Assembly: GCF_026004055.1 (NCBI RefSeq)
Contig: NZ_BPIJ01000001.1
Location: 496,001-560,000, forward strand
Direction: 5' to 3'
Source: Meiothermus sp.
GTDB lineage: Bacteria > Deinococcota > Deinococci > Deinococcales > Thermaceae
Length of the DNA stretch: 64,000 nt
Of this stretch, positions 1-64,000 are shown piece after piece (the first letter of the stretch is position 1; each line of letters opens with the position of its first letter). A program made the position numbers and the translations under genes. The notes beneath the pieces are model-generated. The model saw nothing but the letters and a program-made list of their open reading frames with translations. It ran no database searches and was not told the origin of the DNA.

Positions 1-286
1 CCAGCGAAATTTGCGCGGGCACCACCCCCCGCTCGAAGTTCACCCGGAAGTTGGGCCCGTCCGGCTCCACGCTTTGGTACGCACCCAGCCCGTTCAACAG
101 TTGCTGAAGAATGGCCTCCACCTGCACCACCGACACCTGCTGCAAGAAGACCGGGGCAAACCATTCAGCCTTGGCCGGGCGCTCGGTGAAGAGGCGCTCG
201 AGGGCCATTTTGGGGGTTAGGGGGGTTTGGGCAACGGCGATCAGTAAACCAAACAATAGCACCATCATCCAGCGAATCCGATTCAT
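1..286 (-). CDS. Secreted protein, partial; likely N-terminal domain of a beta-lactamase-related serine hydrolase
   Basis: The first 95 or so codons of a gene that runs off the left edge. The start is the ATG at 286, followed by a typical Sec signal peptide: MNRIR, a hydrophobic run of about 14 residues, then an AVAQ cleavage site. The mature part contains the pattern AEWFAPVFLQQV...LLNGLGAYQSVE...FERGVVPAQISL. This resembles the small domain that precedes the catalytic domain in some class A beta-lactamase-like serine hydrolases (the ORF12/LpqF-like type). The SxxK catalytic motif would lie beyond the edge, so the enzyme itself is not seen. The gene starts 35 bp upstream of the glgP stop and reads the same way. 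The signal peptide is clear; the family is an inference from a partial sequence. Confidence 0.55.
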   Translation of the reverse strand, partial: MNRIRWMMVLLFGLLIAVAQTPLTPKMALERLFTERPAKAEWFAPVFLQQVSVVQVEAILQQLLNGLGAYQSVEPDGPNFRVNFERGVVPAQISL

Positions 287-320
287 AGACGTCCTCTAGC
301 CACCGATAATGAGCCGACAA

Positions 321-2834
321 CTACCCCTTGACCAGCTCTTCCACTGCGGTTCCGGCCCACTTTACAAAGGCTACCTCACGGGGGCTCGAGAGCTCGGGGT
401 GTACCGCTACCACCCGCACGCCGTACTCGTAGCTACCGGGGCGGGCCGGTGCGTAGTTACCGGTGAATAGGAGGGCGTCGCGTTCCTGGCCCGCGGGCTT
501 CAGCGCGACTACTTCCAGGTCGCCGCTGCTGCGGCGCACCACCAGCTCAACCTGCAGCGTTTCGGTGGGAATGCCGTAGGCTTGTACAAAGGCCCGCAAC
601 TGCAAGGGCTGGGCGCCGGCAGCGGGGGGTTCAACCCATACCTTCACGTTGTTCCAGGCGGTTTGTACCAGGTTTTTCCAGCTTGCCACTTCTTTTAGGG
701 CCGCACCGTTGTTTTCCATTAGGTGCGCGGCTCGCTTCGCCAGTGGGGTGTAGAACTTGCGGTGGTAGTCGTTTACCATGCGCTGGGCTGAGTAGGTGGG
801 GCCACAGGTGCGGATGCTGTCGCGCACCATGGCCAGCCAGCCGCTCGGTGTTCCGACTGCGCCCCTGGCATAGAAAAGTGGAATAACCTCGTACTGAAGG
901 GTGTCGTAGAAGCTTTGGGCGTCGGCGTGATCCTGGGCCTCCTCGGTGGCGTAGGTGCGCTCGTCGCCAATGGCCCAGCCGTTGGTGGTGTTGAAGGCCT
1001 CGGCCCACCAGCCATCCAGAATGGAGAAGTTCAGGGCGCCGTTGAGGGCGGCTTTCATGCCCGAGGTACCCGAGGCTTCCATGGGACGCCGGGGGGTGTT
1101 GAGCCAAACATCCACCCCCTGTACCAGGCTGCGGGCCAGGCCCATGTCGTAGTTTTCCAGTAAAATCATCTTGTCTTCCAGCCCTAGGGCCTTGATTTTC
1201 TCCGCCAGCTTCTTGAGGAACTCCTTGCCCGGCTCGTCTTTGGGGTGGGCCTTGCCGGCAAACACAAACTGTACCGGCAGAGGTCCGTTTAAGATCGAAA
1301 CCAGCCGCTCGGGGTCGGTGAACATCAGAATGGCCCGCTTGTAGGTGGCGAAGCGGCGGGCAAACCCGATGGTGAGCACGGTGGGGTCGAGCACCTTTTC
1401 GGCGGCCCGCAAGCTAGCCGGGAGGTCGCCGTTGCGGCGGCGCTGCTCAAAGAGCCTTGCCCGCACTTCCTCGATCAGGTGGGCCCGCAGTTTGTTGCGG
1501 ATGTGCCAAAGCTCGTCTTCCTCGAGTTTGTCCACGGTCCACTGGCTGGGGTCGTGGAGTTGCTCGGCCCAGGTCTTGGGGAAGGTGCGCTCGTAAAGAG
1601 CGTGCATCTCGGGGTTCAAAAAGCTGAAGGTGTGGATGCCGTTGGTGATGTGACCGATGGGCACTTCCTCTGGCTCCAGGCCCTTCCACAAATGCTGGAA
1701 CATCTCGCGCGAGACCGCCCCGTGCAGCGCCGAGACCCCCCCGGCGGCGCGGGAGGTACGCAGGGCCAGGTTGGACATGCTAAAGACCGGGCCATAGCTT
1801 TTTTCCTCCCGGCCCAATGCCATAAACTCCTCTCTACCGATGCCCAGCTTGTTCCACCAGCCGTCCAGATAGCGCTCCACCAGCTCCAGCGGAAAGGTAT
1901 CGTGGCCGGCAGGAACAGGGGTATGGGTGGTAAAAAGCGCCCCCGCGGCGGTGGCTTCCAGGGCCTCGCTAAAAGAACGCCCTGTAGCCACCATCTCACG
2001 CATTCGCTCCAGGCCCAGGAAGGCCGCATGGCCTTCGTTCATATGCCAGACCTCAGGCTGTAGGCCCAAAGCCCGCAGCAACCGTACCCCGCCGATGCCC
2101 AGTATCATTTCCTGCTCGATGCGAATTTCCTGGCCGGGGGCATACAAACGCGCAGTGAGGGCGCGGTCTTCGGGGCGGTTTTCGGGTAGGTTGGTGCTCA
2201 TCAGGTAAACCGGGATGATACCCACCTGAGCCCGGTAGGCCATGATGTGGACGGTGCGCCCGGGGAACTCCACCCCCACCTTGAGGGGCTTGCCGTCCTT
2301 GGTCACGACCTGCAAAGGTAACTCCTCGGGTAGCAGGTCTTCGTATACCTCCTGCTGCTGACCCTCTGGGGTAAGCTGCTGGCGGAAGTAGCCCTCGTGG
2401 TAGAACAGGCCGATGGCGGTTAGGCTTAGCCCCAGGTCTGAAGCCGACTTGACATGGTCGCCGGCCAGAATGCCCAGGCCGCCGGAGTAGATAGGCAGCG
2501 ACTCGTGAAAGCCGTACTCCATGGAAAAATAAGCAATACGTGGGGTTTTCTGAGGGCGGGTCTGCAGGTAGTGGCGAAAGTTGGCCACCGTGGCCTCCAC
2601 CGCCCCCACATAACCGGCGTTTTCGGCCAGGGCCTGAAGCCGCTCGGGCTCGGCCTCCAATAAGGCCCGTACCGGGTTCGAGCGGAAGCGCTTCCACTGT
2701 GAAGGATTAATCTGTTCGAAGAGGTGTTGGGCCTCGGGGTTCCAGCTCCACCAGAGATTGTAGGCTACCTCGAGCAGTCCCTTTAGGGGCTCGGGCAGGG
2801 TAGGCATAGCGGTGATTCGACCTATAACGTTCAT
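321..2834 (-). CDS. glgP: Alpha-glucan (glycogen/maltodextrin) phosphorylase, short bacterial type
   Basis: Phosphorolytic release of glucose-1-phosphate from alpha-1,4-glucans in the cytoplasm (GT35 family). The protein is 837 aa from the chosen start. Residues about 10-120 form the DUF3417 N-terminal domain of archaeal/Thermus-type phosphorylases (ELAYN-like VAYNLWWSWNPEA). The C-terminal half contains the pyridoxal-phosphate pocket EASGTSGMKAALNGALN, whose GMK lysine is the PLP lysine, followed by ILDGWWAE. An in-frame extension to 2999 exists but has no family match. The ATG at 2834 (MNVIGRITAMP) fits Thermus homologues and lies 12 nt from a -10 element, so the mRNA is probably leaderless. 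MPTLPEP at 2807 is a less likely start. The gene is divergent from the YkgJ gene. Confidence 0.93.
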   Translation of the reverse strand: MNVIGRITAMPTLPEPLKGLLEVAYNLWWSWNPEAQHLFEQINPSQWKRFRSNPVRALLEAEPERLQALAENAGYVGAVEATVANFRHYLQTRPQKTPRIAYFSMEYGFHESLPIYSGGLGILAGDHVKSASDLGLSLTAIGLFYHEGYFRQQLTPEGQQQEVYEDLLPEELPLQVVTKDGKPLKVGVEFPGRTVHIMAYRAQVGIIPVYLMSTNLPENRPEDRALTARLYAPGQEIRIEQEMILGIGGVRLLRALGLQPEVWHMNEGHAAFLGLERMREMVATGRSFSEALEATAAGALFTTHTPVPAGHDTFPLELVERYLDGWWNKLGIGREEFMALGREEKSYGPVFSMSNLALRTSRAAGGVSALHGAVSREMFQHLWKGLEPEEVPIGHITNGIHTFSFLNPEMHALYERTFPKTWAEQLHDPSQWTVDKLEEDELWHIRNKLRAHLIEEVRARLFEQRRRNGDLPASLRAAEKVLDPTVLTIGFARRFATYKRAILMFTDPERLVSILNGPLPVQFVFAGKAHPKDEPGKEFLKKLAEKIKALGLEDKMILLENYDMGLARSLVQGVDVWLNTPRRPMEASGTSGMKAALNGALNFSILDGWWAEAFNTTNGWAIGDERTYATEEAQDHADAQSFYDTLQYEVIPLFYARGAVGTPSGWLAMVRDSIRTCGPTYSAQRMVNDYHRKFYTPLAKRAAHLMENNGAALKEVASWKNLVQTAWNNVKVWVEPPAAGAQPLQLRAFVQAYGIPTETLQVELVVRRSSGDLEVVALKPAGQERDALLFTGNYAPARPGSYEYGVRVVAVHPELSSPREVAFVKWAGTAVEELVKG

Positions 2835-2846
2835 AATCAAGTAGGG

Positions 2847-2875
2847 ATTGTACCATTTATGTTTTTGCCCATCAA
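2847..2875 (-). promoter_or_regulatory. Predicted sigma-70 promoter of glgP (leaderless)
   Basis: Reading the minus strand: TTGATG at 2875-2870, a 17-bp spacer, TACAAT at 2852-2847, then 12 nt to the ATG at 2834. With a start site about 7 nt after the -10, the leader would be about 5 nt, too short for a Shine-Dalgarno, and none is visible. Prediction from sequence only. Confidence 0.6.
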
Positions 2876-2960
2876 AAACCAAACAAGGAGTTTTTGATGG
2901 CTCTTCCATGAGTTGGAGTGGTGGAAGTCCGATGGCCGTAGGCGTGTCAAGATAAGAGCC

Positions 2961-3665
2961 ATGAACCCGGTGTTGCAGCAAGCGGTGGCAAGGGCGCACC
3001 AGCGTGCGGATGCCCGCACTGAAGACTACCTAGCTCGGCATGGCCTGAGAGTAAGCTGCCGAAAGGGTTGCTTTGCTTGCTGCTTTGCCTGGGTGGTGGT
3101 GGGGCTGGCCGAGGCGGCATATTTGCGCGAACAGCTCGAGGCCCATCAACCGGATGTGCTGGCCCGCGCCGAAGCCGAGGGCCAAAATAGACTTATGCGC
3201 ATCGCACGGGAAAAACACCGCCCCGATTTCCCTACCGCATATTTCTTGGAAGCCAACCCCTGCCCTCTGCTCACGCCGGAGGGGGCCTGCTCGGTGCACC
3301 CCCACCGTCCCCTGGCCTGTCGGGGGGTGCTGACCGACCTCGAGGCCCGCTACTGTAGGCCTGGGTTGGTGCCGAGCCTCCGCGGCCAGGAGAGGGCGCT
3401 TTACCAGGGCCAGCTCAAACCCTGGCATGGCCCCGAGCACTACCTGAAGGGGCCTTGGCGGCTTTCCGAGCGCATGGCTCAGGAGCTATGGGCTACCGAG
3501 CAGCGGGTACGTGGTTTTACCGTGGTTGGAGAGTTGATGGGCTTGATTTACCTACTGGGACAGCCCGACTTCCAAGAAGCCCTGGCCCAAGGGCTTACAG
3601 CGGTTAAACAGGCACTGAACCAACGGAAGCTCCTGGGTGGTGAGTTTGGTTTTTGGGTAGGTTGA
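2961..3665 (+). CDS. YkgJ-family cysteine-cluster protein
   Basis: A 234-aa cytoplasmic protein with the YkgJ (UPF0153-like) cysteine pattern: SCRKGCFACCFAW near residues 33-45, then CPLLTPEGACSVHPHRPLACRG near residues 96-118. These cysteines are known in the family to bind a metal or Fe-S cluster; the cellular role is unknown. The ATG at 2961 (MNPVLQQA) is preferred over the upstream in-frame ATG at 2913, because the extension (MEWWKSDGRRRV) lies in the glgP promoter region and looks non-coding. No strong Shine-Dalgarno is present. The gene is divergent from glgP and convergent with the YbjN gene, 5 bp from its stop. Confidence 0.8.
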   Translation: MNPVLQQAVARAHQRADARTEDYLARHGLRVSCRKGCFACCFAWVVVGLAEAAYLREQLEAHQPDVLARAEAEGQNRLMRIAREKHRPDFPTAYFLEANPCPLLTPEGACSVHPHRPLACRGVLTDLEARYCRPGLVPSLRGQERALYQGQLKPWHGPEHYLKGPWRLSERMAQELWATEQRVRGFTVVGELMGLIYLLGQPDFQEALAQGLTAVKQALNQRKLLGGEFGFWVG

Positions 3666-3670
3666 GCCCG

Positions 3671-4078
3671 CTACTCTACCAGGTTGGCATCGATCATGCG
3701 CAAGTAGGAGAAAAACAGCGTCACCTGGTCGCCAAAGTCGCGCACAAAGGCCTGGACGGCCTCGAGCGTAACCCCCTCGAGCCTTAGGTCGCTTTCCAGC
3801 ACGGGGTCGTTGTCGGCATCGAGATAGGCCTTGGTGAAGCGGTAGCGGCGGTTCCAGTTGAGCAGGTGGCGGGCTTCGACTCGATCAAAACCCGAGAAAC
3901 CGGCCCGCAGTTGCAGGCTACTCACATGGGGCTCGCCATAGGTAATCAGGTGGCCCCTTAAGCCGCCAGGAAACTCCAGGTTAAACAGGTCTTCCTTGAC
4001 CTGTTCGGCATTGGCACCCAGCTGCTCGAGGAGGATGCGCACTTCTTCGGGGGTGACTTCGCGCAGAATGGTATCCAT
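3671..4078 (-). CDS. YbjN domain-containing protein
   Basis: A 135-aa acidic cytoplasmic protein. It starts MDTILREVTPEEVRILLEQL and contains WNRRYRFTKAYLDADNDPVLESDLRLEG, the pattern typical of the YbjN/secretion-chaperone-like fold (PF10722), where the last two strands read as an expected-value pair before a long C-terminal helix (LEAVQAFVRDFGDQVTLFF). Members are small putative chaperones or regulators of unknown target. It stands alone between the YkgJ gene and tRNA-Ser, on the minus strand. Family assignment is fairly secure, function is not. Confidence 0.72.
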   Translation of the reverse strand: MDTILREVTPEEVRILLEQLGANAEQVKEDLFNLEFPGGLRGHLITYGEPHVSSLQLRAGFSGFDRVEARHLLNWNRRYRFTKAYLDADNDPVLESDLRLEGVTLEAVQAFVRDFGDQVTLFFSYLRMIDANLVE

Positions 4079-4205
4079 TGCTTTTCAGGTTAAGCCCAAC
4101 ACAGCTTTTTGAGGGTGAATGCTGACCCATAAAGGAACTGTGAGGCAACACAAAAACCGAAGGGGCCGTCTGACCCCTGTATGTATGCCCTGGCCCTAGT
4201 GTTTC

Positions 4206-4297
4206 TGGCGGAGGAGGAGGGATTCGAACCCTCGATAGGGGGAAACCCCTATACCGGTTTTCGAGACCGGCCCGTTCAACCACTCCGGCACCCCTCC
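4206..4297 (-). tRNA. tRNA-Ser (anticodon CGA), with encoded CCA
   Basis: Read on the minus strand from 4297. The acceptor stem GGAGGGG pairs with CTCCTCC (one G-U), followed by discriminator G and an encoded CCA at 4208-4206. The anticodon stem CCGGT/ACCGG encloses loop CTCGAAA, giving anticodon CGA (decodes UCG). The T-arm is GAGGG TTCGAAT CCCTC. The long variable arm (TATAGGGG TTT CCCCCTA) confirms a class II serine tRNA. Total 92 nt including CCA. Confidence 0.95.
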
Positions 4298-4366
4298 ACA
4301 GTACAACCGGCTGCCCAGAGGAGCCGAATAGAGACTTTAGCACAACTTGGCCCTAATGTCACGGCC

Positions 4367-5932
4367 TCAGGTAGAGGCGCGTTTGGGGGCAAAAAAATTC
4401 TTTAGCAGCTTGGCCGATTCGCGCTCGAGCCAGCCCCCTTCCCACTCGAAAGGTGGTTTCATGCGGTGCACGGTAACGGCCCCGGCCTTGAGGTTTTCCA
4501 CTGCATAGACGACCCGCCGAACTTGGGCTTCGGCCAGCGCGCCAAAACACATGGCGCAGGGCTCCAGGGTAACGTAGACAGTAGCACCGGGGAGCACCTT
4601 GGTTTGTTTTTTGAGCAGGGCCTTTTGCAGGGCTAGTCGCTCGGCGTGGGCGGTGGCATCCCGGTTTTGTTCTACCTGGTTATGCGCTACGGCCAATTCC
4701 TCTTCATCCCAGACCACCACCGCGCCGATGGGTACCTCGCCCTGATCCAGTGCCTGCCGGGCTTGCTCGAGGGCGGTTCGCATGTGCTCGAGGTCGTCCG
4801 ACTCGGGCCAGAGGTTCCATACCTCGCGCACCATATTGCCCACCGCGCGCACCGGCCAGACCTGTTTGAGTTCGGGGGGAACGCTGTGCTCGGTGAAAAA
4901 ATCCACCAGACGAACCAGGCCTCCCGGCAACTCGATCAGGTCGCCGGGCAGAGGGAGCCTCGAGCCCCGCCAGGGGGGAAAGGCGTCCACCACCGGGGGT
5001 ATCAGGAACACGGTGCCGTCGCGGCGGCGTACCTGCCAGCCTTGTGGGAGGGTGAAGGCTTCGCCCTGCAAGGCCCGCTCGAGCTGGACAACCCAGTTTA
5101 GCTCGGGCCTTAGCTGGATGCGCTCGAGCATCTGCCGTAAGGCCCGGCGACGTAGCCCTGCCGGGGCCTGCAGCAAGGGCGCGACGCGGTAGGCGGGAAC
5201 AGGCCAGCGTTGGTCACGCAGCAAGAGTTGTTCTGCCAGGGGGTCAAGGGCCTCATCGTCTAGCTGGGAGATGGAGGCAAAGCGGGCAAGGGAGAGGTTG
5301 GTTTGGGGGAAGCGCTCTTTGAGCCGGGGAAAAATCTGGTGGCGCAGAAAATTGCGATCCAAGGAGGTATCGGCGTTGGAGATATCCTCGAGCCAGTCTT
5401 GATTTTTGCTGCGTAAATAGTCTCGAAGGGTGCTGCGGCTGAACTCGAGCAGGGGTCGCACCACCTTACCCCGTTTGGGACGCATCCCCAGGCCCCGGCC
5501 GGTGCCTTGTAAAAGCTGTAGCAGCACTGTTTCGGCCTGATCATCCTCGGTGTGGGCGGTCAGAATGGCCCGGGCCTGGTGCTTTTTGGCCACCTTGGCC
5601 AGAAAACCATAGCGCAACTCCCGCGCAACGGCCTCGAGGTTTTCGCCCCGCTCGGCGGCAATCTGGGCCACCTCGAGCCGCTCCGACTCGAAAGGGTAGC
5701 CCAGGCGCTCGGCCAGCGCCTTCACCCAGAGGGCATCCTCCGCCGAGCCGGGCCGCAGCGCATGATCGAGATGGGCGACCACGACCTTGCGCGGGGTAGA
5801 GGTCAACAGCAGCAGCAAGGCCACCGAGTCGCCGCCGCCCGATACCGCTGCAACCAGGCTGCCCTCCGGCACCAAGCGGGTCAGGTGGAGGGCGAACTGG
5901 GTCTCGAGTTGGGCTACATCAACCAATTTCAC
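4367..5932 (-). CDS. tilS-tadA: Bifunctional tRNA(Ile) lysidine synthase / tRNA adenosine-34 deaminase fusion
   Basis: A 521-aa fusion of two enzymes that both modify the wobble base of tRNA anticodons. Residues 1-380 are TilS: the PP-loop SGGGDS at residues 31-36, the N-type ATPase core, and the TilS substrate-binding domain (LDRNFLRHQIFPRL). This enzyme makes lysidine at C34 of tRNA-Ile(CAU). Residues 384-521 are TadA: HAE at 429-431 and PCAMC at 458-462, the zinc and catalytic motifs that make inosine at A34 of tRNA-Arg(ACG). The start is GTG at 5932, 6 nt after a -10 element, with no Shine-Dalgarno. It is divergent from truD, another tRNA-modification gene. Fusions of this type are known in Deinococcus annotations, so this is lineage-typical rather than an error. 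Confidence 0.92.
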   Translation of the reverse strand: MKLVDVAQLETQFALHLTRLVPEGSLVAAVSGGGDSVALLLLLTSTPRKVVVAHLDHALRPGSAEDALWVKALAERLGYPFESERLEVAQIAAERGENLEAVARELRYGFLAKVAKKHQARAILTAHTEDDQAETVLLQLLQGTGRGLGMRPKRGKVVRPLLEFSRSTLRDYLRSKNQDWLEDISNADTSLDRNFLRHQIFPRLKERFPQTNLSLARFASISQLDDEALDPLAEQLLLRDQRWPVPAYRVAPLLQAPAGLRRRALRQMLERIQLRPELNWVVQLERALQGEAFTLPQGWQVRRRDGTVFLIPPVVDAFPPWRGSRLPLPGDLIELPGGLVRLVDFFTEHSVPPELKQVWPVRAVGNMVREVWNLWPESDDLEHMRTALEQARQALDQGEVPIGAVVVWDEEELAVAHNQVEQNRDATAHAERLALQKALLKKQTKVLPGATVYVTLEPCAMCFGALAEAQVRRVVYAVENLKAGAVTVHRMKPPFEWEGGWLERESAKLLKNFFAPKRAST

Positions 5933-5937
5933 CCCTA

Positions 5938-5966
5938 TATGCTATCGGGTATGGCCGCTCTTCCCA
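5938..5966 (-). promoter_or_regulatory. Predicted promoter of tilS-tadA, lying inside the truD start region
   Basis: On the minus strand: TTGGGA, a 17-bp spacer, TAGCAT, then 6 nt to the GTG at 5932, implying a leaderless mRNA. The elements overlap the truD start codon region, so the two divergent genes share a very compact control region. Prediction only. Confidence 0.4.
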
Positions 5967-7057
5967 ATCTACGCTTTGACTTTAATTCCTATCCCTACCT
6001 CACCCCCGACCTGCCCGGCCTCGAGGGCCTGATTCGCCATCAGCCCAGTGATTTTCAGGTCTATGAAGTGCCGGCTTACAGCCCTTTGGGTCAGGGCGAG
6101 CATCTGCTGATACTCATCGAAAAAGAGAGCCTGACCACCCGGGCCGTCTTCGAGTTTTTGCGCGACCGGTTGCACATTAACGAGGCCCACATCGGGGTTG
6201 CGGGCCTGAAAGACAAGCACGCCCTGACCCGCCAGTGGTTTAGCATTCCGGCCCGCTACGAGGAACGCTTGGAAAGCCTGGCCGAACTAGGGGGCGTCCG
6301 GGTGCTGGAACGGGGCCTGCACCCCCACAAGTTGCGGGTAGGGCACCTGCGGGGCAACCGCTTTCGCATCCTGATTCGCATGCGAAAACCAGCCGAGCCA
6401 AGCGATAAAGCTGCAGGGGCCAAAGAGCGGGTCGAGGCAATTTTTAGCGTACTAGAACGCCAGGGGGTGCCCAACTACTACGGCCCACAGCGCTTTGGTA
6501 TTGGGGGCCTGAACCCGGTCAAGGGTTATGAACTGGCCACCAAGGGCAAAGTCCACAGCCCATCCTGGCTCAAAAAGTTTCTGCTGGCCAGCCTGCAAAG
6601 TTTATTGTTTAACGACTGGGTGGCGCTGCGTATGCAGATGGGGTTGTTCGACCAGGTTATCGAAGGGGATGTGGCCAAAAAACACGATACCGGCGGAGAG
6701 TTTGTGGTGCGCGATAGTGCAGTAGAAAACCCTCGAGCCCTGCGCTTCGAAATTAGCGCGACCGGGGCCCTGTACGGCAAAAAATACCGCGAAGCCGAGG
6801 GGGCGGCGCGCGCCCTCGAGGATCAGATTTTAGAGCGGTACGAACTGGGGCGACACCACTTTGCCTCGCGTCGCGGAGACCGCCGCTTGCTTCGCTTTCC
6901 CCTGACCGAGTGGGGTGTGGAGGAGGCCCCAGAAGGGCTTTGGGTTAGTTTTTTTCTACCCAAAGGGGCCTATGCTACTGCGGTACTGCGCGAAGTGATG
7001 AAAAAGAACCCCGAGGAGGGTTGGGAAAGCGAACCCGAAGAACTCGAGGCAGAATAG
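5951..7057 (+). CDS. truD: tRNA pseudouridine(13) synthase TruD
   Basis: Converts U13 to pseudouridine in tRNA-Glu. The protein is 368 aa from the ATG at 5951. The TruD signature VAGLKDKHALTRQWFSIP places the catalytic Asp at residue 88. Further conserved TruD features are the NRFRI strand, NYYGPQRFG near residue 178, and the C-terminal FFLPKGAYATAVLREVMK. Two starts are possible: ATG at 5939 (MLSGMAALP) or ATG at 5951 (MAALPNLRF). Neither has a Shine-Dalgarno; the sequence TATGCT 7 nt before 5951 could be a -10 for a leaderless start. It ends one base before the stop of the convergent DinB gene. The C-terminal tail is acidic (EEGWESEPEELEAE). Confidence 0.9.
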   Translation: MAALPNLRFDFNSYPYLTPDLPGLEGLIRHQPSDFQVYEVPAYSPLGQGEHLLILIEKESLTTRAVFEFLRDRLHINEAHIGVAGLKDKHALTRQWFSIPARYEERLESLAELGGVRVLERGLHPHKLRVGHLRGNRFRILIRMRKPAEPSDKAAGAKERVEAIFSVLERQGVPNYYGPQRFGIGGLNPVKGYELATKGKVHSPSWLKKFLLASLQSLLFNDWVALRMQMGLFDQVIEGDVAKKHDTGGEFVVRDSAVENPRALRFEISATGALYGKKYREAEGAARALEDQILERYELGRHHFASRRGDRRLLRFPLTEWGVEEAPEGLWVSFFLPKGAYATAVLREVMKKNPEEGWESEPEELEAE

Positions 7058-7058
7058 C

Positions 7059-7529
7059 TCAAAGCCGGAAGAACCCGATCCAGTGCGCCGAAGGAGGTTG
7101 GAGGCCCAGCAATCTAAACTGGCTGGCGAGCTGGCCCCGGTGGAAATGGGTGTGGCTGGTAAAGTGCAGCACAATCTCGCTTACGCGGTTGGTGGCGGTT
7201 CCGCCGGTGAAGTTGTAGGTGATGGGGGCCTCGGGGTCGGCGTTGCTGAGCCAGGCTTGCCGGCTGGCTGCTAGCTGTTGCCAGCGTTCGAACAAACTCT
7301 GCATGTTTCCCGGATTGCTCGGAAAGCTGGCGGCCGGATTGCCCAAAAGCCGCTCGAGCCAGACCGCCTCGGCCCCAACCATATGGGCGGTGGTAGCCAG
7401 CACGCTGGGAAAGGAGCCCCCCACCTCCTGCTGGGCTTGCTCGGGGGATAACGCCTGCAAGGCCGGCCACCACTTTGTCCAGAGCCAGTCGTTGGCATCC
7501 ACAATCCGCTTTAGCTCGGTTTCTTCCAT
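7059..7529 (-). CDS. DinB/YfiT-family protein (putative metal-dependent four-helix-bundle enzyme)
   Basis: A 156-aa protein with the DinB_2 pattern: an early helix LKRIVDANDWLWTKWW, the first metal histidine in LATTAHMVGAEAVWLERLLG, and the paired histidines FTSHTHFHRGQLASQFRLLGLQPP near the C-terminus. The family includes thiol-dependent transferases (bacillithiol and mycothiol S-transferases) and proteins of unknown role, so no substrate is claimed. The final WIGFFRL is typical. It is a single minus-strand gene, convergent with truD. Confidence 0.78.
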   Translation of the reverse strand: MEETELKRIVDANDWLWTKWWPALQALSPEQAQQEVGGSFPSVLATTAHMVGAEAVWLERLLGNPAASFPSNPGNMQSLFERWQQLAASRQAWLSNADPEAPITYNFTGGTATNRVSEIVLHFTSHTHFHRGQLASQFRLLGLQPPSAHWIGFFRL

Positions 7530-7557
7530 GCTCTAGGATACCCTTGCGCTATTCAGC

Positions 7558-7589
7558 AAAAAAAGCCCCCACCTTTGGGGTGGGGGGCT
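7558..7589 (-). terminator. Rho-independent terminator of rplM-rpsI
   Basis: Minus-strand sequence AGCCCCCCACCCC AAA GGTGGGGGCT followed by seven T residues (the A run at 7558-7564 on the plus strand). It lies 15 bp past the rpsI stop. Confidence 0.9.
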
Positions 7590-7603
7590 GGAAGGGTAAA
7601 TAT

Positions 7604-7990
7604 CTAGCGCTTGCTGTACTGGGGTGCGCGACGGGCCTTATGCTTGCCGTATTTCTTGCGCTCGACTTCACGGGGGTCGCGCGAGAGCAGGCCGGCCGGC
7701 TTGAGCTTGGCTCGCAGGTCGCCGTTGTAGTTGACCAGGGCCCGGGCGATGCCCAACTGGATGGCATCTACCTGCCCGGCCTTGCCACCGCCTTCTACGG
7801 TGATGTAGGCGTCAAAGCGATTGGCAACATCCACCCGGCGCAGGGGCTCCAGCGCCGATACCGCCTTGACTAGGCCACCGAAGTATTCGGTAAAGGGTAC
7901 GCCGTTGACCTCTACTTTGCCGCTGCCGGGACGCAAGAAGACCCGCGCCACGCTGGTTTTGCGACGGCCCGTGCCGTAATACTGCTCCAT
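7604..7990 (-). CDS. rpsI: 30S ribosomal protein S9
   Basis: 128 aa, the usual length for S9. It begins [22 protein letters not shown], has the conserved GGGKAGQVDAIQLGIARALV core, and ends in the basic tail ERKKYGKHKARRAPQYSKR that reaches the P-site tRNA. The ATG overlaps the rplM stop as TAATG, so the two genes are translationally coupled, as in most bacteria. Followed by a strong terminator. Confidence 0.97.
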   Translation of the reverse strand: MEQYYGTGRRKTSVARVFLRPGSGKVEVNGVPFTEYFGGLVKAVSALEPLRRVDVANRFDAYITVEGGGKAGQVDAIQLGIARALVNYNGDLRAKLKPAGLLSRDPREVERKKYGKHKARRAPQYSKR

Positions 7991-8418
7991 TATTTGACCT
8001 CCATCTTGACGGGTTTCTGGGCCGCGTGGGGATGGTTGGCCCCGGCATAGACCTTAAGACGACGGAACATGATGTTGCCCAAGGGGCCTTTGGGCAGCAT
8101 GCCCTTGACCGCATGCTCGAGGGCCTTGACGGGCTTTTCGGCCAGCATCACCGCGCCCGTCGTGCGCTTGAGGCCACCGGGGTAGCCCGAGTAACGGGTG
8201 TAGACCTTGGTGCGGGGCTTGGAGCCTTTGAGCACCGCCTTGTCGGCATTGATGACTACCACGCAATCGCCTAGGGCCATGTTGGGGGTGAAGTCGGGCT
8301 TGTGCTTGCCGCGCAACACCGCTGCAATCTTGGAAGCCACCCGTCCAATGGGCTGGCCTTCGGCGTCTATCAGAACCCAGCCGGGTTCTTTGGGTTCAGG
8401 AACAAATGTCTTGAACAC
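7990..8418 (-). CDS. rplM: 50S ribosomal protein L13
   Basis: 142 aa with L13 landmarks: [31 protein letters not shown] and the C-terminal [16 protein letters not shown]. The start is GTG at 8418, preceded by GGAGAGAG. It is the first gene of the rplM-rpsI operon, with a leader of about 95 nt that contains a hairpin (see 8479-8502). L13 is known in other bacteria to repress its own operon through the leader; whether it does here is not shown. Confidence 0.97.
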
Positions 8419-8478
8419 TGCTCTCTCCGTTTTGCATTAGCGCCTACCAACGCTGTTGCAGTTTGGATTTGCTTTTGC

Positions 8479-8502
8479 TGGATGGCTCGGGGACACCATC
8501 CA
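8479..8502 (-). promoter_or_regulatory. Stem-loop in the rplM leader (possible autoregulatory site)
   Basis: A 7-bp perfect stem TGGATGG/CCATCCA with a 10-nt loop, centred about 70 nt upstream of the rplM GTG and within the predicted 5' leader. It is flanked by T-rich and A-rich tracts. This is a candidate L13-binding or attenuation structure; function is inferred from position only. Confidence 0.4.
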
Positions 8503-8519
8503 AAAAAGCGCCATCGCGG

Positions 8520-8549
8520 AGTATAGCACACTCTTTTAGGGTCTTGCAA
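8520..8549 (-). promoter_or_regulatory. Predicted promoter of rplM-rpsI
   Basis: Minus strand: TTGCAA, 18-bp spacer, TATACT with an upstream TGC (extended -10-like). It gives a leader of about 95 nt before the rplM GTG. Confidence 0.65.
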
Positions 8550-8578
8550 ACCAGAATGAAAGATAAGGAGGAAGTGCG

Positions 8579-8863
8579 ATGGCCAACAAACTGAGTGAAG
8601 GGGAGATAAAGAGTGCTTTGCAAGACCTGCCGGGTTGGGCCTTGGCGGGAGGCCGGCTCCAGAAGACCTTTGCCTTTGACACCTATGCAGAGGGTGTGGC
8701 TTTTGCGGTCAAAGTGGCTCTTCTGGCCGAAAAGACCGACCATCACCCGGATAGCCTGGAGATCATGTGGGGCAAGGTCAAGGTGGCTTATGTGACCCAC
8801 TCGGCAGGGGGGATTACACAGCTTGACCTCGAGGCCGCAGCCCGGGTTGATACCCTGGCCTAA
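8579..8863 (+). CDS. phhB: Pterin-4a-carbinolamine dehydratase
   Basis: A 94-aa protein of the PCD/DCoH family, which dehydrates 4a-hydroxytetrahydrobiopterin formed by aromatic amino acid hydroxylases. It has the family motif EKTDHHPDSLEIMWGKVKVAYVTHSAGGIT, in which the paired histidines are catalytic, and the N-terminal LPGWAL. A strong Shine-Dalgarno (AAGGAGG) precedes the ATG. It is a single gene, divergent from rplM. No phenylalanine hydroxylase gene is in this window. Confidence 0.92.
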   Translation: MANKLSEGEIKSALQDLPGWALAGGRLQKTFAFDTYAEGVAFAVKVALLAEKTDHHPDSLEIMWGKVKVAYVTHSAGGITQLDLEAAARVDTLA

Positions 8864-8940
8864 CACCCCGGGCGTTTGTGCTTCCCATACCGTCGTAAAG
8901 ATACCTCTACACTTCCACGTCCAAAGCGTGATAGCCCTCT

Positions 8941-9041
8941 AGCCCCTCCCTACCGCGTGGGGAGGGTATCAGGCAAGGCCCAGGTCGGCAATCTCACCTG
9001 GCCTTCCCTACGCAGCAGGGGAGGTAGGGGGTGAAGCGGGC
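8941..9041. repeat. Dispersed palindromic intergenic repeat, copy 1
   Basis: About 100 bp containing two palindromic cores, CCTCCCTACCGCGTGGGGAGG and TTCCCTACGCAGCAGGGGAGG, joined by GTATCAGGCAAGGCC. The same arrangement recurs inverted at 45816-45951. It lies in the gap between phhB and sucA, nearer sucA; nothing else recognisable is in that gap apart from the sucA promoter region. Confidence 0.75.
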
Positions 9042-9129
9042 TGGTATTTGCCTGATCTTTTTTGAATCCAAGACCGCCTCTCTTCGGCCATACTTTCTTT
9101 CGACCCAGAACCTAGTAAACTAACAGATT

Positions 9130-11841
9130 GTGAATATGGATCGCTCCATAGATAGCGCCAATCTGGCTTTCCTCGAGGCGTTGTACCAGGAATACGAGAA
9201 GAACCCGGCTTCCATCCCCGCTGAGTGGTCGAGTTATTTCCAGACCGTGAAGTCCGAACCTACCGGCGGAAACGGACAGGCCCAGCGACAACCGCCCGAC
9301 GAGGCCGCGCTCTCCGAGCTGGCCTCGTTTTTTTTGCGGGCGGTGCGTTTTTTGCGCACCTACCGCGAGAGGGGGCACCTAGTGGCCCGCATAGACCCTC
9401 TGGAGCGCGAGCGCCGCACGCCGCCGGAACTCGACCCCAGCTATTTTGGTCTGAGCGAAGCCGACCTTGACCGTCCCGTTCCAACAGAGCTGGGGGCCCC
9501 AACCTTACGGGCGGTGTTGGAACAGTACAAGGCCCGCTATGGCGGTACGGTGGGCATCGAGTACGGCCACCTCGACGACCCCAGCGTGCGCAACTGGATC
9601 GAGGCTCGCCTGGCCGCCGGGTTTTTGCAGCCCACCCCGGAACAGAAACGAAAAATATACGAGCGCCTGATGCAGGCTACGTTGTTTGAAGAGTTCTTGC
9701 AAAAAAAATACCTGGGAGCCAAGACCTTTAGCCTGGAAGGCACCGAGTCGCTGATTCCCCTGCTAGACCTCACCCTCGAGCAGGCTGCGGCGCGCGGGGT
9801 GGTGGAGGTGGTGATGGGGATGGCCCACCGGGGCCGCCTGAATGTGCTGGCCAACGTGGTTAAAAAGCCCATGCGGGACATCTTTTTGGAGTTCGAGGAG
9901 CATTTCCCCGAGGGCTACCACGGCGACGTTAAATACCACCTGGGCTACTCCAACGACATTGAGACGCCCCACGGCAAGATACACCTTTCGCTCAACTTCA
10001 ACCCCTCCCACCTGGAGTTTGTGGCGCCGGTGGCCATGGGCCGCACCCGGGCCAAGCAGGATCGCTTTGGCGACCTGAAGCGAGAAAAGGGCATGCTGTT
10101 ACTGGTACACGGCGACGCCGCTTTTATCGGCGAGGGTATTGTCCAGGAAACTCTGAATATATCCGGCCTGCCGGCGTATACCGTGGGGGGGGCGGTTCAC
10201 ATCATCCTGAACAACCAGGTAGGCTTCACCACCGAACCCCACGAGTACACCGCGGGGCGTTACTCCACCGAGATTGCCAAGATGGTGGAGTCCCCCATTT
10301 TCCACGTCAATGCCGAAGACCCCGAAGCCTTGGTGGGCGTGGTAGCGCTGGCCATGGAGTTTCGCCAGACTTTTAAGCGGGATGTGTTTATAGACCTGAT
10401 CGGCTACCGCAAGCGCGGCCACAACGAGACCGACGAGCCCAGCTTTACCCAGCCCGATATGTACCGCCGGATAGCGGCCAAAAAGCCGCTGTATCTGAGC
10501 TATCAGAGCAGGCTCGAGCGCGAGGGGTTGTGTACCCCCGAAACCTGTGCAGCCCTGGCCCAGCAGTACCAGGAGACCCTCGAGGCGGCCTTCTCGGGGG
10601 CTCGTCGGGAGCCCACGCCCACGCGCCCCCCGGCGGGTGGTGGGGTGTGGAAGGGTTATCTGGGGGGCCCCGAAGAGGGGGTTCCCGACCCCGAGACCGG
10701 GGTGCCGACCGAAAAGCTGGCAGCGCTCATGGAGGGCCTTACCAGGCTGCCCGAAGGCTTCCACCTGCACCCCAAGCTGGTCAGGTTTGTGGAGGCCCGG
10801 CGCGAGATGGGCCATAACAAACGCCCGCTGGACTGGGCTGCGGCCGAGATGCTGGCCTTTGCCTCGCTGGCGGTAGAGGGCCACCGGGTGCGAATTTCCG
10901 GTCAGGATGTGGTACGAGGCACCTTCACCCAGCGCCATGGTGGTTACACCGACTACCTCACCGGGGAGCGTTACATCCCTGCCAACCACCTGGCCGAAGG
11001 CCAGGCGGTGATCGAGCTTTACAATTCGGCCCTGTCGGAGGCGGGGGTTTTGGGCTTTGAGTACGGCTATAGCCTGGACATGCCCGAGGCGTTGGTGGGC
11101 TGGGAGGCCCAGTACGGCGACTTTGTCAACACCGCGCAGGTGATTATTGACCAGTTTATTGCCTCGGCCGAGGCCAAATGGAGCCGTCTATCGGGCTTGG
11201 TGTTGTTGCTGCCCCATGGCATGGAAGGGGGCGGCCCCGAACACAGCAGCGCCCGCCTCGAGCGCTTCTTGCAGCTTTGCTCCAACGACAACATGCAGGT
11301 CACCTACCCCACCACTCCCGCGCAGTATTTCCACCTGCTGCGCCGTCAGGTGGTGCGTCCCTGGCGTAAGCCCCTCGTTGTGATGACCCCCAAGAGCCTG
11401 CTGCGCAACCCGGATGCGGTCTCGAGGCTAGATGAACTCGCGCAAGGCCGTTTCCAGCGGGTTCTTGCAGGAACCTCAAGCAAGGCCCGGCGGGTGGTGC
11501 TCTGCTCGGGTAAGGTCTACTACGACCTCGAGGCTGCCCGCCGCGCTGCTGCCAAGGAAGACGTGGCCATCATTCGCTTGGAGCAGCTCTACCCCTTCCC
11601 AATGAAGGAGCTCGAGGCAGCCCTGGCGCTGTTCTCGGCCAAGACCGAGGTGGTCTGGACGCAAGAGGAACCTGCCAATATGGGGGCCTGGTGGTTTATC
11701 CGGGCCCGCTTTGGGGATCGCATCTTTGGTCATCCGCTTAGCGTGGTGGCCCGGCCCGAGTCGAGCAGCCCGGCGGTGGGCTCCAAAAAGGTACACGACA
11801 AAGAACAGCAGGCCATTGTGACGGCGGCCCTGGGCTTGTAA
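9130..11841 (+). CDS. sucA: 2-oxoglutarate dehydrogenase E1 component
   Basis: A 903-aa thiamine-diphosphate enzyme of the TCA cycle that decarboxylates 2-oxoglutarate and succinylates the E2 lipoyl group. The N-terminal segment (residues 1-40, FLEALYQEYEKNPASIPAEW) is the E2-binding peptide. The TPP region carries MGMAHRGRLNVLANV and HGDAAFIGEGIVQETLNISG...NNQVGFTT, and later GHNETDEPSFTQP. The start is GTG at 9130 or ATG at 9136. TAAACT at 9116-9121 ends 8 nt before the GTG and there is no Shine-Dalgarno, so translation is probably leaderless. It is followed after 181 bp by sucB and then lpdA, giving a complete complex. Confidence 0.96.
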   Translation: MNMDRSIDSANLAFLEALYQEYEKNPASIPAEWSSYFQTVKSEPTGGNGQAQRQPPDEAALSELASFFLRAVRFLRTYRERGHLVARIDPLERERRTPPELDPSYFGLSEADLDRPVPTELGAPTLRAVLEQYKARYGGTVGIEYGHLDDPSVRNWIEARLAAGFLQPTPEQKRKIYERLMQATLFEEFLQKKYLGAKTFSLEGTESLIPLLDLTLEQAAARGVVEVVMGMAHRGRLNVLANVVKKPMRDIFLEFEEHFPEGYHGDVKYHLGYSNDIETPHGKIHLSLNFNPSHLEFVAPVAMGRTRAKQDRFGDLKREKGMLLLVHGDAAFIGEGIVQETLNISGLPAYTVGGAVHIILNNQVGFTTEPHEYTAGRYSTEIAKMVESPIFHVNAEDPEALVGVVALAMEFRQTFKRDVFIDLIGYRKRGHNETDEPSFTQPDMYRRIAAKKPLYLSYQSRLEREGLCTPETCAALAQQYQETLEAAFSGARREPTPTRPPAGGGVWKGYLGGPEEGVPDPETGVPTEKLAALMEGLTRLPEGFHLHPKLVRFVEARREMGHNKRPLDWAAAEMLAFASLAVEGHRVRISGQDVVRGTFTQRHGGYTDYLTGERYIPANHLAEGQAVIELYNSALSEAGVLGFEYGYSLDMPEALVGWEAQYGDFVNTAQVIIDQFIASAEAKWSRLSGLVLLLPHGMEGGGPEHSSARLERFLQLCSNDNMQVTYPTTPAQYFHLLRRQVVRPWRKPLVVMTPKSLLRNPDAVSRLDELAQGRFQRVLAGTSSKARRVVLCSGKVYYDLEAARRAAAKEDVAIIRLEQLYPFPMKELEAALALFSAKTEVVWTQEEPANMGAWWFIRARFGDRIFGHPLSVVARPESSSPAVGSKKVHDKEQQAIVTAALGL

Positions 11842-12022
11842 GCGGGGTTCTGGGCTCAGGGCAACGGGCTCCTAGATGCAAAAGCACTTTAGCGAGAGCG
11901 AAAAAGGGTTTCGGGTTCATGAAAAGGGAATTCCCTGTACCGTGTGCCCGGCGCTCTTAGCTCTCATTTGAAGTAAAGTTGTACAGGTTGAGGTGCTGCG
12001 GCACCCCTGAACGGGAGGCAAT

Positions 12023-13207
12023 ATGGCCTTGGAAGTCAAAATTCCTGCAGTAGGAGAATCCATCACCGAGGTAGAGATCGGACAGTGGCTCAAAAAGGAG
12101 GGCGATGCCGTGGGGGTAGACGAGCCTTTGGTCGAACTTGTTACCGACAAGGCGACCCTGGAACTACCTTCGCCCGTGGCGGGCCGCCTGGTCAAAATCC
12201 TTGTTCCCAGTGGCCAGGCCAAGGTGGGCGATGTGGTAGCGCTGTTGGAAGAAGGCGCTGCGGCCGTAGCCAGCCCGCCGGCTGCAGCCCCCGCCCCGGC
12301 TCCCAGCCCTGCGGCCCCCGAAGCCAAGGTGATGCCGGCTGCTGAACGCCTAGCCGCACAGGCCGGCGTCCAGGCGGCTACCCTGCCCGGAACCGGTCCG
12401 GGGGGGCGGGTGCTAAAGGAGGATGTACAGCGGGCGGTGGCTGCTCCAACACCTACCCCATCCCCCGCAAAACCCTCGAGCCCCCCGCGTGCCATTGGTC
12501 AGGGTGAACGGCGGGACGAGGTGGTGCCCATGACCCCCTTGCGTCGTCGCATTGCCGAAAGGCTGCTATCGGCCAAGCAAAACACTGCCATGCTGACAAC
12601 CTTCAACGAGGCCGATATGGGCATGGTGATGGACTTGCGCAAAGAATACGGCGAGAGCTTCCAAAAGAAATACGGTCTCAAGCTGGGCTTCATGAGCTTT
12701 TTTGTGAAGGCTGTGGTGCAGGCCCTGCAAGAGATTCCGCAGCTCAACGCCGAGATACGCGGAACCGATATCGTGTACCACCGCTACTACGACATCGGCA
12801 TTGCGGTGGGGGGCGGCGAAGGCCTGGTTGTACCGGTGATCCGTGACGCCGACCGGCTTAGCATGGCCCAGATCGAGGCCATCATTGCCGATTATGGCGC
12901 CAGGGTGCGGGAAAAGAAAATTAAGCCGGAAGAATTAATGGGGGGTACCTTCACCATCACCAACGGTGGCATCTACGGTTCGCTCAACTCTACCCCCATC
13001 CTCAACCCCCCTCAGGTGGGCATCTTGGGGATGCACGCCATAGTAGAGCGCCCGGTGGCCAAGAACGGTGCAGTGGTGATAAGGCCCATGATGAACCTGG
13101 CCCTTTCCTACGACCACCGCATCGTGGACGGGCGTGAGGCGGTGACCTTCCTCAAGCGCATCAAGGAGCTCATAGAGAACCCGGTTCGTCTGGCGCTGGA
13201 AGTTTAA
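12023..13207 (+). CDS. sucB: Dihydrolipoyllysine-residue succinyltransferase (E2 of 2-oxoglutarate dehydrogenase)
   Basis: 394 aa. The lipoyl domain occupies residues 1-80 with lipoyl Lys43 in [10 protein letters not shown]. An Ala/Pro-rich linker (about 85-105) is followed by a peripheral subunit-binding domain at about 108-140 (RLAAQAGVQ...[13 protein letters not shown]), a second linker, and the catalytic acyltransferase domain with [15 protein letters not shown] near the C-terminus. The DKATLELPS lipoyl motif and position directly behind sucA favour succinyl- over acetyltransferase. The Shine-Dalgarno GGGAGG is 6 nt from the ATG. The 181-bp gap after sucA shows nothing I can identify. Confidence 0.95.
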
Positions 13208-13277
13208 CTTTGACCAGAGCGGAAATACATAGCAGTCATGCTTTTGGCCATTGCCAATAGGCAACTTGCGAGGTTTT

Positions 13278-14660
13278 ATGCCCAAGCATCAACTGGTGGT
13301 TATCGGAGCGGGGCCGGGGGGCTATGTGGCCGCCATCAAGGCGGCGCAGCTAGGGCTGGATGTGGCCTGTGTGGAAAAAGAGCCGGCTTTGGGAGGTACT
13401 TGTTTGCGGGTAGGGTGCATTCCCTCCAAAGCCTTGTTGGACGCCAGCGAGAAAATTCACGCTGCTGAGCTCAACGAGATTATCGGGATTAAGATTGCTC
13501 AGGCCGAACTCGATCTGGCGGCCCTGATGGCCCACAAAGACAAGGTGGTGAGGGCCAACACCAGCGGCATTGACTACCTGTTCAAGAAAAATAAAGTGAC
13601 CCGTTACCTAGGCCATGGCACCCTTGTGGCGCCCAACCGGGTGCGGGTCGAGGGGCCTGAAGGAGTACAGGAGTTAGAGACCGAGCGCATCCTAATTGCT
13701 ACCGGCTCCAAAGTAGCCATGCTCAAAGGCGTCGAGCTCGATTACGAGATTGTGGGTACCTCCGATCAGGCCATTGCTTATTCCAAGGTGCCCGAGACGT
13801 TGGTGGTGATTGGGGGTGGGGTGATTGGCCTCGAGCTTGGCTCGGTCTGGAACCGCCTGGGTTCCAAGGTGACGGTGCTCGAGTACCTCCCCACCATCCT
13901 GGGGGGGATGGACATCGAAATTGCTAAAGCGGCCGAAAAAATCTTCAAGAAGCAGGGCCTGGATATCCGCACCGGGGTGCGCGTGACCGCGGCCTATGCC
14001 AAGGATGGCAAGGGTGTGGTGGAGTACGAAGGGGGCGAGCCCCTGGTGGCCGACCGGGTGCTTTTGGCCACCGGGCGGGTTCCCAACACCGATGGGTTGG
14101 GTCTAGAAAATGTCGGACTGGCTACCGACGAGCGCGGCCGGATTCCGGTTAATGCCCACTACCAGACCGCGGTGCCCAACATCTTTGCCATTGGGGATGT
14201 GATTGCCGGCCCCATGCTAGCCCACAAAGCCGAAGAAGAGGGTTACGCCGCAGTGGAATACATGGTGACGGGCTACGGACACGTCGACTATAACTCCATT
14301 CCCAACGTGGTCTATACCCACCCCGAGGTAGCCGCGGTGGGCAAAACCGAAGAGGAGCTCAAAGCCGCGGGCGTCCCCTATAAAAAGGGTTCCTTCCCCT
14401 TCTCGGCCAATGGGCGGGCCAGGGCCATGAACGATACGGAGGGCTTTGCCAAAATTTTAGCCCATGCCGAGACCGACCGGATTCTAGGGGTGCACATCAT
14501 CGGCCCCCGGGCAGGCGACCTGATTGCCGAGGCCGCGGTTGCAATGGCCTTTCATGCCTCCGCAGAAGACTTGGCCCGGGCTTCCCATGCCCACCCCACG
14601 CTGGCCGAGGTGCTCAAGGAGGCGGCCCTGGCCACCTGGGACAAGCCGATTCATATATAG
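13278..14660 (+). CDS. lpdA: Dihydrolipoyl dehydrogenase (E3)
   Basis: A 460-aa FAD-dependent disulfide oxidoreductase that reoxidises the lipoyl groups of E2. The FAD-binding GAGPGGYVAAIKAAQLG is at residues 10-26. The redox-active disulfide is Cys42/Cys47 in GTCLRVGCIPSK (the usual N after L is R here). The NAD-binding motif is VIGGGVIGLELGSVW, and the C-terminal catalytic His-Glu pair sits in ASHAHPTLAEVLKEA. The start MPKHQLVV at 13278 is preferred over an in-frame ATG at 13251 because GCGAGG precedes it at proper spacing. It lies 70 bp behind sucB and is convergent with the DHOD-like gene. Confidence 0.95.
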   Translation: MPKHQLVVIGAGPGGYVAAIKAAQLGLDVACVEKEPALGGTCLRVGCIPSKALLDASEKIHAAELNEIIGIKIAQAELDLAALMAHKDKVVRANTSGIDYLFKKNKVTRYLGHGTLVAPNRVRVEGPEGVQELETERILIATGSKVAMLKGVELDYEIVGTSDQAIAYSKVPETLVVIGGGVIGLELGSVWNRLGSKVTVLEYLPTILGGMDIEIAKAAEKIFKKQGLDIRTGVRVTAAYAKDGKGVVEYEGGEPLVADRVLLATGRVPNTDGLGLENVGLATDERGRIPVNAHYQTAVPNIFAIGDVIAGPMLAHKAEEEGYAAVEYMVTGYGHVDYNSIPNVVYTHPEVAAVGKTEEELKAAGVPYKKGSFPFSANGRARAMNDTEGFAKILAHAETDRILGVHIIGPRAGDLIAEAAVAMAFHASAEDLARASHAHPTLAEVLKEAALATWDKPIHI

Positions 14661-14664
14661 CCCT

Positions 14665-15686
14665 TTACCGGATTAGCATCCCCGTGGGGTCGGGCCGCCA
14701 GGAGCGCAGCACCTTCATGTAGTTGCCGCGCTCGAAGGCGTCGGGGTTGGCCACGTTAATCTGGCTCATGCTGCCCTGCATCTGGCGGATGGACTCGTAC
14801 TCGCGCTCTTCCATCCAGCGCTTTAGGTCTTGCAGGATTTCCCGGATGCGCCCCAGGCCGTTTTTGAGCAGCTCGGAGGCCATCTGGGTGACCCTGGCTC
14901 CGGCCATCATGCTCTTGAGCACCTCGAGGTGGCTGTGTACCCCGCTGGTAATGGCAAAGTCGGCCTGGATGCGCCCGTACAGAATGGCTACCCAGGTGAG
15001 CGGCAGGCGTAGCTCTTCGGGGCGACTTAGCACCAGGTTGGGTCTGACCTCCAGGTGCTCTAAGTCGAAGTCGGGCTGGTAAAAACGGTTGAAGAGCACC
15101 AGGCCCGAGGCCCCGGCCTGGACAAAGCGGGCGGCCATGTGGGTGAAGTTGCTGAAGTAGGGCCCGACCTTCACCGCTACCGGAATCGAAACGCTTTGGC
15201 TCACGTCCCTTACTACGTCCAGGTACATCTCCTCGACCTCGAGGCCGCTCAGGGTGGGGTCGGTGGGGAGGTAGTACAGGTTGAGCTCGAGGGCATCGGC
15301 CCCGGCCTCCTCCATCAGCCGGGCATACTCTATCCAGCCGCCCGACGACACCCCATTGAGGCTTCCGATGATGGGAATTTGCGTGGCCTCCTTGGCCTTG
15401 CGCAGAAGCTCCAGGTACTCGTGGGGCCCCACGTTGAACTCGTGGGCCTTGGGGAAGTAGTCCAGTGCCTCGGCGTAGCTGTGGGCGCCGTACTCGAGGT
15501 AATGGTGCAGGGCGTGGCTCTCCTGCTCGATCTGCTCCTCAAACAGCGAGTACATCACCACGGCGGCAATGCCTGCATCTTCCAGTCTGCGGATGCCATC
15601 CAGGGTATACGAAAGGGGTGAGGCCGAAGCGACGAGCGGGTGGGCTAGCGTTAGCCCCAGGTAGGTGGTGCCGAGGTCGGGCTGGG

Positions 15687-15690
<4 letters not shown>
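14665..15690 (-). CDS. Dihydroorotate dehydrogenase-like FMN protein
   Basis: A 341-aa TIM-barrel protein of the dihydroorotate dehydrogenase superfamily, but not the pyrimidine enzyme by context. Visible features are [22 protein letters not shown] at the N-terminus, [46 protein letters not shown] (FMN-contact lysine) and [15 protein letters not shown]. Its ATG overlaps the nifJ stop by 4 nt (ATGA), so it is translated with nifJ. This gene pair occurs in many bacteria. The role is unknown; a flavin-dependent redox partner of the ferredoxin oxidoreductase is a reasonable guess only. Confidence 0.85.
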
Positions 15691-19262
<3,572 letters not shown>

Positions 19263-19544
19263 GATGGCCTCCTGGCAAAGAACCTAGCTCTAATCTAGCC
19301 TTTTCCCAAGGGACACATTGCCCTTCTCCCCGTGGCTAAGCAGGGACTCGGCGAGTGCAGATGACTTACAGCCGACCTCAGAGCGCAATAAGCCTTATGC
19401 AAACGTCCTGTTTTCGAGGTACACCGGGTTTTGCCTCGTGGCCTGAAAAAATGCTGTTGAATTGTCACAACCTGGTAAGCAGGCAATCCCAAACGACCGT
19501 TGCTCAAATCCGAGGTTATGCCCTGGCGGGTAAACTAAGGTTCC

Positions 19545-22157
19545 ATGCCCTACCGTGTGCCCAAAAGCCGTCTGCTGCCGCCCCGTACGGCGCGAGAGGT
19601 GGATCGGCGGCGTTTGCACGAACAGTTGAATCAGGGCTTTGCCAGAAGCCCGGTGCTGGTATTGGCAGCGGGGGCTGGGTATGGCAAGTCCACCCTGCTG
19701 GCCACCTGGCCGGCGGTGTGGCTCACCCTGGGGGAAGACTGTTCCGACCCGGTGGTGCTGGGTTGGCACTTGCTGGAAGCCTATACCCACAGGGCCCATG
19801 GGGGCCTGGAAGCGGTGAAGGCGGCGCTCGAGCGCGGGGCCTGGGCCAGCGCCGGCGAGGCCTTATTGGAAGCCTTGAGCCACTTGCCTGCGCACCTGCT
19901 GGTGCTGGACGAGGCTCAGCGGGCCGCCAGCCGCGAGGCCGTGGCCTTGCTGCGAACCCTGAGCCGGCTTCCGGGGTTGCGTGTGGCGGTGCTCACCCGG
20001 CGGGCCGCCCCCTGGGAGGTGCTGGGCCGGGTGCTGGGCGAGCGCGAGTTGGCCTTCGATGCCGAAGAGGCCTTGCAACTGGCCGAGGCTATTGCCCCCG
20101 AACTACCCGCTTTTGAGGTGGAGCAGGCCCACAGCCTGGTGCGGGGCTGGCCTTTAGGGCTGCGCTTGTTGCTGCGGGCCATGCAGCGGGGGGCTAAGCC
20201 GGAACAGGCCTTTTACGCCCATCCTGACCCTGCGGGACTGCTGGCCATCCTGCTGCCGGCGCTGCCGGAAAGCGTGCAACAACTGGCGGCCCGGGCCAGT
20301 GTGCTGGGGGAGTTGGGGCCGGAGGAAGCGCGCTGGATAGGCAGTGTGAAAGACCTCGAGCCCTATGCAGCCGATTTGCTGCTCGAGGCGGTGGGGGGGC
20401 GCATCCGCTTTCATCCGTTGGTGCGGCAGGCCCTAATGACCTTACTGGAACCAGGAGAGGTGCGAAATGTGCTCTCCAGAGCAGCAGATACGGCTTTGCA
20501 GCGGGGGGAGGATGTGCGGGCGGCGGGCTACTTGCTGGAGGCTGGGCGTCTGGGCCATGCCGCAGACTTGGTGCTGAAGAGAGGAGAGGAATGGCTGGCC
20601 AAAGGGCTCACCTACACGGTGCTGGCTATGCTCGAGCACCTGCCGGAAAGGATGCTCCATACCCGCCCTAGCCTGCGCTATCTGCACGGGGAGGCCTTGC
20701 GGCAGGCCGGACGCTACGCCGAGGCCGAGCAGGTTTACCGGCAAGCCCTGGAGGGTGGGGTGGAACGGGCCCTGGTGGGCTTATCGCGACTCTACCTCGA
20801 TACCGTGGAACCGGCCAAAGCCAGCGGCTATTTGTTGGCCGCCAAAGTGCGCTTTCCCGAAGAGGTGGCCCCGCTGTGGGCCGAGAATTTACTCAACGCC
20901 GGAAGGGTGAACGAGGCCATTTCGCTGGGGCTCGATGGCCCCAGGGTCTGGCTGCGCAGCGGGCAGCCGGAACGGGCCTTGCAGGAGCTGCGCCAGTGGC
21001 AGGCCTCGAGCACGGCCCGTGCGCCGCAAAACCACCGCGAGGGCACCTTGTTGCTTGCGTTGTTGGAAGCGGTAGCGGGGGATGCCGGGGCGGCAGAAAC
21101 GGCAGCCCACAAAGGGCGGCGCGAGGGGGAGACCCTGGGTAGCCCCTTTGTGGTGGCCCTGGCGGAAGCACGCCTCGGCCACGCCCTGCTGGCACAGAAC
21201 CGCTGGCCGGAGGCCAAAGAGGCCTACCGGCGTTCGCTTTCCCTCTCACAAGGAGGGCCCTCGAGGCTGAGGGTGGAGCCCTTAGGGGGGCTGGCCGCGC
21301 TGGGAGAGGAGAAGGCTTTTGGTGAGATGGTGCGTTTTGCCCGCGAGTCGGGTGACGCCTGGGTGGAGGCCTTCATGACCCTGGTGGCGGCCCAGGCCCA
21401 CCTGCGCCGGGGCCAGCCCTTTGCTATGCCGGCATTGGCCGGCATAGACGACCCCTTCTTGTTGGCTTTGGCCCAAAACGCCCAGTGGCAGTCCGATGCC
21501 GGCGGGCTGTTGCAGCGCTATCCCTTTTTGGGCAACCCTACCCTGTTTGCGCCTCCCATTCACCGCAGCCGCAGGCTTTTGTGGGAGGCCGGAAAGCTGA
21601 ACCTGCCCTATCACCCTGGCGTGTGCGTCGAGATCCGTGCACAGGGCGTACTGCGGGTGTGGGTAGGCCATCGGGAAGTTCGCTTCAAGCGTGAGAAAAC
21701 TCGAGTGTTGTTGGCGCTGCTCCTGGTTCGAGACTGGAGCAAAGACGCCCTGCTGGAAACCCTCGAGGTCTCCGATGGGGAGTTCCGGGTGCTGTGGTCG
21801 GAGCTTTTGAACACCCTGGAACCGGGGCGGCCCAGCCGTGCGCCGGGGTATTTCTTGAAGCCCTATGGCCTGGCCCAGGTGCCCGAGCTGTGGGTGGACT
21901 TATGGCACGCTACGGCAGAGGAGGCCCTGCCCTTTGAGGGGATGGATCATCCCGAACTCGAGCGCTTTCGGGCGGCCTGGCTACAGCGCCTGTTGCAAAA
22001 GTACCGCCAGAGCGAGTCTCCTACCGACTGGCTGCGGGGGCTTTTGCTCGAGCCGTTGGACGAGGATCTCTACCAAAGGTTGCTACCAACCGATCTGGGC
22101 CCCGAAGCCCGCCGCATCTACCAACAAGCCCTGCAAGAGCTCGAGCTAGAAGCCTGA
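19545..22157 (+). CDS. Large ATP-dependent transcriptional regulator, MalT-like ATPase/TPR with C-terminal SARP-type module
   Basis: 870 aa. It begins YRVPKSRLLPPRTAREVDRRRL, the typical entry of LAL/MalT proteins, then Walker A GAGYGKST at about residues 43-50 and a Walker B-like HLLVLDEAQRAA. The middle (about 320-650) is rich in TPR-like helices (LRYLHGEALRQAGRYAEAEQVYRQALE). The C-terminus from about residue 690 has a short OmpR/SARP-like winged-helix segment (VGHREVRFKREKTRVLLALLL) and a BTAD-like helical end. No LuxR HTH is visible. TAAACT at 19531-19536 ends 8 nt before the ATG, so a leaderless start is likely. The 3' end overlaps namZ by 12 bp on the opposite strand. The target genes are unknown. 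Confidence 0.8.
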   Translation: MPYRVPKSRLLPPRTAREVDRRRLHEQLNQGFARSPVLVLAAGAGYGKSTLLATWPAVWLTLGEDCSDPVVLGWHLLEAYTHRAHGGLEAVKAALERGAWASAGEALLEALSHLPAHLLVLDEAQRAASREAVALLRTLSRLPGLRVAVLTRRAAPWEVLGRVLGERELAFDAEEALQLAEAIAPELPAFEVEQAHSLVRGWPLGLRLLLRAMQRGAKPEQAFYAHPDPAGLLAILLPALPESVQQLAARASVLGELGPEEARWIGSVKDLEPYAADLLLEAVGGRIRFHPLVRQALMTLLEPGEVRNVLSRAADTALQRGEDVRAAGYLLEAGRLGHAADLVLKRGEEWLAKGLTYTVLAMLEHLPERMLHTRPSLRYLHGEALRQAGRYAEAEQVYRQALEGGVERALVGLSRLYLDTVEPAKASGYLLAAKVRFPEEVAPLWAENLLNAGRVNEAISLGLDGPRVWLRSGQPERALQELRQWQASSTARAPQNHREGTLLLALLEAVAGDAGAAETAAHKGRREGETLGSPFVVALAEARLGHALLAQNRWPEAKEAYRRSLSLSQGGPSRLRVEPLGGLAALGEEKAFGEMVRFARESGDAWVEAFMTLVAAQAHLRRGQPFAMPALAGIDDPFLLALAQNAQWQSDAGGLLQRYPFLGNPTLFAPPIHRSRRLLWEAGKLNLPYHPGVCVEIRAQGVLRVWVGHREVRFKREKTRVLLALLLVRDWSKDALLETLEVSDGEFRVLWSELLNTLEPGRPSRAPGYFLKPYGLAQVPELWVDLWHATAEEALPFEGMDHPELERFRAAWLQRLLQKYRQSESPTDWLRGLLLEPLDEDLYQRLLPTDLGPEARRIYQQALQELELEA

Positions 22158-23279
22158 ACGAGGGTAGAGCCAGATGGGCTGAAGGGCCTCCAGGGCATAT
22201 TTCCGGGCCTGGTCTGCCCACAGACGGGTGCGCTCCAGTGCCGTGTCGGGGTAGAGCAAGTCCGGTGCAAAAGGGATGCCCAGCAGCTTCTGCCACCAGT
22301 CCGGCAGGATGCGCACGCCTTGTTCGGCCAGGGCCCCCAGCACGGCCAGGCCGATGGGCAAGGCTTCTTGGGGCAGCTCCAAAAGGTGTACCTGCACCCC
22401 TGCACACAGCACCCCCTGGTGCTTGGAGAAGGTGGGCTTGAAGTAGGTGGGCCGAAAACGTACCGCCGGTAGCTTGAGTGCATTGAGACGTGCGGCCAGG
22501 GCCGGTGCATCCAGACCCGGTGCCCCCGCTACCTGGAAGGGCAAAGCGGTGCCCCGGCCCTCCGAGGCAAGAGTGGCCTCCACCAGGCCCATGCCCACGT
22601 ACAGATGCACCGTTTCCGGGTGGGGCAGGTTGGGTGAGGGCGGCACCCAAGGCAACCCTCCCAGCCCAAACGGGGTTTGTGGGTTGCAGGGAATAACCTC
22701 GAGCCCCGGGTGTACCAGCCGTCCGCACTCTCCCAGGGTGAGCCCGTGCCGCAGCGGGATTTCCAGCATGCCCACAAATGAGCGAAAGGCCGGTTGCAAC
22801 ACCGGCCCCTCCACCCTAAACCCCAGCGGATTGGGCCGATCCAACACCACCACCCGAACCCCCTTTTGCTGGGCCGCTTCCAGTACCTGTACCAGGGTGG
22901 AAACAAAGGTATAAAAGCGCACCCCCACATCCTGCAAGTCCACCAATAGGGTGTCTACCTGGCCGATGAGATCGGCCATTTCTCCCAGGCTCTTTTCGTA
23001 CAAGCTGTGGGTGGGCAGCCCGGTGGTTCGGTCGGCCTGAACCTCGGGGGCCTCGCCCGCCTGGCCCGAGCCGTCTATCCCGTGCTCGGGGCCATAGAGG
23101 CGCTCGAGCGGAAAACCCCTTTGCAAAAGGGCCAGTGCCGAGGGTAGAAGCGTCTGGGTGACTCCTGCAGGATGGGTCAGCAGGCCCAGCCTCCCGGTCT
23201 GGCCCAGTAGCGAAGGCTCGTCGAGAAGCCGCTCTAGGCCGGTAGGCGCGGGCTTGGGGTGTGATGAGTGGAAGCTCAT
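22146..23279 (-). CDS. namZ: Exo-beta-N-acetylmuramidase, NamZ/DUF1343 family, apparently cytoplasmic
   Basis: A 377-aa protein of the DUF1343 family; characterised members (B. subtilis NamZ/YbbC, GH171) remove terminal N-acetylmuramic acid from peptidoglycan fragments. Landmarks: GRLGLLTHPAGVT, PLERLYGPEHGIDGSGQAGE, LIGQVDTLLVDLQDVGVRFYTFVSTL, VVVLDRPNPLGFRVEGP, VHLYVGMGLVEATLASEGRGTALPFQVAGAP and FRPTYFKPTFSKHQGVLCAGVQVHL. All are family hallmarks and the length fits a mature enzyme. The N-terminus (MSFHSSHPKPAPTGLERLL) has no hydrophobic signal segment, unlike secreted NamZ. It is the last gene of a run with a peptide-class binding protein (20 bp upstream) and two permeases. This context suggests cleavage of imported muropeptides, which is inference. 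Confidence 0.85.
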   Translation of the reverse strand: MSFHSSHPKPAPTGLERLLDEPSLLGQTGRLGLLTHPAGVTQTLLPSALALLQRGFPLERLYGPEHGIDGSGQAGEAPEVQADRTTGLPTHSLYEKSLGEMADLIGQVDTLLVDLQDVGVRFYTFVSTLVQVLEAAQQKGVRVVVLDRPNPLGFRVEGPVLQPAFRSFVGMLEIPLRHGLTLGECGRLVHPGLEVIPCNPQTPFGLGGLPWVPPSPNLPHPETVHLYVGMGLVEATLASEGRGTALPFQVAGAPGLDAPALAARLNALKLPAVRFRPTYFKPTFSKHQGVLCAGVQVHLLELPQEALPIGLAVLGALAEQGVRILPDWWQKLLGIPFAPDLLYPDTALERTRLWADQARKYALEALQPIWLYPRSGF

Positions 23280-23299
23280 AGGAGGATGCGAAGCCTCGC

Positions 23300-25069
23300 C
23301 TACTTCTCAAACATGCTGAAGTTGGTAAAGATGATGCGGTTATCGCGGGCGAAGAAGTTGCCCAAGCGGGCGTGCCCGGCGGCCACTGCGTCGGGCTTCA
23401 CGATCATGATGACCGGGAGGTTCTGGGCCGAAAGAAGTTGCCAGCGGTCGTAGAGGCGCTTGCGCTCCGACTGGTCGCCGAGCTGCTCAGCCTGGCGGAA
23501 AATTTCCCAGATATTGCGCTCCCAGGGGAACATCTGGTCGAACTTGGGCTCGCTGCTGCCGCGCTCGGGCCAGACCGAACGGTGCCAGTAGTTGAGCTGG
23601 CCCCCCGGCTGCCAGATGTCCTTGCGGAGCTGGGGGTCGGGCTGGTCGCCGTAGGCCATCAGGATGCTCTCGAAGTTGCCGCTGGTGGCGGTGGACAGCA
23701 GGGTGCCTTGCTGGATGCCCTGGAGGTTGAGCTTGACCCCAATCTGTCGCAGGTCGTTTTGCAGAATGGCGGCGATAGCCGAGAAAGGCAGAGAGTCGGA
23801 GGCATAAGTGAAGCCGAACTCGAGCACCCTTCCACTGGGCAGCCGCCGCTGGCCGTCGGAACCCCGCCTTAGGCCCATCGAGTCCAAAAGCCCGGCGGCC
23901 CGCTCGAGGCTAAACTCCCCCAGGTAGCTGCGGGTGTCGTAGTACCAGAAGGTGCCGGGAGCCACCCCGTGGCCGGGCAGGCTGGCCAGGCCGTTGTAGA
24001 CGTCCTCGATAATGCGCTTGCGGTTAACCGCAAACTGCATGGCCCGGCGGAAGGTCAGGTTGCGGAAGAGCTCTCGCAGCTCGAGGTTAGGGGTATCGAA
24101 GTTGAAACCCCAGTGCGGTGGTGAGGTGTAAATGGTGCTCCCCCGCAGTACGCGGATGCGCCCGGTGGCCACTTCCTGACGCTTTAGGTCGGGGAACTGG
24201 GCCCCGGTGATGGGTATTTGATCGAGGTTGCCGGCCAGAAACTGGGCTGCCTGTAGGTTCTGATCACGGATGATCAGGTACTCGAGCCTATCAAAGTAGG
24301 GGAGGGGGTTCCCCTGGGGGTCGCGCCGCCAGGAGTTGGGGTTGCGAACCAGGGTTACTTTCTGGTCGGGCACGTAGCTTTGCAGTATAAAAGGCCCGGT
24401 ACCCACAATCTCCCTGGGGTCGGTGTTGGTGGCCCAAACCCGGCTGTAGCCGCCGGGATCTTCGCGGGGTTTGAATGGGGCCAGCTTGTGCCGGGGCATA
24501 ATGGGGGAGAAGGTCAGGGCCTGCAAAACGGCCCCATAAGGCTTGCTGGAAACCACCCTAAAGGTCAGGTCATCCACCTTCTCAAAGCGCAGCGGCACCC
24601 CGGCTACCGTTAGGGTGGCGGCCTGGTTGGCCCGCAGGTTGGTGTTGGAGGCAACCTCGGTAAAGGTAAAAATCACGTCGTCGGCAGTAAACGGCGTGCC
24701 GTCCGACCACTTCACCCCGCTCCTGAGCTTCACGGTGGTGGTGCGGGCGTCCTTGGAAATCGTCCAGGACTCGGCCAGAACCCCCACCAGTTCAAAGGTC
24801 ACCTGATCGAGCTGCATCAGGCGGTCGAAAATGTTGTTCAGCACAGTGTAAGCAAAGTTGTCGATGACGGCAAAGTAGTTCCAGCTTTGTGGTGTAGAGC
24901 CCAGCGGCAGGGTGAGGGTTCCCCCCCGCTTTCCGACCTCCTGGAACAGGTTGGCGGGCACGTTGGCCTGCCCGGCCTGTTGGGCCAGCACCCGGTTGCC
25001 GAGCCAGGGGGCCAGCACCCCCGCACCCAGTCCCAGGGCCATTTGCCTCAGCAGCTTCCGTCGGTTCAT
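23300..25069 (-). CDS. ABC transporter substrate-binding protein, oligopeptide/dipeptide class (SBP_bac_5), Tat-type signal
   Basis: 589 aa. The N-terminus MNRRKLLRQMALGLGAGVLA...RVLAQ carries a twin-arginine-like RRKLL motif before the hydrophobic stretch. The mature protein has the SBP_bac_5 hallmarks DNFAYTVLNNIFDRLMQLD, VKWSDGTPFTADDVIFTF, EIVGTGPFILQSY, and FRRAMQFAVNRKRIIEDVYNG. It is closely similar along its length to the binding protein at 27717-29453 (both have LAGNL.QI.ITGA.FPDLKR), so the two are paralogues. A Shine-Dalgarno (AGGAGGATT) precedes the ATG. The gene lies 118 bp behind the DppC-type permease and 20 bp ahead of namZ. The substrate is not shown by sequence; muropeptides are the contextual guess. 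Confidence 0.88.
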   Translation of the reverse strand: MNRRKLLRQMALGLGAGVLAPWLGNRVLAQQAGQANVPANLFQEVGKRGGTLTLPLGSTPQSWNYFAVIDNFAYTVLNNIFDRLMQLDQVTFELVGVLAESWTISKDARTTTVKLRSGVKWSDGTPFTADDVIFTFTEVASNTNLRANQAATLTVAGVPLRFEKVDDLTFRVVSSKPYGAVLQALTFSPIMPRHKLAPFKPREDPGGYSRVWATNTDPREIVGTGPFILQSYVPDQKVTLVRNPNSWRRDPQGNPLPYFDRLEYLIIRDQNLQAAQFLAGNLDQIPITGAQFPDLKRQEVATGRIRVLRGSTIYTSPPHWGFNFDTPNLELRELFRNLTFRRAMQFAVNRKRIIEDVYNGLASLPGHGVAPGTFWYYDTRSYLGEFSLERAAGLLDSMGLRRGSDGQRRLPSGRVLEFGFTYASDSLPFSAIAAILQNDLRQIGVKLNLQGIQQGTLLSTATSGNFESILMAYGDQPDPQLRKDIWQPGGQLNYWHRSVWPERGSSEPKFDQMFPWERNIWEIFRQAEQLGDQSERKRLYDRWQLLSAQNLPVIMIVKPDAVAAGHARLGNFFARDNRIIFTNFSMFEK

Positions 25070-25187
25070 AGAATCCTCCTATCTTTACTCCCTAAACGGT
25101 TGATTCTCATTGACAAACGACTTCGATAACTCAGCAGGTTCATGGCTCCTTTGGCCAGTCGTTGCCAGAAAATCTCGCACGCCCCCT

Positions 25188-26270
25188 TCAGTCCCGCTGC
25201 CGCACATCGGCTGCATCCCGCAGGGCATCACCCAAAAAGTTGTAAGCCAGCACCGAGATAAAAATCAGAATACCCGGGGTGAGCAGCCAGGGATACAGCG
25301 AAAGCGATTGGAAGTTTTGCGCGTCCTTGAGCAGCAGCCCCCAGCTCGCCATGGGCTCTTTGATGCCCAGGCCCAAAAAGGACAGCGCCGATTCCCCGAT
25401 GATGTAACCGGGCAGGGCCAGGGTTGCGGTCACGATCAGATAACTGCTTAGGTTGGGCACGATGTGCCGCAGAATGATGCGCAGGTTGGAAGCCCCCTGG
25501 GCCACCGCAGCGGTCACATAGTCCACCTCGCGCAATGCCAGCACCTGCCCCCGTACTACCCGGGCCAGCCCCGCCCAGCCGATAAACGAAAGCACCCCGA
25601 TAATGCCCAAATAGACGTAGGTGCTGGGCCAACTGGCCGGGATCACCGTCGAGAGGGCCATCAGAATGGGCAGTCGGGGAATCGAGAGCAGCACCTCGGT
25701 GGTGCGCTGGATTAGGATGTCTACCCAGCCGCCAAAATAGCCCGAGATACCGCCCAGCAGAATCCCGATCACAAAGGAGATGAGCACCCCAATCACCCCC
25801 ACCGTGAGCGAGACCTGCGAGCCCACCAGAATGCGTGAGAGCAGGCAGCGGCCAAACTGGTCGGTGCCCAGCGGGAAGTAGTACCCCTCCGCCTCGAGCA
25901 CCCCAAAGAGATGCCAGTTGGTCTTGAGGCCCAAAAAGCGATAGGGCTCCCCCTGGGCTACAAAAAAGCGGATGGGGGTAGGACGGCTGCGGTCTTCTTG
26001 ATAGCTGCTGATGAAGGTTACCGGGTCACGTTGGCGCTTGAGTTGGTACACATAAGGGCGCACCGGCCGTCCATCGCGGAAGAAGTAGATGCGCTGCGGC
26101 GGCTGATAAATGGCATCGGGGTGTTGCACGGTCAGGTTGTTGGGGGCCAGAAAACCGGCCAGGAGAGCCACCAGATACAAAACCCCCAGCACCACCCCGC
26201 TGATTACGCCGGGTTTGGAGCGCAGGAACCGCCGCCAGGCCAGGTAGAGGGGGTTGTTGCGTTTTTCCAT
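25188..26270 (-). CDS. ABC transporter permease, DppC/OppC type with large periplasmic insertion
   Basis: 360 aa. The first transmembrane helix (about 22-42, GVISGVVLGVLYLVALLAGFL) is followed by a roughly 100-residue periplasmic segment (YIYQ-like PPQRIYFFRDGRPVRPYVYQ...), as in YejE-type permeases. The core follows, with LGTDQFGRCLLSRILVGSQVSLTVG and the EAA loop DYVTAAVAQGASNLRIILRHIVPN that contacts the ATPase. At least five further helices follow. It is 9 bp downstream of the DppB-type gene and transcribed with it. No DppD/DppF ATPase is encoded anywhere in this window. Confidence 0.92.
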   Translation of the reverse strand: MEKRNNPLYLAWRRFLRSKPGVISGVVLGVLYLVALLAGFLAPNNLTVQHPDAIYQPPQRIYFFRDGRPVRPYVYQLKRQRDPVTFISSYQEDRSRPTPIRFFVAQGEPYRFLGLKTNWHLFGVLEAEGYYFPLGTDQFGRCLLSRILVGSQVSLTVGVIGVLISFVIGILLGGISGYFGGWVDILIQRTTEVLLSIPRLPILMALSTVIPASWPSTYVYLGIIGVLSFIGWAGLARVVRGQVLALREVDYVTAAVAQGASNLRIILRHIVPNLSSYLIVTATLALPGYIIGESALSFLGLGIKEPMASWGLLLKDAQNFQSLSLYPWLLTPGILIFISVLAYNFLGDALRDAADVRQRD

Positions 26271-26279
26271 AGCACACCT

Positions 26280-27248
26280 CTACTCGTAGCGAATGCGGGG
26301 ATCCACCCAGGCCAGCAGAATGTCGGCCAGCAGGTTGCCTACCATCAGGAGCACCGCCGAGAGCATAAGCAAGGCCATCACCACGTACTGATCCTTGTTC
26401 AGAAGCGAGTCGTATAGAAAAGGCCCGATGGTGGGGAGGCTTAGCACAATCGAGGCGATGATGGTGCTCGAGATGAGCGTGGGCAGTTGGAGGCCGGCCA
26501 GGCTGACGAGGGGGTTGATGGCGTTGCGCACGGCGTGCTTCCAGAGCACTACCCGCTCCGCCAGCCCCTTGGCCCGGGCGGTGCGGATGTAATCCTGGTT
26601 CAGGACATCCAGCAGGTTGGCCCGCATCTGCCGCATGATGGTGGCGGTGCCGTCGAGCCCGATGACAACCAGAGGAATCCAGAGGTGGGCCAGCATGTCC
26701 TGAAACTTGGCTAAGCTCCAGGGAGCGTCAATAAACTGCGGGCTAAAGAGCCCCCCCACCGCGGTGCCCCCGCTTTGCAGCACCAGGTAGATGAGCAATA
26801 GGGCCACCAGAAAATCCGGCGTGGCCAGCCCAAAGTAGCCCACAAAGTTGAGTACGGTGGCGCCGGCGCCGTAGCGATTGAGCGCGGTGTAGATGCCCAG
26901 CGGAATGGCAATTACCCAGGTGGCCAGAATGGTCAGGGCGGCCAGGAAAACTGTCCAGCCCATGCGCTCCCAGATCAACTCGGAGACCGGACGGCTGTTC
27001 AGGAAGGAGTAGCCAAAGTCGCCCCGCACAATCCCGCCCAGCCAGCTCAAATACTGCACCCAAACCGGCTGATCCAGCAGGTACTGACGGCGGAGATTCT
27101 CGATGGTTTCGCGGCTGACCCGGGGGTCTTCCAGCATGTTCTCCAAAAAACCTCCCGGCTGGAGCTGGATCACCCCAAACACCAGCACCGAAATTAGGAG
27201 CAGGGTGGGGATGGCTACCAGGATGCGCCGGAAGATAAAGTTGGCCAT
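26280..27248 (-). CDS. ABC transporter permease, DppB/OppB type
   Basis: 322 aa with the DppB family order: first helix at about 9-30 (VAIPTLLLISVLVFGVIQL), a periplasmic segment ending RETIENLRRQYLLDQPVWVQYLSWLGGIVRGDFGYSF, then five core helices. The EAA-like loop reads DYIRTARAKGLAERVVLWKHAVRNAINPLV. It is the first gene of the run dppB-dppC-SBP-namZ. The 468-bp gap upstream contains a terminator for the preceding binding-protein gene and an inverted repeat, so it probably has its own promoter, though I could not place one convincingly. Confidence 0.92.
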   Translation of the reverse strand: MANFIFRRILVAIPTLLLISVLVFGVIQLQPGGFLENMLEDPRVSRETIENLRRQYLLDQPVWVQYLSWLGGIVRGDFGYSFLNSRPVSELIWERMGWTVFLAALTILATWVIAIPLGIYTALNRYGAGATVLNFVGYFGLATPDFLVALLLIYLVLQSGGTAVGGLFSPQFIDAPWSLAKFQDMLAHLWIPLVVIGLDGTATIMRQMRANLLDVLNQDYIRTARAKGLAERVVLWKHAVRNAINPLVSLAGLQLPTLISSTIIASIVLSLPTIGPFLYDSLLNKDQYVVMALLMLSAVLLMVGNLLADILLAWVDPRIRYE

Positions 27249-27373
27249 ACATCACCTGTTTGAAAAGAGTCACTCACTGGATTCAAATAGTCTTTTTGAG
27301 CCCCAAAGTCCATTCGTCGACCTTACCCATAACAGTGAGGCAAAAGGCACAAAAACCCGGTCAAAGTCAAAAG

Positions 27374-27491
27374 GGTCATTCCCACAGCGAGGAATCTGAT
27401 GCCCTACCGTCCCCCTGCCCTACCGTCCCCCACCTTCACAAGCCTTGCGCCGTACCAGATTCCTTGTCGGCCAACGCCTCTTCGGAATGAC
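27374..27491. repeat. Inverted-repeat element between the two binding-protein units
   Basis: Nested inverted repeats: outer GTCATTCC (27375-27382) with GGAATGAC (27484-27491), inner AGGAATCTG (27390-27398) with CAGATTCCT (27456-27464). Between them is an exact 15-bp direct repeat GCCCTACCGTCCCCC (27401-27415 and 27417-27431). The GAATGAC/GAGGAATCT vocabulary resembles dispersed palindromic repeats found in many bacterial genomes. The rest of the 27249-27716 gap shows nothing coding. Confidence 0.6.
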
Positions 27492-27676
27492 GGGTGTATC
27501 GTTGTTTGATTCGATGACCTTTGTGTCCCTATCACGGCCGTGCTCAATAGCTCGTCGCCTTTGAAAGTCAATCCAGAACAACCCAGAGCGTTTGAGGCAT
27601 ACCGGTTACCTTTGCAAAGTCCATTGAGCATTGGCAGCGCACTGTGCGAGGGATCGCTTCTCGGGCGTGGACAACG

Positions 27677-27707
27677 AAAAAGGGTGGGAAGCATTCGCTG
27701 CCCACCC
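27677..27707 (-). terminator. Rho-independent terminator after the second binding-protein gene
   Basis: Minus strand: GGGTGGG, 12-nt loop, CCCACCC, then TTTTTCG; 10 bp past the stop at 27717. It separates this binding-protein gene from the downstream dppB-dppC-SBP-namZ run. Confidence 0.85.
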
Positions 27708-27716
27708 CCGGATGGT

Positions 27717-29453
27717 CTAGCGCTGGAACAAAAGCGGCAGGGGGTTATAGCCCGGAATGACCCCCAGGCTGTAGATGTAGTTGCCGTAGCGGTTGGAAAC
27801 CGCCCCCACGGCATACTCCTTGGCAATCATGATGACCTGGGCCTCGCGGGCGGCAATGGCCTGCCAGCGGTCGTAAAGGGCTTTGCGCTGGGGGAAGTTG
27901 GTGGTGCTGGCGGCGCGTTCCCACAGGTCGTAGATTTCGCGCTCCCAGGGCAGGAAGTTGTTGAACTGGGGTTGCCCGGTGGGGGTGGTGGGCTGGGTGG
28001 CCTGGTGCCAGTAGTACAGCGCCCCGCCGGGCTTCCAGATGGGGGTGCGAAGTTCCGGGTCGGGCTGGTCGCCCAGGGCCAGCAGAATGGTTTCCCAGTC
28101 CTGGCCCCGCCCGGTAGCCAGCAGATTGGCGGCCAGGATGCCTTGCAGGTTGACCTTAACGCCTACGCGCTGGAAATCGTTTTGCAGGATGGTGGCGATG
28201 GCGGTAAAGACCGCCGAGTTGGAGCCATAGGTGAGGGTGAACTCGAGCGGCCTTCCACTCGGAAGCCGCCGGATGCCATCGGGCCCACGGCTCAGACCTA
28301 GCCTGTCCAGGGCGGCGTTGGCGGCGTTTAGATCGAAGCGCCCCTGCAGCCGCGGCACCTCGGGGTAGAACCACTCCGAGAGGGGCGCCACCCCATAGCT
28401 GGCCCGCTCGGCCAGACCGTTGTACACGTCCTCGATGATGCGTTCGCGGTTGACCGCAAACTGCATAGCCCGGCGGAAGTCCGAGTTCTTGAACAATGCC
28501 GCTAGCTCGGGGTTTTTGGCGTTGTAGTTGAAGCCGAGATGGGGAGGTGAGCCGAACAGGGCGCGGAACTGCACCACCCGGAAGGGGGCCCCTTGGGTTT
28601 CGCGCCGCTTGAGGTCGGGGAACTCGGCCCCGGTGATGTTAATCTGGCCTAAGTTGCCGGCCAGGAACTGCGCCACGCGGGCCTGGGAGTCGGTGATGAT
28701 CAGGTATTGCAATTGGTCAAGGTAGGGAAGAGCGTTTCCAGCGGCATCGCGCTTCCAGTAGTTGGGGTTCTTGACCAGCGTCACCTGCTGGCCCGGGGTA
28801 TAGCTGCGCAGGCGGAAGGGGCCGGTGCCCACGACCTCCTCGGGGTTAACGTTGGTGGGCCAGGCGGTGTTGATCTCGGCCCTCGGCTTGCCCCCTTCTT
28901 GGCTGAAGGGCAGCAGCTTGTGCTTGGGCATGATGGGCAGCCGCATGTAATGGATGAAGGCCGGGGCCGGCTTGGGCAGGGTAAAACGCACCCGGAAGTC
29001 GCCCAACTTTTCGACCTTTACGCCCTCAAAGTTGGCTGCATCGCCGCCCCGGGCCTCGGGGTTGGCCACGATCTGGGTATAGGTGAAGACCACATCGTCG
29101 GCGGTGAAGGGGCGTCCGTCGTGCCAGCGCACGTCGCGGCGCAAATCGAAGGTATAGATGCGGCTTTGGCTGATGTTCCAGCGCACCGCCAGAGCCGGCT
29201 CGATCTGGTAGTTAGCCAGGTTGTACTCGATCAGGCCATCGAACATCTGGTTGGCCAGGTTCTGGATGGCCGAGTCGATGGCCCCATAGTAGAAAAACGT
29301 CTGGGGCGCACTGGCCAGCGACAGGGTCAGGCTGCCACCGGCCTTGCCCGCTGCTACCCCCAGGTTGGTGTAGGCAGGCAGGGTTTTGGGCTGGGCCAGC
29401 GCCAAACCTCCTGCCAGCAGACCTGTGGCCAAGAGCCATGCATGCTTTTTCAT
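27717..29453 (-). CDS. ABC transporter substrate-binding protein, oligopeptide class (paralogue of the 23.3-25.1 kb protein)
   Basis: 578 aa from the ATG at 29453, which has ACGGAGGACACC upstream; an in-frame extension to 29525 crosses the promoter and is rejected. The Sec signal peptide is MKKHAWLLATGLLAGGLALA-Q. SBP_bac_5 landmarks: IYTFDLRRDVRWHDGRPFTADDVVFTYTQI, EEVVGTGPFRLRSYTPGQQVTLVKNPNYW, FRRAMQFAVNRERIIEDVYNG. It is transcribed from a strong promoter (TTGAAT-17-TATACT) whose -35 is embedded in an 18-bp motif also found at 47735-47752. It is divergent from the GntR-family gene, the presumed repressor. It ends at its own terminator, so it can be made in excess over the permeases, as is usual for binding proteins. 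Confidence 0.9.
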   Translation of the reverse strand: MKKHAWLLATGLLAGGLALAQPKTLPAYTNLGVAAGKAGGSLTLSLASAPQTFFYYGAIDSAIQNLANQMFDGLIEYNLANYQIEPALAVRWNISQSRIYTFDLRRDVRWHDGRPFTADDVVFTYTQIVANPEARGGDAANFEGVKVEKLGDFRVRFTLPKPAPAFIHYMRLPIMPKHKLLPFSQEGGKPRAEINTAWPTNVNPEEVVGTGPFRLRSYTPGQQVTLVKNPNYWKRDAAGNALPYLDQLQYLIITDSQARVAQFLAGNLGQINITGAEFPDLKRRETQGAPFRVVQFRALFGSPPHLGFNYNAKNPELAALFKNSDFRRAMQFAVNRERIIEDVYNGLAERASYGVAPLSEWFYPEVPRLQGRFDLNAANAALDRLGLSRGPDGIRRLPSGRPLEFTLTYGSNSAVFTAIATILQNDFQRVGVKVNLQGILAANLLATGRGQDWETILLALGDQPDPELRTPIWKPGGALYYWHQATQPTTPTGQPQFNNFLPWEREIYDLWERAASTTNFPQRKALYDRWQAIAAREAQVIMIAKEYAVGAVSNRYGNYIYSLGVIPGYNPLPLLFQR

Positions 29454-29509
29454 GGTGTCCTCCGTGTATTGCTTGAACCGGTAGGTGAAGTCGCTCTGGT
29501 TCGCCTGGG

Positions 29510-29548
29510 AGTATACGTCAAGCAATATTGGTATTCAAGTGGTATAAT
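29510..29548. promoter_or_regulatory. Divergent promoters with shared operator-like motif for the GntR-family regulator
   Basis: Minus strand: TTGAAT (29538-29533), 17-bp spacer, TATACT (29515-29510) for the binding-protein gene. Plus strand: TATAAT (29543-29548), 14 nt before the regulator ATG. The 18-mer TTGGTATTCAAGTGGTAT (29528-29545) covers the -35 of one promoter and the -10 of the other, so a bound repressor could shut both. On the minus strand it reads as a direct repeat, ATACCA-N5-ATACCA. An 18-mer with one mismatch occurs at 47735-47752 in the same relation to another binding-protein promoter. Promoters are well supported; the operator role is inferred. Confidence 0.7.
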
Positions 29549-29562
29549 CCCACCTAACTTTT

Positions 29563-30288
29563 ATGCAAGCCACATTAGATACCCACTCTGCTACCCCGCT
29601 TTACCTGCAGCTCGAGGCCGTTTTGCGAGAGGCCCTGGCCTCTGGTACCTGGAAGGCCGGCGAGGCCATGCCCCCCGAACGGGCCCTGGCAGAACAGTTT
29701 GGGGTCTCGAGGCTTACCCTGCGTAAGGCCCTCGAGCGCCTCGAGGCCCAGGGTCTGGTACAACGCCGACAGGGATCGGGCACCTACGTAGCCCCCCGCC
29801 TCGAGCAGCCCCTTTCCACCCTCACCGGTTTTAGCGAGGATATGCGGGCCCGGGGACTAGAGCCCGGCGCACGCTGGCTCAAGCGAGGGTTATTTACCGC
29901 ATCGCCCGAAGAAGTGCTGGCGCTGTCGCTATCCCCAGGGGAGAAAGTAGCCCGGCTCGAGCGCGTCCGCAGCGCCCAGGGCGAACCCATGGCCATTGAA
30001 CGGGCGGCCCTGCCGGCGCATCTTCTGCCGCATCCGGAGGAAGTCAAAGAGTCGCTCTACGCGTACCTGGAAAGCAAAGGTCTGCGTCCGGCCAGAGCGC
30101 TCCAGCGACTGCGCTCGGTGGCAGCCAGCCGCCAGGAGGCCGAACTTCTGGGCATTCGCGTCGGTGAGCCGGTGCTCTACATCGAACGGCTGAGCTACCT
30201 GGCCGATGGCAGTGTGTTGGAGTTCACCCGCAGCCACTACCGCGGCGACCGCTACGATTTTGTGGCCGAGCTGCGCAGCAATCAGTGA
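29563..30288 (+). CDS. GntR/HutC-family transcriptional regulator with UTRA domain (NagR/DasR-like)
   Basis: 241 aa. Residues about 10-75 are the GntR winged helix-turn-helix ([19 protein letters not shown]...[10 protein letters not shown]-like [39 protein letters not shown]). Residues about 90-240 are the UTRA effector domain ending [21 protein letters not shown], the pattern of NagR/DasR/YvoA proteins that sense amino-sugar phosphates such as GlcNAc-6-P. UTRA effectors vary, so the ligand is inferred from resemblance and from namZ nearby. It sits between two transporter blocks and divergent from a binding protein, over a shared operator-like motif, so it probably autoregulates. It is convergent with the second permease pair (9 bp gap). 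Confidence 0.85.
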
Positions 30289-30296
30289 AGCTAGCG

Positions 30297-31142
30297 TTAG
30301 TGGCCCCGCAGCCTTGGGTCGAGGGTATCGCGCAGGGTGTCTCCTAGCAGATTAAATCCGAGCGAGGCCAGCAGAATAGCCAGCCCCGAAAACACCGAGG
30401 TCCAGGGGGATAGTGTCAGGTAAGCACGGCCCTCGGATAGCATCTGACCCAACGAGGGGTTGGGAGGCTGGGTTCCCAGCCCCAAAAAAGCCAGCGAGGA
30501 CTCCACCAAAATGGCGGTGGAGAGGGCCAGGGTGGTTTGTACCAGAATCACCGAGGCCAGGTTGGGCAAAATGTGCCGCAGGATGATGCGGCGGTTGCCG
30601 GCTCCTATGGCTACGGCTGCCTGCACATAATCGGTGTTGCGAACGACTAGGGCCGGGCCGCGGGTCAGACGGGCAAAGGTCGGGATGTAGACGATGCCAA
30701 TGGCCAGGGCGGCATTCCACTGGTTGGGCCCCAGCATGGCGATGATGCCAATGGCCAGCAGGATGATCGGAAAAGCCAGGAGCACGTCCATGAGACGCAT
30801 GATTATGCGGTCGTACAAGCCGCCCACATAGGCTGCCGAGACCCCCAGCAAGGTGCCCACCCACACCGCAATAAACACCGAACTGAAGGCCACCATCAAG
30901 GAGTTACGAAAGCCGAACAGGATGCGCGACAAAAGGTCGCGCCCAAACTGGTCGGTGCCGAGCCAGTGGGTGCTATTCGGATCGGAAAGACGGCTCAGAA
31001 TATTTTGTTCTACGGGGCTGTAGGGGGCCAGGATAGGGGCGAAAAGAGCGCAAAGTACCACCAGCAAGGTCAGCAGGAGCCCCAATAAACCCAGCGGGTT
31101 GCGCAGGAGGGGCCAGAGGTTTTTTTGCCGGATGAGGCTCAT
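30297..31142 (-). CDS. ABC transporter permease, DppC/OppC type (second set)
   Basis: 281 aa, the usual length for DppC. The N-terminal helix (LLGLLLTLLVVLCALFAPILAPY) is followed by WLGTDQFGRDLLSRILFGFRNSLMV, core helices, and the ATPase-contact loop DYVQAAVAIGAGNRRIILRHILPNLASV. It ends LGDTLRDTLDPRLRGH, typical of the family. Its start overlaps the upstream DppB-type gene by 4 nt (ATGA). It lacks the large insertion seen in the permease at 25188-26270, so the two sets belong to different subfamilies. No partner ATPases are in the window. Confidence 0.93.
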   Translation of the reverse strand: MSLIRQKNLWPLLRNPLGLLGLLLTLLVVLCALFAPILAPYSPVEQNILSRLSDPNSTHWLGTDQFGRDLLSRILFGFRNSLMVAFSSVFIAVWVGTLLGVSAAYVGGLYDRIIMRLMDVLLAFPIILLAIGIIAMLGPNQWNAALAIGIVYIPTFARLTRGPALVVRNTDYVQAAVAIGAGNRRIILRHILPNLASVILVQTTLALSTAILVESSLAFLGLGTQPPNPSLGQMLSEGRAYLTLSPWTSVFSGLAILLASLGFNLLGDTLRDTLDPRLRGH

Positions 31143-32092
31143 GCGTACTCCACCCGGGGGTCGAGCTTGGCGTAGATCAGGTCTACGACCAGATTAATCA
31201 GCACAAAGGCCGTGGTGACCAGCAGGATAGCCCCTTGGATGAGTGGGTAGTTGCGCTCGTTGATGGCCCCTAAAATCAGACGACCCATCCCAGGAATAGC
31301 AAACACCTGCTCCACCACAATGGCACCCCCGAACAGGTACCCCACCTGAATTCCAATGACGGTGACCAGGGGAATTAGGGCGTTGCGCAGGGCGTGTTTG
31401 TAGAGTACTACCCGCTCGGGTAGTCCCTTGGCTCGAGCCGTACGGATGTAGTCCTGGTTCAGCACATCCAAAAGCGAAGAACGCAACACCCGGCCCAGCC
31501 CTGCCAGCATGGGCAGGGAAAGGGTGATGACCGGCAGCACCAACCTAGAGAGGTGTCCCCAGGGGTCTTGATTGAAAGGTACGTAGCCCAGGCTTTGCCA
31601 ACCTGGGGCCAGTTTGAACACCAGAAAGATGAGCAGGGTGCCCAACCAGAACGAGGGCAGGGTCACCCCGGTGATGGAAAAGAATCGGATCAGGTACTCG
31701 GCGCTCGAGTTCCGCCAGTAAGCCGTCAGCACCCCTACCGGAATGGCCAGTCCGATGGCGATGATGAGGGAGAGGAGGGTCAGTTCCAGGGTGATGGGCA
31801 GGCGCTGCAAAATTTCCTCGCTGATGGGCCTGCCCGTCCAGATGCTTTGACCCAGGTCGCCACGCAGGGCGGCACTGAGCCAGTTCCAGTACTGCACCAG
31901 GATGGGCTGGTTCAACCCCAGCTTTTCACGCAGCGCCGCCAGCCCTTCGGGGGTGATCTCGGTGTTGGCCCCAAGCATAATCTGCACGGCATCGCCGGGG
32001 ATGAGCCGGATCATCAGGAAAACCAGCACCGAGACCCCAAACAACACAAACACAAGCTCGAGGGAGCGTTTGGCAAGAAAGGAAAGCATCAT
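31139..32092 (-). CDS. ABC transporter permease, DppB/OppB type (second set)
   Basis: 317 aa from the ATG at 32092 (a second Met follows at 32089). First helix FLAKRSLELVFVLFGVSVLVFLMIRLIPGD, then the periplasmic segment ALREKLGLNQPILVQYWNWLSAALRGDLGQSI, core helices, and the loop DYIRTARAKGLPERVVLYKHALRNALIPLV. An in-frame extension to 32224 would run through the promoter (TTAGAG-17-TATAAG) and is rejected. It forms a two-gene operon with the DppC-type gene. No binding protein follows, so this pair may be served by the binding proteins at 27.7-29.5 kb or 46.2-47.7 kb; that is inference. Confidence 0.92.
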   Translation of the reverse strand: MMLSFLAKRSLELVFVLFGVSVLVFLMIRLIPGDAVQIMLGANTEITPEGLAALREKLGLNQPILVQYWNWLSAALRGDLGQSIWTGRPISEEILQRLPITLELTLLSLIIAIGLAIPVGVLTAYWRNSSAEYLIRFFSITGVTLPSFWLGTLLIFLVFKLAPGWQSLGYVPFNQDPWGHLSRLVLPVITLSLPMLAGLGRVLRSSLLDVLNQDYIRTARAKGLPERVVLYKHALRNALIPLVTVIGIQVGYLFGGAIVVEQVFAIPGMGRLILGAINERNYPLIQGAILLVTTAFVLINLVVDLIYAKLDPRVEYA

Positions 32093-32122
32093 CTTGAAGA
32101 GGTGGCTAGCGGTGGCTTTCGC

Positions 32123-32151
32123 CTTATACCGCCTGTGGAAAGATACTCTAA
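32123..32151 (-). promoter_or_regulatory. Predicted promoter of the second permease pair
   Basis: Minus strand: TTAGAG (32151-32146), 17-bp spacer, TATAAG (32128-32123), about 30 nt before the ATG. Upstream, CCTAGAGGTAATCTT at 32156-32170 is nearly the inverse of AAGATAACCTCTAGG at 32323-32337 (one mismatch), a possible regulatory inverted pair. Confidence 0.45.
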
Positions 32152-32354
32152 TCACCCTAGAGGTAATCTTTGTAAGGCCTAGTGTACACCCAAGCCTTGG
32201 CCTGGCCAAGAAAGTGTGCTCCATCCAAAAACGATTACCACTGCTCTGCGCTACGCGGACAACTGCTACTAGCTGACCGAAGGCAGACGTTTTTTAGGGA
32301 GGGGAGCGCTCTAGGATTCAAAAAGATAACCTCTAGGTTTTTGGTTTTGAACCA

Positions 32355-32460
32355 CAGACAAGCATACCGCCGAATCAAGGTGCGGTTCGCACCGGGTACT
32401 GAGGCCCAGCGGTATGCCTGCGAGTTCCTCCCCGGTGCCCAAACCGGGGGATTATAGCCC
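32355..32460. ncRNA. Highly structured intergenic element, candidate non-coding RNA or repeat
   Basis: In the 487-bp gap between the second permease pair and the small secreted peptide. A 9-bp outer stem GCATACCGC (32362-32370) with GCGGTATGC (32409-32417) encloses a 6-bp hairpin GGTGCG-GTT-CGCACC (32379-32393). A second hairpin CCCCGGT-GCCCAA-ACCGGGG (32430-32449) follows. On the minus strand TATAAT (32456-32451) abuts this second hairpin and could drive a transcript through the outer stem. The strand is therefore undecided. No known RNA family was recognised by eye. Confidence 0.35.
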
Positions 32461-32579
32461 CCCACACCCCCCTTTTCTCTAACCGAATTCACTGTAACGC
32501 ACTTTTGCTATGTAACGGTTTTTTGCTGGCAGATGGGCAAAAACGCAGTGCTAGCCTTGCAGCGGTGGAGGTACGGCAT

Positions 32580-32717
32580 ATGAAAAAGCTTGTAATTCTG
32601 ATTCTGTTCGTCGTTGCTCTAGGTGGCGCTTTGGCCTCCGGTTCCAAACAGGCCGATTGCGCGCCTAAATCGGGGGGCAAATTTGATAGCAGGGGGTTCA
32701 ATTCGTGGACGGGTTAG
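32580..32717 (+). CDS. Small secreted peptide (45 aa), unknown function
   Basis: The precursor has a clear Sec signal: MKK, a hydrophobic core LVILILFVVALGG, and an ALA-S cleavage site, leaving a mature peptide of about 26 residues with a single Cys (QADCAPKSGGKFDSRG). A Shine-Dalgarno-like GGAGG lies 10 nt before the ATG at 32580. An in-frame extension to 32505 is possible but has no supporting signal. Single-gene unit between the second permease pair and the Fur-family gene. No family recognised; a secreted signal or lineage-specific orphan peptide are both possible. Confidence 0.6.
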   Translation: MKKLVILILFVVALGGALASGSKQADCAPKSGGKFDSRGFNSWTG

Positions 32718-32752
32718 TACATCGTCGTGAAAATCGCAACGGAAGAGCATCT

Positions 32753-33136
32753 TTACAGACCTACCCGCTCTAAACATTCGGTACAGCGTCCATATAACAC
32801 GATTTCGTGCTTCTCGGTTTTGAATCCCACAGGCACCATGAACGAGAAGTCGCCCGGGCAGCCCTCGAGTTCAAAGACCTTGCCGCATCGGGTGCAGTGA
32901 AAGTGGTGATGGTGCTTTTTGCCCGCCAGCTCGTAGCGCGGCGCTTCACCGGGGAGTTCGACTGCTACGGCACTACCTTCTTCAACCAGCCCCTTTAGGG
33001 TTCGGTAGACGGTAGCGATGCCAAGGCCGGGTACTTTGTGGCGGGCCGCCTCGAGGACTTCGGTGGGAGAAAGCGGTCGGTTGAGCTCGGTCATCACCTC
33101 CCGGATGGCCTGGCGCTGGCGGGTCGAGCGTTCCAT
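32753..33136 (-). CDS. Fur-family metalloregulator, probably Zur-like
   Basis: 127 aa from the ATG at 33136; TATCCT ends 6 nt upstream, so the start may be leaderless, and the in-frame extension to 33187 would run into the operator. The winged helix is at about 1-75 (RPLSPTEVLEAARHKVPGLGIATVYRTLKGLVEEG). The metal site is KKHHHHFHCTRCGKVFEL, followed by a second CxxC in YGRCTECLERVGL; together they form the structural zinc site. It is divergent from a ZnuA-type zinc-binding protein over a dyad that fits Fur-family boxes, which favours Zur. Fur or PerR activity cannot be excluded from sequence. Confidence 0.85.
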   Translation of the reverse strand: MERSTRQRQAIREVMTELNRPLSPTEVLEAARHKVPGLGIATVYRTLKGLVEEGSAVAVELPGEAPRYELAGKKHHHHFHCTRCGKVFELEGCPGDFSFMVPVGFKTEKHEIVLYGRCTECLERVGL

Positions 33137-33161
33137 GGCTTTAGGATAGCAAATCGGGGTC

Positions 33162-33193
33162 TTGACATTATGATAATGAGTTATCAATATAAA
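33162..33193 (+). promoter_or_regulatory. znuA promoter with Fur/Zur-type operator
   Basis: TTGACA at 33162-33167 with a -10 at CAATAT (33185-33190, 17-bp spacer) or TATAAA (33188-33193). The dyad TGATAATGAGTTATCA (33171-33186) fills the spacer: arms TGATAA/TTATCA around 4 nt, close to Fur-family boxes. It lies between znuA and the divergent regulator gene. Confidence 0.7.
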
Positions 33194-33215
33194 TAGTTGA
33201 CTTGCGAGGTTTTAT

Positions 33216-34109
33216 ATGAAGCAGATTCTCCCGCTGGGATTTTTGCTGATGCTGGGCTCTGGTCTGGCGCAGCCGCTACAGGTGGCCGCAACCACGGGCT
33301 TTATTGCCGATATGGTGCGGGTTGTGGGGGGCAGCCGTGTCGGTGTGGTGCAGGTGGTGCCCAACGGCAGCGACCCTCATAGCTTTGAGCCGCGCCCTTC
33401 GGTGGTTCGGGCCATCAGCAGCGCCAGGGTCTTTTTTGCTAATGGGCTTGGGCTCGAGCCCTTTTTCGAGAAACTCGAGGCCCAGCTTCCCCCCAGGGCC
33501 CGCATCGTGGAGTTAGCCGGCGGCATGCCCAACCTGATCGCGGCGGAGAAGGAAACCCCGGGCGATAGCCACGAAGATCACGCGCATCAGCACGGGGCCT
33601 ATGACCCCCACCTTTGGCTCGACCCCACCTATGGCATTCGCTATGTGGAGAAAATCCGCGATGCCCTGGTCTCGCTCGATCCCGCCGGGCGGGCTGCCTA
33701 TACCCAGAGTGCCGCTCGCTACATCGCCCAGATTCGCCAGGCTGATGCTGCCACCAAGCGCTGCCTGGCCGACATCCCACCAGCCCGGCGCAAGCTGGTT
33801 TCCCAACACGACGCGCTGCGCTATTTCAATCGCTATTACCAGCTCACCAGTATCGGCGCCATCGCCGACTTTGTCGGCCAAGAGCGCGGCCCGGCCAGCC
33901 TGGCCAAGCTGGCCCAGGCCATGAAGAGAGAAGGCGTGGGGGTGATTTTTGTGGAGCCGCAGTTCTCGCAGGCCCAGGCCCGTGCCCTGGCCGAGGCCAC
34001 CGGCGCCCGCATTGTCCGTATTTATTCCGATGCCTTCGACAACACGGTCAATTCCTACCTAAAGCTCATCCAGGCCAACGGGCAGGCCATCTGTCAGGCC
34101 TTCAAGTAG
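33216..34109 (+). CDS. znuA: Zinc ABC transporter substrate-binding protein (ZnuA-like)
   Basis: 297 aa. Signal peptide MKQILPLGFLLMLGSGLA-Q, then the cluster A-I metal-binding fold. First ligand region VPNGSDPHSFEPRPS, then a His/Asp-rich loop (DSHEDHAHQHGAYDPHLWLDP near residues 110-130) typical of zinc rather than manganese binders, a third histidine in SQHDALRYFNRYY, and the final Asp in RIYSDAFDNTVNSYLKLI. A Shine-Dalgarno-like GCGAGG is present. The dyad operator in its promoter and the divergent Fur-family gene indicate metal repression. No znuB or znuC follows; the next 416 bp are non-coding or degenerate, so the permease and ATPase must be elsewhere. Confidence 0.88.
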   Translation: MKQILPLGFLLMLGSGLAQPLQVAATTGFIADMVRVVGGSRVGVVQVVPNGSDPHSFEPRPSVVRAISSARVFFANGLGLEPFFEKLEAQLPPRARIVELAGGMPNLIAAEKETPGDSHEDHAHQHGAYDPHLWLDPTYGIRYVEKIRDALVSLDPAGRAAYTQSAARYIAQIRQADAATKRCLADIPPARRKLVSQHDALRYFNRYYQLTSIGAIADFVGQERGPASLAKLAQAMKREGVGVIFVEPQFSQAQARALAEATGARIVRIYSDAFDNTVNSYLKLIQANGQAICQAFK

Positions 34110-34525
34110 AGCCCTGCTCCATGCCACTTCCCAAAGAACCCAATGCAGATGCAGTTCTGGCTCTGGGGCCAGGGTGCGCTCAACGGTAACCTGCTAGCCC
34201 ATGGCTTCCTGAAAAATTCAAGTCCAACAGGTCAGGGCTCGAGCCTCTACCTCAAAGACGGGGTGGGGCTTCACTCGGCGGTAGCCTGACTATTGCACGC
34301 TGACGGGGTGCTGCTCTACCACCGGCCCGGTGAATCTTTTTACTGGCTGGAAAGCGCCGATTCAAACCCTTTGTATCGCGGCTCCCACCAAAAGGGCCCA
34401 CGCGGGGGCTCGTATTGTAGTTCCTACAGCGTTTTTGCTGTAGGGACTATTCGTGGGAACCGCTCTATGAGGGGTGGATTGCAGGCCGATATGGTCTGGA
34501 CTGTCGGCGGCAACAACTTACGAAT
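34110..34525. other. Intergenic region: possible 48-aa ORF remnant and a 13-bp stem-loop
   Basis: An open frame at 34143-34289 (+) would encode 48 aa (MQMQFWLWGQGALNGNLL...) with no Shine-Dalgarno and no family match; it may be a gene remnant. At 34418-34449 TAGTTCCTACAGC pairs with GCTGTAGGGACTA around GTTTTT (one G-T pair). The following ATTCGTGGGAACCGCTC recurs in the repeat at 44072-44346. I see no convincing gene here. Confidence 0.4.
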
Positions 34526-35599
34526 CTAGCGCTGGGCATTACCACTGTTCAAAAAAGCAATAATGCCCCCGGCCAGCCCGTCCGCCAACTGTTGCCGGTA
34601 AGCGTCCGTAGCCAGCTTTTGGCCCTCAACCGGATGATTGACAAAGCCAATCTCTACCAGAATGGCCGGAATTCGCGCGTTGCGGATCACGTAAAAAGGG
34701 GCGGTTTGCACTCCCCGGCTCACCGCCCCGGTCTCGCGCACCAGCGAGCGCAGGGTCTTGAGGGCCAGTTGCTCGGAAAACTTGAGGTTGGCCTGGGCCA
34801 GGAGGTCGCGCATGAGCCGTTGGGCTACGCTACGGGCCTCCTGGGTCAGGCGCTGCCCCAAGGCCCCGCCCCCGTTTTCAAGGATGGCCTTGGACAAAAG
34901 CCGCTGGTCGATGGTTTCGCCAAAGTAGTAGACTTCAATCCCCTGGGCAGACCGTTCGGCGGCGTTGGCGTGAATGGATACAAATAGCGTGCGCTTGCTA
35001 TCGGCCATGGCTGCCCGTAGCCCCAGGTCGGTGGCTTTGTTGGCCGAAAGATGTCTATCTGTGCTGCGGGTCAGGACGACCCGGATGCCTTTGGCCTCGA
35101 GGCGCTTTTTTGTGCGCAGGGCCACTTGCAACACGACTTCCTCTTCCCGCACGTGTCCGATGGCCCCCGGATCAACCCCACCGTGGCCGGGGTCGAGCAC
35201 CACCACCGGCGCAGGTGCCCGGGCGCCGGATTGCGGTCGGACGGAGGTGCGGGCCGTGTTTGCGTCATTGCGTACTTCCAGCACCAGGCGGCGGGGGTTG
35301 GGGAGCTCGAGGGTGCGGTAGCGGACGCCCGCCCGGAGCGTGACCACGTAAATCGAGCCACCCGGACTGGGGGTGACTCGATAGCCGACAACCTGTGGCG
35401 TGTTCAGCAAGGTTCGCAAGGTGCGGGGTGGGGTGCCCTGGAAGCGGATCGAAAGCTCGTTGCCGGCCCGGCTCAGGCTAAAGCGGGCCTCGGCGGGCAG
35501 GGCAAAAACCAGCCGGGTAAGGCCGTTTTCGGTACCCACTCGAGGCTGGGCCAGTCCCAGAGAGGTTAAGTAGAACACCAATACCAAAATGAATCGCAT
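34526..35599 (-). CDS. N-acetylmuramoyl-L-alanine amidase (amidase_3, AmiC/CwlD type)
   Basis: 357 aa, a secreted zinc amidase that cleaves the MurNAc-L-Ala bond of peptidoglycan. Signal peptide MRFILVLVFYLTSLGLA-Q. Residues about 20-125 are an AMIN-like beta domain (FALPAEARFSLSRAGNELSIRF). The catalytic domain starts VVVLDPGHGGVDPGAIGHVREEEV (zinc His and Glu) and continues TRSTDRHLS, LFVSIHANAAERSAQGIEVYYF (zinc His) and ILVEIGFVNHPVEGQKL (catalytic Glu). Start ATG at 35599, 8 nt from a TACAAT -10, so likely leaderless. Single minus-strand gene. It could supply muropeptide fragments to the salvage cluster upstream, which is speculative. Confidence 0.93.
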   Translation of the reverse strand: MRFILVLVFYLTSLGLAQPRVGTENGLTRLVFALPAEARFSLSRAGNELSIRFQGTPPRTLRTLLNTPQVVGYRVTPSPGGSIYVVTLRAGVRYRTLELPNPRRLVLEVRNDANTARTSVRPQSGARAPAPVVVLDPGHGGVDPGAIGHVREEEVVLQVALRTKKRLEAKGIRVVLTRSTDRHLSANKATDLGLRAAMADSKRTLFVSIHANAAERSAQGIEVYYFGETIDQRLLSKAILENGGGALGQRLTQEARSVAQRLMRDLLAQANLKFSEQLALKTLRSLVRETGAVSRGVQTAPFYVIRNARIPAILVEIGFVNHPVEGQKLATDAYRQQLADGLAGGIIAFLNSGNAQR

Positions 35600-35607
35600 C
35601 TGACACA

Positions 35608-35637
35608 ATTGTAGCGCCATGGTATGAGAGCTGTCAC
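35608..35637 (-). promoter_or_regulatory. Predicted promoter of the amidase gene (leaderless)
   Basis: Minus strand: GTGACA (35637-35632), 18-bp spacer, TACAAT (35613-35608), 8 nt before the ATG at 35599. The remaining gap to 35813 shows nothing notable. Confidence 0.6.
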
Positions 35638-35813
35638 GTAGCGCTCGAGGTTGTTAGATTACATGGTTCTTGCTAGTGGAACACCCCTTATTGCTGGGTC
35701 GGAAAAGTTGTTGTAAGTCATTCGCCCGTGTGAATGAGCGACAGCGGTAGCAGTTACAATAGCGTTCCCCACGAGGCTGTGGGCAGGGTGTCGTCACTGA
35801 TTCGAAAATGCAC

Positions 35814-36848
35814 TTATTGCCCCGGCCACCGCCGCTCGATGTAGTCCAGCTTTCGCCCCCGCAGGAGCCAGGCGGCCATCAAGGTGGTGAGGGGAACCGC
35901 CAACACCAGGGCCAGCGAACCTACCAACATGGCCACAATTTCGGCGGCAAAGGTCTCGTTGTTGATGAGCAACACCAGGGGCACATCGCTCCGGCTAATC
36001 AGCAGCAGCAAGGGCAATGTACCCGCCGCATAGGCCAGAATCAGGGTATTGACCAGACTGCCAATGTGGTCGAAGCCCACCGTCATGCCCCGGGTGTAAA
36101 GCTCCCGCAGGCCATAGCGAGGGTTGGCCTGCACCAGCGCTTGCACCACCGCAGCCTGGGTCACGGTTACATCGTTCAGGGCCCCCAATGCCCCTACCAC
36201 CACCCCGGCCAGATACAGCGAGACCAGATCGAGGTTGCCCCCTAGTTGGAAACGGGCCAGGAAGGCTTCCTCCGAAGTGAGGCCGGTAAACTGCATCCAC
36301 TCGGTTAGCAGTACCGAAAGCACCAGGGCCACCAGGGTGGCAAAAGTGGTTCCTATGAGGGCCGCGGTGGTCTTGCGGTGGATGCCATGAACAAAATAGA
36401 TCGAGAGCGCCAGAATACCAAAAGCACCTACAAAAGTGACCAAGAGGGGGTTATTGCCCGCCGAAATTTGTGGCACCACAAAAAAGGCCAGTACCGCCAT
36501 GCTGGCGGCGGTGCCCAACAGACCCCGCAAGCCCTTGCCCCGCCCCAGGGCTACCGTTACCAGCACAAATAGCCCGAGCAAGCCCCACAGGTAGGGGATG
36601 CGGTAGGGTTCGGCAATATAGGTTCTGCCGTCGGCTTCGTACACCACCACCTGCTGCCCTACCCGGAAGCCTGCCGACTCAGTGGGCAACTCCGCTTCCT
36701 TGAGCTGCTCACCCACCCGCACGGTTGCACTCTTATCGCCCATCGAAACGATCCGGGCAGTCGAGTACGCGCTGGGCGAACTGGGGGGAGCCGGGTCTTG
36801 CGCCCAAGCTAGGCCCAAAACCACCAGAAAAACAAGCCACAAACGCAT
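35814..36848 (-). CDS. YibE/F-family multipass membrane protein
   Basis: 344 aa from the ATG at 36848. Signal-like N-terminus (MRLWLVFLVVLGLAWA-Q), an extracytoplasmic domain of about 90 residues (ARIVSMGDKSATVRVGEQLKEAELP...), then about seven to eight transmembrane helices. YibE/F hallmarks are visible: YLWGLLGLFVLVTVALGRGKGLRGLLGTAASM, GVVVGALGALNDVTVTQAAVV, ELYTRGMTVGFDHIGSLVNTLILAYAAGTLPLLLL and NNETFAAEIVAMLVGSLALVLAVPLTTLMAA. Family function is unknown (a transport role has been suggested). TATGAT ends 7 nt before this ATG, supporting a leaderless start over in-frame Mets further upstream. Confidence 0.85.
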   Translation of the reverse strand: MRLWLVFLVVLGLAWAQDPAPPSSPSAYSTARIVSMGDKSATVRVGEQLKEAELPTESAGFRVGQQVVVYEADGRTYIAEPYRIPYLWGLLGLFVLVTVALGRGKGLRGLLGTAASMAVLAFFVVPQISAGNNPLLVTFVGAFGILALSIYFVHGIHRKTTAALIGTTFATLVALVLSVLLTEWMQFTGLTSEEAFLARFQLGGNLDLVSLYLAGVVVGALGALNDVTVTQAAVVQALVQANPRYGLRELYTRGMTVGFDHIGSLVNTLILAYAAGTLPLLLLISRSDVPLVLLINNETFAAEIVAMLVGSLALVLAVPLTTLMAAWLLRGRKLDYIERRWPGQ

Positions 36849-37012
36849 GGTGCACATCATATTGGGCTTTTTCATGAGAGGGTGAAGGTGCGCAGCGGTG
36901 CCAACCTCACCTATGTGGGGGAAGTAAGACTCGAGGTGTTTGGGCAAAACGACGGCACCATGGGGTTTTGTAGTAGACTACCCCTGTACCAAAAACCCAG
37001 CGGAGGTCTGCG

Positions 37013-37570
37013 ATGAATCCCACACCGTCTATTACCGATACCGTGATGAACATGGTTAGCCAGAGCATTCAGGTGCTCACTAAACCCAGCGTGGAAACCT
37101 TTGAGCAGTACGAAAATAAAGGTACCCTGCGCGAAGCGGTTATTTATGTGTTGGTCGCTGCCGTAATTACCGGTTTATTTAGTCTGAGCGGGGGTGTTGG
37201 GGCATTTTTGAATGGCATTATCGGAACCATTGTGGGTTTTCTGGTTTTTACCTACTTAGTACATTATGTGGGCAAGTCGCAGGGGGGCACCGGCACGCTC
37301 GACAACGTGGCCTACACGTTTGCCCTGTTCTGGGCGCCAATCAATGTACTGATTGCGGTGGTGAGCCTGATTCTGATTATTTCAATAATCGGTATTTTCT
37401 TGGTGCCTTTGCTGGTTGTAGCAGCGTTGGTTATCAATGTCTATTTTGCCTACCTGGCTGTGCAGTCGAGCATGAACCTGCGCGAAAGCGGCAAAATTTG
37501 GATTACGCTGGCGGTGGCCTTTGTTGGAACCCTCCTTGCCAGTATGTTGATTGCGGCCATCCTGCGATAG
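37013..37570 (+). CDS. Yip1-family membrane protein
   Basis: 185 aa with five predicted hydrophobic segments: IYVLVAAVITGLFSL, FLNGIIGTIVGFLVFTYLV, YTFALFWAPINVLIAVV, LILIISIIGIFLVPLLVVAALVINVYFAY and WITLAVAFVGTLLASMLIAAIL. The soluble start (ITDTVMNMVSQSIQVLTKPSVETFEQYENKG) leads into the first helix as in bacterial YIP1 proteins, and the motif TLDNVAYTFALFWAP is typical. Shine-Dalgarno GGAGG is 9 nt from the ATG. Single gene, unknown function in bacteria. Confidence 0.75.
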   Translation: MNPTPSITDTVMNMVSQSIQVLTKPSVETFEQYENKGTLREAVIYVLVAAVITGLFSLSGGVGAFLNGIIGTIVGFLVFTYLVHYVGKSQGGTGTLDNVAYTFALFWAPINVLIAVVSLILIISIIGIFLVPLLVVAALVINVYFAYLAVQSSMNLRESGKIWITLAVAFVGTLLASMLIAAILR

Positions 37571-37801
37571 GATAGCCCACAACAAACCTGGAAGCGCCTC
37601 GAGCGCACGGTTTTTTGCCCTGCTATTGGCCTCCTTTGTGTAGTCGGCTGACAATCACCAAAAAACTGCAGGCAAAAACGCCTTATCTCCTTGGCTTGTT
37701 TATGCAAGGAACCAAATTTGTAGGCCTCGGGCTTTATGTTGATGGGGTGAAGACCTCAGGTGTTCATTTTTTCGATATCATGCCTACGCGAGGTGAACTG
37801 C

Positions 37802-38674
37802 ATGAAGGTCGGCTTTATCGGACTTGGTGCCATGGGTTATCCGCTGGCGGGCCACCTGGCCAAAAAATATGAGACCCTGGTCTGGAACCGCACTTTTGCT
37901 AAGGCCGAGGCCCACGCCAGGGAGTTCGGCTCTAGGGCTGTAGAACTTCCTGAGCTGGCCCAGGTCGAAATACTTTTTACCTGTTTACCCACTTCGCTCG
38001 AGGTAGACCAGCTCGCCCAAAGGCTTTTGCCCTACCTACGTCCCGGCACCTTGTGGGTAGATCACACCTCGGGCGAGCCGGAGCTAGCCCAAAAGACGGC
38101 CCGGATGCTGCAGGAAAAAGGTGTCTCGTATCTGGATGCTTGTTTGTCCGGGGGGGTGGCCGGCGCCCTCCAGGCCCGAGCAACCGTTATGGCTGGGGGC
38201 GCAGCGGAGGATTTCGCCCGGGCCAAGCCGGTGATGGAGGCCTATGCTGCCAAGATTGTGCACGTTGGGCCGTTGGGGTCAGGCCATGCTGTTAAGGCCG
38301 TCAACAACGCACTGCTGGCGGTTAACCTGTGGGCCCTTAGCGAGGGTATGGTGGCCTTGGTCAAGCAGGGGGTGAATGCGGGGTTGGCCTTGGAGGTCAT
38401 CAATGCTTCTTCGGGGCGTTCCAACGTGAGCGAGAACCTGTTTGGCCAGCGGGTCATTTCACGGGAGTTTCCCAACACCTTTGCGCTGGGCTTACTGGCC
38501 AAGGATCTGGGTATCTGTGCCAAGGTGCTCGAGGCTGCCGCAACCCCGGCCCCCATGCTGCGACAGGTGCGTGAGTTTTTCGAGATTGCCAAGCGCGAAG
38601 TGGGCGCTACCGAGGTAGACCATACCGCAGTGGCCAAGCTCCTGGAGAAATGGGCAGGGTTGGAGATCAAGTAA
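37802..38674 (+). CDS. NAD(P)-dependent beta-hydroxyacid dehydrogenase (3-hydroxyisobutyrate dehydrogenase family)
   Basis: 290 aa. Rossmann motif [22 protein letters not shown] at the N-terminus, substrate-binding [18 protein letters not shown], and the catalytic lysine in [17 protein letters not shown], followed by [32 protein letters not shown]. The family covers 3-hydroxyisobutyrate, tartronate semialdehyde and glyoxylate/succinic semialdehyde reductases, so the substrate is not fixed by sequence. A start at 37802 with CGAGGTGAACTGC upstream is chosen over an in-frame ATG at 37760. The 231-bp gap upstream shows no feature I can support. It stands alone; no valine-degradation genes adjoin it. 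Confidence 0.87.
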
Positions 38675-38815
38675 CCCAGAACCGACTACCCGTTTGCTCA
38701 ATACGCCCTCTACTGCCGCAAAGCTGTTGCGCCGCGTATCGGAGGGCAGGGTTTTAGTCTGCCGGGCCAAGGTTAGCGGGAATCTGGCGTATAATCGGCC
38801 CGAAAAGGAGCCCCT

Positions 38816-39955
38816 ATGGATCGTGCTCAGCGCCTTCGCACCGTAGTTGCTGCGGCCCAACAACACCCGGTCTATGCGCAGAAACTGATGGGTATAGAGC
38901 TTTCTGGCTTAACCCCCGAAACCATCTCCAGCCTGCCCCTTACTACCCGTCAGGAATGGCTGGCCTACCTACAGGCGCATCCTGAGCCCCCCAAAGGAGC
39001 GGCCCTGATGCACCTGACCCCCAGCCCGGCCATGGGCTGGATGCCCGAGTACCTTTCTGCCGAAGACATCGCCTATCAAGCCGAGGCCTTAGCTGCCCAG
39101 ATGCGCCGGCTGGGTGTGGCGGGCAAGAAGGCGTTGGTGGCTTTTGGCTATCACATTTTTGCCGGGGGCTGGCTGTTCCACGAAGCTCTGCAACGGGCCG
39201 GGGCCATGGTCTTGCCCCACGGCCCTGGGGAGGCCGAGCGCATTGTCCAACTGCAGCAACAGTATGGCTTCGAAGTGTTGGTTTCGAACCCCAGTTTTGC
39301 CATGAAGATTGCCCAGGCCGGGGGCCGCTTTGCACTGCTAATGGCGGGTGGAGAGCCCTTTACCTCGGTGCCTGGCTACCGCGAGAAGCTAGAACAAGCC
39401 CTTGGCGGGGTGGCAGTGGATGCCTATGGCACCTCCGAGCTGGGGGTGGTGGCAGGGGAGGGCTTGGAGAAGAACGGACTGTGGGAAATTCCCGAGATGG
39501 CCATCCTCGAGGTGCTCGATCCCGAGACCCAAGAGCCCACCCCCGAAGGCGAAAAGGGGGAGCTGGTGGTTACCTCGCTTTCGCGCACCCTGATGCCCAT
39601 GATCCGCTTCCGCACCGGCGACCTGGCGGTGGTAAGCCGTAAAGACGGCCGGATTTGTCTGCCTAGAGGGGTGATCGGACGCACCGACCTGATGGTCAAG
39701 GTCAAGGGGGTCAAGCTTTACCCCACCGAGCTTGCGCCCTTACTGATGGCTTTTGGGATTGACCCCAGGGGCGGGGCTCAGTTGGTGGTGGAAACCAAGG
39801 AGGGTGGAACCGACAAGCTGACCTTGCGCATCAAAGCCGAGTCGGTTCCGCCTCAACTCGCCCCAGCCCTGCAACAGGCCACCGGGATCCGCCTCGACGA
39901 GATCCAGGCCGACCCTGCCCTGGAGGGGCCGCCCCTGATAGATAGGCGTTTTTGA
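38816..39955 (+). CDS. Short adenylate-forming ligase, phenylacetate-CoA ligase (PaaK)-like
   Basis: 379 aa, about 50 residues shorter than typical PaaK. Adenylation motifs: the P-loop-like LMHLTPSPAMGW (weak compared with the usual S-S-G-T-T-G), VDAYGTSELGVVAGE (A5 motif), GELVVTSLSRTLMPMIRFRTGDLAVV (A7 arginine and Asp) and GRTDLMVKVKGVKLYPTELAPLL (A8 hinge). A C-terminal AMP_C domain is present but short. TATAAT at 38790-38795 and AAGGAG upstream indicate expression. The degenerate A3 loop raises doubt about normal ATP binding. Substrate unknown; no paa genes lie nearby. Confidence 0.8.
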   Translation: MDRAQRLRTVVAAAQQHPVYAQKLMGIELSGLTPETISSLPLTTRQEWLAYLQAHPEPPKGAALMHLTPSPAMGWMPEYLSAEDIAYQAEALAAQMRRLGVAGKKALVAFGYHIFAGGWLFHEALQRAGAMVLPHGPGEAERIVQLQQQYGFEVLVSNPSFAMKIAQAGGRFALLMAGGEPFTSVPGYREKLEQALGGVAVDAYGTSELGVVAGEGLEKNGLWEIPEMAILEVLDPETQEPTPEGEKGELVVTSLSRTLMPMIRFRTGDLAVVSRKDGRICLPRGVIGRTDLMVKVKGVKLYPTELAPLLMAFGIDPRGGAQLVVETKEGGTDKLTLRIKAESVPPQLAPALQQATGIRLDEIQADPALEGPPLIDRRF

Positions 39956-40138
39956 ACAAAACCCGAGCTCCCACTTTCACTTTGGATCAGGATGCCCCCT
40001 CAATAAGCTAGGTGGGCAATCTTTATCGCTGGGGGGACATAAGGACACAAGCCCCTCTGGAAGCGATGTAGGGTATTGCCCAGAGCATGTGTTCTGAGGT
40101 GCATTTGGATCTGTACCCAACCGCGCTGAGGAGGTTGT

Positions 40139-40582
40139 ATGTTCAAAAAAATCCTGATTCCTACCGATGGTAGCGAGTTTGGTCGGGAAGCCCTCGAGCA
40201 AGGGTTGGATCTTGCCAAGCTGTCGGGGGGAGAGGTCACCATCCTCTTTGCCGTAGAAAATCCTTACCAGACTTTGCAAAGCTACACAACCCAGCCACTG
40301 GAGCATGCCCAGAAGCTGATGCAGAACTACAAGACTGAAGCCAAAAAAGTTCTAAGCCGTATTTCAGCCCAAGCCGAAGCTCGAGGGGTGCCTACCCGTG
40401 CGGTGATGGTCGAGGAGCATCCGGTGCCGGCTATTTTGGAGGCTGCCAAGGAGCACGATCTGGTAGTAATGGCATCCCATGGGCGTAAGGGTATCGAGCG
40501 TGTGATGATGGGTAGCGTGACCGATAAAGTGCTGCACAACTGCTCTACGCCGGTTCTAGTGGTTCGAGGCTCGGCTGAATAG
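40139..40582 (+). CDS. Universal stress protein (UspA family, ATP-binding type)
   Basis: 147 aa. Starts FKKILIPTDGSEFGREALEQGL (Asp13-type nucleotide contact) and ends with the ATP-binding motif ASHGRKGIERVMMGSVTDKVLHNCSTPVLVV, matching G-2x-G-9x-G-(S/T). It is therefore of the ATP-binding MJ0577 type. A strong Shine-Dalgarno (GAGGAGG) precedes the ATG. Single-gene unit; the next gene is 717 bp away across repeats. Confidence 0.93.
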   Translation: MFKKILIPTDGSEFGREALEQGLDLAKLSGGEVTILFAVENPYQTLQSYTTQPLEHAQKLMQNYKTEAKKVLSRISAQAEARGVPTRAVMVEEHPVPAILEAAKEHDLVVMASHGRKGIERVMMGSVTDKVLHNCSTPVLVVRGSAE

Positions 40583-40649
40583 AGGGGTTTTGCCTTACTT
40601 TTACACCCGATAAGATGGGCTTCAAAACAAACAACCTTGTGAGTAGATT

Positions 40650-40919
40650 AGAGCGCTCTTCACAAATATCGAACCATCGGGGACTAGGAATCTGTTGTCC
40701 TGGACAGAACAGTAGCCGCCGGGAAACTCGAAACCCAAGCACCCGTGGCCCACGCCCCAGTGCGTAACATGCGTCTGCCAGGGAATGGCTTATGCCATAG
40801 CCACAACGTGGCTAACCTGGCCCAGACGCAACGCAGACAAGCGTGCCTCACCGAGGTGAGGCACGTCTGCTTGTCCCTTCTCGTTTTCGTGGGCGGCCCC
40901 GCCTGTGAAGAGCGCTGTA
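40650..40919. repeat. TIR repeat family, copy R1 (full length, 270 bp)
   Basis: Bounded by AGAGCGCTCTTCACA on the left and TGTGAAGAGCGCTGTA on the right, which are inverted copies of each other. Internally it carries CGTGCCTCACCGAGGTGAGGC, part of a near-perfect palindrome. The right 140 bp (40776-40919) is almost identical to 46023-46162. There is no ORF of credible coding quality inside, so it is non-autonomous. Confidence 0.8.
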
Positions 40920-40970
40920 GCGGTCTGGTGCGCCGATTTTCGCCATAAGCTGGGGGTTGCCTTGACGGAT

Positions 40971-41080
40971 GCCTCGTTATTGCGAGGAGGCCCAAAGCGG
41001 CATCTTGTACGGTATTGGGATGGTGCATACAGAGGGCTAGGGCGCACCCAATTCCTCACTTCGCACCGTTCGGAATGAAA
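40971..41080. repeat. Degenerate palindromic repeat upstream of efp
   Basis: Contains CCTCGTTATTGCGAGGAGGC at one end and AATTCCTCACTTCGCACCGT then TCGGAATGA at the other, vocabulary of the dispersed CGGAATGA/GCGAGGAG repeats seen also at 27374-27491. The remainder of the 40583-41299 gap (41081-41299) shows no gene, only the efp upstream region with a possible TACACT -10 near 41270. Confidence 0.4.
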
Positions 41081-41299
41081 CCGAAATTCACTTACCAATT
41101 CATTTAGTTACCAAAGCAATTATCGCGGTTCACATTTTTTGAGCCCTCCGGCTCTGAGCATGAAGAGCGTGGCAACTTCAGAGTGAGAGAATGGCAAAAC
41201 TGCCCTAAGCGGGTGCTAAAGCAGATGTGCCGAAGAGGCCTACCCTTTTCTTTAGAGACTTCATCCGGTACACTTTTGCTTTGGATACGAGGAGGCTAA

Positions 41300-41854
41300 A
41301 TGATCAGCGTTACCGACTTGCGGAACGGAACCAAAGTTAAGATGGATGGTGCACTCTGGCAGTGCGTGGACTACCAGCACCAAAAAATCGGACGGGGTGG
41401 GGCCAAAGTGGTGGCCAAATTCAAAAACCTCGAGACCGGCGCTACCGTGGAGCGCTCGTTTAACTCGGGCGAGAAGCTAGAAGACATCTACGTCGAGACC
41501 AAAGATCTACAGTACCTGTACCCCGAAGGCGACGAACTGGTATTCATGGATCTGGAGACCTACGAACAGTTCCACGTTCCGCGGGATATTTCCGACGCCA
41601 CCAAGTTCCTAAAAGAAGGCATGACTGTGCAGGGGGCCATGTACAATGGTCGCCCGCTAGACATCACCCTGCCGGCCTCGGTTGAGCTCAAGATTATCGA
41701 GACACCTCCAGGGGTGCGCGGGGATACGGTTTCGGGGGGCACCAAGCCCGCTACCCTCGAGACCGGCGCGGTGGTGCAGGTGCCGCTATTTGTGGAGAGT
41801 GGAGAGGTGGTTCGGGTGGATACCCGTACCGGGGAGTACCTGGGCCGGGCCTGA
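41300..41854 (+). CDS. efp: Translation elongation factor P
   Basis: 184 aa, three-domain EF-P that relieves ribosome stalling at polyproline. N-terminal KOW-like domain MISVTDLRNGTKVKMDGALWQCVDYQHQKIG, OB domains, and the signature PGVRGDTVSGGTKPATLETGAVVQVPLFV near the C-terminus. The tip residue is Arg32 (KIGRGGAKV) where E. coli has the beta-lysylated Lys34. In some bacteria this Arg is rhamnosylated by EarP; no earP is in this window, and Thermus EF-P also has Arg here. Shine-Dalgarno GAGGAGG, then a terminator 27 bp after the stop. Confidence 0.96.
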   Translation: MISVTDLRNGTKVKMDGALWQCVDYQHQKIGRGGAKVVAKFKNLETGATVERSFNSGEKLEDIYVETKDLQYLYPEGDELVFMDLETYEQFHVPRDISDATKFLKEGMTVQGAMYNGRPLDITLPASVELKIIETPPGVRGDTVSGGTKPATLETGAVVQVPLFVESGEVVRVDTRTGEYLGRA

Positions 41855-41880
41855 AGCGTTTCAAGAATCCCTCCACCTAA

Positions 41881-41906
41881 CCCTTCCGAGCCGGAAGGGG
41901 TTTTTC
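41881..41906 (+). terminator. Rho-independent terminator of efp
   Basis: CCCTTCCG-AGC-CGGAAGGG followed by GTTTTTC, 27 bp past the efp stop. The following 240 bp up to accB show only a possible -10 (TATACT at 42089-42094). Confidence 0.9.
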
Positions 41907-42145
41907 TTGAATTTTTGTGTTCTCCAAGCTTATGCTACAAGCAGTGCGGCACAAATTGTCACCCTCTTTTTTCACCATACGGCTGTATGCCAGGCCTTGT
42001 TATGTACGCGCTTGGGCCACAACGCCTTGCTGCGTACTTGCAGTAAACGGGCCAGCAGTTTAGAGGTGGGCTACCCGGCATGGGGGCTTATACTTCTGTA
42101 GGTAGTTGAAGAAGCCTTAGCCAAAGTGCTGTTTCGGAGGCAGTC

Positions 42146-42649
42146 ATGAATGCAAAGGAACTGAAGTCCATCCTCCAGGCCCTGCAAGAGCACGAGGTGT
42201 CCGAGCTGACCCTCGAGACCCCCGATTACAAACTAACCATTAAACGCCCTGGTGAGGTGCAGTACATAGCGGCCCCCGCTCCGGTGGTCGTTCAAGCGCC
42301 GGCGGCACCGGTAGCAAGCCAGCCTCCTGTGGAGACGCCGGCCCCTGCACCCATGCCGGCCCCGGCCCCGGCCCCCAAGGCCGAAGCGCCCAAAGAAGAC
42401 ACCAGCAAATACGTCGAAGTCAAGGCCCCCATTGTGGGAACTTTTTACCGCGCCCCTTCTCCCGACGCCGAACCCTTCGTCAAGGAGGGGGATACCGTCA
42501 AAAAAGGCCAGGTTTTGTGCATCATCGAGGCCATGAAACTCATGAACGAGATCGAAAGCGAAGTGTCGGGTGTGGTGCGAAAAATTCTGGTTGCCAACGG
42601 GGAGCCCGTTGAGTACGGCCAGGCCCTGTTTCTGATCGAGCCTGCATAA
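42146..42649 (+). CDS. accB: Biotin carboxyl carrier protein of acetyl-CoA carboxylase
   Basis: 167 aa. N-terminal helical region ([22 protein letters not shown]), a Pro/Ala-rich linker at about 45-85 ([20 protein letters not shown]), and the biotinyl domain from about residue 90 ([27 protein letters not shown]). The biotinylated lysine is Lys131 in [15 protein letters not shown]. Followed 52 bp later by accC; together they supply the biotin carboxylase half of acetyl-CoA carboxylase for fatty-acid synthesis. Shine-Dalgarno CGGAGG. Confidence 0.97.
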
Positions 42650-42701
42650 GCTTAGAGCGGATGGCCGGTAGCGAGCCGTCAGCACGCTTGGAGAGTCTTG
42701 T

Positions 42702-44045
42702 ATGTTCAAAAAAATAATGGTTGCCAACCGCGGTGAGATTGCCCTTCGGGTGTTGCGGGCGGCACGGGAGCTAGGGGTAAAGGTGGTGGTGGCCCACAGC
42801 GAAGCCGATAGTCAGTCTTTGCCTGTGCTGCTCGCGGATGAGGCCATCTGCATTGGGCCGCCGCCTTCGGCGCAGAGCTACTTGAATATTCCAAATTTGC
42901 TGTCTGCGGCCATTATTTCGGGAGCCGAAGCCATTCACCCCGGCTACGGGTTTCTGGCCGAAAACCCCCAGTTTGCCGAGATGTGCCGCGACCACGGTAT
43001 TGTCTTTATCGGCCCTACCCCGGAGTCCATGCACAGCCTGGGCTCCAAGGCGGGGGGTCGAGAGATTGCCGCCAAATCCAACGTGCCCACCGTTCCGGGC
43101 ACGGGGGTGTTGCAGTCGGTGGAAGAGGCCCTGGAAGCTGCTGAAAAAATCGGCTATCCGGTGCTCCTCAAGGCCAGCGCCGGCGGCGGAGGTCGGGGCC
43201 AGAAGGTGGTGCGTTCTTCGGAGGAGATGAAAACCGCTTTCGCCCAGGCCCAGGTTGAGGCGCAGAACTACTTTTCCGACCCCGCCCTGATTCTGGAGAA
43301 ATACATTGAGATTTTCCGCCACGTGGAAGTTCAGGTAGTGGGGGATGGCAAAGGCCACGTGGTACACGTAGGCGAGCGCGACTGTTCGATTCAGCGCCGC
43401 AACCAGAAGCTCATCGAGGAAGCCCCGAGCCGCCTCGAAGAGTCCCTGCGCCAGGAGATTCTGGCGGCGGGGGTGCGTCTAGCCAAATATGTCAACTACC
43501 AGGGTGCGGGGACACTCGAGTTTATCGTAGACCCAGAAGGCAACTTTTACTTCATGGAGATGAACACCCGTATCCAGGTCGAACACTGCGTTTCCGAGAT
43601 GATTTCGGGCCTCGATCTAGTCAAGCTCCAGATCAAAATTGCCGCTGGCGAGCCTTTCACCCTGCAGCAAAGCGACATCGAGCTCAAGGGTCATGCCATC
43701 GAGTGCCGAATTAACGCCGAAGACTACGACAAAGACTTCCGCCCTAGCATCGGCAAGATCGAGACCCTGCACTTCCCCGGCGGCCCTGGAGTGCGCGTAG
43801 ACTCCCACCTCTACGCGGGCTACAGCATCCCACCCAACTACGACTCGTTGGTAGCCAAACTGATCGTGTACGGTGAAAACCGAGAGGAGGCCATTGCCCG
43901 GATGCGCCGGGCGCTCGCCGAGACCGTTATCGAGGGGCCTGGGGTCAAGACCACCGTACCCTTCCACCTTAAAGTCATGGACAATGCCTTCTATCGGCGA
44001 GGGGCCATTTACACCAACTTCGTCACCACCCGAATGTCAGATTGA
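42702..44045 (+). CDS. accC: Biotin carboxylase subunit of acetyl-CoA carboxylase
   Basis: 447 aa, ATP-grasp enzyme that carboxylates biotin on AccB. N-terminal MFKKIMVANRGEIALRVLRA and EAIHPGYGFLAENPQFAE, glycine-rich ATP loop KASAGGGGRGQKVV, bicarbonate/biotin site ERDCSIQRRNQKLIEEAPS, metal ligands in LEFIVDPEGNFYFMEMNTRIQVEHCVSEM, and the C-terminal GHAIECRINAED. Normal length and complete. Operon with accB; the carboxyltransferase genes (accA, accD) are not in the window. The 3' end is 27 bp from repeat copy R2. Confidence 0.97.
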   Translation: MFKKIMVANRGEIALRVLRAARELGVKVVVAHSEADSQSLPVLLADEAICIGPPPSAQSYLNIPNLLSAAIISGAEAIHPGYGFLAENPQFAEMCRDHGIVFIGPTPESMHSLGSKAGGREIAAKSNVPTVPGTGVLQSVEEALEAAEKIGYPVLLKASAGGGGRGQKVVRSSEEMKTAFAQAQVEAQNYFSDPALILEKYIEIFRHVEVQVVGDGKGHVVHVGERDCSIQRRNQKLIEEAPSRLEESLRQEILAAGVRLAKYVNYQGAGTLEFIVDPEGNFYFMEMNTRIQVEHCVSEMISGLDLVKLQIKIAAGEPFTLQQSDIELKGHAIECRINAEDYDKDFRPSIGKIETLHFPGGPGVRVDSHLYAGYSIPPNYDSLVAKLIVYGENREEAIARMRRALAETVIEGPGVKTTVPFHLKVMDNAFYRRGAIYTNFVTTRMSD

Positions 44046-44071
44046 GTCGTAGGTGGCATCCTTCTTTGGCT

Positions 44072-44346
44072 ATCGCGCCCTTCACCGACGTGGCCGCCCA
44101 CGAAAACGAGAATGCATCTGAGCCCTTCGCGTTTCCCACACACACTGCCCTCACGGCGGCCCGTGTTTTACCCCCACCCGCACACACCGCTGTTGGGGGT
44201 ATTCGTGGGAACCGCTCCAGGCGCAGGTTACGCACCCAAGCATGGGCCGGGCCCGGCCCACGGGGGCTTGGGTTTTGAGCTTCCAGGCGGTCATCGTTCC
44301 CAGGACAAAGCTGCCGAATGCTCAAAATGTGCGAAGAGCGCTCTAA
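44072..44346. repeat. TIR repeat family, copy R2 (275 bp, opposite orientation)
   Basis: Left TATCGCGCCCTTCACCGACG and right GTGCGAAGAGCGCTCTAA are inverted relative to each other. It shares with R1, in the other orientation, the blocks around CGTTTTCGTGGGCGGCC, GTTTTGAG/AAACCCAAGC and the tip GAGCGCTCT. Its right end lies directly upstream of the -10 (TAAACT, 44352-44357) of the M50-like gene, so it may contribute to that promoter. Confidence 0.72.
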
Positions 44347-44366
44347 ACCCGTAAACTGGTAGCGAA

Positions 44367-44993
44367 ATGTTTTTCTTTGAGCTTCTTGGCAGAGACCCCC
44401 TGGCCTACCTGGTTGCCTTTGCTGCAGCCGCTTTTGGCCTGGTTGTTCACAACCTGTTTCAAGCCTATCTGGCCGACCGCTACAAGGACGGCGACCCCCG
44501 GCGGTACGGCTTCCTGACCGTCGAGCCTAGGGTGCACCTGGATGGCCTGGGGCTCATTTTCCTGGCCCTGATTGGTTTTGGCTTTCCCCGACTGGTGCCC
44601 TGGCGGCTTTTTGGCCCCAAAGGGGCCCAGACCGCACTAATGGGGCCGCTGGGCTTCTTTGTGGCGGCTTTTGTTTATATCCTTTTGGGCAGGCTGTTGG
44701 AGGGGGTGGGCCCTGCGGCCTCGAGCATCGCCCTAGGCTTGCAGGTTGCAGGTTCCCTCATGATCGGCCATGCGGCGGTGTTCTTGTTCCCGGTACCCCC
44801 GCTGGACGGCGCCAGAGTGGTCTACGCCGTTGGCAGTGCCGAGGCCCGGCGCTTCATGGATCAGCTCCAAAGCTATGGCTTTGTGGGTTTTTTCCTGATT
44901 TTCCTGGTCTTGAACATGAGCGGAATACTCCCAGCCATTCGGGCAGGTCTCAGTGGGTTGCTCAACAGCCTTTTTGCGGCCATCGGGTTGTAG
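44367..44993 (+). CDS. Site-2-protease-like membrane protein with degenerate active site
   Basis: 208 aa, six or so hydrophobic helices in the order of the short M50B (rhomboid-sized site-2 protease) family. At the position of the catalytic HExxH the sequence is H28-N29-L-F-Q32 (LVVHNLFQAYLADRYK), so the catalytic Glu and second zinc His are missing. The family context is otherwise kept: GFLTVEPRVHLDGLGLIFLAL, and a C-terminal FPVPPLDGARVVY with the third-ligand-type Asp. It is therefore probably a pseudo-protease. TAAACT ends 9 nt before the ATG (leaderless). The stop is followed immediately by the ATG of an active paralogue. Confidence 0.75.
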   Translation: MFFFELLGRDPLAYLVAFAAAAFGLVVHNLFQAYLADRYKDGDPRRYGFLTVEPRVHLDGLGLIFLALIGFGFPRLVPWRLFGPKGAQTALMGPLGFFVAAFVYILLGRLLEGVGPAASSIALGLQVAGSLMIGHAAVFLFPVPPLDGARVVYAVGSAEARRFMDQLQSYGFVGFFLIFLVLNMSGILPAIRAGLSGLLNSLFAAIGL

Positions 44994-45647
44994 ATGGGCC
45001 TGCTTCCGCTTCTACAAAGCGACCCCCTGGCCTTTGTGCTGGTGGTTCTGGTGTTGATGCTTTCGCTGGCCCTGCACGAGTGGGGCCATGCCATCACCGC
45101 ACTGTGGATGGGCGACCCAACTGCCAAAGAGCAAGGGCGGGTCAGCCTCAACCCCCTCAAGCACCTCGATCCCATAGGGTCGGTAATGATCTTGCTGGTG
45201 GGGTTTGGTTGGGCCAAGCCTGTTCCGATCTACCCACCCAACTTTCGCCACTACCGGGTGGGGCTTTTTGTGGTTTCCATTGCAGGTATCGTGATCAACT
45301 TGCTCATTGCCACTTCGCTAGCGCTGTTTTTGCGCTGGTTACTGGATATGGGCTACCTGCAAAACCCCGGCGGTTTTTTACGGGTGGCCGTTCAGGCTGC
45401 AGCGGTAGCAGCGAGCATCAACCTGACCCTGGCTGTCTTTAACCTCTTGCCCATCCCGCCTCTAGACGGCTCTAAAATTGTGCAGAGTTTTTTACCCTTG
45501 CGCTATCACCCCTACATCTGGCGGCTGGAGACCAACCCCACCTACGCTATTGTGGCCATGCTCTTGTTACTTACGGTGTTCCGCCAACCCCTGAGTAGTT
45601 TTCTGAGTACGGTACGGACGCAGTTCTTCAATCTATTTGGCTTGTAA
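44994..45647 (+). CDS. Site-2 protease family (M50B) zinc metalloprotease
   Basis: 217 aa integral membrane protease. The zinc motif H28-E-W-G-H32 lies in the first core helix (LMLSLALHEWGHAITALWMGD); GRVSLNPLKHLDPIGSVMILL follows, and NLLPIPPLDGSKIV near residue 155 gives the third ligand Asp. The residues align position for position with the preceding gene, of which it is a paralogue. It starts at the base after the stop of that gene, so the two are co-translated. The substrates are unknown. Confidence 0.9.
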   Translation: MGLLPLLQSDPLAFVLVVLVLMLSLALHEWGHAITALWMGDPTAKEQGRVSLNPLKHLDPIGSVMILLVGFGWAKPVPIYPPNFRHYRVGLFVVSIAGIVINLLIATSLALFLRWLLDMGYLQNPGGFLRVAVQAAAVAASINLTLAVFNLLPIPPLDGSKIVQSFLPLRYHPYIWRLETNPTYAIVAMLLLLTVFRQPLSSFLSTVRTQFFNLFGL

Positions 45648-45673
45648 TTGGGGTCAATGGTCAACAGTGGTTT

Positions 45674-46162
45674 AGAGCGCTCTTCACAAATATCGAGCCA
45701 TCGGGGACTAATGGTCTGGTAACAAAATACGCAGTATGGGGTTTAGCCTTCAGAACGCGCCGTGTCTCGTAAACCTGGGCCTTCGTGTCTTGCCTGTACG
45801 GTCATGCAAAAAGCACCCCACCCCGCTTCGCCCCTTCCCTCCCCTACTGCGTAGGGGAGGCCAGGTGGGGTGGCTGACCTGGCCCTTCACGCAGCGGATT
45901 GGGGGCCTTGCCTGATACCCTCCCCCACCCTCCCTACGCGGTAGAGAGGGCGTTTTTAGGCCATCTCGGGGGCCGAAGTGGGATGGAATCTCTACATCGA
46001 TGTATTCGGTGTGCGGTACAAATGCCAGGGAATGGCTTATGCCATAGCCACAACGTGGCTAACCTGGCCCAGACGCAACGCAGACAAGCGTGCCTCACCG
46101 AGGTGAGGCACGCTTGTCCCTTCTCGTTTTCGTGGGCGGCCACGTCTGTGAAGAGCGCTGTA
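45674..46162. repeat. TIR repeat family, copy R3 (489 bp, with a second repeat inserted)
   Basis: Left end AGAGCGCTCTTCACAAATAT matches R1 through CATCGGGGACTA; right 140 bp (46023-46162) match R1 40776-40919 nearly base for base, ending TGTGAAGAGCGCTGTA. Between them the palindromic repeat at 45816-45951 is present, which explains the greater length. No credible gene lies in the 45648-46172 gap. Confidence 0.78.
45816..45951. repeat. Dispersed palindromic intergenic repeat, copy 2 (inverted)
   Basis: Cores CCTCCCCTACTGCGTAGGGGAGG and CCTCCCTACGCGGTAGAGAGGG with GGCCTTGCCTGATACCCTCC between them. Its reverse complement follows 8941-9041 through CTACCGCGT, GGAGGGTATCAGGCAAGGCC and GAAGCGGG. 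It lies inside repeat copy R3. Confidence 0.75.
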
Positions 46163-46172
46163 TGGCCCGGTA

Positions 46173-47681
46173 TCACCGGGCCAGCCAGGTATCGCGCAGG
46201 TAGATTAGCGAGCGGGTAGGGATGGGCTTGAAGCCCTGCACGTTTTCGCGGGCGGCGGAGAACAGCGTGCCGTAGACCAGGTGGGCAATGGGCCCCTGGC
46301 AGGCCAGCTCCACCTGCAAACGGGCGTAGATGGGGCGGCGGGCTTCCTCGTTTACGGTGGTGCGGCCCTGGTTGAGCAGGCGGTCTACGGTAGGGTTGGA
46401 GTACTTGAAGACATTGGTCGAGCCGCCGGTGGAGAAGGTGCGGAAGAGGTAGCCGTCGGGGTCGGCGTTGCCGCCGTTGATGGAGGCAAAGGTATCGAAG
46501 TTGGAGTTGCGCCACTCCTGGATAAACTTGCCTTGCTCCAAGACTTCGACCTTTGCGCGGAAACCAGCCTGGGCGAGTTGCTGTTGCACCACCTGGGCTG
46601 CATCCACCACGGTTTTGTTGGAGCCGATCACGATCATGCCGAAATCTACGCCGTTGGGGTAGCCCGCTTGGGCCAGGAGTTCCCGAGCCTTGGCGGGGTT
46701 GGTGTTGTAGCACGGGAAAGCACTGGTGGGCGAAGCCCAGGCGCGCAGCCCCAGCGGCCCAGCGGGAACACCATTGCCGAAGTAAACCGCCTGGACAATC
46801 TGCTGGCGGTTGAGGGCGTAGTTGAGGGCCTCGCGCACCTTTGGGTTGTCGAAGGGTTTGCGCGAAACATTCATACCGATCAGGCTATAAGCCAGGTCTT
46901 GCGTGGTGAGGAGCTTAACGTTGGGGGTGTTGCGAAGCGTAACCGCCAGCGAGGGGTCAATGTTGGGCAGGAAGTGGTAGGTGCCGCTGGCCAGGCCCAC
47001 CTGACGGGTGGCCGGATCGGGCACGATGTTATAGCGCAGGGCATCCAGGTAGGGCCGCCCTTGCCGCCAGTAGCGGGGGTGACGCTCGAGCAGAATGTAC
47101 GTATCGGGCACCCATTCCTTAATGGCAAAGGGCCCCGTACCCATGGGCCTGCGCTGCATATCGTTACCCGCTTTCACATAGTCTTCCGACATCACCGCAA
47201 TATTGGCCAGCTCGATGAGCATCGGGGCGAACGGCTGAGAAAGCTCTACGACGAGTTGGGTGGGGGAGGTTGCCCGCACCTCCTTGATCAGGTTGACCCG
47301 GCTGGCAATGGGCGAGCCGGTTTTGGGGTCGCGTACTCGATTAATCGAGAAGGCCGCATCGGCGGCTGTAAGCGGCTTGCCATCGTGAAAGAAAACGCCG
47401 GAGCGTATCTTGAAGGTGTAGGTCAGACCGTCCGGGCTGACCGTCCAGGACTCGGCCAGGGCGGGGCGGGGGCGCAGCCGTTCGTCGATTTCGGTGAGGC
47501 CTTCGTAGATCTGGCCGGTCACTATGAACGAAGCAAAGGCTGTTGCCACGTGGGGATCGAGTCCTGAAGGAGAGGCATCGGCCCCTATCTGTAGGGTTCC
47601 GCCTCGTACTGGGGTCTGGGCCAAAGACCACCCCATTGCCAATAACAAGGCGACCAAGAGACCAAACCAGCGACCTTTCAT
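46173..47681 (-). CDS. ABC transporter substrate-binding protein, dipeptide/oligopeptide class (third)
   Basis: 502 aa. Signal peptide MKGRWFGLLVALLLAMGWSLA-Q. SBP_bac_5 landmarks: GGTLQIGADASPSGLDPH, IYEGLTEIDERLRPRPALAESWTVS, LTYTFKIRSGVFFHDGKPLTAADAAFSI, RRPMGTGPFAIKEWVPD, VREALNYALNRQQIVQAVYFGNG. It is shorter than, and not a close paralogue of, the two binding proteins at 23-29 kb. Its promoter nevertheless carries the same 18-bp motif over the -35, suggesting control by the same GntR-family regulator. No permease adjoins it. The stop lies 10 bp from repeat R3. Confidence 0.9.
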   Translation of the reverse strand: MKGRWFGLLVALLLAMGWSLAQTPVRGGTLQIGADASPSGLDPHVATAFASFIVTGQIYEGLTEIDERLRPRPALAESWTVSPDGLTYTFKIRSGVFFHDGKPLTAADAAFSINRVRDPKTGSPIASRVNLIKEVRATSPTQLVVELSQPFAPMLIELANIAVMSEDYVKAGNDMQRRPMGTGPFAIKEWVPDTYILLERHPRYWRQGRPYLDALRYNIVPDPATRQVGLASGTYHFLPNIDPSLAVTLRNTPNVKLLTTQDLAYSLIGMNVSRKPFDNPKVREALNYALNRQQIVQAVYFGNGVPAGPLGLRAWASPTSAFPCYNTNPAKARELLAQAGYPNGVDFGMIVIGSNKTVVDAAQVVQQQLAQAGFRAKVEVLEQGKFIQEWRNSNFDTFASINGGNADPDGYLFRTFSTGGSTNVFKYSNPTVDRLLNQGRTTVNEEARRPIYARLQVELACQGPIAHLVYGTLFSAARENVQGFKPIPTRSLIYLRDTWLAR

Positions 47682-47716
47682 AGCGCCTCCTTTTGAGCTT
47701 GGAACGGCTCATGCGC

Positions 47717-47752
47717 ATTCTATGCCACAATCTTTTGGTACTCAAGTGGTAT
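47717..47752 (-). promoter_or_regulatory. Promoter of the third binding-protein gene with GntR-type operator motif
   Basis: Minus strand: TTGAGT (47745-47740), 17-bp spacer, TAGAAT (47722-47717). The plus-strand 18-mer TTGGTACTCAAGTGGTAT (47735-47752) differs by one base from that at 29528-29545, and in both cases it overlaps the -35 in the same register. Confidence 0.7.
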
Positions 47753-47771
47753 GGTTGTCATCCAGCCGGTA

Positions 47772-48377
47772 TCAGGTGAGCTGGCGCAAAGTGCGTGCCT
47801 GCAACTTCTGGCGGAGCACCAGAAAAAGCTCCGCCGTGGCCAAAGCATCCCACAGCGCGTGGTGTTCCAGATGCCCAGGCAAGCCCAAAGCAGCCCTGGC
47901 TGCTGCTAATCCGCTGGGAAAGGGCCTTGCATGGGGCTCGAGCCGCCGCCTCTGCTCCCCCAGCCGGGCCAGCAAGACCGCCGTGTCCACCACCACCGGC
48001 CTGATCCAGGGCTTGCCCGTGTCGCGGAAGTATCGCTGCAAAAAACCCAAGTCCACCGAGCTAAAGTGCAGCAGCAGGACATCGCGGCCAATGCGCACTC
48101 GGATTTCCTCTAGTACCAGTTCTAACTTTGGTGCGCTGTCCAGCTCCCTGGGCAGGATGTGATGGGCCTTAATGCCTTCGGCGGAGAGCGCCTCGGGCCG
48201 TACGGGGTGAACCAGGCTGTAATAATGTGCACCAAACTCAATAATCCCGTTGCGAATAGGAACCATGCCCACCGAAAGAATTTGGTCGGATGGGTTCAGA
48301 CCGCTGGTCTCCAAATCCAGGGCCCAGTAGGTAACCTCATTCCAGGCAGGGCTTTTGGCAAAGGGCCAGAGGTTCAT
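47772..48377 (-). CDS. DnaQ-like 3'-5' exonuclease (DEDDh family)
   Basis: 201 aa. Exonuclease motif I ALDLETSGLNPSDQILSVG (Asp21, Glu23), motif II around LLLHFSSVDLGFLQRYF, and motif III HHALWDALATAELF with the DEDDh histidine and final Asp. It resembles stand-alone epsilon-type exonucleases. It lies 14 bp behind the cNMP/CBS/DUF294 gene in the symporter cluster. This pairing recurs in many bacteria beside ActP/DUF4212 symporters, which suggests a role tied to that system rather than to replication; the role itself is unknown. Confidence 0.87.
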   Translation of the reverse strand: MNLWPFAKSPAWNEVTYWALDLETSGLNPSDQILSVGMVPIRNGIIEFGAHYYSLVHPVRPEALSAEGIKAHHILPRELDSAPKLELVLEEIRVRIGRDVLLLHFSSVDLGFLQRYFRDTGKPWIRPVVVDTAVLLARLGEQRRRLEPHARPFPSGLAAARAALGLPGHLEHHALWDALATAELFLVLRQKLQARTLRQLT

Positions 48378-48391
48378 AGGGTGGGTTCAGC

Positions 48392-50197
48392 TCAACCCAG
48401 CCGGTCGGTGTGGAAGTGCTGGCTCATGGCTTCCTGCATTTCGCGCACCTGCAAGAAGGCTTCCTTGAGGTGGCGGCGCTCGAGGGGGGACAGGCTTTCC
48501 AGGGGTACCTTGTTGCTGGGGGGCTCGCCCCGGCGCAGTGCCGATAGTTGTTCGCGCAGGCGCAGGCGCATCAAGAACCCAAACGCTTCGATCAGGGTTT
48601 CGGCTCCCTCCTGGCTCAGTTTGTTCTCGCGAGCGGCAGCCTGCAGGCGCTCTACGGTGCCCTTGGCCTGGCTGCGGGCCTCGAGGGCATAGACCCGGGC
48701 CAGGCTCACGATGGGGGCGATGCCGCCCTTCTTGATGTCTACCCCCCCATCCTCTTCCTTGATTTGACGGAAGAAGCCGATGGGCGGGCGGAACTGGAGT
48801 GAGGCCTTGGCTAGCTGGGCCAGGAAGATGCCCTGGTCGGCCCCCTGCGCTACAATGCGCTCGAGGGGCTCCAGCGAGAGCTCGCCGTACACGGGGCGGA
48901 AATCGAAAAAGATCTGCGCTTCCAGCAGCTCCTGCGGCTTGGGGGTCTCGAGCCAGCGCCGGAAGAGCTGCTCCCACTCGGATAGTGGCTTGCGCCAGTG
49001 GGTGGCCATGTAGCCCCCCGGGCAGGGGGGAAAACCGGCTTGTATCAGCCCGTCTACCACGAAAGCCGCCAGTTGTTCAAAATAGACCGCCGCTGCGGGG
49101 GTGTCTTCCTGGTAGATCAGAGCGTTGTCCTGGTCGGTCAGGAGGGCCTGCTCCATGCGCCCTTCCGAGCCAAACACAATCCAGGCATAGGGGGTGGGGG
49201 GCGGGCCGAGCCGTTCCTCGCCTAGCCGCAGCAGAGTACGGATAAGCTGGTCGTTGAGCGAACTTACGCTACGCCCGATTTCGCTAGCGCCCAGCCCGCC
49301 CAACAGCAGCGATTCGGCCACCCCGGTCAGCTCTTTGCCATAGCCTGTCAGGTCGCCGGGGTTGCGGGTACGCTCGAGCCGCCGCAGCAGGTAGAGCGGG
49401 CTTTTGGTTTGCTGGCGCATGAAGACGGTGTCGGTTATCAGCCCGACTATCCGGCCGTCCTGCTCTAGGGGTAGGTGATGAATGCCCTGCCGCACCATGA
49501 ACGAAAGGGCCTCGAACAGCGGGGTGCTGGCAGGTAGGGTCTTGGCTGGGGCGCTCATGACTTCTGTAAGAGGGGTCTGGGGGCCTTTACCCTCGGCCAG
49601 CACCCGGTTGCGCAGGTCGCGGTCGGTCAGGATGCCCATGGGCTCGCCCTCGACCAACACCGAGCTAATCTGGTGGCTGCGCATGACCTGGGCCGCTTCA
49701 CCCACGCTAAAGGAGCGGGGCACAAACACCGGGGGCCGGGTGATCAGCTCCCCTACCGGCAGGGCCAGGTCTACGTTCACCGTGCCCAGCCCTTCAGCCC
49801 CGTTGGAAAGCCGCAGGCGTTCGGCCAGTCCCCTGGTAAAAAACTCGGCAAACGCCGGGTATTCCAGCAGCTTTCGAAAAACTTCCTGGGGCCAACGGTA
49901 CACCAGCAGGTCTTCCTCGGCCACCACGTCGAAAGCAGGGGCATCCTGGGATAAGAGCGAAGGGTAGCCGAACACCTCTCCTTCCTCCAGATGCAGGATG
50001 GCCCGACCGTCGCGCTCGAGGCGCACTCCACCCTTGCGAATCAGGTACAGGTGCTGGTTTTTGGGATCCTCGCGTTTGAGTACCTTGCTGCCTTTGGGGA
50101 AAAAGGTAATTTCCAAACCCCGCTCCAGCAGCGGCAGCGCATTGCCGGGTAGCAAGTCAAACGGGGCCTGCTGACGAACAAAATCAAGTGGATTCAC
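48392..50197 (-). CDS. cNMP-binding / CBS / DUF294 nucleotidyltransferase-like signalling protein
   Basis: About 601 aa. Domain order: cyclic-nucleotide-binding-like domain at about 1-125 (ITFFPKGSKVLKREDPKNQHLYLIRKGGVRLER), two CBS repeats at about 150-270 (RSFSVGEAAQVMRSHQISSVLVEGEPMGILTDRDLRNRVL), then DUF294 with the nucleotidyltransferase motif GSEGRMEQALLTDQDNALIY near 340 and a C-terminal helical domain. The GTG at 50197 (VNPLDFVRQQ) is chosen because it follows the upstream stop by 4 nt and fits family N-termini; ATG at 50227 is possible. It sits between the symporter and the exonuclease and probably adjusts uptake to a nucleotide signal (inference). Confidence 0.88.
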   Translation of the reverse strand: MNPLDFVRQQAPFDLLPGNALPLLERGLEITFFPKGSKVLKREDPKNQHLYLIRKGGVRLERDGRAILHLEEGEVFGYPSLLSQDAPAFDVVAEEDLLVYRWPQEVFRKLLEYPAFAEFFTRGLAERLRLSNGAEGLGTVNVDLALPVGELITRPPVFVPRSFSVGEAAQVMRSHQISSVLVEGEPMGILTDRDLRNRVLAEGKGPQTPLTEVMSAPAKTLPASTPLFEALSFMVRQGIHHLPLEQDGRIVGLITDTVFMRQQTKSPLYLLRRLERTRNPGDLTGYGKELTGVAESLLLGGLGASEIGRSVSSLNDQLIRTLLRLGEERLGPPPTPYAWIVFGSEGRMEQALLTDQDNALIYQEDTPAAAVYFEQLAAFVVDGLIQAGFPPCPGGYMATHWRKPLSEWEQLFRRWLETPKPQELLEAQIFFDFRPVYGELSLEPLERIVAQGADQGIFLAQLAKASLQFRPPIGFFRQIKEEDGGVDIKKGGIAPIVSLARVYALEARSQAKGTVERLQAAARENKLSQEGAETLIEAFGFLMRLRLREQLSALRRGEPPSNKVPLESLSPLERRHLKEAFLQVREMQEAMSQHFHTDRLG

Positions 50198-50201
50198 ACC
50201 A

Positions 50202-50645
50202 CTATTTTGCCGCTTTGGCCGGGGCATTTGGCCCCTCCTCCGGCAGCCGAACAATCAAACCGGAACTAAGCCAGGCCGAAAGGGGCAGAATGAGGCTCAG
50301 GGCCTGATTGGCGCTCAGAAAAACCTGCAAGGCATAACCGAACAACAAGGCGGGCAGCAACAAGAAGAAGATTCTGAAAATGCGCTCGAGGCCGGGCTTG
50401 GGCGGCAAGGGCCAGAAACGGGAAAAAACCAGCCCCAGCAACCCACCCAACACCACCGCCGAGGCAATGCGCAACAGGTCGAAGGGCGTAGGGAAGGGCC
50501 AGCCGGTTAGGTAATGTCCCCCCACATAAAACAAAAATAAAAAAGCCGATATCCCCACCAGCAGCCGCAGCAAGCGAAGGGTGAGGTTTGGGGGCACATA
50601 AACGTTGGTCTTTTTTGAAGCCTCTAAGTTTTTGTCGACAGCCAT
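50202..50645 (-). CDS. Small multipass membrane protein, unknown
   Basis: 147 aa. A charged N-terminus (MAVDKNLEASKKTNVYVPPN) precedes four hydrophobic stretches: LLVGISAFLFLFYVGGHYL, IASAVVLGGLLGLVFSRFW, IFRIFFLLLPALLFGYALQVFL and ALSLILPLSAWLSSGLIV. The C-terminal tail is soluble and polar. No family recognised. It is located in the symporter gene cluster, 55 bp behind the SSS permease and 4 bp ahead of the DUF294 gene, so it is likely part of the same operon. Confidence 0.75.
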   Translation of the reverse strand: MAVDKNLEASKKTNVYVPPNLTLRLLRLLVGISAFLFLFYVGGHYLTGWPFPTPFDLLRIASAVVLGGLLGLVFSRFWPLPPKPGLERIFRIFFLLLPALLFGYALQVFLSANQALSLILPLSAWLSSGLIVRLPEEGPNAPAKAAK

Positions 50646-50700
50646 ATAGCGATATTACCCAAAAAATAGGGGTGGGCCAGGGCCCACCCCTGGGAGAAAC

Positions 50701-52428
50701 TTAGTGGTAGTGCGCGTCTTTGGCCCCGCGTGGAATCCGTACCAACTCCACCAAGTCCTGCACCTCTTTGGGAGGCTCGGGGGTCATACGGGAGACAAAG
50801 TAGGTAATGATGAAGTTGAGCACCATCCCCACCGTACCGATGCCCTCCGGGCTCACGCCCAGGAACCAGCGCGACATCCCAAAGTAACTGGTGCCGATGA
50901 TGTAGAAAGCAGTAAAGACCAGCCCCACGATCATCCCGGCAATAGCGCCCTCGCGGGTGGTGCGTTTGTCAAAGATGCCCAGCAGGATGGCCGGGAAGAA
51001 ACTACTGGCCGCTAACCCGAAGGCGAAGGCCACGAGCTGCGCGATAAAGCCGGGTGGGTTTTGACCAAAGTATCCTGCAATCAACACCGCCAGCAATATG
51101 CCGATACGGGCGATCAGCAGGCGCTGTCCTTCGGTGGCCCTGGGGTTGATGATACGGTAGTACAGGTCGTGCGATAGCGCCGAGGAAATCACAATCAAAA
51201 GCCCTGAGGCTGTCGAGAGTGCCGCTGCTAAGCCTCCTGCTGCTACCAGTGCGATGATGAACGGGGCCAGCTTGGCTACTTCCGGCGTAGACAGCACGAT
51301 AATGTCGTTGTTGATGAAGACCTCGTTGGCACTGCCGGTGTCAGGGTTATTCACGTCGGGGCGGGTGGTGCCGGGGATGAACTTGAAGGCGTTCCCCTTG
51401 GCGATGGTCACTACCCCGTCGTTGTTTTTGTCCACGAAGCGGAGCAGGCCGGTCTTCTCCCACTTGGCCACCCAGTCAATCTGTCGAACCTCTTCAAAGG
51501 ATTTGCCATTCAGGGTATTGATCAGGTTGTAGCGGGCAAACACCGAGATAGCCGGGGCAGTGGTGTAGAGCAGGGCAATGAACAGCAGGGCCCAGCCTGC
51601 CGAGGCCCGGGCATCCTTGACCGTGGGCACCGTGTAGAAGCGGATAATCACGTGCGGCAGCCCTGCGGTGCCGAACATCAAGCAGGCCGTGATGAGCAGG
51701 ATGTTCAGCATGTCGAAGCGCTGGAAGGGCTGGGTGTACTGAGTGAACCCAAGATCCACCTGAAGCTGGTTCAGGCGAGGAACAATGTCGCTAAAGGTCA
51801 GGGCGAGCTGCGGGATGGGGTTGCCCGTGAGGATGCTGGCAATGGCAAAAGCCGGTATCAGATAGGCAATAATCAGCACCGTGTACTGGGCTACCTGTGT
51901 CCAGGTGATGCCCTTCATGCCCCCCAACACCGCGAACAGAGCGGTCACGGCCACGCCAATCCAGAGTCCGGTGATGCTGGGCACGCCCAGGTAGCGGGCG
52001 AACACCGTACCTACCCCTACGAGCTGAGGAATCACGTAGGTGAACGATACAAAGATCGCGGCAACCACTGCCACAATGCGGGCCGTCTGGGAGTAGTAGC
52101 GGTCGCCCACAAAGTCGGGCACGGTGAACTTGCCAAACTTGCGCAGGTAAGGGGCCAGCAGTAGGGCCAGGAGCACATACCCACCGGTCCAGCCCATCAG
52201 GTAGATGGTGCCGTCGTAGCCCAGGGTGGAGATCAGGCCGGCCATCGAGATGAAGCTGGCCGCACTCATCCAGTCGGCGGCGGTGGCCATGCCGTTGGCG
52301 ATGGGGGGTACGCCGCGTCCGGCTACATAAAAGCCTTCCGTCTCGCGCACTCGAGCCCAAATGCCGATACCCACGTACAAGCCGAAAGTCAAAAGCACAA
52401 TGATCCAGGTCCAGAGTTCAACGCTCAT
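50701..52428 (-). CDS. Sodium:solute symporter, ActP-like large subunit (SSS family)
   Basis: 575 aa with about 13 transmembrane helices. SSS hallmarks: FYVAGRGVPPIANGMATAADWMSAASFISMAGLI, YLRKFGKFTVPDFVGDRYYS, and GLPHVIIRFYTVPTVKDARAS. A hydrophilic insert of about 90 residues after helix 8 (residues about 310-385) contains an EF-hand-like loop DKNNDGVVTIAKG, found in the DUF4212-linked subfamily. With the DUF4212 gene 12 bp upstream it forms a two-subunit symporter, most likely for acetate or another short carboxylate. The TCA-cycle genes nearby are consistent with that, but the substrate is not proven. Confidence 0.9.
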   Translation of the reverse strand: MSVELWTWIIVLLTFGLYVGIGIWARVRETEGFYVAGRGVPPIANGMATAADWMSAASFISMAGLISTLGYDGTIYLMGWTGGYVLLALLLAPYLRKFGKFTVPDFVGDRYYSQTARIVAVVAAIFVSFTYVIPQLVGVGTVFARYLGVPSITGLWIGVAVTALFAVLGGMKGITWTQVAQYTVLIIAYLIPAFAIASILTGNPIPQLALTFSDIVPRLNQLQVDLGFTQYTQPFQRFDMLNILLITACLMFGTAGLPHVIIRFYTVPTVKDARASAGWALLFIALLYTTAPAISVFARYNLINTLNGKSFEEVRQIDWVAKWEKTGLLRFVDKNNDGVVTIAKGNAFKFIPGTTRPDVNNPDTGSANEVFINNDIIVLSTPEVAKLAPFIIALVAAGGLAAALSTASGLLIVISSALSHDLYYRIINPRATEGQRLLIARIGILLAVLIAGYFGQNPPGFIAQLVAFAFGLAASSFFPAILLGIFDKRTTREGAIAGMIVGLVFTAFYIIGTSYFGMSRWFLGVSPEGIGTVGMVLNFIITYFVSRMTPEPPKEVQDLVELVRIPRGAKDAHYH

Positions 52429-52440
52429 CTAGCTGCCTCC

Positions 52441-52695
52441 CTATTCGTGCACGTCAAACTGCTGGTCGATCTTGTTCATCTGCGAAACATAGATGAAGAT
52501 CAAGATGACGAAGATGATGATGGAGCCTTGGTGGGCAAACCAGAAGCCCAGAGGCACCGAACCGAGCTTGAAGTTGTTGAGGGGTTGAACCAACAAAATG
52601 CCAAACCCATACGAAACCACCGCCCAGACGATGAGCAGGTTGCGGATCAGGCTGATGTTGGCCTTCCAGTACGCCTCGGCCTTTGTTTTATCCAT
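52441..52695 (-). CDS. DUF4212 small subunit of the sodium:solute symporter
   Basis: 84 aa with two transmembrane helices (LIRNLLIVWAVVSYGFGILLV and GFWFAHQGSIIIFVILIFIYV) and the conserved start DKTKAEAYWKANISLIRNLL and end VSQMNKIDQQFDVHE. This is the DUF4212 family, always found just upstream of SSS permeases. Start ATG at 52695 with a Shine-Dalgarno-like GGAGG; an in-frame extension to 52716 is possible. First gene of the symporter operon. Confidence 0.93.
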   Translation of the reverse strand: MDKTKAEAYWKANISLIRNLLIVWAVVSYGFGILLVQPLNNFKLGSVPLGFWFAHQGSIIIFVILIFIYVSQMNKIDQQFDVHE

Positions 52696-52774
52696 GCTTA
52701 CCTCCAGGTAACACAAGTCCGGCCACCAGTGCCGTTGGGGTGGTCGCTTTAGCGCATTTCAGACTTGCGCCATG

Positions 52775-52803
52775 AATCTAACATCGGGATTGTGTCCTGG
52801 CAA
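52775..52803 (-). promoter_or_regulatory. Predicted promoter of the symporter operon
   Basis: Minus strand: TTGCCA (52803-52798), 17-bp spacer, TAGATT (52780-52775), 79 nt before the DUF4212 ATG. The region between it and repeat R4 (52804-52950) is AT-rich with no gene. Confidence 0.55.
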
Positions 52804-52950
52804 GTTATTTGCAGTTTTTGTATATCTGCGAAAAATGGCGCATTTATTTGTTTTATGAGAATCAAGCCAAGCATCAAAAGCCAAAATATCCCCACCTTCT
52901 TGTGCCCTGCAAACTGTATTTTCGGTGCCTGGCTCCAGCCCTGGGTTGCC

Positions 52951-53099
52951 TAGAACGGTCTTCGCAAATAGTCTGTGAAGAGCGCTGTAGGAGCAGTTTC
53001 TGGGAAACAGCGCTAGCGCACTCTGGGCCCATAGTGTTTCCCACAAACACTGCCTTTGTGGTGGCCAGTGCTTTGCCTCACCAGCACGCACCGCTGGTG
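52951..53099. repeat. TIR repeat family, copy R4 (abutted ends plus internal segment)
   Basis: AGAACGGTCTTCGCAAAT, a diverged left end, is followed after 4 nt by TGTGAAGAGCGCTGTA, the right end, so the interior is missing here. The adjoining 110 bp (GTTTCCCACAAACACTGCC, GCACGCACCGCTGGTG) resemble the interior of R2 (GTTTCCCACACACACTGCC, GCACACACCGCTG). The copy is therefore rearranged. Confidence 0.6.
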
Positions 53100-53136
53100 A
53101 AAAAACCCTCGAGCCCTGGCTTTACGTCAGGGCTCG
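53100..53136 (-). terminator. Rho-independent terminator of acnA
   Basis: Minus strand: CGAGCCCTG, 9-nt loop ACGTAAAGC, CAGGGCTCG, then AGGG and a T run (53105-53100). About 18 bp past the acnA stop. It lies next to repeat R4. Confidence 0.85.
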
Positions 53137-53153
53137 TAAAGCATAAGCAGAGC

Positions 53154-55892
53154 TTATGCTTTTGCTTTTTCCGCCAGCATCTTTTTCAACACGGTTTGCA
53201 AAATGCCGCCGTTTTTGTAGTAGTCCACTTCTACGGGGGTGTCTATGCGGGCTTTCACCGTGAAGCGCACCTGGCTGCCGTCGGCGCGGGTGGCCACCAC
53301 GGTCAGCTCTTGGCCGGGGGTAAGCTCGCCTAGGCCGAGGATGTCGAACACCTCGTAGCCGGTGAGGCCCAGACTGGCGGCGTTCTGGCCGGGTTGGAAC
53401 TGCAAGGGCAACACACCCATGCCCACCAGGTTGCTGCGGTGGATACGTTCGAAGCTCTGGGCGATAACCGCCTTGATGCCCAGCAGGTAGGTGCCCTTGG
53501 CAGCCCAGTCGCGGCTGGAGCCGTTGCCGTACTCGAGGCCCCCCAGTACCACCAGTGGGGTGCCCTCGGCCTTGTACTGCATGGCGGCGTCGTAGACAAA
53601 CATCTCCTCCCCCGAGCCGGGCTCGGCGCCTTTATCGGACTTGGGCAACTTCTTGGTGTAAGGGCCTTCTTTGCCGTCCAACATCAGGTTGCGGATGCGG
53701 ATGTTGGCAAAGGTGCCGCGCATCATCACCTCGTGGTTGCCGCGCCGGCTGCCGTAGCTGTTAAAGTCGGCCGGCTGTACCCCGTGTTCCATCAGGTAGC
53801 GGGCGGCGGGGGAGTTCTTGGCGATGCTGCCGGCGGGGGAGATGTGGTCGGTGGTGATGGAGTCGCCCAGCACCAGCAAGGCCCGGGCTCCCTTGATGTC
53901 GCCAATCTCGCGGGTGCCCATCAGGTCGTCGAAGAAGGGCGGGTTCTGGATGTAGGTACTGGCCGGGTCGAACTGATAAAGCTGTCCCGAAGGGGCCGGG
54001 AGGGCCTTCCAGCGCTCGTCGCCCTCGAAGACACGGGCGTACTCGCGGCGGAACATCTCGGCGTCCAGGGTTTGGTGCACGGCCTGTTTGATTTCTTCCT
54101 GGCTGGGCCAGATATCTTTGAGGAAGATGGCCTTGCCATTGGGGTCGTAGCCGATGGGCTCGCTGGTGAAGTCTATGTCCATGCGGCCGGCCAAGGCATA
54201 GGCCACTACCAGCATGGGGCTGGCCAGGTAGTTGGCCTTGACGTCGGGGTTGACCCGACCCTCAAAGTTGCGGTTGCCCGAGAGTACCGCCGCCACTACC
54301 AGATCCCCCTCCTTTACAGCCTTGGATATTTCTTCGGGCAGTGGGCCGGAGTTACCAATGCAGGTGGTGCAGCCATAGCCCACAGTGTGGAAGCGGAGGG
54401 CTTCTAAGAAGGGGGTGAGGCCGGCGGCATCGAGGTACTCGGTGACCACCTTGGAGCCAGGAGCCAGGCTGGACTTCACCCAGGGCTGGGTGTCCAGACC
54501 TGCCTCCACCGCTTTTTTGGCCAGCAGGCCGGCCCCCAGCATCACACTGGGGTTGGAGGTATTGGTGCAGCTGGTGATGGCGGCAATCACCACCGAGCCA
54601 TGGGTAAGCTCGAACTCGTCGCGGCCCCGCTTGACCAGCACCTTTTTGTCGAGCTGCTCCGGCTTGAGGCCAAAGCCCCGGTCTTTGACGTCCTTGGTGA
54701 GGTGCTCCAGGAAGCTCCGCTTCACGTCCGACAAGTTCACCCGGTCTTGGGGGCGTTTGGGGCCGGCCAGCGAGGGTACGATGGTGGAAAGGTCGAGCTC
54801 GAGGTGCTCACTATAAGTTGGCGTGGCGTCGTCGGTGCGCCACAGACCGGTGGCCTTGGCGTACTTTTCCACCAGGTCTACTAGTTCGTCGGGGCGGCCG
54901 GTGAGCTTGAGATAGGCCAGGGTTTCTTCGTCGATGGGGAAGAAGCCCATCGTAGCGCCGTACTCGGGGCTCATGTTGGCGATGGTGGCGCGGTCGGCCA
55001 GCGGTAGCTTAGATACGCCGGGGCCGTAGAACTCCACAAACTTGCCCACCGCCCCGTGCTTGCGGATCATCTCGGTTACGCGCAGCACCAGGTCGGTGGC
55101 CGTAGCGCCTTCGGGTAGCTCGCCCGATAGCTTGAAGCCGATCACCCGGGGGGCCAGCATGTAGTAGGGCTGGCCCAGCATCACGGCCTCGGCCTCGATG
55201 CCGCCCACGCCCCAGCCCAGCACGCCCAGACCGTTGATCATGGTGGTGTGGGAATCGGTGCCTACCAGCGAGTCGGGGAAGGCATACAGCTTGCCGTCCT
55301 CACCTTTTTGGGTCATGACCACGCTGGCCAGGTACTCGAGGTTCACCTGGTGCACAATGCCCGTACCCGGCGGCACTGCACGGAAGTTTTTGAGGGCGTT
55401 CTGGCCCCACTTGATCAGACGGTAGCGTTCCTCGTTGCGCTTGTACTCGAGCTCCACGTTTTGCGCGAAGGCATAGCTGGTGCCAAAGTAATCCACCTGC
55501 ACCGAGTGATCTATTACCAAATCTACCGGCACCCCAGGGTTGATCTGCTCGGGGTCGCCGCCGAGCTTGGCAATGGCGTCGCGCATGGCGGCCAGGTCTA
55601 CCACCGCGGGTACACCGGTAAAGTCTTGCAGGATAACCCTTGCCAGCATCAGGGGTACGTTCACTTCGCCGGGATCGGGTTGCCAGTTGGCCAGGTTCAC
55701 CACATCTTCGCGGGATACCTTGTATTCGTCGTGGTTGCGCAGCAAGCTCTCGAGCATCACCCGGATGCTAAAAGGCAGCCGGGACACCGGGGCGATGCCC
55801 TGACGCTCAAGTTCTAGGATGTCGAAATAATATACCTCACCCAGCTTGGTGGAGAGGCGCTTGAGGGTTTTGAAGTCGTCTCGGTAGGCCAT
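53154..55892 (-). CDS. acnA: Aconitate hydratase A
   Basis: 912 aa, the monomeric AcnA/IRP-type aconitase that converts citrate to isocitrate. 4Fe-4S ligands: Cys in [19 protein letters not shown] and the pair in [18 protein letters not shown]. Other landmarks: [44 protein letters not shown], and the swivel-domain [21 protein letters not shown]. The length fits AcnA rather than AcnB. Shine-Dalgarno AAGGAGACC. A possible -10 (TACACT) lies about 45 bp upstream. A strong terminator follows the gene. AcnA is usually the stress-stable aconitase in bacteria that carry both; only one is in this window. Confidence 0.97.
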
Positions 55893-56212
55893 AGGGGGTC
55901 TCCTTTATCCATCGGTCTGGTAAGTGCAGTGTAGGGCTCTTAGCCGTTGGAAGCTTCAGGCGCGATACCAACCGGGTGGGGCATGGCATGCCAAGCCTCG
56001 AGCGCAAGGTTTGTGGACAATATCCTATTTTACCCCAACTCTGCCGGAGCCAAATGGGATAGCGACAACGGATACCTCCGCCTTGGTTTTGGGGCTGGTT
56101 TCGCTTCCTGGGCGGGTGCGCCCGCCTCAGATACCCGTATCTTACCCCATGGCTGGGGTATTGCCAATGTCTTGTGAGCGAAAGAGTAGGAACAAGCTGA
56201 GGGAAGCACTCT
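55893..56212. other. Intergenic region upstream of acnA without recognisable gene
   Basis: 320 bp. Contains the acnA Shine-Dalgarno and promoter region, and near 56150 a small dyad TACCCCATGGCTGGGGTA not followed by a T run. I find no coding sequence, RNA gene or member of the TIR repeat family in it. Confidence 0.5.
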
Positions 56213-56422
56213 TTAGAGCATACCGGCCAGGAAACCCTGTTCTCGAACCACCCGAATCAGATCCATTACGGTAAGCTGCTGGGGGTCATATTCGACCTCG
56301 AGCTGTTCGGTCTCGGCTGGCTGAACGCTTTGCACGCCCTCGAGTTTTTTGAGCGCACCCGAAACCTTTTCAATCTGTTCGGGGCGTTCCATGCCCCGCA
56401 CCCCTAACAACACTCGGTTCAT
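56213..56422 (-). CDS. Heavy-metal-associated (HMA)-fold protein lacking the CxxC motif
   Basis: 69 aa. The beta-alpha-beta-beta-alpha-beta pattern of copper chaperones is seen: [64 protein letters not shown]. The usual GMxCxxC metal site reads GMERPEQ, so no thiol ligands are present and copper transfer of the normal type is unlikely. The start is ATG at 56422; an in-frame extension to 56518 lacks conservation signs. Single gene between acnA and fumC. It may be a diverged or regulatory member of the family. Confidence 0.7.
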
Positions 56423-56560
56423 ATCCCTATTTTGAAGCCAATCACGGCTTAACGAAAGGCCTTTTGCCCAGACCCCTAGCCAGCAACCGGCGGGTGTTCC
56501 CATCACGTTTTCGCCCAAGCGGTGGCTTTTTCAGCAAAAACCGCTCTGAAAATTGTCCCT

Positions 56561-56589
56561 TTGGATGCCGCGACAGAGACCCTTAGAAT
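56561..56589 (+). promoter_or_regulatory. Predicted promoter of fumC (near-leaderless)
   Basis: TTGGAT (56561-56566), 17-bp spacer, TAGAAT (56584-56589), 9 nt before the ATG at 56599, leaving a leader of 2-3 nt. Confidence 0.65.
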
Positions 56590-56598
56590 AAGAGGGCT

Positions 56599-57990
<1,392 letters not shown>

Positions 57991-58140
57991 GGTTACACTA
58001 ACCCTTGGATACTTGTACTCGTCTTGCGCCCGGTCACTGCTCCTTTTGGTTTTCGGCCTTCCGCTTTCAGCTCATTTTGAGTCTTTCGTCACAGCTTTCA
58101 GTCAACAGGCGGGCGTAGAGTACAAACCGGAGGTTCAACT

Positions 58141-58746
58141 ATGAGTTATCCATTCAAACTACCCGAGCTGCCCTATCCCAAGGATGCCCTCGAGCCCCAC
58201 ATCGACGCCCTGACCATGGAAATCCACCATGGCAAGCACCACGCGGCCTACGTGAACAACCTGAACGCCGCCCTGGAAAAACACCCCGAACTGCATAGTT
58301 GGAGCATCGAAGACCTGCTCAGCAAAATTGCCCAGGTGCCCGAGGACATCCGCACCGCCGTGCGCAACAACGGCGGCGGCCACCACAACCACACCCTGTT
58401 TTGGGACATCCTGACCCCCGGCGGCGCCAAAGAGCCCACCGGCAAGCTGGCCGAGGCCATCCAGGCTACCTTTGGCTCCTTTGAAGAGCTCAAGAACAAA
58501 CTGACCCAGGCTGGCCTCACCCGTTTCGGTTCAGGCTGGGCCTGGCTGGTCAAGGACAAAGACGGAAAGCTCCTGGTCTACAGCACCGCCAACCAGGACT
58601 CGCCCCTGATGGAAGGCCACACCCCTCTTTTGGGCATCGACGTGTGGGAGCATGCCTACTACCTCAAATACCAGAACCGCCGCCCCGACTATCTGGCGGC
58701 GATCTGGAATGTGATCAACTGGGATAAGGTGGCCAGTCGGTTCTAG
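58141..58746 (+). CDS. sodA: Superoxide dismutase, Mn/Fe family
   Basis: 201 aa, very close in pattern to Thermus manganese SOD. N-terminal [20 protein letters not shown]; metal ligands His in [17 protein letters not shown], His in [16 protein letters not shown], and Asp and His in [21 protein letters not shown]. The GGGHHNH segment and outer-sphere context favour Mn, but Mn and Fe forms cannot be separated with certainty. No signal peptide, so cytoplasmic. Shine-Dalgarno CGGAGG. Followed by a GC-rich hairpin and repeat copy R5. Confidence 0.96.
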
Positions 58747-58761
58747 CACTACTATTTGCAA

Positions 58762-58787
58762 CAAGGCCGGGTAGTTCCCCGGCCTTG
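58762..58787 (+). terminator. Hairpin after sodA, probable terminator
   Basis: CAAGGCCGGG, 6-nt loop, CCCGGCCTTG (58762-58771 and 58778-58787), followed by TTGTTGGG, a weak U tract. 15 bp past the sodA stop. Confidence 0.6.
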
Positions 58788-58801
58788 TTGTTGGGCGCTT
58801 T

Positions 58802-58906
58802 ATCGCGCCCTTCACAGACGTAGCCGCCTATCCAGGCGGCCACTGTTCTGTCCAGGACAAAGCTTTCTTATAGCCGAATGGCTCTAAATATGTGAAGAGC
58901 GCTCTA
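58802..58906. repeat. TIR repeat family, copy R5 (105-bp deletion form)
   Basis: Reads ATCGCGCCCTTCACAGACGT at one end and TATGTGAAGAGCGCTCTAG at the other, with the shared interior GGCGGCCACTGTTCTGTCC and GGACAAAGC between. Both termini are intact but most of the interior seen in R1 is missing. Its end supplies the TAG stop codon of the lipoprotein gene at 58904-58906. Confidence 0.72.
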
Positions 58907-60415
58907 GGGTGCGGTGGTAAAAGAGCGGTTTGTGGAGGCAGTCCGACTGCCTTCGGCGGTGCCCAGGAACACAGCTAGCCAGCCGCCAGGCCCTGCAGCA
59001 GCGTCTACACTCGCGAACGGTGCTGCCCCCTGAACATTCCAGGAATAGACCGTAGACACAGGCAGTCCAAGCCCAACTGAACTGAGATTGGGAATGGTAG
59101 TGCTAGCGGCAGTAGTTACCACCACATAATCGGGGTTTGCTCCAGGGCCATTGAATACCACAAAGTGCACACCCCCCGAGAAGGGCGTATAGGAGAAGGT
59201 TGTACTGTTATTTACGTTTGTAGCGCCATTGGGTGGCAAGCTAAGATCCGAACCCGCAGGCAGGGGAATAGAGATGCCGGTTGCGTTGACTGCAAGGCCG
59301 GGTTTGGTGGTAACCACACTAGTTCCAGCAGCATTTTGTGCAGTAATTCGCATTTGTATGGTTGCCCCAGTGACGTTAGGTGTGGTGTAGGTGAAGTTGG
59401 TGCTTGCGCCAAAATCCGAAAGTACCTCTATAAGAGACCTGTCTGTAAAACCAACTGACATGCGCTTGCTTGCGAGGTTATATCCGGCTGGAAGGGTGAC
59501 CGAGCCCGAAATAGTAGCTTCGCTGACCCCGGACATGGTGACGTTCTGGCTGGCGAATGCACCACCATCGGACAAGGCTACGTTGAGCTTTTCCCCATAC
59601 CCCTTATAGTCGGTAGGAAGGCCTGTTCCATCGAACAGCCACTGGAGCGCATGTATGTTCCCGGTGGTGGTAGTGGGACCATACCAGGCTACTGTACCCA
59701 TGTTATAAGCACCCGTCGTAGTGTTGGCGGTCGCGCTGTCTGTCGCCTCGGGTGATCCAAAAGCAGTTTTGGTGACGTGGTTGGCAGGTTCGGGGAAGCC
59801 TGCACCTCCCGAAACTGTTCCGCTGAGGGAGGCTGAGCGAGAAGCACCTGGGGAAACCCCTAGAAAGACCAGGGTTGGATCGGTACGGGTCAAACCCTTA
59901 TATATGAGCGATTGGTTCCCAGTAACCACGGTTGCGTCGTATGGAGGCGTTACCCCAGCAACGCTGAATGCACCACTTGCGTTGGTGGTTGTGCTTAGAT
60001 TGGTACTGCCCGTGGTTATCACGACTGGCGCACTCGCAACGGGCTGTAGATTAATACCGATTACGGTACCGGCAACCGTAATGGTCGCGGGTGCGGCAAT
60101 GGTGAAACTGACGCTGTCGCTGAGAGAACCCGAGGTAGCCGTCAGGGTCACGCTGGCGGGCGTGGGCACACTGGCGGGCGCGATGTAGGTGACCGAAGAA
60201 CCTGTGGTGGTGGAGAGCGACCCCGCGCCGGAAAGTGTCCAGTTTATGGTACCGGTAGCGTTGGTGAGGGTGGCGTTGAAGGTGACGGTAGTGCCCGCCG
60301 TTACGGTGCTGGGCTTGGGCGAGATCACCAGACTGGAGGTGCCTCCACCGCCACCGGGGCAGGCAGTTAGCAAAGGAATTAGACCCATGCTTAGGAGCCA
60401 CAAGAGACGTTTCAT
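58904..60415 (-). CDS. Ser/Thr-rich secreted lipoprotein with Ig-like and carboxypeptidase-regulatory-like repeats
   Basis: 503 aa. Signal with lipobox: MKRLLWLLSMGLIPLLTAC, lipidated Cys19, then a Gly-rich linker. Residues about 28-115 form an Ig-like bacterial domain (VTAGTTVTFNATLTNATGTINWTLSGAGSLST). About 118-190 match a carboxypeptidase-regulatory-like beta domain (ITVAGTVIGINLQPVASAPVVITTG...SGAFSVAGVTPPYDATVV). The rest is low-complexity beta-rich sequence. Composition (many Thr, Ser, Asn, Ala) differs from neighbours, as expected for surface proteins. The start at 60415 with GGAGG upstream is preferred over a TTG at 60433. The stop lies within repeat R5, so the tail may have been redefined by its insertion. 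Function unknown, probably surface-exposed. Confidence 0.8.
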   Translation of the reverse strand: MKRLLWLLSMGLIPLLTACPGGGGGTSSLVISPKPSTVTAGTTVTFNATLTNATGTINWTLSGAGSLSTTTGSSVTYIAPASVPTPASVTLTATSGSLSDSVSFTIAAPATITVAGTVIGINLQPVASAPVVITTGSTNLSTTTNASGAFSVAGVTPPYDATVVTGNQSLIYKGLTRTDPTLVFLGVSPGASRSASLSGTVSGGAGFPEPANHVTKTAFGSPEATDSATANTTTGAYNMGTVAWYGPTTTTGNIHALQWLFDGTGLPTDYKGYGEKLNVALSDGGAFASQNVTMSGVSEATISGSVTLPAGYNLASKRMSVGFTDRSLIEVLSDFGASTNFTYTTPNVTGATIQMRITAQNAAGTSVVTTKPGLAVNATGISIPLPAGSDLSLPPNGATNVNNSTTFSYTPFSGGVHFVVFNGPGANPDYVVVTTAASTTIPNLSSVGLGLPVSTVYSWNVQGAAPFASVDAAAGPGGWLAVFLGTAEGSRTASTNRSFTTAP

Positions 60416-60515
60416 ATGAACCTCCAGGCTCAACCGATTGGTGGGTTTCGGATTGTAGCCAGCCAGAGGCTAACAAGTTCAGCGTTATATTGCCGTTACT
60501 AAATTGCAGGCTATG

Positions 60516-63500
60516 CTAGACTGCTTTTTTTAGTGCCCAGGCCACATAGCGGTTGTTCAGGAAGCGTCGGGCAAGAGGGGGTGGTAGTTGCTGGGCCAGG
60601 TCGCGCAGCAGTTGCTGGGTTTCGCGCAGGTAAACCTGGCCTCGCTTGTCGCCCAGGGCCCGGGCCCGGACATACAGCACCAGGGGCAGATCGTAAACTC
60701 CACACGCCCATTCGGCCCGGAGGGTATAGGCTTCCTCCGAGAGTTGCTGGGCTTTTTTCCGGTCGTTGGCCCTGAGGTGGGCCAAAGCCAATGCGGCCAG
60801 GGAGCGGGCGGTGTGGCGGTATTCCTTGCGGTCTCGCCAGAGCGTTACCGATTCGGCCAGAAGTTCCTGGCTGCGCTCCAGTTCGCCCAACTCGAGCAGC
60901 GTAAAGCCCAGGTTGAAGAGCACATGACCCAGCCGGGCCCGTTCGCCCATCTCGCGCAGGTCGCGCAGGGCCGCCTCGAGTTCGCCCCTGGCTTCTTCCA
61001 GACGGCCCGCCACCATCAGGGCATTGCCATAGTCGGAGCGCAGGAGGGCCAGGTCGCGCCAGGCCCCCACTTCGGCGGCCTCGACCATAGATCGCTGGAG
61101 GGTGGCCTCGAGGTCGGGTTCCAGGCCCAGCACGGCGGCATTTAGCAGCAAGCCCTGCAGGGCGTCCCACACCGCCCACCAGTCGCCGCGTTCGCGGGCT
61201 TCCTGGTAGAGGAGTTCGGCCACCTGAAGGCTGGCCGCATAGTTCCCCTTGACCCAGTCCACCACCACCTTATCGGCCCTTAAGCGCCGCAGCAGCAGGT
61301 CGTCACGCAGCTCGGCGGCCAGCTTGAAGGCCTGAGCATAGGTCTGTTGGTGCTGCGCCAGGTCGCCCAGTCGGAACCAATACCCCGATAGATTGCGCAG
61401 GGCCAGGGTTTCCATGGCCTGGTCGCCAATATCGTGAAAGGCCCGAATGGAGTTCAAAAGGGGCTCGAGCTGCACATCGGGATCGCCCCCCCGGTACTCG
61501 AGCCAGGCCAGCTTGAACAAGGCATGGCCCCGTTGCCAGGGGGTTTGGGCCAGGTGCAGGGCCTCCCGCGCGGCCTCGATACCCAGGGCTACCTGCCCCG
61601 AGGCTAGGGCCGCATCGGCGTTCAACAAAAACAGGCGAAAGCGCTCGTGATCGCCCAGGCTTTCGGCCAGGCGGGCCAATTCCTGACGCTCGGGAATCTG
61701 CAACTGCCCCAGCGTGACCCGGGTTTCTGCGGCCTCAATCAACATGCGAAAGCGCTCCGGGTCGGGTTCTAGGGGAGGGCACAGCACCTGCGCGCGGTGG
61801 TAGTGTTCCAGGGCTTGGCGGGCCAGCGGCCCCCGGCGCAGGCTACGCCCGGCCATCAGATGGGCCACATAGGCTTCGGCCCGCTGCCCGGCAGCCTCGA
61901 GGTGCGCCGCCAGTTGGGGCAAGGGGCCGGACACTTCGCGCAGGGCATCGGCGATGCGGGCGTGCAGCCAGCGACGGCGAGACTCGCTCATCTCGGCCAG
62001 CATGGTCTGCCGCACCAGATCGTGCCGCAGGGTGTAGCCGCTGGCATCAAGCCGCAAAAATCCGCTCTGGCTCAGACTATCTAACTCGGTGATGGGGGCC
62101 CCTAAGTGGTTCATCAGTCCGGCGACCATTTCGGGGGGCAGGGGGAAGTCGGCCAATGCGAAGGCCTGCACAATCAGCAAGGCGCCTTCTCCCAGGCGTT
62201 GGAGCCGTTCTAGGAGTGCATCGCGCACGTTGGGGGGCAGGGGCAGCTCGCGGTAGTCGGAGGTGAAGCTATCGAAGGGGGTATGCCAGGCTCCGGCTTC
62301 GGCCCGCAACAACCCCTGGTCGAAGAGGTAGCGCAAGGTCTCGAGGACATAGAACATGTTGCCTTCGGTGGCCTGAAACAAGCGCTCGGCAAAACGCTCG
62401 CCCCCCTCGCGCTGGCCCGACATCTGGCGCAGTAGCTCGACCAAAGCGGGTTGATCCAAGGGCTCGAGCCGATGTTGGAAAAGTCGGTCTTCTTGGGCAA
62501 TTTCTTGCAATATCAGCCGTACTGGCTGATTTTTTTGCAAAGCATCGGGGCGGGCGGTGCCCAGCAGGAAAAAACCCAGACTACCGGCACGGCGCACCAG
62601 ATAGGGCAAGAACTCTAGGCTGGCCCAGTCCAGCCAGTGCAGATCGTCCCACAGCACCACCCCCCCAGGGCGAACGGTGGCCTGCAAAGCCCGGCACAGC
62701 GCTTCAAAGAACCGGGCTTTGTGAGGGTTGCTGGGCTGGCCCAGCTCGGGGAGCAATTGGGCCAGTTCGTCCCGCCAGCCGGGCTCGAGGCTGTTTAGCT
62801 TTTGTGCCTCGAGGGCCTGTCGCAGGGCTTCCAACAGACCGCTAAAGCCAATCCCCTGCCCGCTTTCGCGCTGGCGGATGCGCAGCACCTCGGAGGGCCC
62901 CGCGGCCACCTGGCGTCGGGCGTACTCGAGGGCCAGGCGGGTCTTGCCCACCCCCGGTTCGGCCAGTAAAAGCAGCAAGCCGCGCCCCCAGTGGGCCTCG
63001 AGCCAGGACCAGTCCGCACCGCGACCTACCAGCGGGGGCTCGCTCAAGAGCTGGGCTATGCCCTGTTGCCTGGGCAGGGGCTGCCCTTCACGCAGTTGCG
63101 CCCCAAAAGCCTGCATCTGTGGGCTGGGTTCCAGACTCAGTTGGTCGCGCAGCAATACCCGGTACTGCTCGTACTGGCGGAGTGCTGCCGAGCGGTCTCC
63201 TAGTTGCAGATACAAGCGCATTAGGGCTTGCTGTTCGGTTTCCTGCAGGGGGTCTTGGGCGAGCAGCTTTTGGTAGACCTTGAGGGCTTCGGCGAAGTTG
63301 CCCGCAGCTTCCTGGCTGTGGGCCAGGCCCAGCATGGCTTCGCGGTAGAGGCGTTCCCACCGCTCGCGTTCGGGAATCAGCCAGTCCCAGTAGCCCTCCG
63401 AGGCCTTGGGGTCGAGCCCCGCCATAAACCCACCCCGCCACAAGGCCAGTGCCTCCAACCAAGCCCCCCGGGCCATCTGGGCCAGAAAAACCTCGAGGTC

Positions 63501-63776
63501 GGTCTCCACCGGCCCCAACCCAATTTGCTGGGGGCTTTGCACAAATACCTGTTCCCAGGCGGTGTTTTTGAGGCGAAACAGCTCCTGGCGCAGGTTTCGC
63601 CGTACCACTTCTTCGTCTCCCTCCCATAGCAAGTCGGCCAGGCGACCGCGCTCCACCGGGCTCCTCACCACCGCCAGGTAGGCCGCCATGGCCACGGCTT
63701 TGCGGGGCAGGCTCGAGACCGGTCTGCCCTCCTGCCAGAGCTGAGGTGGGCCGAGCAAGCTTAGATAGAGGGACAT
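60516..63776 (-). CDS. Very large SARP-type transcriptional regulator (wHTH-BTAD-AAA-TPR)
   Basis: 1086 aa. Residues about 1-95 are an OmpR/SARP winged helix (LYLSLLGPPQLWQEGRPVSSLPRKAVAMAAYLAVV...RRNLRQELFRLK). About 100-245 are the BTAD helical domain (VETDLEVFLAQM...LRQYEQYRVLLRDQLSLEPSPQM). About 250-560 are an AAA/STAND ATPase with LVGRGADWSWLEA, Walker A AEPGVGKTRL and Walker B-like GVVLWDDLHWLDWASL. The remainder is TPR-like repeats to the end. A Shine-Dalgarno (GGGAGGG) precedes the ATG. Single gene; it has an ATPase-TPR plan like the regulator at 19545-22157 but the reverse placement of the DNA-binding module. Regulated genes unknown; the trpC-like gene lies upstream on the same strand. 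Confidence 0.87.
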   Translation of the reverse strand: MSLYLSLLGPPQLWQEGRPVSSLPRKAVAMAAYLAVVRSPVERGRLADLLWEGDEEVVRRNLRQELFRLKNTAWEQVFVQSPQQIGLGPVETDLEVFLAQMARGAWLEALALWRGGFMAGLDPKASEGYWDWLIPERERWERLYREAMLGLAHSQEAAGNFAEALKVYQKLLAQDPLQETEQQALMRLYLQLGDRSAALRQYEQYRVLLRDQLSLEPSPQMQAFGAQLREGQPLPRQQGIAQLLSEPPLVGRGADWSWLEAHWGRGLLLLLAEPGVGKTRLALEYARRQVAAGPSEVLRIRQRESGQGIGFSGLLEALRQALEAQKLNSLEPGWRDELAQLLPELGQPSNPHKARFFEALCRALQATVRPGGVVLWDDLHWLDWASLEFLPYLVRRAGSLGFFLLGTARPDALQKNQPVRLILQEIAQEDRLFQHRLEPLDQPALVELLRQMSGQREGGERFAERLFQATEGNMFYVLETLRYLFDQGLLRAEAGAWHTPFDSFTSDYRELPLPPNVRDALLERLQRLGEGALLIVQAFALADFPLPPEMVAGLMNHLGAPITELDSLSQSGFLRLDASGYTLRHDLVRQTMLAEMSESRRRWLHARIADALREVSGPLPQLAAHLEAAGQRAEAYVAHLMAGRSLRRGPLARQALEHYHRAQVLCPPLEPDPERFRMLIEAAETRVTLGQLQIPERQELARLAESLGDHERFRLFLLNADAALASGQVALGIEAAREALHLAQTPWQRGHALFKLAWLEYRGGDPDVQLEPLLNSIRAFHDIGDQAMETLALRNLSGYWFRLGDLAQHQQTYAQAFKLAAELRDDLLLRRLRADKVVVDWVKGNYAASLQVAELLYQEARERGDWWAVWDALQGLLLNAAVLGLEPDLEATLQRSMVEAAEVGAWRDLALLRSDYGNALMVAGRLEEARGELEAALRDLREMGERARLGHVLFNLGFTLLELGELERSQELLAESVTLWRDRKEYRHTARSLAALALAHLRANDRKKAQQLSEEAYTLRAEWACGVYDLPLVLYVRARALGDKRGQVYLRETQQLLRDLAQQLPPPLARRFLNNRYVAWALKKAV

Positions 63777-63891
63777 TCCAACCCTCCCTTTACCTTGGCC
63801 GTGGTTTGCACATGGGTTGCCTGCACCTCGCTTTGTGGGTGGAGCTTTGTATGAAGAGATGACCTCTACCCAGTTTAGCCACCTCTACTGG

Positions 63892-64000
63892 CTAAGTGCG
63901 GGTCATCTGAGACGTGGCGGCCTGCCAGTTGCCGCTGCGGGCCAGGCTGGTTCCAATCAGCACCGCGTCAAAAAGGCCCTCCAGCTCGAGCAGTTGGCCT
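63892..64000 (-). CDS. trpC: C-terminal end of probable indole-3-glycerol-phosphate synthase, partial
   Basis: The last 35 or so codons of a gene running off the right edge, ending at TAG (63894-63892). The translation GQLLELEGLFDAVLIGTSLARSGNWQAA matches the final TIM-barrel strand of TrpC (the AVLIGTSL phosphate-binding segment after a G-L-F-D-A turn). Other barrel enzymes could share this pattern, and only the tail is visible. The enzyme makes indole-3-glycerol phosphate in tryptophan synthesis. The following 115 bp (63777-63891) are the upstream region of the SARP gene. Confidence 0.65.
   Translation of the reverse strand, partial: GQLLELEGLFDAVLIGTSLARSGNWQAATSQMTRT

Follow-up and report, generated by a model that had tools for sequence, protein, structure and literature searches.

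A tandem gene pair of Meiothermus sp. joins a canonical site-2 protease (S2P) to an upstream paralogue in which the HExxH motif of the active site is replaced by H-N-x-x-Q (HN..Q). On balance, we consider it probable that the upstream gene encodes an ancient S2P pseudoprotease, the remodelled former active site of which would bind a ligand or membrane helices, whether the active sister is present or not. The replaced motif is invariant in the rows sampled across the order, evolves as slowly as an intact active site and is kept in a lineage in which most genomes lack a gene of the type that adjoins it in Meiothermus.

A tandem pair of S2P paralogues

The window, by which we mean the whole stretch of 64,000 nucleotides that was analysed, carries the pair on its forward strand, with the following features:

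44367–44993, + strand: gene for the HN..Q pseudo-S2P (M50 fold), 208 amino acids; an open reading frame, of a type present in 102 of the order's 111 genomes, with an S2P-like AlphaFold2 model
44448–44462, + strand: codons of H28-N29-L-F-Q32, the replaced zinc/catalytic motif, from sequence, row conservation and site rates
44790–44810, + strand: PVPPLDG motif of the pseudo-S2P, with the D147 codon at 44805–44807, from sequence
44991–44996, + strand: TAG/ATG junction, stop abutting start, with possible translational coupling, from sequence
44994–45647, + strand: gene for the canonical S2P (M50), 217 amino acids, with HEWGH and PIPPLDG (D158), from Pfam PF02163 and a structure model

The two open reading frames lie head to tail in the same frame, the TAG at 44991–44993 being followed directly by the ATG at 44994, and the motif begins at residue 28 in both proteins, as HNLFQ in the first and HEWGH in the second. 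Because the whole proteins also align (26% identity over residues 4–193 of the first, E = 1.3e-9), the match between the motifs reflects homology rather than chance, and the two genes are paralogues with the S2P/M50 fold. The first-pass annotation of this DNA had described adjacent, abutting M50 genes with aligned zinc motifs (H28NLFQ32 and H28EWGH32) and PPLDG in each; the coordinates, the junction and the homology are confirmed, as are the two motifs, PVPPLDG with D147 in the first protein and PIPPLDG with D158 in the second.

The second protein has all the marks of an S2P of the M50 family, namely HExxH, LDG, the fold and a score above the Pfam Peptidase_M50 (PF02163) cut-off (50.1 bits against 27.2). 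The first scores below that curated cut-off (14.7 bits against 27.2). It has the LDG motif, which supplies the third zinc ligand, and lacks HExxH, so that the general-base Glu of S2Ps and one zinc-binding His are missing.

The first protein is predicted to have the S2P transmembrane fold. Its AlphaFold2 model (pLDDT 95.9, pTM 0.90) was matched by VIA-align to S2P entries in the nine best rows (Z 6.7–9.7; best other row 6.1); for helical bundles a Z below about 13 can stand for a common arrangement, and we rely on the clean block of S2Ps at the top. The four best Foldseek matches were S2Ps as well, at E values of 0.013–0.2, with none below 0.001, and a sequence search of solved structures found no match at E ≤ 1. 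For the second protein (model pLDDT 92.6), the eight best VIA-align rows are S2P entries (Z 8.0–11.1; next row 5.4). The HN..Q model shares the fold of SpoIVFB and MjS2P (3b4r_A, Z 9.5, 152 residues aligned, rmsd 4.7; 8vjm_A, Z 7.6, 151 residues aligned, rmsd 5.2), and its H28 and D147 occupy zinc-ligand positions of these enzymes; in contrast to these enzymes, it is missing two HExxH residues (the Glu and the second His) as well as a CBS domain.

Upstream of the pair in the window are two genes that we take, from their sequence, to be accB and accC, separated from the pseudo-S2P gene by a gap of 321 nt. A scan of the + strand upstream of the pair for sigma-70-pattern promoters found no promoter-like site. 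Fragments of a dispersed, MITE-like repeat of about 240 nt with a palindromic core flank the pair on both sides, partly inverted. The repeat lies at 40640–40925 and 46023–46162 of the window, with parts near 44069–44112, 44314–44349 and 45666–45710; with 40 of 163 candidates scored, it has at least 40 long matches in this genome, itself included, the others being 90–97% identical.

Distribution and constraint of the HN..Q gene

Sampling at the level of the order, the class or the phylum yields the same 111 genomes. We label their groups as Meiothermus (g1, assigned by identity), Thermus (g4), Trueperaceae (f5), a 'Deinococcales bacterium' group (f3) and a group filed as Thermaceae bacteria (f4), and refer to genes of the first and second type as HN and HE. 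The HN..Q-type gene is present in 102 of the 111 genomes; 103 match the first protein, the match in G042 being to its HE gene. Nine genomes lack it: G042, whose HE gene is found at the end of a contig, G100, and seven that are incomplete. Of the 85 genomes with a completeness of 90% or more and a contamination of 5% or less, 84 match; G100 (96% complete) is again the exception, and the one small relative that turned up there is a degenerate copy of another kind. We read the motif in 101 of the 102 genomes (98 through the main set of loci, plus G078, G085 and G094); in the remaining one, G077, the gene is split over two contigs. A search of plasmids gave no match.

The degenerate copy of G100 belongs to a second kind of small S2P, which occurs in three Trueperaceae genomes (L119:4882–5505, − strand, in G100; L228:3997–4626, + strand, in G082; L137:4354–5076, − strand, in G081). 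These copies have HGFVL, HGIAL or QGATA in place of HExxH and no LDG Asp, keep parts of the NPxxHLD motif of the HE family, and are perhaps the product of a second, independent loss of activity.

To compare the two families, rows with a score above 80 that matched the first protein better were typed as HN, and rows with a score above 90 that matched the second better as HE, with the degenerate L119 and L137 excluded. Every one of the 97 distinct HN rows that cover the motif positions (99 rows in total) has H28, N29 and Q32. D147 is present in 96 of the 99; of the other three rows, one has Ser (G008) and two are fragmentary, from copies with a frameshift, and the neighbouring G148 is Met in seven lone Trueperaceae rows. 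When the 208 sites of the HN family are ranked from the slowest (94 of 99 rows; those left out include the fragments L089 and L090, and also L077), H28, N29 and Q32 take ranks 2, 5 and 4, all among the five slowest. The intact motif of the HE family ranks 7, 14 and 8 of 217 (66 of 68 rows; L047 and L088 left out). The replaced positions are therefore about as constrained as a real active site.

Pairwise Nei–Gojobori estimates, which are rough where dS is near or above 1, gave a lower median dN/dS for HN than for HE in Meiothermus (0.053 versus 0.112; 17 loci without the duplicate L002, 136 pairs each, 130 and 127 usable), in Thermus (0.146 versus 0.198; 24 loci, 276 pairs each, 274 and 275 usable) and in f4 (0.233 versus 0.310; 45 pairs each, 45 and 43 usable). 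Lone HN copies of Trueperaceae have medians of 0.117, 0.393, 0.154 and 0.236 in four genera. Across 66 loci, one per genome and without the broken G050 locus L088, HN proteins are more identical than HE proteins in 1,323 of 2,145 pairs, with means of 0.598 and 0.592; the difference between the two is thus small at depth. Judged from these sequences, the HN..Q form is maintained by purifying selection in Thermaceae, f4, f2, f3 and Trueperaceae.

The HN reading frame is broken in G051 (a single contig) and in G064 (65% complete, 620 contigs), as might be expected if the gene were a decaying duplicate without function; an HE frame is broken too, in G050. We give this explanation hardly any weight, as it is opposed by the invariant motif, the low dN/dS and the presence of the gene in 102 of 111 genomes. 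Decay was also the outcome that the first-pass annotation had named as fatal to its own reading, with conservation of the HNxxQ form as the point to look at; the first gene is not decaying, and 97 of 97 rows keep the motif, with purifying selection across groups.

What remains of the S2P core was read from a joint alignment of 95 of the 99 HN rows and 66 of the 68 HE rows. Zinc-ligand positions are kept in the HN rows (H28 in 95 of 95, D147 in 94 of 95), and E29 has become Asn and H32 Gln in every one of the 95. Three residues that are invariant in the 66 HE rows are replaced in HN proteins, N102 and N143 in 95 of 95 and N53 in 93 of 95, and P54 is retained in 72 of 95. At the column of the HE-invariant N150 (partner codon 45441–45443), the 32 Trueperaceae HN rows have Asn (29) or His (3), and the HN rows of the other groups have Phe or Tyr (63 of 63). 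The mostly partnerless Trueperaceae thus retain one more residue of the S2P core, and the pocket of their HN proteins is, given N150, less stripped.

The retained S2P fold, D147 and, in most Trueperaceae rows, N150 could be taken to mean that HN..Q proteins are still intramembrane proteases with an unusual motif, in which N or Q substitutes for E and H. We regard this as very improbable. None of the 95 HN rows keeps N102 or N143 of the HE family, and loss of the Glu alone is enough to abolish the proteolytic activity of SpoIVFB, as reported for its E44Q variant (PMC11486902). Because E44Q has this effect in SpoIVFB and a zinc ligand is also replaced here, proteolysis by HN..Q proteins is unlikely.

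Another explanation is a repurposed enzyme, in which HN..Q and D147, usually with H135 and H57, would form a new active site, or a metal or ligand site, for chemistry other than S2P proteolysis. Asn and Gln are invariant at the two replaced catalytic positions, which are among the five slowest sites; two of the three S2P zinc-ligand positions (H28 and D147) remain; an extra His is found at position 135 in 87 of 99 rows; and N150 is Asn in 29 of 32 Trueperaceae rows. However, H135 is missing from the four f3 rows and from five of the ten f4 rows, 13 of 32 Trueperaceae rows have Gln in place of H57, one genome has Ser in place of D147, and the neighbouring genes give no hint of a substrate for the HN..Q protein. 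The invariance of N29 and Q32 could equally be compatible with new chemistry; taken as a whole, we find a repurposed enzyme quite unlikely.

Lineages with and without the adjacent protease

A tree of 66 rows separates into three clades: the 31 HN rows (100/100), the 20 HE partners (91/87) and 15 S2Ps from outside (100/99). The HN label needs one change on it. The sampled tree holds a single HN..Q clade, in which Asn has taken the place of the general-base Glu and Gln that of one zinc-binding His. The two Trueperaceae HE genes L101 and L102 diverge at the root of the HE clade, from a fork left open in the tree, a position that fits loss of the partner in Trueperaceae better than a late gain.

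Throughout f1 and f4, in genomes with both genes, the HE gene lies directly downstream of the HN..Q gene, with anything between an overlap of 4 nt and a gap of some 120 nt. At the named loci, the HN stop abuts the HE start in three Meiothermus, the two overlap as ATGA in six Thermus, and a gap of 0–9 nt separates them in six others with a partner. T. parvatiensis (L151) is among the species that carry the pair. We searched 42 genomes of the remaining groups for a partner (35 of 39 Trueperaceae, all four of f3 and three of the four of f2). It adjoins the HN..Q gene in all three of these f2 genomes and in 2 of 4 of f3; of the other two f3 genomes, G006 has it on another contig, and in G005 it was not found. 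Only 3 of the 35 Trueperaceae searched have a partner-type gene (G073, G108 and G109), adjacent each time. No such gene was found in 31 of the 34 Trueperaceae searched that carry HN..Q, including the single-contig genomes G083 and G092, and H28, N29, Q32 and D147 are kept in 29 of 29 tabulated lone Trueperaceae rows. Other profile matches in these genomes are mostly in longer frames; L229, the one that was read, contains HEFGH and resembles a canonical S2P of greater length, and another M50 protein could serve as the partner of HN..Q there.

These patterns bear on the role suggested by the first-pass annotation, in which a catalytically dead protein, co-translated with the active one, forms a heteromeric protease or regulates it. 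In its strong form, HN..Q would be a dedicated non-catalytic subunit that binds, activates or inhibits its HExxH neighbour, an arrangement that we would liken to iRhom-like or, presumably, BofA-like regulators. The stop and start codons that abut or overlap by 4 nt in Meiothermus and Thermus agree with this, as does the adjacency of the genes in those f1 and f4 genomes that have both, where they stay together despite a changing upstream gene. An obligate pair implies strict co-occurrence of both subunits, but 31 of 34 Trueperaceae and G005 of f3 have no partner-type gene, and in G006 it lies on another contig. The annotation had itself set lack of co-occurrence as the observation that would count against it, and this is what we see in Trueperaceae and in one of the four f3 genomes. 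The motif is moreover unchanged in the lone rows, and HN..Q is therefore not merely a subunit of its neighbour. An obligate heteromer or dedicated regulator is accordingly unlikely. The annotation is supported in that the first gene lacks the general base and one zinc ligand, is under purifying selection and meets an intact S2P at an abutting or ATGA junction in Meiothermus and Thermus, and a regulatory or heteromeric role is possible in these two genera; it does not extend to a general role. The always-adjacent arrangement suggests that the partner matters in Thermaceae and f4.

The gene upstream of the pair varies. In other Thermaceae the pair sits after a Nudix gene or a gene for a LysM-type protein, and elsewhere it follows accC, as in the window, or a gene of CCA-adding type, so the pair stays together in Thermaceae and f4 while its surroundings change. 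At 27 of 38 loci measured (Meiothermus excluded), a large gene from one cluster lies upstream, and the HN..Q gene starts within 50 nt of its end or overlaps it, an arrangement also found at L083, L131, L133 and L134. Two representatives of the cluster contain DHH, DHHA1, CBS, PolyA_pol and RNA-binding domains, a layout that is presumably that of CBS/DHH tRNA nucleotidyltransferases. Examples of this linkage, often with an overlap and seen outside Meiothermus and f3, are L131:2406–4970 and L105:6154–8745. This gene was not seen beside the pair in the window, at L130, L132, L135 and L136, or at the f3 loci.

Open frames of 775–1,245 amino acids in some Trueperaceae had raised the prospect of a fusion between the pseudo-S2P and the upstream CCA-adding-type gene. 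We rejected it, as the coordinates at L110 and L121 place the two in different reading frames; on the strength of these two checks, the remaining long frames are taken as high-GC open frames too. At many Trueperaceae loci (for example, L105:2688–5494), genes for a Ser/Thr kinase with NHL repeats and a PP2C phosphatase are convergent to the lone pseudo-S2P gene.

A candidate intramembrane pseudoprotease

The constraint on N29 and Q32, whether or not a partner is present, indicates that the pocket still does something, which is why we favour a pseudoprotease that has a binding role of its own and, where its sister is present, works together with it. The tree and the distribution suggest that the HN..Q gene initially had a canonical HExxH S2P next to it, a sister that most Trueperaceae later lost while keeping HN..Q. 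The HN..Q protein would not cleave peptides. Instead, the membrane-embedded cleft of the S2P fold, with polar H28, N29, Q32 and D147, may bind transmembrane helices (alternatively a small ligand or a metal) and hold them, and by this means stabilise or withhold clients. Next to a co-translated active S2P it may present clients to that enzyme or keep them from it; without that S2P, the binding role would persist alone. Several points count against this reading: N150 is kept as Asn in most Trueperaceae HN rows, G100 is without HN..Q, the excess in identity of HN over HE is small across all loci, and the two genes are constantly adjacent in Thermaceae and f4. More tentatively, HN..Q and the LDG Asp might constitute an invariant non-proteolytic site for binding or catalysis, with a role of its own, that has outlived the active S2P in most of a bacterial family. 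If so, evolution would have kept the dead copy, not the live one, in most of that family.

As a protease homologue that has lost catalytic residues and is under purifying selection, the HN..Q protein qualifies, from its sequence, as a predicted intramembrane pseudoprotease. Relatives of this sort have been described in other settings. EGY3, an S2P homologue of plant chloroplasts, is likewise without HExxH; it is described as devoid of proteolytic activity and as aiding the stability of other chloroplast proteins (PMC10978774). We liken the two by description rather than by sequence, and whereas EGY3 is eukaryotic and chloroplast-located, HN..Q is bacterial, about 208 amino acids long, fixed in its signature and, in many genera, next to an active S2P. 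The iRhoms, too, are inactive relatives of an intramembrane protease; they evolved from active ones and are reported to bind clients of their active relatives (PMC3149277). The comparison with iRhoms drawn by the first-pass annotation holds in that HN..Q is a pseudoprotease related to an intramembrane protease, but it does not amount to a shown mechanism: iRhoms belong to another protease family, their ERAD mechanism is eukaryotic, and HN..Q persists without a partner-type S2P.

A search of titles and abstract openings in the open-licence part of PMC found no bacterial S2P pseudoprotease. The pseudoproteases of intramembrane proteases that it returned are eukaryotic (iRhoms and EGY3), and pseudo-S2Ps are already known in plants. 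A bacterial family with a fixed replacement motif, with lineages that have the partner and lineages that do not, and with the cultured thermophiles Thermus and Meiothermus among its hosts, would allow the role of a dead intramembrane protease to be tested. As the replaced catalytic positions evolve slowly, point mutation can test directly whether the former active site is still in use.

Relatives outside the phylum were sought with one peptide pattern in the GTDB genome collection. Among the matches listed (80 of 483 relatives), 25 have HN..Q and 55 have HE..H. By title, the 25 HN..Q loci all belong to Thermaceae, Trueperaceae or Deinococcales, and none of the 55 HE..H loci listed comes from the phylum. 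The nearest outside relatives among the matches listed are small S2Ps at these 55 loci, mostly from Betaproteobacteria and 26–33% identical; unlike the HN..Q proteins, they have HE..H in 55 of the 55 listed. At four of four such loci that were read by eye, a Sua5/YrdC-like gene lies upstream of the small S2P, and at two of them a TrpS-like gene lies downstream; the proximity of small S2P genes to tRNA genes may be a wider pattern.
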